A DNA stretch of 34,919 bases from a virus, in the IMG/VR virus record IMGVR_UViG_3300030102_001033, positions 1 through 34,919 of that record; one strand, written 5' to 3'. The stretch's first letter is position 1. Each line of letters starts with the position of its first letter. The notes below the pieces were generated by a model, which saw only the letters and a program-made list of their open reading frames with translations, was not told where the DNA came from and did not search any database. The translations under genes and the position numbers were made by a program. Below, piece by piece: positions 1-34,919 of the stretch.

Positions 1-3000
1 GCCTACATCTATTCCTGCAACTGTTAAAGGAAAATAAATAGTATCAGCAGTTATTTGTTTAGTAGCTGTGATTTCACCACTAGAGATTGTTCCTATGTTT
101 GTAAGGTTTCTTGAGGAATCTATTACAGTTGTACCCCCTGCTCCAGTCCCAACTGCAAACCCAATAGATGCTTGCACCATTCCATTTGCTGCGTTGTTTC
201 CACCATAAGTAGTTCCAACATATAGTCCTTTTGCTTTAAGGGATTGTGCAGAAGAAGCTTCTGTAAGAAACTGAAATATATTATTTGATCTTGTATTACC
301 ATCATAAGTAATATCTCCACTACTTGAGATAGTTGCTATGTTTGTAAGGTTTCTAGAGCCATCAAGGATAACATTTGAAGCACCATGCGTGATGCCACCT
401 ACTTTTATAATTGCTGATTGATTTTCTGTACCTGATGTAAATATTGCTCTTGCAGTAGCGGTTAGAACTGTACCTGTTGGAGCAGTAGTTCCTGTGTCCG
501 TGCCATCATGTGTCCATGTTCCATGTCTATGTTCTACTGTGTAAAAACTAGATGCACCTGTAAAATTGCTAAATAAACCATAAAATTCAAATTCTGTAGT
601 TGATACCTGTTTGACTAAAACTGTAGATGGTGCATTAGTATTGTTTCCAAAACTATACTTTTGGCAATCGCCATAAAAACCACTTTGATTTGAACTATTA
701 TTTGATGTTTTAAATCTAATTATAGTTTCTTGGTTTTGTGAATCAGCTGCATTGTAACCAGAGTTAGAGGTAACAGTTATTTTTACTGATCTTCCATCTT
801 GCGAAATACTACTTATTGTTCCAAATTTTATATATCTACCACTTCCACTACCTGTGTTTGCAATGTTAAATGTTTTAGGAACTGCAACTGCTGACCCTGT
901 GTTCATATTTAAACTTGCTATGTTTGTAAGGTTTCTTGACTGGTCAATTATGGTTGTTGTCTGTACTTGGAAGCTACCTGAAGCATCAATTCTAAATCTT
1001 TCAGTTGGTGTTTGACCAGTTGCATTAGCGTTTGTTACTTGTGCAAAAATCAGATTGCCTGAAGTATCTCCCTTAATTATATTTGCTTTAAAACCTCTGG
1101 TATTAAATGTGTTTCCTGATTCATTAGCATCTGCACTAAATGCTAAATAAGGATGACCATTATTAAAAAAAGCACCTAGAGTTCCATAAAATCCACTAGA
1201 TCGGTTGTTATGACCAAACTCTATATTTGTGCCGTTGCGTCTTAAATTTAAACTTGCGTTAGTTTGTGGTGCAACACTACCAATCTTAACATCACCTGCA
1301 AAGGTGGCATTGCCAGAAGAATTTATAGTAACTTTAGTGCTATTATTTGTTCCTAAAAACAATGAACCTGCTGACTCTTTATTGTATAAATACAAATCAT
1401 TGTTAAATTTTTGTAGATAAGCTGCATCATTTGTAGTTCCACCAGATGTTTGCAAAAATAATGTTGGATGAGTTTGTGTAATGGTGATTTGACCACTAGC
1501 GATACTTCCTGCAAAGGTAGCGTTTTGTGAAGTATCAAGCGTAAGTGCTGTAGTGGTTCCGCCTGACGTTAATATTAATGAACCTGAAGATGTTTGTATA
1601 AGAGATTTTGTTGTACCATTTTCTCTAAACCGTAATCTTGGATTGCTGTTAGTATCATTTATCGCAATTTGTGCATCTGCTTTATGTACATTAACACCAG
1701 TTATATCGGTGGTATTGTTTCCAATAGTTATATCTCCTGCAAAGAAGTTTCTTACATCAGAAGATATATAAACTCCAAACGCATTGGTTGGTTGAGTTCC
1801 TTCATACGAACCTCTAAATAAATAACCATTAGTAATAGTGCCTGCATCCCTATCTATAACTGCTCTTACTGCATCTGCGTTGGTAAGAGTTGTATTAGAG
1901 TCAAGTTCAACTTCACCATATAAACCAAACGCACTCATACTATTAGTGGTAGTGTTAGTACTTAATATGTGAGACTTACCAAAGACTCCATATAAAGAAT
2001 TAACTGTACCCCCAATAGTTTTTTGTGCTGTACCTACTACGCCTACTATCTGACTAGCTGTTGAGGTTGTATCCCCAACACCAGTAAAGTTTCCTCCTCT
2101 TACTGCTGAAATTGTTCCAGAAGAGTGTTGTGCTCTAGCGGTTGTGTTAATAGCATATAGAAGATCAGAGTCGCCAGTAGCGTTAGTAGCAACTTGTATA
2201 CCATAAAGTCTATGTTCATTTGAGGTATCACCACCTGTTGCACTTGAATCTTGGTCTACATATAAACCTCTATGAGTTCTATCAGCAGTTAATGTATCAG
2301 TTCCAGATACATTGTGGTCTATTATCATGCCTGTATAACCCGCATCTCCTGTGCTATCGGTGCAGTTAAAGTCATAGCCATTATTTGTTGTTGAAGTGCC
2401 AGAGAACCCTGTTATGTTGGTTAGTGCTCTACCAGAGCTCATAACAGCTGTACCATTCATTTGAATGTTATGCCCAGACTGTAAATTTAAGTTAGACCTT
2501 AATTCTACTTTTGCATCGGCTGTACCTAGGTATAGTTTTGAGGCTGAGTGGTCTCTCCAAATAAAGTTTGTAACGCTGTCTGTTGTATCTTGTACAATAA
2601 AATCAATATCATTGTTTCTTATGTTTTGTATGTTTGTAATATTTTTAGATCCCATATTGAGATCACCAGTCATGGTTCCGCCAGATAATGGTAAGAACTG
2701 ATCAAGAATATCAGCGTTGTCATCCAAGGCTGCTGCCAATTCATTAAGAGTGTTTAGGGTTGAGGGAGCCCCGTCAACTAGATTAGCCACGGCTGTATCT
2801 GTGTACGCTGTTGTTGCAACCTTAGTAGAGTTATCTCCTGCTGACTGAGTAGTGGCTATTACTGATGATGCTAGTGTGCCAGATATATTTCCTGGTGCTG
2901 TTAAATTACCATTACTGTCAAATGTAAATACATTATTACCATCACTAGCAGGATCAATAAAAAATGTATTACTTGAATTAGTGCGTAATCTTACTACACC

Positions 3001-5253
3001 AAGATTTGCACTTGAACCATCTCCTCTAATTCTTAAATCTTTTCTTAGTTGTGTTCTTCCACCAAAATCTATATCACCAGTTGTTGACATAGTAGCTCCT
3101 GCCACATTGCCACTAGATGTTATAGCTCCACTAGAGATAGTTCCTGATAAATGTAGATTTCTAAATCTAAAACCTGCTGAACCTAAATCAGTAACACCAT
3201 TTGAGCCTGTCCCTGCAAAAGTAACAGGGATAATCTCGCCACTTCCTCTAAATCTAATTCCAGAATCTGTAGTGCCATTATGTGCAATAAAAGTCTCACC
3301 ACCTGCTGTTCCAATTTTTCCATTTGTGTTAACAGTAATATCACCACTAGAGATAGTACCGATATTAAGTAAGTTTTTTGAAGAATCTATGACATTTGTA
3401 GCACCTATGTTTAAATTACCAACTTTTAATTTATCTTCAAAATACCAATTTTCTTCTGTAAAGTTGTAGCCAAATTCGTGATTGAAATTGAATGTGCCAT
3501 CATTTTTAGGTGCTTCATATGTTCTTGTACCATCAGCTGTCCAACCCGCACTAATTTCATGTTTGGCTGTATGTCCTGATTCCACAGTAGGCGATACTAG
3601 CCTAAAATAAACAGAATTATGTGATGTAAAAGCTGTGCCTGAGCCTGTTGAAGATACGAAAGAAGTTCCATGGGTTGATGTAAAACCACCTGAACTTGTT
3701 ATTGCACCACTAGAGATAGTTCCTCCAAATGAAGCGTTGCCTGATTCTGTAATTCTAAATGTTTCTTGTTGTGAACCTGAAGAATCAGTTTGTTCAATAT
3801 AAAAATCTGAACCAAAATCAGCACCAACTCTATTTGCTACAAGTTTTACATCACATGCATTAGAACTAGCAGATACAACACCAAGACCAATTGCTGTTTC
3901 TGTGCCACCTGCATTTGTTGAGTTAACTACTTCTAAACCTGTATATCTGCCAGAGGAAGCTCCTGTACTTGTTATTGCACCACTAGAGATAGTGCTGATA
4001 TTTGTGAGGTTTCTTGACTGATCTGAAATAGTTGTAGTGCCAACTTGTATTTCACCATTACCCAGTATTCTAAATCTTGGATTATTACCATTTGTTTTAA
4101 ATACAATAGCATCAGTATCGCTAGTTCTTATTTGTAAGCCATCAAATGCATGATCACCAATCAGCTTTGTACCATTATCAAACTTAAGTAATTTATTGTC
4201 ACCAAGAACTGATATTGTTGCGGTTGTTGTAAGTTGTGGAGAACTTGTAGACATACCAAATATAAATGGGTCGGTATTATCTGTGTTTCTAAACCTTATT
4301 TCTCCATCGCTATCTCCTCTTTTTATAAATAAGGTGTTGCCTGAATGTCCAATCTTAACTTCATTACTTGCATCATTAAGTTGTAATTGTGGGAAAGATG
4401 TTTTAGTTGATTTTAGAATACCTGTAGAGTTAACATCTCCACTAAATATAGCTCCTCCAAAGGTGGCATTGCCTGTTCCTGATGCTATAAAAAATTGATT
4501 ACTACTACTACTATGACCATCAGGTCTTAAAAATACACCACCACCACCAGTAGCGGATAATGTGGCATTACTATCTGAAGACCTAAAGTGTGTATCTGCA
4601 ATATAGTGACCAGTTGTGGTTACATCTCCACTAGCATCAATAGTTCCTGTTACGTCTATACCTGTGCTAGTCGTGGTAAACTTAGAGTCTCCATTATGTC
4701 TTAAATTAACTCCCCCACCTGTAGCAAATTCAGCAAGACTTTGACTATTTGTTGTATCAAAAAAACCTATTTGCGATCCGTTTGTTTGAATACTTAAATT
4801 GCCGCCTCCTGTTTCTCTAATAATTGCATTGCCATTACTTGATTGAGTAAATATTTGTAGATCATTGCTATTACCAAACTGGGCTTTTACATTGTCTGGA
4901 AAAGTAAGACCGTTAGCATCTAGATATGCTTCTATCTCATCGGTTATGGCAACGCCTGTTTGAGAAAAAAGCTCTAATATACCAGCAGTTAATCTAAGTT
5001 CAATTACTGCCCCACTAGAAAAACTTTGAGCTGTAGTATTGTCTTGGGCCCTAACGACAGTAAGAGTATTACTACTTCTTGCAGTAACCTTAACTATTTC
5101 ATTGTTAGTGCCATCGTCTATTGTGGCAAAGAAAAAATCGCTTCCGCTTAGGCTTGGTAGTAAACTACCATCATTAACGGTAATAGAAGTTACGGACGAG
5201 TTGATACCTGATGCAAGCGTCGTCTTTGCATTGTTCTTAAAAACAACTGCCAC
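1..5253 (-). CDS. Giant repeat-rich tail fibre, C-terminus beyond window
   Basis: The frame opens at GTG 5253 after TAGGAGGTATCT and stays open to base 1, giving 1751 codons with the C-terminus missing. I read the frame at the start, near 4000, 3300, 2640 and 900, and at the left edge; all fit one frame. The first ~95 residues form a compact attachment-like module (VTSITVNDGSLLPSL, then TVVRAQDNTTAQSF). The rest is a string of fibre modules with recurring SRNLTNIGTISSG-type motifs, and near residues 800-872 the phrases VATTAYTDTAVANLVDGAP and LPLSGGTMTGDLNMGS, which are common in T4-like and marine phage fibres. It presumably forms a trimeric host-binding fibre anchored by its N-terminus. A C-terminal chaperone or receptor domain would lie outside the window. 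It is the last late gene seen here and has no gene on the other strand. Confidence 0.88.
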   Translation of the reverse strand, partial: MAVVFKNNAKTTLASGINSSVTSITVNDGSLLPSLSGSDFFFATIDDGTNNEIVKVTARSSNTLTVVRAQDNTTAQSFSSGAVIELRLTAGILELFSQTGVAITDEIEAYLDANGLTFPDNVKAQFGNSNDLQIFTQSSNGNAIIRETGGGNLSIQTNGSQIGFFDTTNSQSLAEFATGGGVNLRHNGDSKFTTTSTGIDVTGTIDASGDVTTTGHYIADTHFRSSDSNATLSATGGGGVFLRPDGHSSSSNQFFIASGTGNATFGGAIFSGDVNSTGILKSTKTSFPQLQLNDASNEVKIGHSGNTLFIKRGDSDGEIRFRNTDNTDPFIFGMSTSSPQLTTTATISVLGDNKLLKFDNGTKLIGDHAFDGLQIRTSDTDAIVFKTNGNNPRFRILGNGEIQVGTTTISDQSRNLTNISTISSGAITSTGASSGRYTGLEVVNSTNAGGTETAIGLGVVSASSNACDVKLVANRVGADFGSDFYIEQTDSSGSQQETFRITESGNASFGGTISSGAITSSGGFTSTHGTSFVSSTGSGTAFTSHNSVYFRLVSPTVESGHTAKHEISAGWTADGTRTYEAPKNDGTFNFNHEFGYNFTEENWYFEDKLKVGNLNIGATNVIDSSKNLLNIGTISSGDITVNTNGKIGTAGGETFIAHNGTTDSGIRFRGSGEIIPVTFAGTGSNGVTDLGSAGFRFRNLHLSGTISSGAITSSGNVAGATMSTTGDIDFGGRTQLRKDLRIRGDGSSANLGVVRLRTNSSNTFFIDPASDGNNVFTFDSNGNLTAPGNISGTLASSVIATTQSAGDNSTKVATTAYTDTAVANLVDGAPSTLNTLNELAAALDDNADILDQFLPLSGGTMTGDLNMGSKNITNIQNIRNNDIDFIVQDTTDSVTNFIWRDHSASKLYLGTADAKVELRSNLNLQSGHNIQMNGTAVMSSGRALTNITGFSGTSTTNNGYDFNCTDSTGDAGYTGMIIDHNVSGTDTLTADRTHRGLYVDQDSSATGGDTSNEHRLYGIQVATNATGDSDLLYAINTTARAQHSSGTISAVRGGNFTGVGDTTSTASQIVGVVGTAQKTIGGTVNSLYGVFGKSHILSTNTTTNSMSAFGLYGEVELDSNTTLTNADAVRAVIDRDAGTITNGYLFRGSYEGTQPTNAFGVYISSDVRNFFAGDITIGNNTTDITGVNVHKADAQIAINDTNSNPRLRFRENGTTKSLIQTSSGSLILTSGGTTTALTLDTSQNATFAGSIASGQITITQTHPTLFLQTSGGTTNDAAYLQKFNNDLYLYNKESAGSLFLGTNNSTKVTINSSGNATFAGDVKIGSVAPQTNASLNLRRNGTNIEFGHNNRSSGFYGTLGAFFNNGHPYLAFSADANESGNTFNTRGFKANIIKGDTSGNLIFAQVTNANATGQTPTERFRIDASGSFQVQTTTIIDQSRNLTNIASLNMNTGSAVAVPKTFNIANTGSGSGRYIKFGTISSISQDGRSVKITVTSNSGYNAADSQNQETIIRFKTSNNSSNQSGFYGDCQKYSFGNNTNAPSTVLVKQVSTTEFEFYGLFSNFTGASSFYTVEHRHGTWTHDGTDTGTTAPTGTVLTATARAIFTSGTENQSAIIKVGGITHGASNVILDGSRNLTNIATISSSGDITYDGNTRSNNIFQFLTEASSAQSLKAKGLYVGTTYGGNNAANGMVQASIGFAVGTGAGGTTVIDSSRNLTNIGTISSGEITATKQITADTIYFPLTVAGIDVG

Positions 5254-5270
5254 AGATACCTCCTATTTAA

Positions 5271-5696
5271 TTAAGAAACTGTTACAGTCCAGGTTATTGT
5301 CATTGAGTCAGATGCACCCTTGTTTACAACTGAAAATACGGTTCTACACAACATAGTGCCGCTAGAACTAGCATTAAATATCCCAGCTTCTGTAATCGCT
5401 GCTGTTCCTGTGCCGGCAGGGAAAGTAGCAACATATACAACATCTGCTCCGGTTACAGTCGTACTAGTTAAAGATACACGGGCTGATTGGTTTCCAAGTG
5501 CTGTATTTCCTGCGGCTGCTGCTGTAGATCCAGTACCAATTGCCATATGAGACATAGCAGTTGCAGAAGCATCTTTCATTCTACTAGCTACATAGCCTTT
5601 ACCAGCTGTAACAACAAGATTATCTACCTTCTGTACTGTTTCGCCATTTAATGCTATTGATAATTTACCTTTTAAGGCTAATCCATCCTTTATCAT
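5271..5696 (-). CDS. Tail-appendage / fibre-associated structural protein
   Basis: This 141-residue protein is rich in Ala, Thr, Ser and Gly and predicted to be mostly beta. It contains VVTAGKGYVASRM, MSHMAIGTGSTAAAAGNTALG and a C-terminal WTVTVS strand. The pattern resembles small phage tail or collar-fibre proteins that describe a gained or lost field and end in a beta sandwich, but I cannot name the family with certainty. It lies 17 bases upstream of the giant fibre gene in the same late operon and has no signal peptide or membrane segment. A role as a fibre adaptor or short tip protein is inference from position and composition. Confidence 0.7.
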   Translation of the reverse strand: MIKDGLALKGKLSIALNGETVQKVDNLVVTAGKGYVASRMKDASATAMSHMAIGTGSTAAAAGNTALGNQSARVSLTSTTVTGADVVYVATFPAGTGTAAITEAGIFNASSSGTMLCRTVFSVVNKGASDSMTITWTVTVS

Positions 5697-5704
5697 AATT
5701 ACTC

Positions 5705-6700
5705 CTAGTTTAGTGTCCCACTGTTAAGTCCAGAAGCGTTAAGAACGCTGTGGCTTGAGATGGTAACAACATTTATAACTTCTGATATTGTAGCACTATC
5801 TGTGTAAAAATTGCTAAGGCTTAGTGCTAATGTTTCAGAAACCACAGGAGTGTCTGTTTTATTTAACCCTATTCCTAAAATACTGCTCTCTGCAACGTTA
5901 ACTGTATCAGTGGCAGGACGATTCATACCTATCGCAGGCGTATCAGCTAGCCCGTACGTGTCAGATAAAAATCTGGATAAAGCGTACGAATGCGCATCTG
6001 TAAAACCAAAAACGTTAGTTTTGTTAGAATCTACATCAGTCTGTAAAGGGTCTGACAAAGAGGCAAGGTCATCTAACGATACAGCATCTGTAAAACTTCT
6101 AGCAAAAGTAACCACCCTACTAAAAGATTCGGATACTGTAACTGTATCTGTTTTTCCTAAAGTAGGGGCTAAAAGAGGTACATCTCCTAGAGAAACGAAA
6201 TCATCTGGAACCACAGTAGAAAGGCTTAATGCTGGAGCATCTTGCATAGAAAAATTGTCTGTAAAAACACGTTCAAAAGTAAGAAGTTTAGCTACAACTT
6301 CCCCAAAAGCTACAGAATCAGAAAGAGGCTTGGCTGTTTCTAAGGCTGGGGCATCTGTTACTACAGGTATATCAGTAAGTGTTTTAGCTACAGCAAAAGC
6401 TGTATCTTCTAACATAGTTACGTTAACGGCATTAGGTGAGTCGTTTTGTGGTATAAAGTATAAATTTTTACTGTCTGGGTCTAATAAAATATCTACAGCA
6501 GATAAATTTACGTACTGCACTAAAGAGTTTAAATTAACATATTCAACTAATGTTTTTACAAGTTGGTGATGTACGGACGTTTTAGCGTCTGTAAAACTTA
6601 AGCTTGTGCGGGTTTTTTCTTGAGAAACTACAACTCGTATCTTCGAAAAAGATACGGTTGCTTTTAAATTTACATACTTAAGATTTGCACGAAAGGCCAT
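5705..6700 (-). CDS. Repetitive tail protein with ~18-20-residue beta repeats
   Basis: 331 residues. The N-terminal ~75 residues contain three YVNL motifs (LKYVNLKA, VEYVNLNS, VQYVNLSA). From about residue 100 on, the protein consists of roughly ten degenerate repeats of 18-20 residues of the form xxxTDxxxVxExxxLxLx (for example RVFTDNFSMQDAPALSLS, RPATDTVNVAESSILGIG, LNKTDTPVVSETLALSLS). Such short D/E-marked beta repeats suggest a solenoid or elongated shaft. The start ATG shares an A with the TAA stop of the preceding gene (TAATG), so translation is probably coupled. It sits among tail-appendage genes, so a virion shaft or fibre-base role is likely. I do not recognise a named family. Confidence 0.75.
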   Translation of the reverse strand: MAFRANLKYVNLKATVSFSKIRVVVSQEKTRTSLSFTDAKTSVHHQLVKTLVEYVNLNSLVQYVNLSAVDILLDPDSKNLYFIPQNDSPNAVNVTMLEDTAFAVAKTLTDIPVVTDAPALETAKPLSDSVAFGEVVAKLLTFERVFTDNFSMQDAPALSLSTVVPDDFVSLGDVPLLAPTLGKTDTVTVSESFSRVVTFARSFTDAVSLDDLASLSDPLQTDVDSNKTNVFGFTDAHSYALSRFLSDTYGLADTPAIGMNRPATDTVNVAESSILGIGLNKTDTPVVSETLALSLSNFYTDSATISEVINVVTISSHSVLNASGLNSGTLN

Positions 6701-7074
6701 TAATCAAAATCGTCACGAACCTTAAATTTAACTAGGTCTTGTACTGTCTGTATTTGCCCATTAGATTTAGTGAATTCTAACTCACCTTCGTAAGTGCCAG
6801 CTGCTGTCCAAGTACCTGTAGGGAAAGTTAAAGCGCACTCGCCTCCAGAAGCGTTTGTTATTGATGCTGTTATGGTTTTTAAAACAGTAGTTTGCCCAAC
6901 TTCTCTGATTCTAAACTTTACAGTGCCACCTGATAAGTTTATAGGAGCCCAAGTTGCATCATTCTCAACATCTAAAGTCTGCCCAGCAGCGGCTGTATTG
7001 CTATCTTTTAATGTAAAAGTTAATTCAGGAAGTGTATCCCCTACTACTAATTTTATTGTGTCTGAGTAAGCCAT
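6700..7074 (-). CDS. BppU-N-like Ig-fold tail protein
   Basis: 124 residues with the pattern VGDTLPELTFTLKD, PINLSGGTVKFRIR, GTWTAAGTYEGELEFT and a C-terminal VQDLVKFKVRDDFD. This resembles the N-terminal Ig-like domain of baseplate upper protein BppU, found as a small stand-alone protein in many marine phages (family knowledge). It likely caps or joins the tail to fibres. The start follows GAGGTATAATTAACT, a usable ribosome site. It precedes the repetitive tail protein with a TAATG overlap, consistent with stoichiometric expression. The family call is by pattern only. Confidence 0.72.
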   Translation of the reverse strand: MAYSDTIKLVVGDTLPELTFTLKDSNTAAAGQTLDVENDATWAPINLSGGTVKFRIREVGQTTVLKTITASITNASGGECALTFPTGTWTAAGTYEGELEFTKSNGQIQTVQDLVKFKVRDDFD

Positions 7075-7090
7075 AGTTAATTATACCTCA

Positions 7091-10000
7091 TCATAAAGTG
7101 TTATAAACGGGCGATAAGTCTTTTAGTCTTAAATTACCTGTAAATAAATCATACCCTTTTTCTACAGTAGGTCCAAGTGGTCCTACCCACATTGGATCTC
7201 CATATCTTCTATCCTCCATAAATAAAGGAAGAGCCAAGGTAAACGGTCCAAGTACACCAGATCTATCTATAATTTCTGTAGTATATTCGCCCCAATCCAT
7301 AGTCTGTGACCTTCTGTAGTTCTTATCATCTGGGCTCACCCCTGGTAATACCCAAGCTAGACCAACTTTAAATCTTTCACGTAAATCAAACCCAAGCATA
7401 GTTAAAGGTAGTAAAGTAGCAGCACCTAGGAAGAGTGGTACAGCTGCACCTTTTAAGCCTGCTTCTGTATATCTAGCTTGCATCTCATTTATAGAACCAC
7501 CTACGATAGTTTTACCATATGCGTAGAAGAAAGACTTTAACTGCCACACTAAAGCAAACCTAGGATCAGAAGCCCAAATAGGTCTTTCTGCAGCATTTGG
7601 CCTTACTATAGACTCATCTACAAATCTAGCTAAAGCTAGTTTTATTTTCTCATTGCCAGCTTCATTAATATTACCACCAGCCCATTTATTTACTTCTTCT
7701 GCTGTTACGCCTAACTCTTTTAGATACCTTATAGCTCTTTGATTGCCAGCTGCTGCTTTTTTAGCGTTGTCTAATAAGAAAGCTTTACCCATACCAGCTG
7801 CAAATATCCTAGTGAACCTAGTAAACTGTTCTAGTCCTATAGCCCTAAAAAAAGTATTAGTAAATTTTTTAGTGCCTTCGCTTGTATATTCTAGCTCACC
7901 AGCCCCTACAAAAGTCTCCATCATAGCGTCAATACCTACTACGCCTATGTCTTTAGCAAGTTGTGCTGCTTCTTCTTTATCTTGAATCATATTAAAAATA
8001 GTTTTACTTGCAGTACGCAAAGCTCCAAAGTCTTTAGACCTAAGTATAGGACCAGCTAAATCTGGGAAAGAAGCAAATGTAGCAAAGGTTAAAAGCGTAG
8101 TAACATTGAAGGCTAAACCTATTTGATTAGCTCCTCTAAACATACCACTAGAAATTGGTGTTACTTTTCCTAACATTGCCATTACTGCTTTTTCAGCTAA
8201 CTCTCTTTGTTTAGGGTCTTCTATTTGGCTAAGAAGTTCTTCTATTCTTTTTGATCCACCTCTTTTATTTAACTCTACTCTTTTTACTGTGCTGTCTATA
8301 TATTTTTGTAAAGCTCTATGTGGATCTTCTAAGATACCAATATCTCTCATACGCGCGGTAGGTATATTTTTATAATACTTAGCTCTAGATTTTACCAAAC
8401 CAATGGTGTATTTATCACCCTCAACTCCATCTACTTCTATTTCGCTAGATATATCTGCAAGTGTAGCCTCTACTGCTTCATTAGCGTCTTGTTCACTAAG
8501 CCCATCATTAAACTCTAGAAGTAAATTAACCAAGTCTTGTTTCTTATCTGGGTTGCCTGCTATCTCTTCTATAAGTAAAGAACGTGGAAAGAAGTTAGAT
8601 AGCTCGTCTATTCCTATGTCTTTCAAAGACTCTTGGTTGTAATGGTTAGACAACCACTCTCTTATCTGTTTAGCTTGTGTATCTAATTGTTCTGTAGGGA
8701 TATCATTGTTTTCTGCGTCTAAAAGAATTTTCATTTTTTCTTCAGTCATCTCACCACTTTTAGTTACACCTAGAATAGCTTGTATCTCATTCATTTTTGC
8801 TCTAGCCCTAGTTACAGCTGCAGTAAGTAACCCTACTTCTTCTGTAGTTTGAGACTGACCTCTAAACATTTGTGCTAAAGCTATGCCAGCTTTACCATAA
8901 CCCCTAAGTAAATTATCCTTAGCAAACAAGACTGTTTTTATAAACTCTCCTACTCCTAGTACTTCTCCTGATTCTTTTAGTTTGTTTACTGTTTGTCTTA
9001 TTTTCTGTGGTGCTTTAGGGTCACCTAATGGTATCTCTTTACCTATCTTTTCTACCGTTTGTTCTATTTCAGACCTAGCTAAATACTTAACCATAAAGTG
9101 ACCGGGGTCTGTATTGATCTTTTTTAGTTCAGTTACATAATCAGCAAAAGCAGGAGCTACGTTATATCTTCTTCTAGCAACATTACTAAATTCATTTACA
9201 AAAGCTCTTATCTTATTAGCTAAACGTTTAAAAAAAGAGTCTGTTTGGTTCTGTGCTTTTTTAGTTTCGTCAAGTAGATACGAACCTACTTGGTCAGACA
9301 TCCATTCTTTGAAGCCTTGCTCATCATTTGTATATTGAGCTGTATCATTGTTTTGTAGTTCTTGGTTGTAAGCATTAAGCAACCCTTCTCTTAGTTTAGG
9401 GATGCTTAAACTTTTTTCTAACTCTTGGTTTACAAACGAATGGCCTATCTCATGTGCGACAACAAAAGCCCTAGCTCCTTGTTCTGCTGCATTTAACCCT
9501 TCTCTAGTTTGAACAAGTATCACATCGAAATCTGCACCCGGTATATTCATACCTCGTGTAGATCCTTCTGAGCCCATTTGTCCGAGAGCAGTTTGTACTC
9601 TATTTGCTAAGTCTACATCTCCATCTAAAGCCTCAGCTGATATGTCCTCAGTGGTGCTAAATATTCTATATGGTTTAGTAAGACCTAGTTTAGTTGTAGC
9701 AATACGCTTAAAATCTTTAATAAAAGAAGCATCTAAATGTTGTTCTACTGTAGAGCTAAAATAAATACCAGGCTTGGGGCCTGCTGCTTTTGTAGAGCCT
9801 TTTGCATATGGGTTTTTAAACAATCGCCTGTTAAATTCGTTTTCTGCTCTCTCATCTGCAGTAGGTTCTGTTGCACCTTCAGTTTCTCCTGGCACTACTT
9901 CTTGGTTTATGTCTTCTTTTGGATCAAACCCAGCTTCCAGGTCCCCACTTTGTACGCCACTTTTTCTGCCTCTTTGTAAGTCTTGTAGGGTATACCTTTC

Positions 10001-12433
10001 TTTACCTTTGTTTTTAGTGTAGATAAAAGCTCCAGGGTCATTTAAAGTCTCATCACTTATTAGTTTGCCATCATAATAAATAGCATAGTTGCCTTCTAAA
10101 GAACCTAATATAAAAGCAAGACCATCTATAGCACTACCAAATTCATCTGGAGATAAGCTTTCACCAAACCTTCTAGCAAGCACTCTGCCTTGGTTAACAA
10201 GAGTTGGCATGTCTACACCTACAGGCTTATCCATCTCAGGTGTTTCTATTGTAAATCTGCTATTTCTTGCGTTTCTCTTTGCCCTGTTTACTACTTTTGT
10301 TATATCTGCAGTAGAAGGTGTAGATACACCTGGGTTGTAACCCATATTGTATTTAATTAAATTAAACCCACCTCCGTCAGTGTTTTCATTTATCTTTACA
10401 AAAGTCCCTGACTCACGTAAGTCCACATTCTCTTTTATAAAAGCTTTTAATAAACTTTCAGAATATCTTTTTTTACTTATATTTTCGTCAAACTCTCTTT
10501 TAAACTCTATTGGTATAGTGAAGTTAGGGTCGTTTACATCAAATAAACTTTCAGCTTCTTTTAGTAAAGCTTTGTCATAGGTTACATTAGCAACAGATGC
10601 CCATACTTGTTTTTTGCCTGTAGGAGTAATAGGTTGATCGAAAGATCCTCTACCTTCTTCTATTGCCGTTGGTTCTTGTACGTCATAGATATTAGCTAAC
10701 TCCTGTTGTTCAGGTGTAAAACCCTCGTCTTGCATACGTTCGCCTACAACTTCTTCTAACTCTTTAGATTTAACAGTAAAACCTGGTTGCTTATTGGCTT
10801 GAGCTTCTCCAGCTGCTTCTGCTTTTGCTAAGTTTTCTTTTGTTGTAGATTGCTCCCAAATAACATTGCCGTTAGCATCTTCTACCCTAACTGCGTAGTT
10901 ATCTCCTGGTGCCCTAGCTTGTGAGTAGCCATTATTATCTGCTAACCACTGATCCAAAAGTTGTCTATTGAGAGGGTTTGCAGACATAACGTTAGCAAAA
11001 CCTTCAGCTTTTTCTGGGTTGGTGGTATACAAAGTACCCACTCTGTTAATGTCTACAGCTTGTACATTTGGGTATTTTTCATTTAGTTCTCCTTCAAGCT
11101 CTTCCATAGTTGCTCTATTAGCTTCTACTGACCAAACCATATCTTTAGGAAGGTTAGGATTATCCATAGCTTCAAACTGCGCTCTTAAATCTGTTTCTTT
11201 TTCTGGTAGAACCTCACCAGTAGCTTCATCAAACACACCTTGATTAAACTGTTCACGTGCTTTTTGTGAAAGATCATAACTTTTACCTACTACAGCAGAG
11301 GGTGTACCAATTGCAGTACCTACACCTATACCACCAAAGAAACCAGCAAATAAAGCGTTAGCTCTATCTAAGTTTGCCATTTGTTTCGTGTAATCGTCGT
11401 CTATTCTAAATTTTTGTTGTACGGATAGTTCTTCTTGTCCTGCTTCTGCTAACCCTTCTGCTACGCCGGTGGTGCCTGCAACTTGTGCAATCCTACTTCT
11501 TCTACTCATTACTGGTGTATCTTGACGAGTGTTTATACCTTTAGGTCCCTTAGCGTTTATCACTTTTTGCACTGACTTAAATACTGCGACTTCACTACCT
11601 AAACCTATAGCAGTAAAGCCAAGACCTTGTAAAGCAGACTGAAACCCAGCATCCGCATCTTTCATGCCTTGCTCTGCATAATCACCAAAAGCAATACCTT
11701 GTCCCATAACTTGTTCTTGCGACCCTGCTCCTACTAGACCACCTACTTTAGCAGCGGTGCCTCGTCTTTTAGTACGTATGTGAGCATAGAGATTATTAAT
11801 CATTTTCTCTTCATCTGAGGTGAGTGGCTTAAGTTTACTAGGTGTTTTCTTAGCTTTATTGGCTTCTATGGTTATAAACTTATCTATGGTCTTTTTTACT
11901 TGTTTTTTAGTAGCCATGTCTGCTGCTATGCTTTGCGGAATAATAGTTTTTTTCAAAGCTTCTGTTCCTACTTTTTTAGATACAGCTGCTGTTACCCCTG
12001 TTGCAGCCCCTGCACCTGTCATAGCTAGAGCTATACTAGCTACAGCGGAAGGTACAAATTGACCAGTTGCTTGAACAGCTTGGTTTATAAAACCGCCAAA
12101 GGTAGGTTCATCTAAGAACTCTTCAAATGTTTCTGCATCTGCTAAATAAGGTGCTCCTGCACTTTGTATAAGTTGAGCTTTATTTAACGCGCTTTCTGCT
12201 TTTTCATCATTTCCCATAAGCGCAGCAACTGAAGCTTTAAAATTACTAGCTTGTGCTTGGGTGTTGACTACACCCGTGTCTACGGCAGCTTTAAATAATT
12301 GAATGGGGTCATCTATTGGTACTACCTCTGGAGAGATATCTTGTATCGCTCCTAGGCCAGCTACTGCGCTATCAGGGAGAGGTTGGTTACTTGCGCCAGC
12401 TCCTGCAATTTCATCAAATGTCTTCTTTGCCAT
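7091..12433 (-). CDS. Giant internal virion / ejection protein with zinc-protease motif
   Basis: 1780 residues, the largest complete gene here. Around residues 994-998 it has HEIGH (in VVAHEIGHSF), with E1043 in GFKEWMSDQV as a plausible third zinc ligand: a gluzincin-type arrangement. Gly/Ala-rich hydrophobic stretches near 130-150 and 358-383, plus two near the C-terminus, could insert in membrane. The C-terminal ~380 residues, including RPIWASDPRFALVWQ and FFYAYGKTIVGG, resemble large polyvalent-protein domains (LPD38 type) found at the end of podovirus internal proteins. Expected role: packaged in the capsid and ejected with DNA to bridge the envelope, with the peptidase perhaps cutting host proteins or peptidoglycan-linked targets. 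The first 20 bases overlap the preceding ejection gene. The sequence shows the motif; activity is inference. Confidence 0.82.
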   Translation of the reverse strand: MAKKTFDEIAGAGASNQPLPDSAVAGLGAIQDISPEVVPIDDPIQLFKAAVDTGVVNTQAQASNFKASVAALMGNDEKAESALNKAQLIQSAGAPYLADAETFEEFLDEPTFGGFINQAVQATGQFVPSAVASIALAMTGAGAATGVTAAVSKKVGTEALKKTIIPQSIAADMATKKQVKKTIDKFITIEANKAKKTPSKLKPLTSDEEKMINNLYAHIRTKRRGTAAKVGGLVGAGSQEQVMGQGIAFGDYAEQGMKDADAGFQSALQGLGFTAIGLGSEVAVFKSVQKVINAKGPKGINTRQDTPVMSRRSRIAQVAGTTGVAEGLAEAGQEELSVQQKFRIDDDYTKQMANLDRANALFAGFFGGIGVGTAIGTPSAVVGKSYDLSQKAREQFNQGVFDEATGEVLPEKETDLRAQFEAMDNPNLPKDMVWSVEANRATMEELEGELNEKYPNVQAVDINRVGTLYTTNPEKAEGFANVMSANPLNRQLLDQWLADNNGYSQARAPGDNYAVRVEDANGNVIWEQSTTKENLAKAEAAGEAQANKQPGFTVKSKELEEVVGERMQDEGFTPEQQELANIYDVQEPTAIEEGRGSFDQPITPTGKKQVWASVANVTYDKALLKEAESLFDVNDPNFTIPIEFKREFDENISKKRYSESLLKAFIKENVDLRESGTFVKINENTDGGGFNLIKYNMGYNPGVSTPSTADITKVVNRAKRNARNSRFTIETPEMDKPVGVDMPTLVNQGRVLARRFGESLSPDEFGSAIDGLAFILGSLEGNYAIYYDGKLISDETLNDPGAFIYTKNKGKERYTLQDLQRGRKSGVQSGDLEAGFDPKEDINQEVVPGETEGATEPTADERAENEFNRRLFKNPYAKGSTKAAGPKPGIYFSSTVEQHLDASFIKDFKRIATTKLGLTKPYRIFSTTEDISAEALDGDVDLANRVQTALGQMGSEGSTRGMNIPGADFDVILVQTREGLNAAEQGARAFVVAHEIGHSFVNQELEKSLSIPKLREGLLNAYNQELQNNDTAQYTNDEQGFKEWMSDQVGSYLLDETKKAQNQTDSFFKRLANKIRAFVNEFSNVARRRYNVAPAFADYVTELKKINTDPGHFMVKYLARSEIEQTVEKIGKEIPLGDPKAPQKIRQTVNKLKESGEVLGVGEFIKTVLFAKDNLLRGYGKAGIALAQMFRGQSQTTEEVGLLTAAVTRARAKMNEIQAILGVTKSGEMTEEKMKILLDAENNDIPTEQLDTQAKQIREWLSNHYNQESLKDIGIDELSNFFPRSLLIEEIAGNPDKKQDLVNLLLEFNDGLSEQDANEAVEATLADISSEIEVDGVEGDKYTIGLVKSRAKYYKNIPTARMRDIGILEDPHRALQKYIDSTVKRVELNKRGGSKRIEELLSQIEDPKQRELAEKAVMAMLGKVTPISSGMFRGANQIGLAFNVTTLLTFATFASFPDLAGPILRSKDFGALRTASKTIFNMIQDKEEAAQLAKDIGVVGIDAMMETFVGAGELEYTSEGTKKFTNTFFRAIGLEQFTRFTRIFAAGMGKAFLLDNAKKAAAGNQRAIRYLKELGVTAEEVNKWAGGNINEAGNEKIKLALARFVDESIVRPNAAERPIWASDPRFALVWQLKSFFYAYGKTIVGGSINEMQARYTEAGLKGAAVPLFLGAATLLPLTMLGFDLRERFKVGLAWVLPGVSPDDKNYRRSQTMDWGEYTTEIIDRSGVLGPFTLALPLFMEDRRYGDPMWVGPLGPTVEKGYDLFTGNLRLKDLSPVYNTL

Positions 12434-14552
12434 ATTCTTGTATGTAATACATAATTAAGTTTCTAGCATAAGCATTTTCATTTGGTCCACCAAATCTGTA
12501 AGTAAAATCGCCAGGCTTCAAACTACCTTGTGCTTCTCTGTTGCTGCCCGCTGGAGTAAAGTAAATTTCTCTTATAGGACTATTTGGGTCGCCTGGATTG
12601 ACTCTTTCAAACCTAACATTATCAATTAGGTTGCCTATATTTTTTGGATCTCCTGGTGAGAATAAACCTTGAAACCAATCTTTAAAATCTACAGATCCTT
12701 CTACTTCTACTGCTTGTGCAAATAACAAACCAGCTATACCTTTTAGAGAGTCTCTTGCAAAGTCTCCTTCTGTTTGTATTTCATATTTACCATCCTTGAC
12801 AACGAACTTAGGAGCCCCTGGTAAATTTTTTACTTGATTAAGAAGGTTAGATACCTTAGCTCTAGTCTCACCAGTAAAGGCTTGGTAATCTCCATCTTCA
12901 TCAAAAAGTAAAGGAATTAACTCTGCTTCAGCATCTATAAACTCTTGTGTTAGTTCTTGTCTATATTTTCTTTGGTCTCTTAGATAATTACCGTATAGTA
13001 TGTCAGTCTCTAGGGCTGTTTTGTCCATACTCATCTTTCTATCGTAAACACCCATGTACTTAAATAAAGCGTCTGCAAAATTTTGTTGTTTATCATACGC
13101 AGCTAAAACTATCGCTGCATCTTGGTAGGTAACGTTATTTGCTTGTGCTGTGCCAAAAGGTACTTTGTTTAAATCTTCTTCAGTTTCTACACCATATTTA
13201 GAAATAACATCTCTAAACCTATTTACCAAATCACCGTCTTTACTTATAGCTTCTATAGTTTCTTTATTATTATCAAAAAATGCTTGCACCTCTTCTTTAG
13301 TAGCACCATCTGTAAGTTCGCCGTTTAGTTTAAAAGAAGTAGAAGTGATTTCTGTAACAGGTTTAGCTGCTTCTAATTCATCTTGTAGTTCTTTACGCTT
13401 TGTTTCAGATAAATCAGGGTTAGTTAATTGTTGTTCAATGTCTGAACGTTTGACATCTACTTTTGCTTGTACTTTGTCTCTAGCAGTCTGTCTAGTAGCT
13501 GCGTCATCTTCTATGTTTTTGCTAACTCTATCAATTCTTTTTTGTTGTTGTTCAATTAACCTTTCTCTTTTCTTTTGTAGTGTAGATTTAACACGATCAT
13601 CTGCTGCGTCCATGGCACGTTTGTTATTTTCTAACTGAACTTGGCCAAATTTATAAGCGGTAGCAAATGATTTTCTAAACCCTTTACTCAAGCCTTGAGA
13701 TAACGTTTCAATTTCGCTATCAGACAAGATAGTTTCTGGTGTTAAACCACTAATAAGAGCTGCAGAGCTTTGCACTTCCGGAGAACTTGTGTCAACAACA
13801 CTAGAAAAAGGTTTAATTTCTCTTTCTTCTTCTATTGTCAAAGGTTGTTCTCCACCAGGCTTAGTCTCTGTTTCTCTTAAACGAGCTCCTAAATCTGAAA
13901 CTAGGCCTAACATAGCTTCATTGGCATCTTGTAGATTTATGCCTTCTGTTTTATCTATTTCGTCTAAAACCTCTCCTGCTTCTGCTATTGGATCTCCTGT
14001 TACTATGTCCGTTGGCCCATCTTGTTGTACACTCTGAGCTACTACTCCCTGCCCTAAATTAGGATTAGCTCTTTTTCTAAGTATGGCAACATTGCCTTGA
14101 ATTAAGTCTTCAAATTGAGTTTCATTTAAATTTGCTACTAGGTCATTAGGGTCATCAGTAGCAAGCCAAGTTTTTGGAGCTAAAAGTTTTGTGTCTGGTC
14201 TTCTAGTTAGTATAGTTTTTGTACCATCTTCATTATCCCTAAAGCCTTCTATGATACCTAACTTGTCCATGCCTTCTTGAGTATCGGTAAACTGTTTGAA
14301 TTTGTTAGACTGATTAAGAAGTTTTACAATTTGATTCTGATACTTATAGCCTGTGCTGTCTTTTTCTACAAGTTTATCAAAATTTACTCTACCCTCTTTT
14401 GTTATTAAACCATCAACAAGCAACTCATCAAAAAACTTACCATCTGCTACTTGTTGGTTTGCGTTTCTTTCAGCTGTTAAAAGTTCTTGCTGACGTTGTT
14501 GCCGTGTATCTGGGCCAAAAAGTTTTGCTAAACCGCCTGCTATATCAACCAT
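12414..14552 (-). CDS. Internal virion / ejection protein with coiled coil
   Basis: 712 residues, highly charged, with no signal peptide. A long helical coiled coil runs from about residue 305 to 395 (segments such as KSTLQKKRERLIEQQQKRI and LSETKRKELQDELEAA). The rest is mixed, with several acidic linkers. It begins at an ATG that shares an A with the stop of the preceding gene and ends inside the start of the giant 1780-residue gene. Position between a small gp14-like protein and the giant protein matches the second ejection protein of podoviruses (gp15-like role). That role is inferred from order, size and coiled coil; sequence similarity to T7 gp15 is not evident by eye. Confidence 0.75.
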   Translation of the reverse strand: MVDIAGGLAKLFGPDTRQQRQQELLTAERNANQQVADGKFFDELLVDGLITKEGRVNFDKLVEKDSTGYKYQNQIVKLLNQSNKFKQFTDTQEGMDKLGIIEGFRDNEDGTKTILTRRPDTKLLAPKTWLATDDPNDLVANLNETQFEDLIQGNVAILRKRANPNLGQGVVAQSVQQDGPTDIVTGDPIAEAGEVLDEIDKTEGINLQDANEAMLGLVSDLGARLRETETKPGGEQPLTIEEEREIKPFSSVVDTSSPEVQSSAALISGLTPETILSDSEIETLSQGLSKGFRKSFATAYKFGQVQLENNKRAMDAADDRVKSTLQKKRERLIEQQQKRIDRVSKNIEDDAATRQTARDKVQAKVDVKRSDIEQQLTNPDLSETKRKELQDELEAAKPVTEITSTSFKLNGELTDGATKEEVQAFFDNNKETIEAISKDGDLVNRFRDVISKYGVETEEDLNKVPFGTAQANNVTYQDAAIVLAAYDKQQNFADALFKYMGVYDRKMSMDKTALETDILYGNYLRDQRKYRQELTQEFIDAEAELIPLLFDEDGDYQAFTGETRAKVSNLLNQVKNLPGAPKFVVKDGKYEIQTEGDFARDSLKGIAGLLFAQAVEVEGSVDFKDWFQGLFSPGDPKNIGNLIDNVRFERVNPGDPNSPIREIYFTPAGSNREAQGSLKPGDFTYRFGGPNENAYARNLIMYYIQEYGKEDI

Positions 14553-15127
14553 TAGATTAACGCTCCTATTATCGCAGCACCTAAACCTACCATATTACTG
14601 TGATGTTGGGCTTTTGCATTTTTATAAGCTGCAGCTCTATTTGCGGCCATAGCAGAAGCATCTCCCAACCCGCTTAAGGAGTTTTGATTTACGCCTTGTC
14701 CAATACCTATAAGTTCATTTAGTAAAGCATTGTTGATTTGTCTTTGTTGTATCCTGGCATTATTAACAGTATTTACCATACCTAACTGTCCCCCTCTTTG
14801 TAAGGACCTTTGTTGTTGTTGCCTTTGAGCATTTGATAAACCAGCTCCTCCATATCTTTCTAAGTTTCTTTGTTGAACTTCTCCTGCGATTCTATTTTGA
14901 GTAGCTTGATCTTCTTGGGCTTGCCTAACTAGGGAATCATCATTTGTTAGATTTAATAAACGTTCCTCAAAATCTCTAAAATTATTTACGTAATCCATAT
15001 AGTCTTGTCTAGTTATGCCGGCAAAAGTAGCTTCTGGGTCATCAACATTTGGTAACCCAAGGCTACTTGCACCTTGATTATACTGACGCATATTAAAACT
15101 ACCTTGGTATAAATCTTCGTATAACAT
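14552..15127 (-). CDS. Small internal virion protein (gp14-like role)
   Basis: 191 residues, rich in Gln, Asn and Ala. The middle is a Gln/Arg-rich helix (RQQQQRSLQRGGQLGMV, IQQRQINNALLNEL), followed by an Ala-rich helix (ASAMAANRAAAYKNAKAQ) and a hydrophobic C-terminal tail GLGAAIIGALI that could enter membrane. A short Ala/Gln-rich protein with a hydrophobic tail, placed directly before the large ejection proteins, is typical of gp14-like pore components. Both its start and its stop overlap neighbouring genes as TAATG, so the ejection set is probably translated in a coupled chain. The gp14 equivalence is functional inference. Confidence 0.7.
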   Translation of the reverse strand: MLYEDLYQGSFNMRQYNQGASSLGLPNVDDPEATFAGITRQDYMDYVNNFRDFEERLLNLTNDDSLVRQAQEDQATQNRIAGEVQQRNLERYGGAGLSNAQRQQQQRSLQRGGQLGMVNTVNNARIQQRQINNALLNELIGIGQGVNQNSLSGLGDASAMAANRAAAYKNAKAQHHSNMVGLGAAIIGALI

Positions 15128-15711
15128 TATCTTCCGTAAAAACTCCCAACTGGTTTATTTTCGTCTTGTGGAGCATTAGGGTCTTCCTCTTCTTGGCCAA
15201 ACACCTTACCAAAACCTCCTAAGTCTTGTATCTTTTTTATCCCTGATACTGCTACATTTTGAAATGCCCCTACGTTAGCGTTTCTTCTTGCTTGTTTGGC
15301 TCTTGCAAACTGTAGTTGTTTTGTTGACTCAATACGTGCAGCTCTTGATAAACCTTGTTGTGCGTCCGCTTGCATGCCACGTGCATTTTTAAGAACGTTT
15401 ACTTGGTCGCCTCTCTGTGCAACTAGCCCTTGAGATCTACCTTGTAAAGCTTGAGCTCCAGCTGCAGAGGCCATATTAGCTGCCGTATCTACTGCTTGAG
15501 TTGCTTGTAAACTAGGTCTTGATAAGGCCTGCATGGTGTCTGCTTGTGCACGTCCGGTAGCAACTCCTTGGTAATTTTCTGTACTACTCCTATCCCGTAA
15601 CTCTTTTAACTTTGGTAAATATTTTTCTCTAAAATAGTTTTTTTCTGCTAAGGAGACGGAGGCAAGCGCTTTCTCTTGCTCACTTGCTTTAGTTTTCTTA
15701 GGTTTACTCAA
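15127..15711 (-). CDS. Ala/Gln-rich structural, probably internal virion, protein
   Basis: 194 residues starting at TTG 15711 after AGGAGAAAAG; no ATG in frame gives the same well-spaced ribosome site. The N-terminus is Lys-rich (SKPKKTKASEQ), the centre is a long Ala/Gln helix (TQAVDTAANMASAAGAQAL, RGMQADAQQGLSRAA), and the C-terminus is acidic and Asn/Pro-rich (QEEEDPNAPQDENKP). Composition and position match the other internal proteins. It overlaps the upstream gene by 8 bases and the downstream gene by TAATG. No catalytic motif is visible and I cannot assign a family. A virion-core role is the most economical reading. Confidence 0.68.
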   Translation of the reverse strand: MSKPKKTKASEQEKALASVSLAEKNYFREKYLPKLKELRDRSSTENYQGVATGRAQADTMQALSRPSLQATQAVDTAANMASAAGAQALQGRSQGLVAQRGDQVNVLKNARGMQADAQQGLSRAARIESTKQLQFARAKQARRNANVGAFQNVAVSGIKKIQDLGGFGKVFGQEEEDPNAPQDENKPVGSFYGR

Positions 15712-16138
15712 CTTTTCTCCTGTAAATTCGTGTATCTAAATCCCATCCATTCTTTACCGCGTACGATTCGAAAGCTGGTACGTTAGATTGTGCTTCTATA
15801 AACTTACAATCAAGCTGTTTAGCTACACTTTCTATCCATTCTTCATGGGCTAACCACTCATGTCCACCCTTTTCATAAGTATACGCTATCCACATATACA
15901 ATGTCTTGTCTTTTGTGTACCTATCTATTTCTATAGTAAATACTAAAAAACCTTTTAGAGAGGTAAACAAATATGCATTTTCGTTTACACACTCGCTGTA
16001 AACATCCTCAGGGATAAAGGTAAGAGTAGGATTATTCTTTAATATTTCGACTATGCCTGGTTTTACTTTGTCCCAACACTCTCGTATGTTACTAAAAACA
16101 GGTAACTCAGTAGTCGATCTCCTTTCCGTACTTTCCAT
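15704..16138 (-). CDS. GNAT-like phage protein (gp13-like)
   Basis: 144 residues. The pattern LFTSLKGFLVFTIEIDRYTK, LYMWIAYT, WLAHEEWIESVAKQLDC, EAQSNVPAFESYAVKNGWDLD and a final RIYRRKVE follows the strand/helix order of GNAT acetyltransferase-like folds. T7 gp13, a virion-assembly protein, has a comparable C-terminal half. No clear acetyl-CoA P-loop (Q/RxxGxG/A) is visible, so it may be a structural derivative rather than an enzyme. The ATG follows AAGGAGACGGT and lies inside the end of the upstream gene (32-base overlap). Position between connector genes and ejection proteins supports a role in core assembly. Confidence 0.6.
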   Translation of the reverse strand: MESTERRSTTELPVFSNIRECWDKVKPGIVEILKNNPTLTFIPEDVYSECVNENAYLFTSLKGFLVFTIEIDRYTKDKTLYMWIAYTYEKGGHEWLAHEEWIESVAKQLDCKFIEAQSNVPAFESYAVKNGWDLDTRIYRRKVE

Positions 16139-16781
16139 ACCGTCTCCTTGGCATTCCTATCCCTTTGTACTTAACAGTTCTTTTTACACCTAGGTCTCCG
16201 CCTCGGCCTCTCAGTTCCGCTTGTTTTACTTCTTGCGTAAACTGAAATAAATATTCTTGTGCGGCTCCTACGTCTGACCACTCTCTACTAGGCATACGTA
16301 AAAGTCTGTACAGAGCGCCATATATAATTGCATCTCTGTACGTGTTCGCAATAGTTGTATCTATATTATTAGAAGCCCTAGTAGGTTTTAGGGCTACACT
16401 TATTATAAGTTCTTTTGGTCCACTTGGTACCGGCACTACCCAGAAAGTAGTTGGTGTTTTTTGCAGATACACGTGAGGATTGCCGGTTCTGTTTCTCCAA
16501 TCTGGGTAGTTTAACTCTAGGCTACGAGGACTTATGGGATCCATATCGTTGCCATCGTACGTCATATATAAAATCTGATGTACTTCCGTACCGGTAGGTA
16601 TATCGAAATCATATTCAAATACACCAGCTATGGTGCTAAGTGGGTCTATGTCTAAAATAAAAGCTTTTGATCTTTCACAAAACTCTATTGTTGCAGAACG
16701 TATTGCTTGTTCTACTAAAGTATCTGGACAGAGAGGTACGTAAGGCAGTACTTCTTTTAGCAAAGAAGAATATGCTGCCAT
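16107..16781 (-). CDS. Head-tail connector / tail-tube-A-like protein
   Basis: 224 residues. An N-terminal helical segment (YVPLCPDTLVEQAIRSATIEFC) is followed by a beta-rich middle (FEYDFDIPTGTEVHQILYM; VYLQKTPTTFWVVPVP; LIISVALKPT), a helix around YRDAIIYGALYRLLRMPSREW, and a very basic tail (MPRRRYGKYGKEI). This order resembles gp4/gp11-type adaptor proteins that form the ring below the portal. The start follows AAGGTAGGTAACA within the end of the preceding gene, with only 2 bases between the two genes. The basic tail may contact DNA in the channel. The assignment rests on fold-like pattern and gene order. Confidence 0.68.
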   Translation of the reverse strand: MAAYSSLLKEVLPYVPLCPDTLVEQAIRSATIEFCERSKAFILDIDPLSTIAGVFEYDFDIPTGTEVHQILYMTYDGNDMDPISPRSLELNYPDWRNRTGNPHVYLQKTPTTFWVVPVPSGPKELIISVALKPTRASNNIDTTIANTYRDAIIYGALYRLLRMPSREWSDVGAAQEYLFQFTQEVKQAELRGRGGDLGVKRTVKYKGIGMPRRRYGKYGKEIDY

Positions 16782-16783
16782 TG

Positions 16784-17527
16784 TTACCTACCTTGCTGTT
16801 GCATCTGAGCTACCTGAGGAACCGCCCCAGTCCCTATATTAGATACAGGATCATTATTTGGGTCTAACATAGATGCAGCATTCCCGCCTTGTCCTAAACA
16901 ATTAAGGAAAAGTTGATAATGTGTTCCTGCTCTTTGCGCGTTCCCAGCGTATTCAGAGTCTTTTTGATATGCTCTAAACAACACATAATCCATAATAGCA
17001 TTCGCATATATATCATCCACTGAAATAGTAGCTGATGCATTTGCTAAATCGGTTGGTGAGTTAGAGAAAACAATCTCTACAAAAGCGTTTTGGCCATTTG
17101 CTACCCCAGGATAAACATAAAAGTTTCTTGGGTCGTCGTCATCAAAAATATAATGTTTAACAACGCTACCATGCGCTGCATCTCCTGAGACTGTTGGATC
17201 GTTCCAATCTGGCTCTTGTGTATTAAGAATGTCTACATTTACTATTCTAATTGCTCTTTTGCCTGTCGCATTGCTAGCAGCACTCGACATATTTCTAGTT
17301 AATTTTATTAAACGCAACCCACCAGAAGGTAAGGATTGTTTTGTACCTGTAACTAGTTGTACGTTAGAAGTAGTAGCTGAAGACTCTGGTCTATAGTTAA
17401 CGATCTCTCTTTGAGCATCATTTATATACCTAAGCAATTCGGCTTCTGGCCATCTGACACTAGTAGTGTCCTGCAGAATGTCTTTTACTCTGGCTAATAA
17501 ATTTGCTCCTGTTAGTGTCCCTGCCAT
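16784..17527 (-). CDS. Phage adaptor protein (DUF6682-like)
   Basis: 247 residues. The N-terminal pattern LLARVKDILQDTTSVRWPEA and LLRYINDAQREIVNYRPES is characteristic of phage adaptor proteins annotated as DUF6682 (family recall). A beta-rich middle follows (VVKHYIFDDDDPRNFYVYPG, VEIVFSNSPTDL), then a helical C-terminal half (YANAIMDYVLFRAYQKDSEY) and a Gln-rich end. It probably docks on the portal as a neck protein. It lies in the head-to-tail gene order after the capsid gene and is separated from the next gene by 2 bases. No enzymatic motif is visible. Confidence 0.72.
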   Translation of the reverse strand: MAGTLTGANLLARVKDILQDTTSVRWPEAELLRYINDAQREIVNYRPESSATTSNVQLVTGTKQSLPSGGLRLIKLTRNMSSAASNATGKRAIRIVNVDILNTQEPDWNDPTVSGDAAHGSVVKHYIFDDDDPRNFYVYPGVANGQNAFVEIVFSNSPTDLANASATISVDDIYANAIMDYVLFRAYQKDSEYAGNAQRAGTHYQLFLNCLGQGGNAASMLDPNNDPVSNIGTGAVPQVAQMQQQGR

Positions 17528-17533
17528 AATTTA

Positions 17534-17872
17534 CTACTCCGCTGCTTCTAGCTCCGCTATCAAATCTGACTTCTTTTTACGTCTGTCTAGTTCTATGCCC
17601 ATAGTTCTACCATGTGCTTCTAGTTCTAATTTAGTCATGCTGTGTAAATCTACCTCGTCGTGCACTTCTACTACAGGCTCGTCTTCTACAACTGGAGCCC
17701 CTTCAACGTGTACTTCTTCGGTTTCTTTGTGGTCTTTGACCTCTACACAACCTGCTTGTAAGCATAGTAAACCTAAATCAGTTCCAACTTGTCTTGGTTC
17801 GCCAGCTATTAAATGTATAGTTGCTCCCCAAGTGGAAGCTACTGTTTTATCTTCGTCTGATACTATCCACAT
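17534..17872 (-). CDS. Small acidic head-associated protein with HeH/SAP-like C-terminus
   Basis: 112 residues. An N-terminal beta part (MWIVSDEDKTVASTWGATIHLIAG) leads into a long acidic Val/Glu linker (residues ~48-76). The end of about 35 residues (MTKLELEAHGRTMGIELD, then RRKKKSDLIAELEAAE) has the helix-extended-loop-helix pattern found in many phage head proteins and SAP-like DNA-binding modules. It follows the capsid gene across a terminator hairpin, with a ribosome site AAGGAGTAGATT. Likely role: minor head or head-completion protein, the C-terminal module contacting DNA or capsid. The HeH call is pattern-based. Confidence 0.65.
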   Translation of the reverse strand: MWIVSDEDKTVASTWGATIHLIAGEPRQVGTDLGLLCLQAGCVEVKDHKETEEVHVEGAPVVEDEPVVEVHDEVDLHSMTKLELEAHGRTMGIELDRRKKKSDLIAELEAAE

Positions 17873-17888
17873 AATCTACTCCTTAAAA

Positions 17889-17914
17889 ATGGGTGGCTTT
17901 AATTAGCCACCCAT
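17889..17914 (-). terminator. Hairpin terminator / attenuator after capsid gene
   Basis: Perfect 10-bp stem ATGGGTGGCT / AGCCACCCAT with a 6-base loop, followed on the minus strand by TTTTTAAGG. It lies 15 bases past the capsid stop and just before the ribosome site of the next late gene. It would make the capsid mRNA end or be processed there while letting some transcripts continue. The flanking T/A runs could allow weak action on the other strand too. Confidence 0.8.
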
Positions 17915-17928
17915 AAAATATATCACAA

Positions 17929-19074
17929 TTAGTATGCAACATCTAACGCAATAACACCGAAGTCTTCAACCTGACCTGATACGTCAGAATGATACTTAGG
18001 CTTCTTGAGTCCGAATATTTTACCAATTGAAATACCGTTTTGGTTTCCATAGTCAAATGTGTCTTCAACTATTTCAGGGATACCAATATCAGCCATAGCT
18101 AATGCTTGTGCTCCAGCAAAAATACATCTTGAGTAGTTGACATCAGCATTTGCACCACCTTTATAACCAGCTGCGCCAGCGTTTGATGATGTTCCAGATA
18201 GAGCTCCAGTTGTGTTAAACACATGTCTGAACTCATGGATCATGATTCCGTCTACCATTAGACTTGAAGAGCCTGAGAATAAGCTTGACTGTGGTCCTCT
18301 AATACCAGCTTGCCTTACGTTAGCAAGGAAGTCTGAGTCGAGTTTTAAGTCAGCCATAACTTGAGGTGTCACAAATAAGTGATATGTCTCATCGTTTCCA
18401 GCGCCTCTTAAGCCTCTGATGTAGTTGTCTTTAGCATAAGCTTTTAGATCAACGATATTTTTATAACCTAGTTTGTCTGTTGCTTCTAAAGCAGTGACGT
18501 CACCAGCTACGATACCATTAGTAGCATCTACTCTTCTATGTCTATTAGAAGTAGGTGCACTAACTTCACTCGCAAACTCTAAGTCGTTTAGGTTTTGCCC
18601 TGAGTTCATTGATGGTCTTAACGCACCATTGTTCTTAAGGTTATACCCAATACCACTTAAGGTAAGGAATGCTAATTGGTCCATTCTGTCAGCCATTGCG
18701 TATGCAAGTGCATCTCTTGAATGTTCCCTGAAGTTTACAACTGACTTTTGATCTGCAAGTCTACCAGATAATCTGTTCGCAAATCTTAGTTGGTCAATTG
18801 TTACGGTGATGTCGAAAGCTCTTAGTGCCTCTTCGTTCCCTTCAAGAGTGTTGTCTCCAACGATACCGTCACCAGTCATGTCAGCTAAAAGTGTTAATAC
18901 AGCTCTAGCTCCCTTTTCTGATTGGGTAAGTTCAGATATTCTCTGAACCATAGCGTTTGAACCCGCACCCGCGAATTGGTTAACGAAGGACATATTTCTT
19001 GCGACACGCCAAAAATCACGTGACCAGATAGTAAGCTGTTCACTGGTCAACGCAGCAAAGTTTGTATTTGCCAT
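17929..19074 (-). CDS. Major capsid protein, N4-gp56 family
   Basis: 381 residues. Residues ~25-140 read MSFVNQFAGAGSNAMVQRIS, LTQSEKGARAVLTLLADMTG, DNTLEGNEEALRAFDIT, IDQLRFANRLSGRLADQKS, MADRMDQLAFLTLSGIGYN, which is the signature of N4-gp56-family HK97-fold capsid proteins. The C-terminal half (YHLFVTPQVMADLKLDSDF, FSGSSSLMVDGIMIHEFRHV, then RCIFAGAQALAMADIG) also fits. It forms the icosahedral shell. The start follows TGGAGACATTATC. Its 212-base leader has several hairpins and a possible own promoter, and a terminator follows the stop, consistent with very high expression as a separate mRNA. Confidence 0.93.
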   Translation of the reverse strand: MANTNFAALTSEQLTIWSRDFWRVARNMSFVNQFAGAGSNAMVQRISELTQSEKGARAVLTLLADMTGDGIVGDNTLEGNEEALRAFDITVTIDQLRFANRLSGRLADQKSVVNFREHSRDALAYAMADRMDQLAFLTLSGIGYNLKNNGALRPSMNSGQNLNDLEFASEVSAPTSNRHRRVDATNGIVAGDVTALEATDKLGYKNIVDLKAYAKDNYIRGLRGAGNDETYHLFVTPQVMADLKLDSDFLANVRQAGIRGPQSSLFSGSSSLMVDGIMIHEFRHVFNTTGALSGTSSNAGAAGYKGGANADVNYSRCIFAGAQALAMADIGIPEIVEDTFDYGNQNGISIGKIFGLKKPKYHSDVSGQVEDFGVIALDVAY

Positions 19075-19171
19075 GATAATGTCTCCATTAGTTTAAAATT
19101 AACCAGTCGACTTATTGGAGCGACTTTTACCCGTGTACCCACTATCGTAGGGAGGACGCTCTCGTTGTTTG

Positions 19172-19257
19172 CGGATTACGAATCCGGTTAGTTTTACGCA
19201 CTAACAGGCGAAAAACGATTTTTTACAGGAACGACCCTGGTAAGATATCGCTCTTAC
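19172..19257 (-). promoter_or_regulatory. Structured leader of the capsid mRNA (three perfect hairpins)
   Basis: The 212-base gap between the scaffold stop and the capsid ATG carries three perfect stem-loops: 19172-19186 (6-bp stem CGGATT, 3-base loop), 19187-19205 (6-bp stem GTTAGT, 7-base loop), directly abutting the first, and 19240-19257 (6-bp stem GTAAGA, 6-base loop). A weaker bulged stem lies near 19134-19152. None has a convincing terminator U-run. They could stabilise the capsid mRNA, guide RNase processing or bind a protein. No open frame with a ribosome site is seen in the gap. Confidence 0.55.
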
Positions 19258-19273
19258 GTGCGAACTTATCTAT

Positions 19274-19282
19274 GTTATACCA
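19274..19282 (-). promoter_or_regulatory. Possible extended -10 promoter for the capsid gene
   Basis: On the minus strand TGGTATAAC (TGn followed by TATAAC) lies just after the scaffold stop codon, about 200 bases before the capsid ATG. No good -35 is present, as is common for extended -10 sites. If used, it would transcribe the structured leader and the capsid gene alone up to the downstream hairpin. Confidence 0.35.
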
Positions 19283-19286
19283 CAGT

Positions 19287-20312
19287 TTATCCGAAATCAC
19301 CACGCATTCTGCGTAAAGTTTCAGCCGGCAAAGCATCGAACTCATCGACAGACATCTTACTAATGTCTACTTTTTTCTCTGCTTTATTAGTGCCTTTCAA
19401 TGCAGGTGGTTGTTTCTCAGCTGCCTGTATTTTCTTTTTAGTATTAGCTACTTTCTTTTTCTCAACTACAGCTTTCTGTGTTGGGTCTGTCTCAACAGCT
19501 TCTACTTCTTGTTTTGGTTGAACAACATACTTAGCAGCTTTTTCTAAAGCATCAGCCCCAGTAAAACCTTGAATCATAAACGCATCACGTAAATCCATAA
19601 CCTCTTGAGTCAGTTCTTTATTGTATTCAGGAGCCATCTCATTAAGCTCTGGAAAAGCAGTCTGTAGTTCTACAGCTTTATTTTGCAATGCAATAGCCTC
19701 TGTACTTTGTTGTACAGTTTGGCCCATTTGTTGTTGTACTTCATACATCATAGTTTGTCTTTCAACATCTCTTATTTCAGCCCGCAAAGCTGCAGCTTTA
19801 TCAGCTTCACCATTTAAGATAAATTCTTGGTACTGCAATTCTTTAGCGCCAAAATCATATTCAGGTGCTTTGTCGACTTTTTCTATTGGGTTAGTTGCTT
19901 CTTGCAATTGTTTCTGTAGTGCTTTTTGTTTAGCTAAAACTTCGTCAAACCTAGACTTTGGGATCATAGGTTCTTTTTGCTCTTCAGATCCTTCCTGTAC
20001 TGTTCCAGTAGGTTGTTGTGTATCTGCGTCATCTTCTGCCAATACTCCTTCTTGTTCTCCACTTTCTGCTTCTTCAGCAACTGCTTCAACCTCTTCCTCT
20101 TCTTCTCCCTCTTCAGTTCCTTCCTGTGATTCTTCTTGAGCCTCAAGCTCTTCAACTTCTTCAACTTCTCCCTCCTTTGGAAATTCAACTTCTTCCTCGA
20201 AGTTCATGTCTACTTTGAAATCTTCCCCTGCTTCGTCTTTAGGCACGGGGTCAGCGCCAGGCATCACGTCCATGGTAACGTCCTGTTCTTGGGTTTGGTT
20301 TTCTTCTGCCAT
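19287..20312 (-). CDS. Capsid assembly scaffold protein
   Basis: 341 residues. The first ~120 are extremely acidic (runs such as EEVEFPKEGEVEEVEELEA and EEGEEEEEVEAVAEEAE). A helical middle follows (RFDEVLAKQKALQKQLQEA; DKAAALRAEIRDVERQTMM), and a Lys-rich part near 280-320 (VEKKKVANTKKKIQAAEKQ) precedes a short end FDALPAETLRRMRGDFG. An acidic, helical protein encoded between portal and capsid is the usual scaffold, which shapes the procapsid and is then lost. The basic C-terminal region is the usual capsid-binding end. The ribosome site AGGAGGTAAATAAT lies in the last codons of the portal gene, so the two are coupled. Confidence 0.85.
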   Translation of the reverse strand: MAEENQTQEQDVTMDVMPGADPVPKDEAGEDFKVDMNFEEEVEFPKEGEVEEVEELEAQEESQEGTEEGEEEEEVEAVAEEAESGEQEGVLAEDDADTQQPTGTVQEGSEEQKEPMIPKSRFDEVLAKQKALQKQLQEATNPIEKVDKAPEYDFGAKELQYQEFILNGEADKAAALRAEIRDVERQTMMYEVQQQMGQTVQQSTEAIALQNKAVELQTAFPELNEMAPEYNKELTQEVMDLRDAFMIQGFTGADALEKAAKYVVQPKQEVEAVETDPTQKAVVEKKKVANTKKKIQAAEKQPPALKGTNKAEKKVDISKMSVDEFDALPAETLRRMRGDFG

Positions 20313-20313
20313 A

Positions 20314-22419
20314 TTATTTACCTCCTGTTGGTTTCATGGCCGCAGCAGCTAGTTTGGCAGCAGCTGCAGTATCGCTTTGGTCTTTACGCATTGAGTTAGT
20401 CAATTCTGACAACTTCTCACGTAGTCCCAGTTCTTCACGTTTAGATTGAATTTTACTTTGTAATTCAGCAACCTTCAACTGTGGATCCATTTGTTCGTTT
20501 TGTGCTTTCGCCATGTTAAGCTCTGCAGAGGTTTGTAAGTTAGTAACTTCTGCTTCTAGCTTAGCTATCTCAAGCTGCGTGCTTCTGATCTGTGACTCCA
20601 TTTGGAATTGTTGTAATTGTATTTGTTCTTCTGATGGCGGTGCAGTGCCCTCCATTTGTCTGATTCTTTCTGCAATATCTGCTTTACGTGATAAGTGTGA
20701 GTACTCGACAATCATATCGTTTGGTATTGGCACCCCAACTCCTCTAAGTTCAATAGCTTCTGCAAACTGCATTTCATCAAAGTTATCCCTAGCTGGAGCA
20801 GTGCCAACAATAACGTCATACTCTCCAAGAGTTAAGTCATTTACAATCTCACCTTCTGGTGTCATTTCGTTTATTCTTAGTTTTTGTCTTGGTTTGAAGG
20901 GATCAGATTCATCTGTAATCTGTATTATACGTTCTTCTGTATAATAAGATTGGACCATATGTAATATTTTTTCTGCTAAGTATTGTCTAGTCTTAGCTAA
21001 ATTATCTAATGGCACTTGCAATAACATAGAGCCCCTGTTTTGTTTGGCTTGAATAGCAACACCAGAAACTTCTGGACTGTCCATACCGAGCATAGCTTCT
21101 GTAATACCACTTATTTGTTTAATATTTTGTGCTGCTTTCTGGCTAATCCTATCTAAACCTGTAGGTATTTGGTTTGGTGGTATCTTACCAGGAGGCGTAG
21201 AGCCACGGTTGTACTCTAATACGAGGCCAGTTTCCGCACCATGCTCTTCTAAATCATCTGCTGTCATACCGGATAGAGACCCGGACTCTACTATCCAACC
21301 ACTGTTAGCGGTTGTGTTTACAATATGCAGTTCTTGTGAAGAAATCTTGTTAAGTTGTTCTTGTGGAGAAAGTAAGTTTCGTACCATGCCAAATGGTTTG
21401 CCACGTCTAAAGTACGGAAAGTAAGGAACAATTGTAAAATGGTCATAAGGTGAAAAGTCATCAAACAGAACTACAGTATCAGCTGTCACTGTCCAACGGA
21501 CGCGTCGCATTTTTTTAGTAATTATGTCTAAACCAAATTCGTCAGCAAACTTTTCTCTTTTCTTTTTACCCCAAGCATTTGGTATTTTTCTTTTGTCTCC
21601 TGATACAGGATCAACATAATACATACAATCATCTAATTTATAATACTGCCTTTCTATAACTCTGATTGACCTAAGCATTCGTGCGTTCTCTGGATCTCCT
21701 GGGTATTGTTGTCCGTAATTGTGTTCGTCTGTATCTCCGTATCTTTCTTCTTCATACTCCATAGAGTCTGCACCAAGAGTAGTGCCAGTCTCTGCTAACA
21801 TTCGTAACTTATCTGCTTTGTCTTGCCCATAGGTTTCTTCTATCTCATCTATGCTCATCCACTTAGTTTCAAAGATTTCATTCCAAGTTCTTGGGTCATA
21901 GTGTTTTGCATCTGGATCAATAAGAATATCTAATGGATCTTTGGCTTCTATTTTTATCTCGCCTTGTACGTGCTCTTCGAAATCTACTCGCACATCAAAA
22001 TATCCACGGTCTTGTATTAGACCATCTGAAAATACTTGTTGTTCTACCCAATCTAGTTTGTTGTTATCTGCAATGTAAGCATATACTTGTGTTAACACAT
22101 CAGCTACGTCTTGTTCGCCGCCGCCTCTAGGTTTAAATTGTATATCTGCTTTCTTTGAACTCTGTTCAGCTAGAACTGCGTTAATGGTTGGTAAAATAGT
22201 ATTGATTGTTAAGGCTGGTCTGCCTTGGTCATCCAACATTTGCATATCAAAGTCGTCCCACTGTTCTCCTCTATAATACGCATCGCATTTTTTTGCCATG
22301 TGGATGTATTCTTCATGCCCGTTGTCTCGAGCTCGAGTGTAAGCATCAAATTGGCTTTTTGCTAGTGTTAGCTCTTCCGCTTCTTTTAAGGTTGTTTTTG
22401 GTTTCTTACTATATGCCAT
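20314..22419 (-). CDS. Portal protein (P22-like)
   Basis: About 701 residues from ATG 22419 (MAYSKKPK); a GTG at 22428 would add three residues and overlap the terminase gene by 8 bases. Visible portal features include YYRGEQWDDFDMQML, RPALTINTILPTINAVLAEQ, DPLDILIDPDAKHYDPRTWN, FGMVRNLLSPQEQLNKISSQ and SPEVSGVAIQAKQNRGSMLL. The last ~100 residues are a long helix (QFQMESQIRSTQLEIAKLEA and onward) that fits the barrel or coiled coil of P22-type portals. It forms the dodecameric DNA channel at one vertex and docks the terminase. It lies between large terminase and scaffold, as usual. Confidence 0.93.
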   Translation of the reverse strand: MAYSKKPKTTLKEAEELTLAKSQFDAYTRARDNGHEEYIHMAKKCDAYYRGEQWDDFDMQMLDDQGRPALTINTILPTINAVLAEQSSKKADIQFKPRGGGEQDVADVLTQVYAYIADNNKLDWVEQQVFSDGLIQDRGYFDVRVDFEEHVQGEIKIEAKDPLDILIDPDAKHYDPRTWNEIFETKWMSIDEIEETYGQDKADKLRMLAETGTTLGADSMEYEEERYGDTDEHNYGQQYPGDPENARMLRSIRVIERQYYKLDDCMYYVDPVSGDKRKIPNAWGKKKREKFADEFGLDIITKKMRRVRWTVTADTVVLFDDFSPYDHFTIVPYFPYFRRGKPFGMVRNLLSPQEQLNKISSQELHIVNTTANSGWIVESGSLSGMTADDLEEHGAETGLVLEYNRGSTPPGKIPPNQIPTGLDRISQKAAQNIKQISGITEAMLGMDSPEVSGVAIQAKQNRGSMLLQVPLDNLAKTRQYLAEKILHMVQSYYTEERIIQITDESDPFKPRQKLRINEMTPEGEIVNDLTLGEYDVIVGTAPARDNFDEMQFAEAIELRGVGVPIPNDMIVEYSHLSRKADIAERIRQMEGTAPPSEEQIQLQQFQMESQIRSTQLEIAKLEAEVTNLQTSAELNMAKAQNEQMDPQLKVAELQSKIQSKREELGLREKLSELTNSMRKDQSDTAAAAKLAAAAMKPTGGK

Positions 22420-22420
22420 A

Positions 22421-24064
22421 TTATGCACTCATTGCCGACTTCTTCTTCGGCCCTTTCGCTATCAATTCTAACCTATCTCTCCAAGAAGGTACATGCTCTG
22501 GAGCTTCATAAAAAGTAGCAAACTCCATCATCATAAGACCGACCCAGGCCAAAGCGTCCACTTGGTCATCATGCACGCCATTAGGAAAACGCAAAAGTTC
22601 AGCAACCATAGGCCCTGTCCATACAGAATCGGTTGGGAAATAAACCCTACCTTGTTGCATTCTACCTTGGATAGCTCTAGCTCTTGCTTCTTTATCACGT
22701 CGCCCTACTTTTAAATCTTTAAAATATGCAGAATGTAATCTACGCTCTGCCACACGTTTTTCTAAGAACGGACCAATGGCCATTTCTATATGTCCACGTT
22801 CTATCCCCACTATACCAGGCCTCCATTGTTCGTAAAGGTCTAATATTTTCTCCACGAGTTCGTAACCGTCATACTTTCCGCGAACTAAGTCGACTACGAA
22901 CATGTTATCGTACTCGTCGACCCCAACAACGACACCGACAGAATAGTCGTTTCTGTCCCGTTGTCCGATGGCCAGATCCCACGCACAATAATAACGCATC
23001 TTATCATACTCAACTTCATCTGGTTCAAAATATCTAATCATGTCTCTAGTAAAGTAATCACCTTCGTCTGATACTGGGTTTTGTTGATACAGAGCGGTCC
23101 AATCTCTAGGGCCTATAGCTTTTTGTATCATTTCTAAAGATTCGGTGTTGTACCTTTCTGGGTGCAAAGGTTCTCCCTGTTTTCTAAACTCTTCGTCTTC
23201 TTCTGCTATAGCTGGGTATTTTACTACCTCCCAATCATCAGCTCCGTTTTCGCTAGCCATCAATAACTTACCAGCTAGATCATCGTCATGCCACCTAGTT
23301 AAAATGACCAATATACCCCCACCAGGGGAAAGTCTTGTATAAGCGGTAGAGGTATACCAATCCCACGTGGCCTCCCTATTGTTTTCTGATTCTGCGTCTT
23401 CTCTGTTTTTTACCGGGTCATCAATTAAAAGTACGTGCGCACCTTTACCTGTAATACCACCACCAACACCAGCCGCTACGTAACCACCCATTTCAGTAGT
23501 TTGCCAAGACTCTACAGACTGAGAATCTTTGTCTAATTTTGTATTTTCAAAAATATTCTTATAATTTGGTTCTCTTAGCAATTGTCGTACCTTTCTAGAA
23601 AAACTCATTGCCAAAGAACCCGAATACGAACAACTTATGAACTCATGGCTAGGGTTACGTCCAAGATGCCAAGCAGGAAAGGCAACACTGGCTAACGTAC
23701 TTTTTCCATGCCTGGGAGGCATAAATAGCATTAATCTAGGGGATTTCTTGTCAGCAACGTCTTGACTAAACTTTTCTAGCCTTTTACAGACGTCTTTATG
23801 CACCCAACCCGCTTGGTAATCGGGATTAAACTTCTCAACAAACGGCAGCATACGTTTCCGTGCCAAAATACGCAAGGCGAGCTCTTGTTCAGCCCGTAAT
23901 TGGGCATTTTGCTCTTTTTTTGACGTTTTTTCTTGTTTTTGGGGCTCAGGAAGCTGATCTGCTTCGTCCGCCGCGCAGTAAACGCATAGTCCTTTAGGCA
24001 GGACTAAATTATCGGCTAAAAGTTTCTTGCACTTATAGCACTCTATCTTATTTTGGTCTGTCAC
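22421..24064 (-). CDS. terL: Terminase large subunit with N-terminal zinc ribbon
   Basis: 547 residues from GTG 24064. Residues 9-30 form a Cys4 zinc ribbon (C9-x2-C12, C27-x2-C30). The ATPase follows: Walker A MPPRHGKS at 115-122, Walker B VLLIDDP at 211-217, coupling motif LTRWHDDD near 255-262. The RNase H-like nuclease has D363 in CAWDLAIG, E422 in GIERGH and the HDDQVDALA motif at 498-506. It powers DNA packaging into the portal and cuts the concatemer. The N-terminal zinc ribbon is not part of the standard terminase fold and may bind DNA or the small subunit. The stop lies next to the portal start. Confidence 0.95.
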   Translation of the reverse strand: MTDQNKIECYKCKKLLADNLVLPKGLCVYCAADEADQLPEPQKQEKTSKKEQNAQLRAEQELALRILARKRMLPFVEKFNPDYQAGWVHKDVCKRLEKFSQDVADKKSPRLMLFMPPRHGKSTLASVAFPAWHLGRNPSHEFISCSYSGSLAMSFSRKVRQLLREPNYKNIFENTKLDKDSQSVESWQTTEMGGYVAAGVGGGITGKGAHVLLIDDPVKNREDAESENNREATWDWYTSTAYTRLSPGGGILVILTRWHDDDLAGKLLMASENGADDWEVVKYPAIAEEDEEFRKQGEPLHPERYNTESLEMIQKAIGPRDWTALYQQNPVSDEGDYFTRDMIRYFEPDEVEYDKMRYYCAWDLAIGQRDRNDYSVGVVVGVDEYDNMFVVDLVRGKYDGYELVEKILDLYEQWRPGIVGIERGHIEMAIGPFLEKRVAERRLHSAYFKDLKVGRRDKEARARAIQGRMQQGRVYFPTDSVWTGPMVAELLRFPNGVHDDQVDALAWVGLMMMEFATFYEAPEHVPSWRDRLELIAKGPKKKSAMSA

Positions 24065-24280
24065 TTACTTTTTCTTTTTCTTCATAGCCGTCTTTTTCTT
24101 CTTTTTAGCTTTTTTAGCCGGCTTTTTAGAATATCCCATTCCATATCCCATATCTTTCTCCTTTTCCCAAAACATAGGTAATGATTTACCCTGTCGTTTT
24201 TCTTCTGCCATATGTACTCCTACATATGCAAACAAGCCCATAACTAATAGTACGGGCAAACCTATAATAACTTCTAACAT
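24065..24280 (-). CDS. Small membrane protein with Lys-rich tail
   Basis: About 71 residues from ATG 24280 (GTG 24286 would add two). Residues 2-23 (LEVIIGLPVLLVMGLFAYVGV) form one strong membrane helix, followed by a hydrophilic region and a C-terminal tail that is nearly all Lys and Ala. It overlaps the upstream DUF6321-like gene and abuts the large terminase gene. A single-pass membrane protein with a polylysine tail could be a holin-like or envelope-DNA tether protein. No family is recognised. The tail looks like those of the neighbouring basic proteins. Confidence 0.65.
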   Translation of the reverse strand: MLEVIIGLPVLLVMGLFAYVGVHMAEEKRQGKSLPMFWEKEKDMGYGMGYSKKPAKKAKKKKKTAMKKKKK

Positions 24281-24558
24281 TTCCACCTTCTTCTAGCCTG
24301 TCTTAGCCTTGAATTAGGGTTTTTTGCTGCTTTTGGAAACTTCTTCATCTGTCCTGCACTTCTAGCGCAGTAAGATTTACGTCTTTTGGCCGCTTTTGAG
24401 CCTTTTTTGACCTTTCCTGTGACTGCTCCCTTTAATTTTGACCCTGGATTCTTCCTTCTGTAGGCTTTTATGCCTGCTCTGGTCATCCCAGCGCCTTTTT
24501 TTGTTGGCCTAAAGTTCTTTTTGTTCCTTTTAGGCATATTATCTCTTTTTCTTGGCAC
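24274..24558 (-). CDS. Basic DUF6321-like phage protein
   Basis: 94 residues from GTG 24558, which has a strong ribosome site AAAGGAGGACTC; an ATG at 24537 (MPKRNKKN) gives 87 residues and is the alternative. The body MTRAGIKAYRRKNPGSKLKG, KAAKRRKSYCARSAGQMKK and the ending NPNSRLRQARRRWKC match the pattern of DUF6321 phage proteins (family recall). It is very rich in Arg and Lys, with two conserved Cys. Such proteins are found in many marine phage genomes without known function; DNA binding in the virion is a reasonable guess. It overlaps both neighbours. Confidence 0.75.
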   Translation of the reverse strand: MPRKRDNMPKRNKKNFRPTKKGAGMTRAGIKAYRRKNPGSKLKGAVTGKVKKGSKAAKRRKSYCARSAGQMKKFPKAAKNPNSRLRQARRRWKC

Positions 24559-24859
24559 GAGTCCTCCTTTTTACTGCAGGTTTCCTTTTCCTGACTATAG
24601 TTTTTACGTTACGTGGCTTCCCGCCTGGATTACCCGCTGCACGTTTTCTCCTAACTGCGCTTTTTCGTTGTGCTGCAGTCATAGACCGAGCCTTCGAACG
24701 TGGTACGCATTTCGGGTACTTACGTTTACCTTTCTTTTTGGCAGATTTTCTACCACAAGGTTGGTATTTACCTTTTTTCTTTGGTGCGCCTATGTCGACC
24801 CAATCACCTTTTGGCCCTTTTCCGAACCAAGCAGTTAGGCCGCCAGTAGGCTTAGCCAT
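24539..24859 (-). CDS. Basic DUF5872-like phage protein
   Basis: 106 residues. The N-terminus GGLTAWFGKGPKGDWVDIGA, then KYQPCGRKSAKKKGKRKYP, KCVPRSKARSMT and NPGGKPRNVKT match the DUF5872-type pattern (family recall), which has two Cys in a Gly/Lys context, perhaps for metal or DNA binding. The C-terminal third is Arg/Lys-rich (RKRKPAVKRRTRAKKKR). Its ATG shares an A with the stop of the 58-residue gene upstream, and its end overlaps the next gene by 20 bases if GTG 24558 is used. Part of a seven-gene basic cluster between the terminase subunits. Confidence 0.75.
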   Translation of the reverse strand: MAKPTGGLTAWFGKGPKGDWVDIGAPKKKGKYQPCGRKSAKKKGKRKYPKCVPRSKARSMTAAQRKSAVRRKRAAGNPGGKPRNVKTIVRKRKPAVKRRTRAKKKR

Positions 24860-25035
24860 TATCTATACCCGCCGCCGCGTTTTTTATAAGTTCTAACTAA
24901 CCAGCCATTGGCATATGCACTTGGGTAGACCTTAAATTTTCGTTTTGCTTCGGCTTTTACCCTTGCATATAAGGTTGGATTAGTAGGTGTAGCTCCACTT
25001 TTCTTCTTTTTAGTAGTTTTTCTTTTTGCTGGCAT
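24859..25035 (-). CDS. Small conserved basic phage protein (58 aa)
   Basis: 58 residues starting at ATG 25035 after AGGAGGAAAAAAGAAAA. A Lys-rich N-terminus (MPAKRKTTKKKKSGA) is followed by a compact conserved-looking part: NPTLYARVKAEAKRKFKVYP, SAYANGWLVRTYKKRGGGYR. The second half is a pattern I have seen repeatedly in small marine and giant-virus proteins next to DUF5872 proteins; no function is known to me. It ends with TAATG overlap into the DUF5872-like gene. Confidence 0.75.
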   Translation of the reverse strand: MPAKRKTTKKKKSGATPTNPTLYARVKAEAKRKFKVYPSAYANGWLVRTYKKRGGGYR

Positions 25036-25120
25036 TTTTCTTTTTTCCTCCTGAATAACCTTTATTTTTCTTGCCCTTTTTCATGGACATCTTTTTTACT
25101 GGTGCGTTAATACAATGCAT
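25010..25120 (-). CDS. Tiny Lys-rich protein (36 aa)
   Basis: 36 residues: MHCINAPVKKMSMKKGKKNK, then GYSGGKKKNASKKKNY. The ATG at 25120 shares an A with the TAA of the upstream 80-residue gene and is preceded by AAAGGAGGAAAAAAGTA, a strong ribosome site. The last 26 bases overlap the start of the 58-residue gene in another frame. Size makes it uncertain, but spacing, coupling and composition match its neighbours. Confidence 0.5.
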   Translation of the reverse strand: MHCINAPVKKMSMKKGKKNKGYSGGKKKNASKKKNY

Positions 25121-25362
25121 TACTTTTTTCCTCCTTTCTTTTTTAACCCTACAACCTTACGTGCATTAGAGTATTGGCTTGGTTTTTTAAAACCTAATTT
25201 GTTTTTTGAAACCATTTTTTTTAAAACAGCAGTTTTCATGCCGCTTTGTTTTTTATGAAAACCTTTACTTTCTGGCATATTTCTCATACTCGTATTGTTA
25301 TAGGAAGTAATTTTTATACCATTCTCAACTGTTTGCGTCTTTTTTTTACTAGACGTGCTCAT
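25120..25362 (-). CDS. Small Lys-rich protein (80 aa)
   Basis: 80 residues. An N-terminal polar part (MSTSSKKKTQTVENGIKITS) leads to MRNMPESKGFHKKQSGMKTA and ends with QYSNARKVVGLKKKGGKK. It is basic throughout with no Cys and no membrane segment. The ATG overlaps the TGA of the preceding 54-residue gene (ATGA), and the stop overlaps the next start (TAATG). I do not recognise a family. It belongs to the basic cluster between the terminase genes. Confidence 0.65.
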   Translation of the reverse strand: MSTSSKKKTQTVENGIKITSYNNTSMRNMPESKGFHKKQSGMKTAVLKKMVSKNKLGFKKPSQYSNARKVVGLKKKGGKK

Positions 25363-25523
25363 TTCTTTTTCTTTTTACCTACGCCTCTACCTTTTAAGAT
25401 ATCAGCAAATGTTACTTTACCATCGCCAGTCAAATCAGGAAATTTTTTTCCTTTTTTGCCTTTCAACTTAGTAACTTTTCTTTTTCGTTTTGTAGCTCTC
25501 GCCTGTTGTGCATATTTAGTCAT
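25359..25523 (-). CDS. Basic protein with an EF-hand/dockerin-like calcium loop (54 aa)
   Basis: 54 residues from ATG 25523 after AGGGAGGGACCA. A basic N-terminus (KYAQQARATKRKRKVTKLKG) precedes FPDLTGDGKVTFADILKGRG and a Lys tail. The loop D30-x-T-x-D34-x-K-x-T38-x-x-D41 has the spacing of a calcium-binding EF-hand or dockerin loop, followed by an ILKGRGV helix. It overlaps the end of the small terminase gene by 8 bases. Calcium binding is inferred from the loop. The combination of a Ca loop and polybasic ends suggests a DNA- or capsid-bound virion component. Confidence 0.72.
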   Translation of the reverse strand: MTKYAQQARATKRKRKVTKLKGKKGKKFPDLTGDGKVTFADILKGRGVGKKKKK

Positions 25524-26034
25524 TGGTCCCTCCCTTGGGTTCTAAGTATTGCATATCTACTCCGGCTAATTTAAGTAGTTCAGAGTCTGGTAGTCTTTCT
25601 AACCTTTCTAGTTTATCAACATTTATATTAACTTGGGTAGCTTGTTCTGGTGCAAATAGACCGTGGAGCTTGCATAATGAATCGACGACATTCTTTTCTT
25701 CAGTCGCGGTTGCCGATTTACGGTGCGCTTCAAAATACATTTGGGTCGCGGTCGTACGGTCGAACTTTACCTCTTCTCGCATCTCTTGTCTTAGGTAGTT
25801 TAATGCTTGGTTTATTTTTGGTTTTTTAAAAACCTCGTACACATGGTCCATATTCTTGTACCCCGCTGCACGGCCCGCGGCCGCTTTACTCATACCTCGG
25901 ATAAAATACAAAATAAGTCTTTCTTCTTGGACCGAAAGCTCGGATAACTTGACTCCCGCGTAAGGAAAATGTGATTGAAGCTCGACTCTATCTTCGTCAG
26001 TTACTTCAATGGCTTGAGATTCTACTAAACTCAT
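25516..26034 (-). CDS. terS: Terminase small subunit
   Basis: 172 residues. Residues ~33-70 (LSVQEERLILYFIRGMSKAA, AGRAAGYKNMDHVYEVFKKP) form a helix-turn-helix DNA-binding unit of the terminase small-subunit type. A helical part follows (INQALNYLRQEMREEV; RTTATQMYFEAHRKSATATE), and then an oligomerisation segment near NVDKLERLERLPDSELLKLA. It would recognise the packaging site and regulate the large subunit. It is the first gene of the minus-strand block. No Shine-Dalgarno precedes the ATG, which fits the promoter placed only 6 bases upstream. Confidence 0.83.
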   Translation of the reverse strand: MSLVESQAIEVTDEDRVELQSHFPYAGVKLSELSVQEERLILYFIRGMSKAAAGRAAGYKNMDHVYEVFKKPKINQALNYLRQEMREEVKFDRTTATQMYFEAHRKSATATEEKNVVDSLCKLHGLFAPEQATQVNINVDKLERLERLPDSELLKLAGVDMQYLEPKGGTND

Positions 26035-26040
26035 ATGCTA

Positions 26041-26070
26041 AAAATACCACATGTGTGGATAACTTGTAAA
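26041..26070 (-). promoter_or_regulatory. Possible sigma-70 promoter for the packaging operon
   Basis: On the minus strand TTTACA (26070-26065) and TATTTT (26046-26041) are 18 bases apart. The -10 ends 6 bases before the ATG of the small terminase gene, so the mRNA would start at or next to the ATG. That agrees with the lack of a ribosome site. A dyad CCACA-TG-TGTGG and a DnaA-box match lie within the spacer. Confidence 0.35.
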
Positions 26071-26107
26071 TTTTTTGTGGAAAAATTTTTTTTGAAAAAC
26101 ATATAAT
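26054..26107. other. Candidate DnaA-dependent replication origin
   Basis: TGTGGATAA at 26054-26062 is the exact complement of the consensus DnaA box TTATCCACA. A second copy, TGTGGAAAA at 26076-26084 (complement TTTTCCACA, a usual variant), lies in the same orientation exactly 22 bases further, about two helical turns. An A/T-only stretch and TATAATATAT follow to 26110. Boxes in phase beside A/T-rich DNA are the layout of a bacterial-type origin with an unwinding element. It lies in the divergent gap between the two gene blocks. Confidence 0.45.
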
Positions 26108-26157
26108 ATATCGCTGATTCATCTTCTCCTTCTATCACCAGAGACCCAGTCCCCTCC

Positions 26158-26169
26158 CGATCCGGATCG
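26158..26169. promoter_or_regulatory. Perfect 12-bp palindrome, possible operator
   Basis: CGATCCGGATCG is fully self-complementary. It lies mid-way in the 250-base divergent gap, between the A/T-rich tract and the first plus-strand gene, where a regulator could act on either gene block. No other copy is seen in the window. An interrupted dyad lies 13 bases to its right. Confidence 0.35.
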
Positions 26170-26182
26170 TAGTCCTTCGTCC

Positions 26183-26194
26183 ACGATTTATCGT
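26183..26194. promoter_or_regulatory. Interrupted dyad in the divergent gap
   Basis: ACGAT-TT-ATCGT, 5-bp arms with a two-base centre, lies near the 12-bp palindrome and 91 bases before the first plus-strand start. A further imperfect dyad centred on GACGTC is at 26236-26247. The remainder of 26195-26284 holds no gene and no clear -35/-10 pair; the ribosome site TAGGAGGTTATT ends it. Confidence 0.3.
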
Positions 26195-26284
26195 TTGGAA
26201 CCTTGTTTTGGTTTTTTGTCGTCAGTCGCTATCGCTTTGTGACGTCGCAAGTTGTTTTGTGAATTTACTATATAGGAGGTTATT

Positions 26285-26482
26285 ATGAGTATATTCAATA
26301 CTATAGGTCGTTTTACTTACAAGACACAGAGAGTTGTTACTAGATCATTGGCAGATCCAGTAAAAGATATGTCACAGGGTTACACCCAAGCAAGGCAAGA
26401 ACAGAATCTCGCAGACGCAAAGACTAAACAGATTCTTGAGCCACAGCCAACTCAAGAAGTTCAGCTGGAACTAGACATATGA
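26285..26482 (+). CDS. Small protein of unknown function, first plus-strand gene
   Basis: 65 residues: a basic N-terminal half (MSIFNTIGRFTYKTQRVVTR) and a Gln/Glu-rich C-terminal half (QARQEQNLADAKTKQILEPQ; then TQEVQLELDI). The ATG follows TAGGAGGTTATT. Two terminators follow at once, so it makes a short separate mRNA, as expected for an abundant early protein. No domain is recognised. The short amphipathic helices suggest a small structural or regulatory protein. Confidence 0.7.
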   Translation: MSIFNTIGRFTYKTQRVVTRSLADPVKDMSQGYTQARQEQNLADAKTKQILEPQPTQEVQLELDI

Positions 26483-26501
26483 TGTATAAGTTCTGTCTCT
26501 A

Positions 26502-26530
26502 CCTCGGGGCATTCAGCCTCGGGGTTCTTA
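26502..26530 (+). terminator. First of two tandem terminators
   Basis: RNA stem CCUCGGGGC / GCCUCGGGG, 9 pairs with two G-U, loop AUUCA, followed by UUCUUAU. It lies 20 bases past the stop of the 65-residue gene. The tail is short, so it may act together with the second hairpin. Confidence 0.7.
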
Positions 26531-26564
26531 TCAACGTCTTTCTCAATCTAATATTCTAACATTC

Positions 26565-26591
26565 GGGGGCGTCCAGCCCCCTTCTTTCCTT
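26565..26591 (+). terminator. Second tandem terminator
   Basis: Perfect 6-bp stem GGGGGC / GCCCCC with loop GTCCA, followed by TTCTTTCCTT. Its loop and tail resemble the first hairpin (ATTCA versus GTCCA), suggesting duplication. Together they insulate the parS/repeat region from upstream transcription. Confidence 0.75.
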
Positions 26592-26762
26592 ATTTAACTA
26601 CTATCATCAGTGCGTGCGAGCGTGTGCGAGCACGTGCATGTGCCATGCAAATATGTTCCGTGTGTTCCACGGGTGCGTGCCGATGTGGAACCACTTCATG
26701 GAACCATGTTTTTCTGCATGGCAATGCGTGTTTGCGACACACAGGTATGCTCGTGGTTCCGT

Positions 26763-26778
26763 TGTTCCACGTGGAACA
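26763..26778. other. Perfect chromosome-type parS site
   Basis: TGTTCCACGTGGAACA fits the 16-base parS consensus TGTTNCACGTGNAACA at every fixed base, and the palindrome extends one base on each side (26762-26779). parS is bound by the chromosome-partition CTPase ParB in most bacterial groups. No parA or parB gene is in the window, so if functional it would recruit a host or an off-window ParB. It is flanked by the GTGGAACCA array. Confidence 0.6.
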
Positions 26779-26822
26779 AACCAGATGTTTCTGGCGGACC
26801 GTGGACCGTAGTTATTTGTTCT

Positions 26823-26844
26823 TTGTTCTACTAACCTAGAACAA
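26823..26844. repeat. Inverted repeat TTGTTCTA / TAGAACAA
   Basis: 8-bp perfect arms with a 6-base centre. It directly abuts the tandem GTGGAACCA pair at 26845. The arms are diverged parS-like half-sites (GAACA), so it may be another binding site of the same protein. Confidence 0.45.
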
Positions 26845-26897
26845 GTGGAACCAGTGGAACCAGACCTAGAAACACTGACCGTTACAGCTTCTATTGT

Positions 26898-26916
26898 GTT
26901 CCATGACTCATGGAAC
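26898..26916. repeat. Palindrome GTTCCATGA-C-TCATGGAAC
   Basis: 9-bp perfect arms with a single-base centre. It has the same outer GTTCCA/TGGAAC arms as parS but a wider core, and runs straight into the three-unit 9-base repeat. It is probably a second-class site for the protein that reads the array. Confidence 0.5.
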
Positions 26917-27040
26917 CAAGTGGAACCAGTGGAACCAAAAATCCTTCGCGAGTCGCTCCGCTTTGTCGCGTAGCAAGTGGGGGTGTGAGTTTGATGTAGG
27001 TTCATCAGACCATTAACTTTACTTACCTAGGAGGTAAATT

Positions 27041-27256
27041 ATGTTGTATTCATTATACATACTAAAGCAAGGTGCCGATAACAAGTCTCGTAAGAGAGAA
27101 GTTGGCATCGCAACTACTAACAAAGATGGTAGCTTAACGCTACACTTTGACGTAGCTATACCATTGACTGCTGACAATCAGCAAGCAAAGGTATTCATGA
27201 GGGAGATTGTTCGAACAGAGCAAAGCACTCCTGAGGTAACCGAAGCAGTAGCTTAG
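27041..27256 (+). CDS. Small protein of unknown function
   Basis: 71 residues: MLYSLYILKQGADNKSRKRE, VGIATTNKDGSLTLHFDVAI, ending STPEVTEAVA. It is predicted to be largely beta in the first half, with no Cys and no membrane helix. The ATG follows CTAGGAGGTAAATT, the strong ribosome-site type shared by several plus-strand genes. It lies between the parS/repeat region and the hairpin-rich region, so it may be an early host-takeover or regulatory protein. I do not recognise a family. Confidence 0.7.
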   Translation: MLYSLYILKQGADNKSRKREVGIATTNKDGSLTLHFDVAIPLTADNQQAKVFMREIVRTEQSTPEVTEAVA

Positions 27257-27320
27257 GTTAATAATGGGTACAGAGAAACACGGTGTAAATTATAACGTTT
27301 AGTATCTGGCTCTCGTCTAC

Positions 27321-27349
27321 CCCAACGCTGACACGTTCATAGCGTTGGG
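27321..27349 (+). promoter_or_regulatory. Hairpin in the non-coding gap 27257-27571
   Basis: Perfect 9-bp stem CCCAACGCT / AGCGTTGGG with an 11-base loop. No U-run follows (CATGACGTAAAC), so it is unlikely to be a terminator. It is the first of a series of hairpins filling this 315-base gap, which has no convincing gene. Confidence 0.5.
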
Positions 27350-27396
27350 CATGACGTAAACATTGCGAGGAACGTGGGTTCATGGCCGAACATGCA

Positions 27397-27427
27397 TGTG
27401 GAGATGAAAAGCTCCACACCTTTTCAT
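27397..27427 (+). promoter_or_regulatory. Two mutually exclusive hairpins (switch-like element)
   Basis: Stem A: TGTGGAG (27397-27403) with CTCCACA (27412-27418). Stem B: ATGAAAAG (27404-27411) with CTTTTCAT (27420-27427). The loop of A is the left arm of B, and the right arm of A lies in the loop of B, so only one can form at a time. The arrangement is that of an attenuator or riboswitch expression platform. No known ligand-binding fold is recognised. Confidence 0.4.
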
Positions 27428-27539
27428 GTTTCCGTACATCCTAGCCTGTCGCGCACAAGATTCTGCTTCGCAGACCGTTCTACACGAACTGCGTTCGTCC
27501 ACTATCTACTGTGCGCTCGCGCTACGATGTGACGGAAGC
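27428..27539 (+). ncRNA. Candidate branched structured RNA (~112 nt)
   Basis: Nested pairing can be traced by hand. Outer stem: 27428-27435 with 27532-27539 (8 pairs, one U-G), a bulged G at 27531, then 27436-27440 with 27526-27530. Next TAGC (27442-27445) pairs with GCTA (27521-27524), and GCGCACA (27451-27457) with TGTGCGC (27510-27516). Inside lie two hairpins: 27462-27474 (TCTGC-TTC-GCAGA) and 27484-27498 (ACGAAC-TGC-GTTCGT). That is about 24 stem pairs closing a three-way junction. The single U-G pair in the outer stem slightly favours the plus strand. It lies 33 bases before the next gene. No known RNA family is recognised. Confidence 0.45.
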
Positions 27540-27571
27540 TCGGATAACACTTCATAAACAAGGAGGTTTGT

Positions 27572-27736
27572 ATGAATGAAGTACATGTACCCAACGAGGT
27601 GCTACAAAAAGCTGAAGCAAGCGAAACACAATCGCAAGCTAATTATGTGAGTTCTGGTGAGTTCTTAAGGCAATTCATCAGACGTATCGAAATATGCCAA
27701 GAAGGAGGTAATTATGGCAAACGCAGATCATTTTGA
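27572..27736 (+). CDS. Small protein of unknown function (54 aa)
   Basis: 54 residues starting at ATG 27572 after AAGGAGGTTTGT. It has a mostly helical N-terminal part (VLQKAEASETQSQANYVSSG, EFLRQFIRRIEICQEG) and a basic end (NYGKRRSF). The last 23 bases overlap the start of the 261-residue gene in another frame, and its codons EGGNYG contain that gene's ribosome site. It is the first gene after the structured RNA region, so it may be the target of that leader. Too short for confident naming. Confidence 0.6.
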   Translation: MNEVHVPNEVLQKAEASETQSQANYVSSGEFLRQFIRRIEICQEGGNYGKRRSF

Positions 27737-28499
27737 CCCAACGGACCTAGGTCCAGAGGTCGTAGACATGGCCAACGGCGAGACCGGTGAGCTTCTGCCT
27801 GATCAGAAGACACCTGAGTCCGCGTGGCTACCAGACACCAATGGTGATCCCATTGGTTCTGAGGTAAGGGACAGCCAAGATGCAGTGCATCTACCTGACT
27901 TTTACTACAGAAAGTATGCTCTTGATCATGACAGCAAGCCTGTCTTTCAACAGTCAAGAGTGGATGGCATCATGGCGGTCTTCAAGTCCAAGAAGAACTC
28001 GCCAATGGTGTTCAACAAAAATGACGATGAACTACGAAAGAAGGAAGAAGATTACTACCTGAAACAAGTTCAACAGATTGCAGACGGTCTCATGCCCTTG
28101 CTTGAGACAGATCCACAGTCCACCGGTATCAACTTTTTGCAGTTGACTACCAGGACTTGGGCAGAGTTTGCATCTATTGCGTATGAGTACAAAGAAGAGA
28201 CTGACGCAGCTAATCCAAACGATGACCTACCAGTATGGTTGGTTGAGCGTGAGGATAAGATGTTTGGTCTTGGACGTAAGGCTCGTATGTTATCAGCTGT
28301 CGTCGGCTTGATCGGTGACCAGTTCGGCTTGCACGATCTGTCACTGAAAGACGCTCGCGTTATGAACGAGATCGAAAGACGTCAACAGCGACTGGCTGAG
28401 TGGAATTTCAAGACACATGCAGACTCATCTGTACGTGTTGCCACTGAGCTCAACAATGCAACGAAACAACACACTAAGAATGTGTTCGACGCTGCATAA
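27714..28499 (+). CDS. Unknown 261-residue protein
   Basis: Acidic N-terminus (HFDPTDLGPEVVDMANGETG, ELLPDQKTPES), a helical middle (DDELRKKEEDYYLKQVQQIA; TRTWAEFASIAYEYKEETDA) and a charged helical C-terminal part (MNEIERRQQRLAEWNFKTHA). No catalytic motif, Cys cluster or membrane helix. The ATG follows GAAGGAGGTAATT. A strong terminator follows at once, so it ends a transcription unit. Cytoplasmic early protein of unknown role. Confidence 0.85.
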   Translation: MANADHFDPTDLGPEVVDMANGETGELLPDQKTPESAWLPDTNGDPIGSEVRDSQDAVHLPDFYYRKYALDHDSKPVFQQSRVDGIMAVFKSKKNSPMVFNKNDDELRKKEEDYYLKQVQQIADGLMPLLETDPQSTGINFLQLTTRTWAEFASIAYEYKEETDAANPNDDLPVWLVEREDKMFGLGRKARMLSAVVGLIGDQFGLHDLSLKDARVMNEIERRQQRLAEWNFKTHADSSVRVATELNNATKQHTKNVFDAA

Positions 28500-28505
28500 C
28501 AAACC

Positions 28506-28527
28506 GGGGGCTTCGGCCCCCTTTTTT
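28506..28527 (+). terminator. Strong intrinsic terminator with UUCG loop
   Basis: Perfect GGGGGC / GCCCCC stem with a TTCG tetraloop and six T. It separates the 261-residue gene from the 145-residue gene; the next ribosome site CCAAGGAGGTAATT follows immediately. Confidence 0.93.
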
Positions 28528-28544
28528 ATTCCAAGGAGGTAATT

Positions 28545-28982
28545 ATGGGATTAGATGCTTATGCAGGCTTTCAGGTGCCACAACCTGAAAATGTAGAGCC
28601 AATCAATGAAGATGCGGTTTACGACACACTACAAGGCGACGATAACTTTTACTGGCGTAAACATGCCAGGTTGCAAGAATACATGCAACAGTTATGGCGT
28701 GTCAGAGAGTTTGGCGAAGATGCCAAACACTGGAGCGGACTAAGAATGGATGGCAAACATGACCTTGCCGAAGTTATATTCTTAGAAAAAGAAGACATCG
28801 AAAGATTGCAAGATTTAGTTGAAAACAACAACTTGCCTTTCTGCCCAGACGGTTTCTTTTGGGGACATCAGTTCCAAGAAGAATCAATGAAAGAGTATAA
28901 AGAACTCGACCTTAAGTTCTGTAAGCAAGCACTAAAGTGGCTTGATGAAGGTAAAAAGGTCTGGTACGACTGTTCGTGGTAA
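28545..28982 (+). CDS. Conserved small phage protein, MGLD...YWRK...GFFWG type
   Basis: 145 residues beginning MGLDAYAGFQ, with FYWRKHARLQEYMQQLW, VIFLEKEDIERLQDLVENN, a central LPFCPDGFFWGHQFQ and an ending WLDEGKKVWYDCSW. The order MGLD, YWRK, LP...GFF.G and a C-terminal Y-D-SW is a recurrent small phage family that databases sometimes label phosphoglycerate kinase without basis (recall). Function is unknown. It precedes the MoxR gene by 16 bases with a strong ribosome site. Confidence 0.78.
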   Translation: MGLDAYAGFQVPQPENVEPINEDAVYDTLQGDDNFYWRKHARLQEYMQQLWRVREFGEDAKHWSGLRMDGKHDLAEVIFLEKEDIERLQDLVENNNLPFCPDGFFWGHQFQEESMKEYKELDLKFCKQALKWLDEGKKVWYDCSW

Positions 28983-28998
28983 ATTATAGGAGGTAATA

Positions 28999-30015
28999 AT
29001 GCACACAATCAATCCACAAAATCTAATGAAAGAGTTAAAAGACTGTATCATTGCCGGCTACCCAGCTATGATCTGGGGTGGTCCAGGCATTGGTAAGTCT
29101 GAAATACCAGAACAGGTTGCACAAGAGTTAGGTGTCCCACTTATTGACTTTCGTGCTAACCTGTTCGACCCTGTCGACGTGCGTGGTGTGCCATACATTA
29201 AGCAACTCAAAGAGACAGGCAAACGTTTCACGTCATGGGCTGTGCCTGACGTGTTCCCTATCGCACAGCGAGACGGGGACCGTGGCATACTGTTCATTGA
29301 CGAACTGCCAACTGCACCACCAGCAACACAAAATGCATTCTTGCAATTGTTGCTGACTAAACAGATCGGTGAGTACAAACTCCCACCAGGGTGGGCTATT
29401 GTTTGTGCGGGTAACCGACTGACTGACGCAGCTGCAGTGTATCAAATGCCATCACCTGTCAGAAACAGGCTTGCTCACTACGAGCTTGAGCCAACACTTG
29501 ATGACTGGTGTGCATGGGCTTATCAGAACAACATCAACTCAGATGTTATATCGTTTATACAATACAGACCTAACTTGTTGTCTAACTTTAGTGCTGATGA
29601 GTATGCGTTCCCAACGCCACGTGCATGGTCTATGGTCAGCAAAAAGTTGCAAAGATCTAACACAGACCCAGAACGTTTGTTCTTCGGTGTTTCATCTTTG
29701 GTCGGTGACGGTCCAGCTGGTGAGTTTGTTGCATTCAAAGAGATTGCTGACAAGCTGCCTAACATTGACAACTTGATCAAAGACCCATCTACGTACAAGA
29801 AAGATGACAATCCAGCATTGTTGTACGCACTATGTACAGCTATTGCTTCTAGAGCAGAGGACAAGCTTATGGAAAACATTATGAAGTTGGCCAAGAAAGT
29901 CCCTGTCGAGTTCCAAGTTGTGCTAGTCAAAGGTTGTCTAGCTAAAAACAGAGAACTCAAGTCTCACAATGATGTACGTAAGTGGATCGTTGACAATGCT
30001 AACGTAGTTTTATAG
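28999..30015 (+). CDS. MoxR-family AAA+ ATPase
   Basis: 338 residues. Walker A GGPGIGKS at 27-34, Walker B ILFIDELP at 97-104, sensor Asn in CAGNR at 137-141, Arg-finger region PSPVRNRLAHYEL at 151-163, then a helical lid and C-terminal part. MoxR ATPases work with VWA-domain partners (RavA-ViaA, CbbQ-CbbO, NorQ-NorD) to remodel or load metal into target enzymes. Here the partner is encoded one gene away (30680-31780). The phage target is unknown. A MoxR gene is, as I recall, also present in HMO-2011-type phages. Start after ATAGGAGGTAATA. Confidence 0.93.
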   Translation: MHTINPQNLMKELKDCIIAGYPAMIWGGPGIGKSEIPEQVAQELGVPLIDFRANLFDPVDVRGVPYIKQLKETGKRFTSWAVPDVFPIAQRDGDRGILFIDELPTAPPATQNAFLQLLLTKQIGEYKLPPGWAIVCAGNRLTDAAAVYQMPSPVRNRLAHYELEPTLDDWCAWAYQNNINSDVISFIQYRPNLLSNFSADEYAFPTPRAWSMVSKKLQRSNTDPERLFFGVSSLVGDGPAGEFVAFKEIADKLPNIDNLIKDPSTYKKDDNPALLYALCTAIASRAEDKLMENIMKLAKKVPVEFQVVLVKGCLAKNRELKSHNDVRKWIVDNANVVL

Positions 30016-30023
30016 GAGGTTAT

Positions 30024-30683
30024 ATGAAAACAGTTAGATTATCTATGCAGTTGCAAGATGATATTCTTACAGCTGCTACTAAAAAGTACGAAAATGCCAA
30101 TCCAGAAAAAGAATACCCACAAGATGGTTATGCTGTTCTGCAAAGATTGGGCGTAGTAGACAAAACAATCAAGACTCAACAGATGTTCAAAGAAATCTGG
30201 ACTAGAGACTTGCCAATGCGAGAAATCGACAGAGTCATAATCAAAGCTACACAAGTAGAACCTGATGAAGACGATGAAGGCAACACACATGAAAGGCACA
30301 TGTCATACAGCTTGACTTGTCCACCAACTGATGTGCCTAGGTTCTTGGCTAGTTATGATGAGATTGAAATGGATGTGCCTGCTACCGATCCTACTATTGT
30401 TGAGTGCTATGGCATACAACAGTACAACAATGAAATCAAAACTAAGAAAAGAGCCTATCAGAGTAAACTCAGGGAAGTTATGGCTAGATTTAGTACCTTA
30501 AATCAGTTACTTAAAGCTGCTCCATACATACAAGACCTGGTGCCGCAAGAGAAGCTCACGAAAATGCATGAGAAAGACGATAGATCAGGCAGACGTGCAG
30601 CGCTTGCTGAAGTTGCTGACACAGAACTATCTGAGTTGCGTGAAACATTATTAGAAGATGCATTACTAGGAGATGATCAATGA
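30024..30683 (+). CDS. Unknown protein between MoxR and VWA genes; paralogue of 32380-33213
   Basis: 219 residues. N-terminus VRLSMQLQDDILTAATKKYE, an acidic middle (EPDEDDEGNTHERHMSYSLT), then a helical part and FSTLNQLLKAAPYIQDLVP, QEKLTKMHEK at 156-184, ending LLGDDQ. The 277-residue protein at 32380 has the same plan (VQMSNQLRDTISRNYKK; ITTLKRFVDEWPGGKELVP, EEYMQRMAKK; LLGDD), so the two are probably paralogues. The N-terminus resembles Nmad5-type phage proteins, a weak match. It ends in ATGA overlap with the VWA gene. It may be an adaptor or substrate of the ATPase. Confidence 0.82.
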   Translation: MKTVRLSMQLQDDILTAATKKYENANPEKEYPQDGYAVLQRLGVVDKTIKTQQMFKEIWTRDLPMREIDRVIIKATQVEPDEDDEGNTHERHMSYSLTCPPTDVPRFLASYDEIEMDVPATDPTIVECYGIQQYNNEIKTKKRAYQSKLREVMARFSTLNQLLKAAPYIQDLVPQEKLTKMHEKDDRSGRRAALAEVADTELSELRETLLEDALLGDDQ

Positions 30684-31780
30684 ATCCAATGTTCGTAAAA
30701 GCTAGATCAAGATTGCTGTTGGGTAATCCCTTCTTGGGTACCCTATGTCTGCGACAAAAGCCAGTTGAGTGGGATCAGCCCACCGGTGCTGTCGACGGCA
30801 AACATCTTTACTACAATCCAAAGTGGTTTGAGAAGTTGACAGAAATAGAACGTGAAGGCTTTCTTGCGCATGAGATCATGCATCTTGTGCTCATGCATCA
30901 CACGCGTAGACAAGAACGTAACCCACACAAATGGAACGTTGCAGCTGACTACGCTATTAACGATTATTTGATTGCAGAAGGTTTTATCCTGCCGAAAGGC
31001 GGGCTCGTGGATGATCAGTACGCTGACATGACTACCGAGCATATCTACAATGCACTACCGGAACCTCCTTCGGGATGGGACACTGTGTATGTAGACGGTG
31101 GTAAATGTGGTGGCGTGCTTGATCACCCCGATTCGGACGGTACCGCTGGCAAAGCTAGCGCTATCGAATCCGATTTGACTGTTGCTATCAACCAGGCAGC
31201 TGAGCAGGCCAAGGCCCAAGGCAAACTATCTGCTAACATGGAGACATTGATTTCTGATATCACAGATCCTAAGGTTGATTGGAAGAACGTGCTTGCGCGT
31301 TTCTTACGGTCCAACAACAAGTCTGACTTTACATGGGCTAGACCAAACAGACGATTTATCGGTTCCGGACTGTATCTGCCATCCTTGCACAATCCCTGTC
31401 TCGACGAGATTGCGATTGCAGTAGATACATCTGGTTCAGTATCCGAAGATGAGTTGACACAGTTCACTACAGAAACATCACACATATTGCATGAGCTCAA
31501 TCCTGAGCGAGTACAGTTTATACAATGTGATGCTGAGATTAACGATACTACTGAGTACACTCGAGAGGACCTACCTCTGCAAGTAGCATACAAAGGTAGA
31601 GGTGGTACAGCATTCTCACCTGTTATTGAGTATCTCAATGAAAACCATCCAAACATTGCAGCCTTGGTCTATCTTACTGACCTTGGCTCTGGTGATTTTG
31701 GAGACAAACCATCTTACCCAGTACTTTGGGTAACTACAGACTTAGAGGAGGCGCCTTATGGTGAAATTATCAAAATGTAA
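30680..31780 (+). CDS. VWA-domain protein with zincin motif (DUF2201-like)
   Basis: 366 residues. The N-terminal part has HEIMH at 64-68 (in LAHEIMHLVLMHH) and AADYAIN near 88-94, the metal-site pattern of DUF2201 putative peptidases. The C-terminal part is a VWA domain with a complete MIDAS: DTSGS at 249-253, T310 in GGTAF and D334 in LTDLGSGDFG. The family pairs with MoxR ATPases. The gene overlaps the preceding one by ATGA, and the next starts within it, so ATPase, unknown protein and VWA protein are co-translated. Both metal sites look intact. The substrate is not known. Confidence 0.9.
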   Translation: MNPMFVKARSRLLLGNPFLGTLCLRQKPVEWDQPTGAVDGKHLYYNPKWFEKLTEIEREGFLAHEIMHLVLMHHTRRQERNPHKWNVAADYAINDYLIAEGFILPKGGLVDDQYADMTTEHIYNALPEPPSGWDTVYVDGGKCGGVLDHPDSDGTAGKASAIESDLTVAINQAAEQAKAQGKLSANMETLISDITDPKVDWKNVLARFLRSNNKSDFTWARPNRRFIGSGLYLPSLHNPCLDEIAIAVDTSGSVSEDELTQFTTETSHILHELNPERVQFIQCDAEINDTTEYTREDLPLQVAYKGRGGTAFSPVIEYLNENHPNIAALVYLTDLGSGDFGDKPSYPVLWVTTDLEEAPYGEIIKM

Positions 31781-31937
31781 GCAACACATCAAAGAGTTTG
31801 GTGTATCTGTGTTGACCGGCACAGCAGTGTTGTTTCTATTATTCGGTCTTGCAACTAGTATTCAGTACTCGTTGCTTCTGCTCGGTGTCGGGGTCGGCCT
31901 CGGGTGTATATTTTATCTTATATGGAGGATGTTATGA
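31758..31937 (+). CDS. Small two-helix membrane protein (59 aa)
   Basis: 59 residues from ATG 31758, after GAGGAGGCGCCTT. A basic N-terminus (MVKLSKCKQHIKEFG) is followed by two membrane helices at about 15-34 (GVSVLTGTAVLFLLFGLATS) and 37-56 (YSLLLLGVGVGLGCIFYLIW). It overlaps the end of the VWA gene by 23 bases and the next gene by ATGA. Two short helices with a charged N-terminus resemble holins, but the same tight linkage to the VWA gene suggests a membrane anchor for the MoxR-VWA system. Too short to name. Confidence 0.68.
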   Translation: MVKLSKCKQHIKEFGVSVLTGTAVLFLLFGLATSIQYSLLLLGVGVGLGCIFYLIWRML

Positions 31938-32089
31938 ACCCAAGTATAGTATCGGCAGTTACAACTGCACTATGGATTATTATCGAAGCAATTCAATTTG
32001 CTTACATGGCCTATCTTATGTGGCTAAGGAGGAATGATGTTACTAGTAGGCATACTGTCCGCGCTAGGTCTGCTTTTGCTAGCGCTTAA
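31934..32089 (+). CDS. Small one-helix membrane protein (51 aa)
   Basis: 51 residues from ATG 31934, overlapping the preceding stop as ATGA; TGGAGGATGTT precedes it. A GTG at 31904 in the same frame would be inside the previous gene and is less likely. One membrane helix at about 8-30 (VTTALWIIIEAIQFAYMAYL), then a basic tail (WLRRNDVTSRHTVRARS). The last 53 bases overlap the start of the 113-residue membrane protein, an unusually long overlap. Function unknown; it is part of a three-gene membrane cassette. Confidence 0.6.
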   Translation: MNPSIVSAVTTALWIIIEAIQFAYMAYLMWLRRNDVTSRHTVRARSAFASA

Positions 32090-32378
32090 AGCCGGTGGTC
32101 GTAAGACTATCGGTAACGATATCTTTGTTGACGTACTTATCACCGTCACGCTGATGGTCTGCTTCTACGGCACCTTTAGCGGTATGGCTGCAGCCATGGT
32201 TGGTGGTCTGTGTGCGTCTATTGTCTTGTTTATTCTCAAAAAGACTATGACACACGAGGTATTGGAAGTTAAGAAAGTAAATAAAACAATTATCAACAAG
32301 CCGTTCAATGTCAAAATGCCAACTGTCAAAGCAGGATGGCGTAGAGTAGAACCGACTTGGAATTACAGGAGAAAATAA
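32037..32378 (+). CDS. Three-helix membrane protein (113 aa)
   Basis: About 113 residues from ATG 32037; an ATG at 32034 is only one base from the ribosome site AAGGAGG and less favourable. Three membrane helices at about 2-18 (LLVGILSALGLLLLALK), 30-46 and 48-67 (SGMAAAMVGGLCASIVLFIL), then a basic cytoplasmic tail ending VKAGWRRVEPTWNYRRK. It follows the two smaller membrane proteins and precedes the second paralogue by 1 base. Candidate roles: membrane scaffold of the MoxR-VWA complex, or a holin-like pore. No family recognised. Confidence 0.72.
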   Translation: MLLVGILSALGLLLLALKAGGRKTIGNDIFVDVLITVTLMVCFYGTFSGMAAAMVGGLCASIVLFILKKTMTHEVLEVKKVNKTIINKPFNVKMPTVKAGWRRVEPTWNYRRK

Positions 32379-32379
32379 T

Positions 32380-33213
32380 ATGGCTAGTGTACAAATGTCA
32401 AATCAGTTGCGTGATACTATTTCACGTAACTATAAAAAACAACTTCATGCTGCCTACAGACAGTCACACAATGTGCAACCTGCTGTAGATAAAATTGTTG
32501 AAGCTATGCAAACTAACGTATTCAAAGAGTATGTTGATCTTTCTACGAAGCTTGAGCTTATTGCTAAACAGCTTACTAAAAAGTATCACGACAGTAAATC
32601 ACAGTATGGACAGTATCATATGAACTTCCAAGAACAGCCTATGACTAGGCCTAGGGAAGAGATGGGTATTGTATGCAATCCTAACAGACCAAGCAGTGAC
32701 AACATGACTTACTCGTATCACTGGCACATGCCTGATACGCATCAAGAAGCACGCCAAGATTACAAGAACGGCGTGGAGTATGTTGACGGTGATGTAGGTG
32801 TACAGATTAATGATTTACCAAATTATTATTGTCCTGTTAAAACACAAGTAACGTACATGACAGGCTGGGGCAGCGACGAACGTTACTGTCCACATGCTGA
32901 TAATGCTGTGTTTATTGTTACAGACCCAGAGATATGTGAAGCTCTTATGCCCATAGGCGAAATAGAAACAAAAGTTAATGAAGATCTTAGTAAGTTTAAT
33001 GAATACATAAAAAGAATTACTACACTTAAAAGATTTGTTGACGAGTGGCCTGGTGGTAAAGAACTTGTACCAGAAGAATACATGCAGCGTATGGCTAAAA
33101 AGGTTGTAAGAGCCAAATCATCTAAAGTTACGCCAGCGCAAATAATACCTGATGAGTTGAAAGAACAAATGAATGAGGTAATATTAACTAATAAACTATT
33201 GGGGGATGACTAA
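32380..33213 (+). CDS. Unknown protein, paralogue of 30024-30683
   Basis: 277 residues. N-terminus SVQMSNQLRDTISRNYKKQL; a middle insert with possible metal ligands (YSYHWHMPDTHQEARQDY; NYYCPVKTQVTY; DERYCPHADNAVFI: two Cys and several His); and the shared C-terminal plan (ITTLKRFVDEWPGGKELVP at ~213, ending LLGDD). The Cys/His-rich insert is absent from the 219-residue paralogue. It is translationally coupled to the next gene by TAATG. Its place after the membrane cassette links it to the MoxR-VWA operon. Function unknown. Confidence 0.82.
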   Translation: MASVQMSNQLRDTISRNYKKQLHAAYRQSHNVQPAVDKIVEAMQTNVFKEYVDLSTKLELIAKQLTKKYHDSKSQYGQYHMNFQEQPMTRPREEMGIVCNPNRPSSDNMTYSYHWHMPDTHQEARQDYKNGVEYVDGDVGVQINDLPNYYCPVKTQVTYMTGWGSDERYCPHADNAVFIVTDPEICEALMPIGEIETKVNEDLSKFNEYIKRITTLKRFVDEWPGGKELVPEEYMQRMAKKVVRAKSSKVTPAQIIPDELKEQMNEVILTNKLLGDD

Positions 33214-33401
33214 TGACTGAACTTATGCAAGAAAAACAGTGGGAATATGACACCACTAAATCTTACGAGTGCAACATGCAAAGCTGGATAGACGCTGTGT
33301 ACTGGGAACGTAAAAAGTATGACGAACGTCAACTAACTGAATCTGAAGCTAAAATGAAGTTTTCAGAATATTATCCAAGGAGTCAATATGGGAAGACTTA
33401 A
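33213..33401 (+). CDS. Small unknown protein (62 aa)
   Basis: 62 residues, acidic and aromatic: MTELMQEKQWEYDTTKSYEC, NMQSWIDAVYWERKKYDERQ, ending EYYPRSQYGKT. The ATG shares an A with the TAA of the preceding gene. No motif recognised; mostly helical. Its 3' end overlaps the next gene by 14 bases. Confidence 0.7.
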   Translation: MTELMQEKQWEYDTTKSYECNMQSWIDAVYWERKKYDERQLTESEAKMKFSEYYPRSQYGKT

Positions 33402-33585
33402 ATCTGCAATGATGGATGTTGGTTATGAGGCTATGGAGAATGGTATACAACAGACAGCAGATAGACACTCTATGTCAGAGGATGATGTTAAGTTTTGTAT
33501 CTTGTTTGCATGTGCATATGACGGCACGTGGGAACAGTTTGTTGCAGAAGGCAACATGGATAAATCTAATAAACTATTGCACTGA
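33388..33585 (+). CDS. Small unknown protein (65 aa)
   Basis: 65 residues: MGRLKSAMMDVGYEAMENGI, QQTADRHSMSEDDVKFCILF, ending NMDKSNKLLH. Helical with one Cys. The ribosome site CAAGGAGTCAAT lies in the end of the preceding gene. It is the last gene before the convergent terminator. A hairpin ATGCCA-AGGAG-TGGCAT directly follows its stop. Confidence 0.68.
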   Translation: MGRLKSAMMDVGYEAMENGIQQTADRHSMSEDDVKFCILFACAYDGTWEQFVAEGNMDKSNKLLH

Positions 33586-33608
33586 ACATGCCAAGGAGTG
33601 GCATTAGT

Positions 33609-33651
33609 ATAGCCCAAGATTCGGTGTCCCGGCTTGGGCTATGCGTTTTTT
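33609..33651 (+). terminator. Strong terminator at the convergent junction
   Basis: Perfect 10-bp stem ATAGCCCAAG / CTTGGGCTAT, 14-base loop, followed by GCG and six T. It ends plus-strand transcription before the minus-strand gene that begins two bases later. On the other strand the stem is followed by ATACTAATG, so it acts mainly on the plus strand. Confidence 0.9.
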
Positions 33652-33652
33652 C

Positions 33653-34060
33653 TTACGATACGTATACCCACAATTCAATAGTACCAGTACCACCGCCACC
33701 AGGCGAGGCTGTTACTTTCATGTCAATAGTATCGTCAGCTGTGTATTCTTTTGGTGCTACAGCAGCATCTTTCTCATCAACACCACCTGTTCTTCCAATA
33801 ATAGAACCATCGATATAGTAGTCAACGTCTCCGCCATCTCCTATATCAAATTCTATTGATGAACCGGAATCTAGGTCGTCGACCTTGATGATTACGTCAT
33901 GCACAGTTTCACCAGAGAATACGTCAACTAATTGAAGGATATCGCCAGATGCTAATGCAGTTGTAGCTTCAAACTTAGCGTATCTTACGCCCATAGCTCC
34001 GCTTGGGAACGGTTTGAATGACTGATTACCAGCTACCATATCTGATTTATAAGTTGCCAT
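33653..34060 (-). CDS. Probable head-decoration / virion surface protein
   Basis: 135 residues of beta-rich sequence: MVAGNQSFKPFPSGAMGVRY, FEATTALASGDILQLVDVFS, VDYYIDGSIIGRTGG, YTADDTIDMKVTASPGGGGT, ending IELWVYVS. Proteins with this plan (a YYIDGS...Gx strand, then YTADDTIDxxVxA and a C-terminal strand) are found as small abundant virion proteins in many marine phages. The ribosome site is TGGAGAAGCAAT. It is alone on the minus strand between plus-strand genes, with its own promoter and a 5' hairpin, which fits independent high-level late expression. Confidence 0.75.
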   Translation of the reverse strand: MATYKSDMVAGNQSFKPFPSGAMGVRYAKFEATTALASGDILQLVDVFSGETVHDVIIKVDDLDSGSSIEFDIGDGGDVDYYIDGSIIGRTGGVDEKDAAVAPKEYTADDTIDMKVTASPGGGGTGTIELWVYVS

Positions 34061-34078
34061 ATTGCTTCTCCATTTGTG

Positions 34079-34101
34079 TATTACATCACCATGATGTAAT
34101 A
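34079..34101 (-). promoter_or_regulatory. 10-bp inverted repeat at the mRNA start of the decoration gene
   Basis: Arms TATTACATCA / TGATGTAATA around a 3-base centre. The predicted transcription start (7-8 bases past the -10) coincides with the right edge of the repeat, so it is either an operator over the start site or a 5'-terminal mRNA hairpin. It lies 18 bases before the ATG. Confidence 0.55.
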
Positions 34102-34107
34102 TTTATA

Positions 34108-34136
34108 GTCATAAAGACACTATTGTATTTTGTCAA
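34108..34136 (-). promoter_or_regulatory. Sigma-70-like promoter of the decoration gene
   Basis: Minus strand TTGACA (34136-34131), 17-base spacer, TATGAC (34113-34108). The -35 is perfect; the -10 matches four of six. It is the clearest promoter in the window and drives the isolated minus-strand gene. The gap 34061-34157 holds this, the inverted repeat and the plus-strand ribosome site AAGGAGTAATTAA. Confidence 0.6.
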
Positions 34137-34157
34137 GTTTAATTAAGGAGTAATTAA

Positions 34158-34370
34158 ATGCCCCCCACACATGTATATGTAAAACGTAATCCAATACATC
34201 CATATACATACAATAATCCTGATGACTTGCCATACATACAATGGAAGTATGTAAAGCTGTCTGTTGCGTATAACATGTATACGAGTAAACAAATCGGTTG
34301 GGAGCGTGCAAAAAAACACGAGTACGAAGACTGGTGTAATAAAATGAAAAAGTTCAAGGAGGAACTATGA
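34158..34370 (+). CDS. Small unknown protein (70 aa)
   Basis: 70 residues: MPPTHVYVKRNPIHPYTYNN, PDDLPYIQWKYVKLSVAYNM, ending KHEYEDWCNKMKKFKEEL. Rich in Tyr, Pro and Lys; no recognised domain. Start after AAGGAGTAATTAA. Overlaps the next gene as ATGA. Its job may be tied to the DNA polymerase two genes downstream, by position only. Confidence 0.7.
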   Translation: MPPTHVYVKRNPIHPYTYNNPDDLPYIQWKYVKLSVAYNMYTSKQIGWERAKKHEYEDWCNKMKKFKEEL

Positions 34371-34582
34371 CTTGGGAAATAATAGACGAAGCTACGCATC
34401 TTTTAAAAGATACTGACGCTATAAAAATTATTGAGAATACTGTAATTTTTTATGTAGAAGAAGGCATATCTTCTGACAAAGAAGCACAAAAAGAACTAGA
34501 CCAAGCTTGGGATAGAGTAAAAGAACTTGTAAGGAAAGGCATGATTGCTGAAAAGTACATGAAAGAATGGGGTAAAGAATAA
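34367..34582 (+). CDS. Small acidic helical protein (71 aa)
   Basis: 71 residues: MTWEIIDEATHLLKDTDAIK, IIENTVIFYVEEGISSDKEA, ending AEKYMKEWGKE. Acidic and helical; no motif recognised. Both ends overlap neighbouring genes (ATGA at its start, TAATG at its end), so it is co-translated with the polymerase. A small polymerase accessory role is possible but unsupported. Confidence 0.7.
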   Translation: MTWEIIDEATHLLKDTDAIKIIENTVIFYVEEGISSDKEAQKELDQAWDRVKELVRKGMIAEKYMKEWGKE

Positions 34583-34919
34583 TGCAAAAAATTTATTTAG
34601 ACTTCGAAACATACTATGACGTACAACTGTCGCTTAGTAAGATGTCTACCGTACAATACATTAACCATCCTAATTTCAAGGTATGGGGTGTTGGTATCAA
34701 GGTAGAAGACGGTCCTACTGAATGGTATAACGAAGAAGAGACACCAGACATACTTGCACAAATAGATTGGGATGAGACTGCGGTCGTATGTCATAACACT
34801 CTGTTTGACGCGTACATACTCACACAATACTACGGTTACAAGCCTGCTTTTTATTACGATACTGCGGCCATGTCCCGTGGTCTGTATCCGAACATGTCCG
34901 CTAGTCTCGCGAATGCTGT
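34582..34919 (+). CDS. DNA polymerase, exonuclease N-terminus (partial)
   Basis: 112 codons to the right edge. MQKIYLDFETYYDVQLS carries exonuclease motif I (D7-x-E9), and VVCHNTLFDAYIL carries motif II (N72-x3-D76): the DEDD 3'-5' proofreading fold at the start of phage family A DNA polymerases. The start ATG shares an A with the preceding stop (TAATG). Only the first part of the exonuclease is present; the polymerase domain would lie to the right. In HMO-2011 the polymerase is reported to have an unusual DnaJ-like insert, which cannot be checked here. Confidence 0.85.
   Translation, partial: MQKIYLDFETYYDVQLSLSKMSTVQYINHPNFKVWGVGIKVEDGPTEWYNEEETPDILAQIDWDETAVVCHNTLFDAYILTQYYGYKPAFYYDTAAMSRGLYPNMSASLANA

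Follow-up and report, generated by a model that had tools for sequence, protein, structure and literature searches.

A MoxR ATPase and a VWA protein are encoded in a fixed block with Nmad5-like paralogues and small membrane proteins in a lineage of uncultured phages

In structures of the bacterial NorQD system, the VWA protein sits in the MoxR ring and is rotated by ATP turnover, and its MIDAS has been proposed as a client contact (PMC13036017). RavA and ViaA bind inner-membrane lipids, and such pairs can work there (PMC9489729). In phages, gp24 and gp25 of N4, which encode a MoxR-like ATPase and a vWFA protein, are core genes of the Schitoviridae/N4-like group and are classed as middle genes (PMC4193335). 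MoxR-VWA pairs are also present in jumbo and cyano phages. For jumbo-phage group 2.2, in which the vWA protein has an N-terminal metallopeptidase, the passages on these proteins in Iyer et al. (2021) propose a role in virion assembly (PMC7824862). Our literature search found no established function for MoxR-VWA in tailed phages.

We analyzed an entire IMG/VR record of 34,919 bases (the window), a tailed-phage fragment whose minus strand encodes a major head protein, a portal and a large terminase. By portal and terminase, the nearest phages to this fragment were KPP25, phiR18, phiA008 and MW202615; N4-type portal and terminase proteins were not the closest relatives. No tRNA was found in the window, and a DNA-level search of phage records with the window gave zero matches. 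The cassette at 28999-33213 comprises seven genes, i.e., MoxR, NmA, VWA, TM1, TM2, TM3 and NmB, one more than the six-gene unit of the original prediction. These genes and their neighbors are as follows:

28545-28982, plus strand: conserved 145-aa gene, usually directly upstream of MoxR (layout I, see below) or of TM1-3 (layout II)
28999-30015, plus strand: MoxR-type AAA+ ATPase, N4 gp24-like; 338 aa, with Walker A GGPGIGKS and Walker B LFIDE
30024-30683, plus strand: NmA, Nmad5-like; 219 aa, C-terminal end ELRETLLEDALLGDDQ
30680-31780, plus strand: VWA/zincin cochaperone, N4 gp25-like; 366 aa, DUF2201_N plus DUF2201, HExxH present and MIDAS intact
31758-31937, plus strand: TM1; 59 aa, two probable transmembrane helices, 23-nt overlap with the VWA end
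31934-32089, plus strand: TM2; 51 aa, single hydrophobic helix in which an E and a Q are conserved, joined to TM1 by an ATGA overlap
32034-32378, plus strand: TM3; 114 aa, roughly three hydrophobic helices, conserved membrane part and variable basic C-terminal tail
32380-33213, plus strand: NmB, second Nmad5-like paralogue; 277 aa, C-terminal end ELKEQMNEVILTNKLLGDD
33213-33585, plus strand: two small conserved genes of 62 and 65 aa, usually after NmB and outside the core
33653-34060, minus strand: virion-type ORF (phrog_8455), the single such ORF after the cassette

The ORFs lie where they had been predicted, and the protein encoded at 28999-30015 is a MoxR-type AAA+ ATPase, matching phrog_1297 (E 2.8e-93) and PF00004 (24.4 bits against a cut-off of 21.2); the AAA_3 and bpMoxR profiles scored 18.6 and 18.8 bits, both below their cut-off of 27, so that its MoxR type is indicated by the PHROG match and by the adjacent VWA gene. 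The hallmarks of an AAA+ ATPase are present, namely the Walker A, Walker B and sensor/arginine residues. In an alignment of 13 rows, one of them a non-MoxR row (L038), G32, D101, R157 and R208 were invariant and K33, S34, E102 and N139 near-invariant. The second predicted component, a DUF2201-like VWA protein with an HExxH site and an intact MIDAS, was confirmed by PF13203 (172.1 bits; cut-off 23.2) and PF09967 (93.2 bits; cut-off 26.4). Across an alignment of 14 phage VWA proteins, including those of N4 (gp25) and phage G, the HExxH residues (H64, E65 and H68) and the MIDAS residues (D249, S251, S253, T310 and D334) did not vary, nor did H73, a candidate third zinc ligand. We rejected the PHROG label of this protein, "HNH endonuclease", in favor of DUF2201 as given by Pfam and the motifs. 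At the level of PHROG or Pfam, the assignment of MoxR and VWA is unambiguous. The pair is already known from other phages and is not special to the window phage; of 50,697 phage records, 687 contain a VWA relative and 809 a MoxR relative. The beta-propeller domain of the MoxR-vWA-beta-propeller ternary conflict systems was absent from the cassette proteins (the bpMoxR model being below cut-off), and neither Pfam nor PHROG recognized a linked client metalloenzyme of the CbbQO/NorQD/RavA-ViaA type in the cassette. No target for metallation is apparent.

We consider TM1-3 to be real genes because their ORFs are hydrophobic, are preceded by Shine-Dalgarno-like sequences and have dN/dS ratios of 0.03-0.27 against four relatives, which indicates purifying selection; the prediction of three overlapping small membrane proteins therefore holds. 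For TM2, the start at 31934 is better than a GTG at 31904. The NmA stop overlaps the VWA start (ATGA), and this arrangement, together with the other ATGA and longer overlaps in the cassette, suggests translational coupling. The dN/dS ratios were 0.05-0.09 for MoxR and VWA and reached 0.22 for NmA and 0.46 for NmB, the latter being the fastest-evolving gene of the cassette.

NmA and NmB had been described as a protein of unknown function and its paralogue. Sequence comparison bears this relationship out, since the two aligned by BLASTP with 31% identity over 122 aa (E 9e-10) and by profile-profile comparison over the C-terminal 81 columns (E 2.8e-10). Scores against PF18757 (Nmad5) were 25.7 for NmA and 18.9 for NmB and did not reach the Pfam cut-off of 27, yet 14 of 20 NmA relatives (best 2.5e-7) and five of 21 NmB relatives matched it at E<=0.01, and we therefore use the label "Nmad5-like" for both. 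The NmA match spans most of its length. A fold search in BFVD lends tentative support to a likeness of the NmA model to Nmad5; its hits include two proteins annotated as Nmad, with E values of 1.4e-4 and 1e-3 but TM of about 0.4. In the PDB, NmA had no standout match (helical chains of unrelated proteins came first, with a best Z of 4.1) and NmB none (best E 0.39), and for this reason we assign neither protein a biochemical role.

The middle parts of both proteins diverge strongly, and relatives reach down to 34% identity with the window protein for NmA and 26% for NmB. Both proteins end in a helix with an acidic end (LREVLLEDALLGDD and LKEQMNEVILTNKLLGDD), the conserved C-terminal helix closing with LLGDD. 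The NmA tail contains the best conserved 18-aa window of that protein (rank 1 of 202), and the NmB tail ranks 7 of 260 18-residue windows, the first being the TTLKRFVDEWPGG motif. Among the ORFs searched, which came from the window and from the initial set of loci, the LLGDD-type ending was essentially limited to NmA and NmB; one further ORF with this ending, on the minus strand, is spurious. Where NmB is missing, NmA retains a related end. In other phages, the ending of Nmad5 proteins is LNxxIGIP, including those of Schitoviridae with an unlinked MoxR-VWA pair, and we rejected the LLGDD end as a universal Nmad5 feature, although the first half of the tail can be aligned with ordinary Nmad5 ends. 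In the AlphaFold predictions, whose mean pLDDT is 78, both proteins have a folded body with low-confidence final residues, and NmB has a flexible linker ahead of a separate tail helix. A tail that is conserved yet apparently flexible in these models suggests a docking motif. Alternatively, its conservation may reflect folding or dimerization, or plain inheritance by both paralogues.

To determine how widely the cassette is kept, IMG/VR was scanned with VWA, NmA and NmB, which gave 69 DNA-distinct loci among the matches listed. In all 42 DNA-distinct contigs among these matches that had the region internally, MoxR, NmA, VWA, TM1, TM2 and TM3 occurred together; these do not amount to 42 independent events, as the scan profiles were built from the window lineage and many contigs are closely related. 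The loci without one of the six genes all touch a contig end. Two layouts were found, i.e., MoxR-NmA-VWA-TM1-TM2-TM3(-NmB) in 25 loci (layout I) and TM1-TM2-TM3-MoxR-NmA-VWA-NmB in 17 (layout II). Among the best 80 matches of a scan started from TM3, no contig-internal TM3 lay apart from MoxR and VWA, and among the best 80 of a scan with a broader VWA profile no VWA lacked the remaining block. At two loci of the TM3-started scan, the middle gene, flanked by MoxR and VWA, resembled NmB rather than NmA by score. The linkage is real and goes beyond chance, the block being kept in 42 of 42 DNA-distinct relatives. Within the lineage, the proposal of one system holds for the six genes, which were never found apart, but less strictly for NmB, which is present in 38 of the 42 contigs and absent from four.

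Two genomic observations bear on whether the membrane genes belong to this system. Their place relative to MoxR differs between the layouts, and a TM3-like protein occurs among small ORFs in Rhizobium Autographiviridae with no MoxR or VWA annotated nearby. TM1-3 could serve an unrelated function that travels along. One could picture a MoxR-NmA-VWA unit joined in one operon, for reasons of timing only, by three membrane genes of separate function, exclusion- or holin-like; N4, S-TIM5 and XC38, which have no TM1-3, would fit this picture. The absence of any separation in the 42 contigs despite rearrangement, or in the best 80 matches of the TM3-started scan, makes such a history distinctly unlikely.

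The six-gene set is confined to the window phage lineage, a group of uncultured phages. A survey of gene neighborhoods, as had been suggested, showed the set to be fixed within this lineage and missing from N4, S-TIM5, phage G and others. NmA had no match at E<=1 in the 50,697 phage records, including the 687 with a VWA relative. Phages that share MoxR and VWA without the membrane and paralogue genes are thus found outside the lineage, where the idea of one system does not hold. In isolated phages, NmB had weak matches only, to Jilinvirus Nmad5-like proteins. No Nmad5 match was found in the MoxR-VWA phages N4, S-TIM5, phage G, phiFa, XC38, D519 and a Vequintavirus, and in a few Schitoviridae with MoxR-VWA an Nmad5 gene lies kilobases away, unlinked. 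Small hydrophobic ORFs do stand beside MoxR or VWA in N4 (gp23, 56 aa) and phiFa (75 aa), as candidate positional counterparts of TM1-3; no such ORF adjoins MoxR or VWA in S-TIM5, D519 or XC38. What is new is the fixed set of MoxR, partner and membrane genes, the ATPase pair itself being known.

The cassette heads a rightward replication operon, being followed by PolA, primase-like, exonuclease and helicase genes. In a 63.8-kb relative (G007), it is followed on the same strand by genes for DNA polymerase A, a primase-like protein, an exonuclease of the PD-(D/E)XK type and a helicase of the SNF2 type, a position that resembles that of gp24/gp25 in N4. PF00940, an RNA polymerase family, had no match in the relatives, and the controls were equally without a match. 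This setting bears on the earlier suggestion that the cassette could assemble virions. In that case, a MoxR-VWA chaperone with peptidase would fold or cut virion proteins, and NmA/NmB would act as scaffold-like or virion clients. Such a role has already been proposed for the jumbo-phage MoxR-vWA/peptidase pairs in the passages of PMC7824862 cited above, and the pair P618/P892 of the archaeal virus ATV has been studied (Scheele 2011, as cited in a passage of PMC3466262). In roseophages, the genes of some virion proteins lie close to gp24/gp25 (PMC4193335), and the lone virion-type minus-strand ORF follows the cassette in the window. The suggestion is weakened by the place of the cassette among early/replication genes, with PolA nearby, outside the structural block, whose capsid and portal genes are on the other strand. 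Moreover, its N4 counterparts are middle genes, and virion assembly would leave three membrane proteins unexplained. We therefore regard it as unlikely.

The Nmad5 family offers two further readings. The first is DNA base modification, in which NmA/NmB would be modification-associated and MoxR-VWA would insert metal or assemble a modification complex. It draws on the Pfam name of the domain and on YuA and some Schitoviridae, where Nmad5 adjoins a deoxyuridylate hydroxymethyltransferase or thymidylate synthase. The DNA-modification label, however, seems to rest on gene context. No thymidylate synthase (PF00303, PF02511) was found in the window and 10 related contigs of up to 64 kb, so that thymidine hypermodification of the YuA type is disfavored as a setting, and with no catalytic motif evident and NmB dispensable we consider DNA modification very unlikely. 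The second reading starts from the finding that mutation of nmad5 gives Dhillonvirus escape from the Tmn defense (PMC11846954). MoxR-VWA could act on a host membrane or replication complex, with NmA/NmB being not its clients but specificity adaptors or anti-defense proteins that evolve fast in an arms race. The rapid evolution of NmB and the early-operon position agree with such a takeover, as do the actions of RavA-ViaA at the inner membrane (PMC9489729) and, according to passages in PMC10585395, on respiratory complexes. Against this, deleting nmad5 in Dhillonvirus gave no escape (PMC11846954), and the conserved tail would need another reason; we find the takeover doubtful. Nmad5 as an anti-Tmn protein was itself rejected, as Nmad5 is the Tmn trigger and the anti-Tmn protein is encoded by another gene (PMC11846954).

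The closest cellular relatives of the VWA protein are bacterial (Acidobacteria and others), with up to 39% identity. In about ten bacterial loci, MoxR and VWA are separated by approximately 0.9-1.3 kb, mostly taken up by one gene of 280-355 aa that matches DUF3150 weakly and below cut-off (best E 6.5e-4). Kinship of this gene with NmA/NmB was rejected, given that profile comparison revealed no relation; the loci of bacterial VWA relatives contained MoxR, whereas NmA, NmB and TM1-3 had no match there. A different gene in the place of NmA suggests a variable client slot, the middle gene being a putative exchangeable client or adaptor.

We favor a mechanism in which MoxR-VWA holds NmA/NmB by their tails and remodels or clips them near the membrane early in infection, and give this reading a tentative probability of roughly 0.4. 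The VWA protein would be seated in the MoxR ring, which would grip NmA or NmB through the C-terminal tail. Either an acidic tail residue would be the MIDAS ligand or the tail would enter the ring, and ATP would be used to remodel or clip the partner. TM1-3 would bring the complex to the inner membrane; there, NmA/NmB could encounter a target of host or phage origin early in infection, in parallel with replication. The tail contact and the membrane site are proposed by analogy with NorQD and RavA/ViaA; that the phage version is membrane-attached, as originally predicted, would follow only from gene linkage. In favor of this mechanism, TM1-3 move as a block between layouts and still adjoin MoxR-NmA-VWA, and the different bacterial middle gene is as expected for an exchangeable client slot. 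Against it, the first half of the tail is common to ordinary Nmad5 ends, and other phages use MoxR-VWA without any of these partners. The data support a phage MoxR/VWA machine, for which we infer a client, a membrane link and a target. In a bolder version, which we hold to be improbable as a whole, a membrane-anchored ATPase-peptidase would recognize Nmad5-derived partners by an LLGDD handle, with the exchangeable middle gene, Nmad5-like in phages and DUF3150-like in bacteria, setting the target.

Compared with known systems, the window pair shares the MoxR ring and MIDAS-bearing VWA cochaperone with NorQ/NorD, CbbQ/CbbO and RavA/ViaA, which are bacterial, have known clients and lack paralogous tailed partners. 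To our knowledge, the VWA partners in those systems are not of the DUF2201_N metallopeptidase type. The Acidianus two-tailed virus likewise encodes a MoxR-VWA pair, P618/P892, but this is an archaeal virus whose pair acts in extracellular tail growth and has no peptidase domain, according to passages in PMC7824862 and PMC3466262. Jumbo-phage group 2.2 has the same domain design as the window pair, and the passages on it in PMC7824862 mention neither Nmad5-like nor membrane partners. The bacterial MoxR - DUF3150-like - DUF2201 VWA triads resemble the phage block in having one extra gene between MoxR and VWA, although theirs is DUF3150-like (by a weak match) and unrelated to NmA/NmB by profile comparison. 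NmA resembles Nmad5 proteins (PF18757, phrog_1965) by profile and by viral Nmad5 fold models, whereas NmA and NmB differ from them in scoring below the Pfam cut-off, in their C-terminal end and in their linkage to MoxR-VWA; the cassette places Nmad5, the family that underlies Tmn sensing, in a new context. Finally, N4 gp24/gp25 are a homologous, adjacent pair in an early/middle position with HExxH and MIDAS as in the window phage, at about 28-31% identity, but the N4 pair has no Nmad5-like neighbor, either between the two genes or next to them, and TM1-3 are missing. Where the lone N4 pair does not, this synteny-bound lineage offers candidate clients in NmA and NmB, a testable contact between tail and MIDAS, and a possible membrane location.

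The DUF2201 VWA protein of the cassette carries the label "HNH endonuclease" in PHROGs (phrog_1314) and in many phage records, which appears to be a misannotation. In bacterial sequences, either cellular or prophage, from Acidobacteria, Acetobacteraceae, Desulfatitalea and others, DUF2201 VWA genes were found in triads of the order MoxR, DUF3150-like, VWA (loci L323-L331 and L336). Amongst the phage members that lack NmB (loci L159-L161), an extra gene encoding 193-200 aa sits between NmA and VWA.

Nmad5 proteins, the family that NmA and NmB resemble, were common across phages, with their genes often close to replication or thymidylate synthase genes (loci L163-L169 and a wider search). A TTxKxLxExWPE-like motif was common to all nine Nmad5 proteins inspected, most of which also possessed an LNxxIGIP-like end.

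Three further features were recorded in the window and in G007, a related phage contig of 63.8 kb that carries the cassette:

Window 33653-34060, minus strand: lone virion-type gene (phrog_8455) inside the rightward early operon.
G007, L172:11898-16963, minus strand: gene cluster for a CHASE2-adenylate/guanylate cyclase of 586 aa, a 384-aa protein with a FecR domain, and a CsgG of 272 aa.
G007, L173:8402-10246: 614-aa protein in which glycosyltransferase 25 is fused with a PLOD-type glycosyltransferase and a 2OG-Fe(II) oxygenase.

The virion-type gene has a counterpart, placed likewise, in G007 at 22256-22666. Separately, the cyclase, FecR and CsgG genes of G007 form a membrane signalling/secretion set of bacterial type within a phage contig. 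The domain make-up of the 614-aa fusion, finally, is reminiscent of the collagen lysine hydroxylase/glycosyltransferases.
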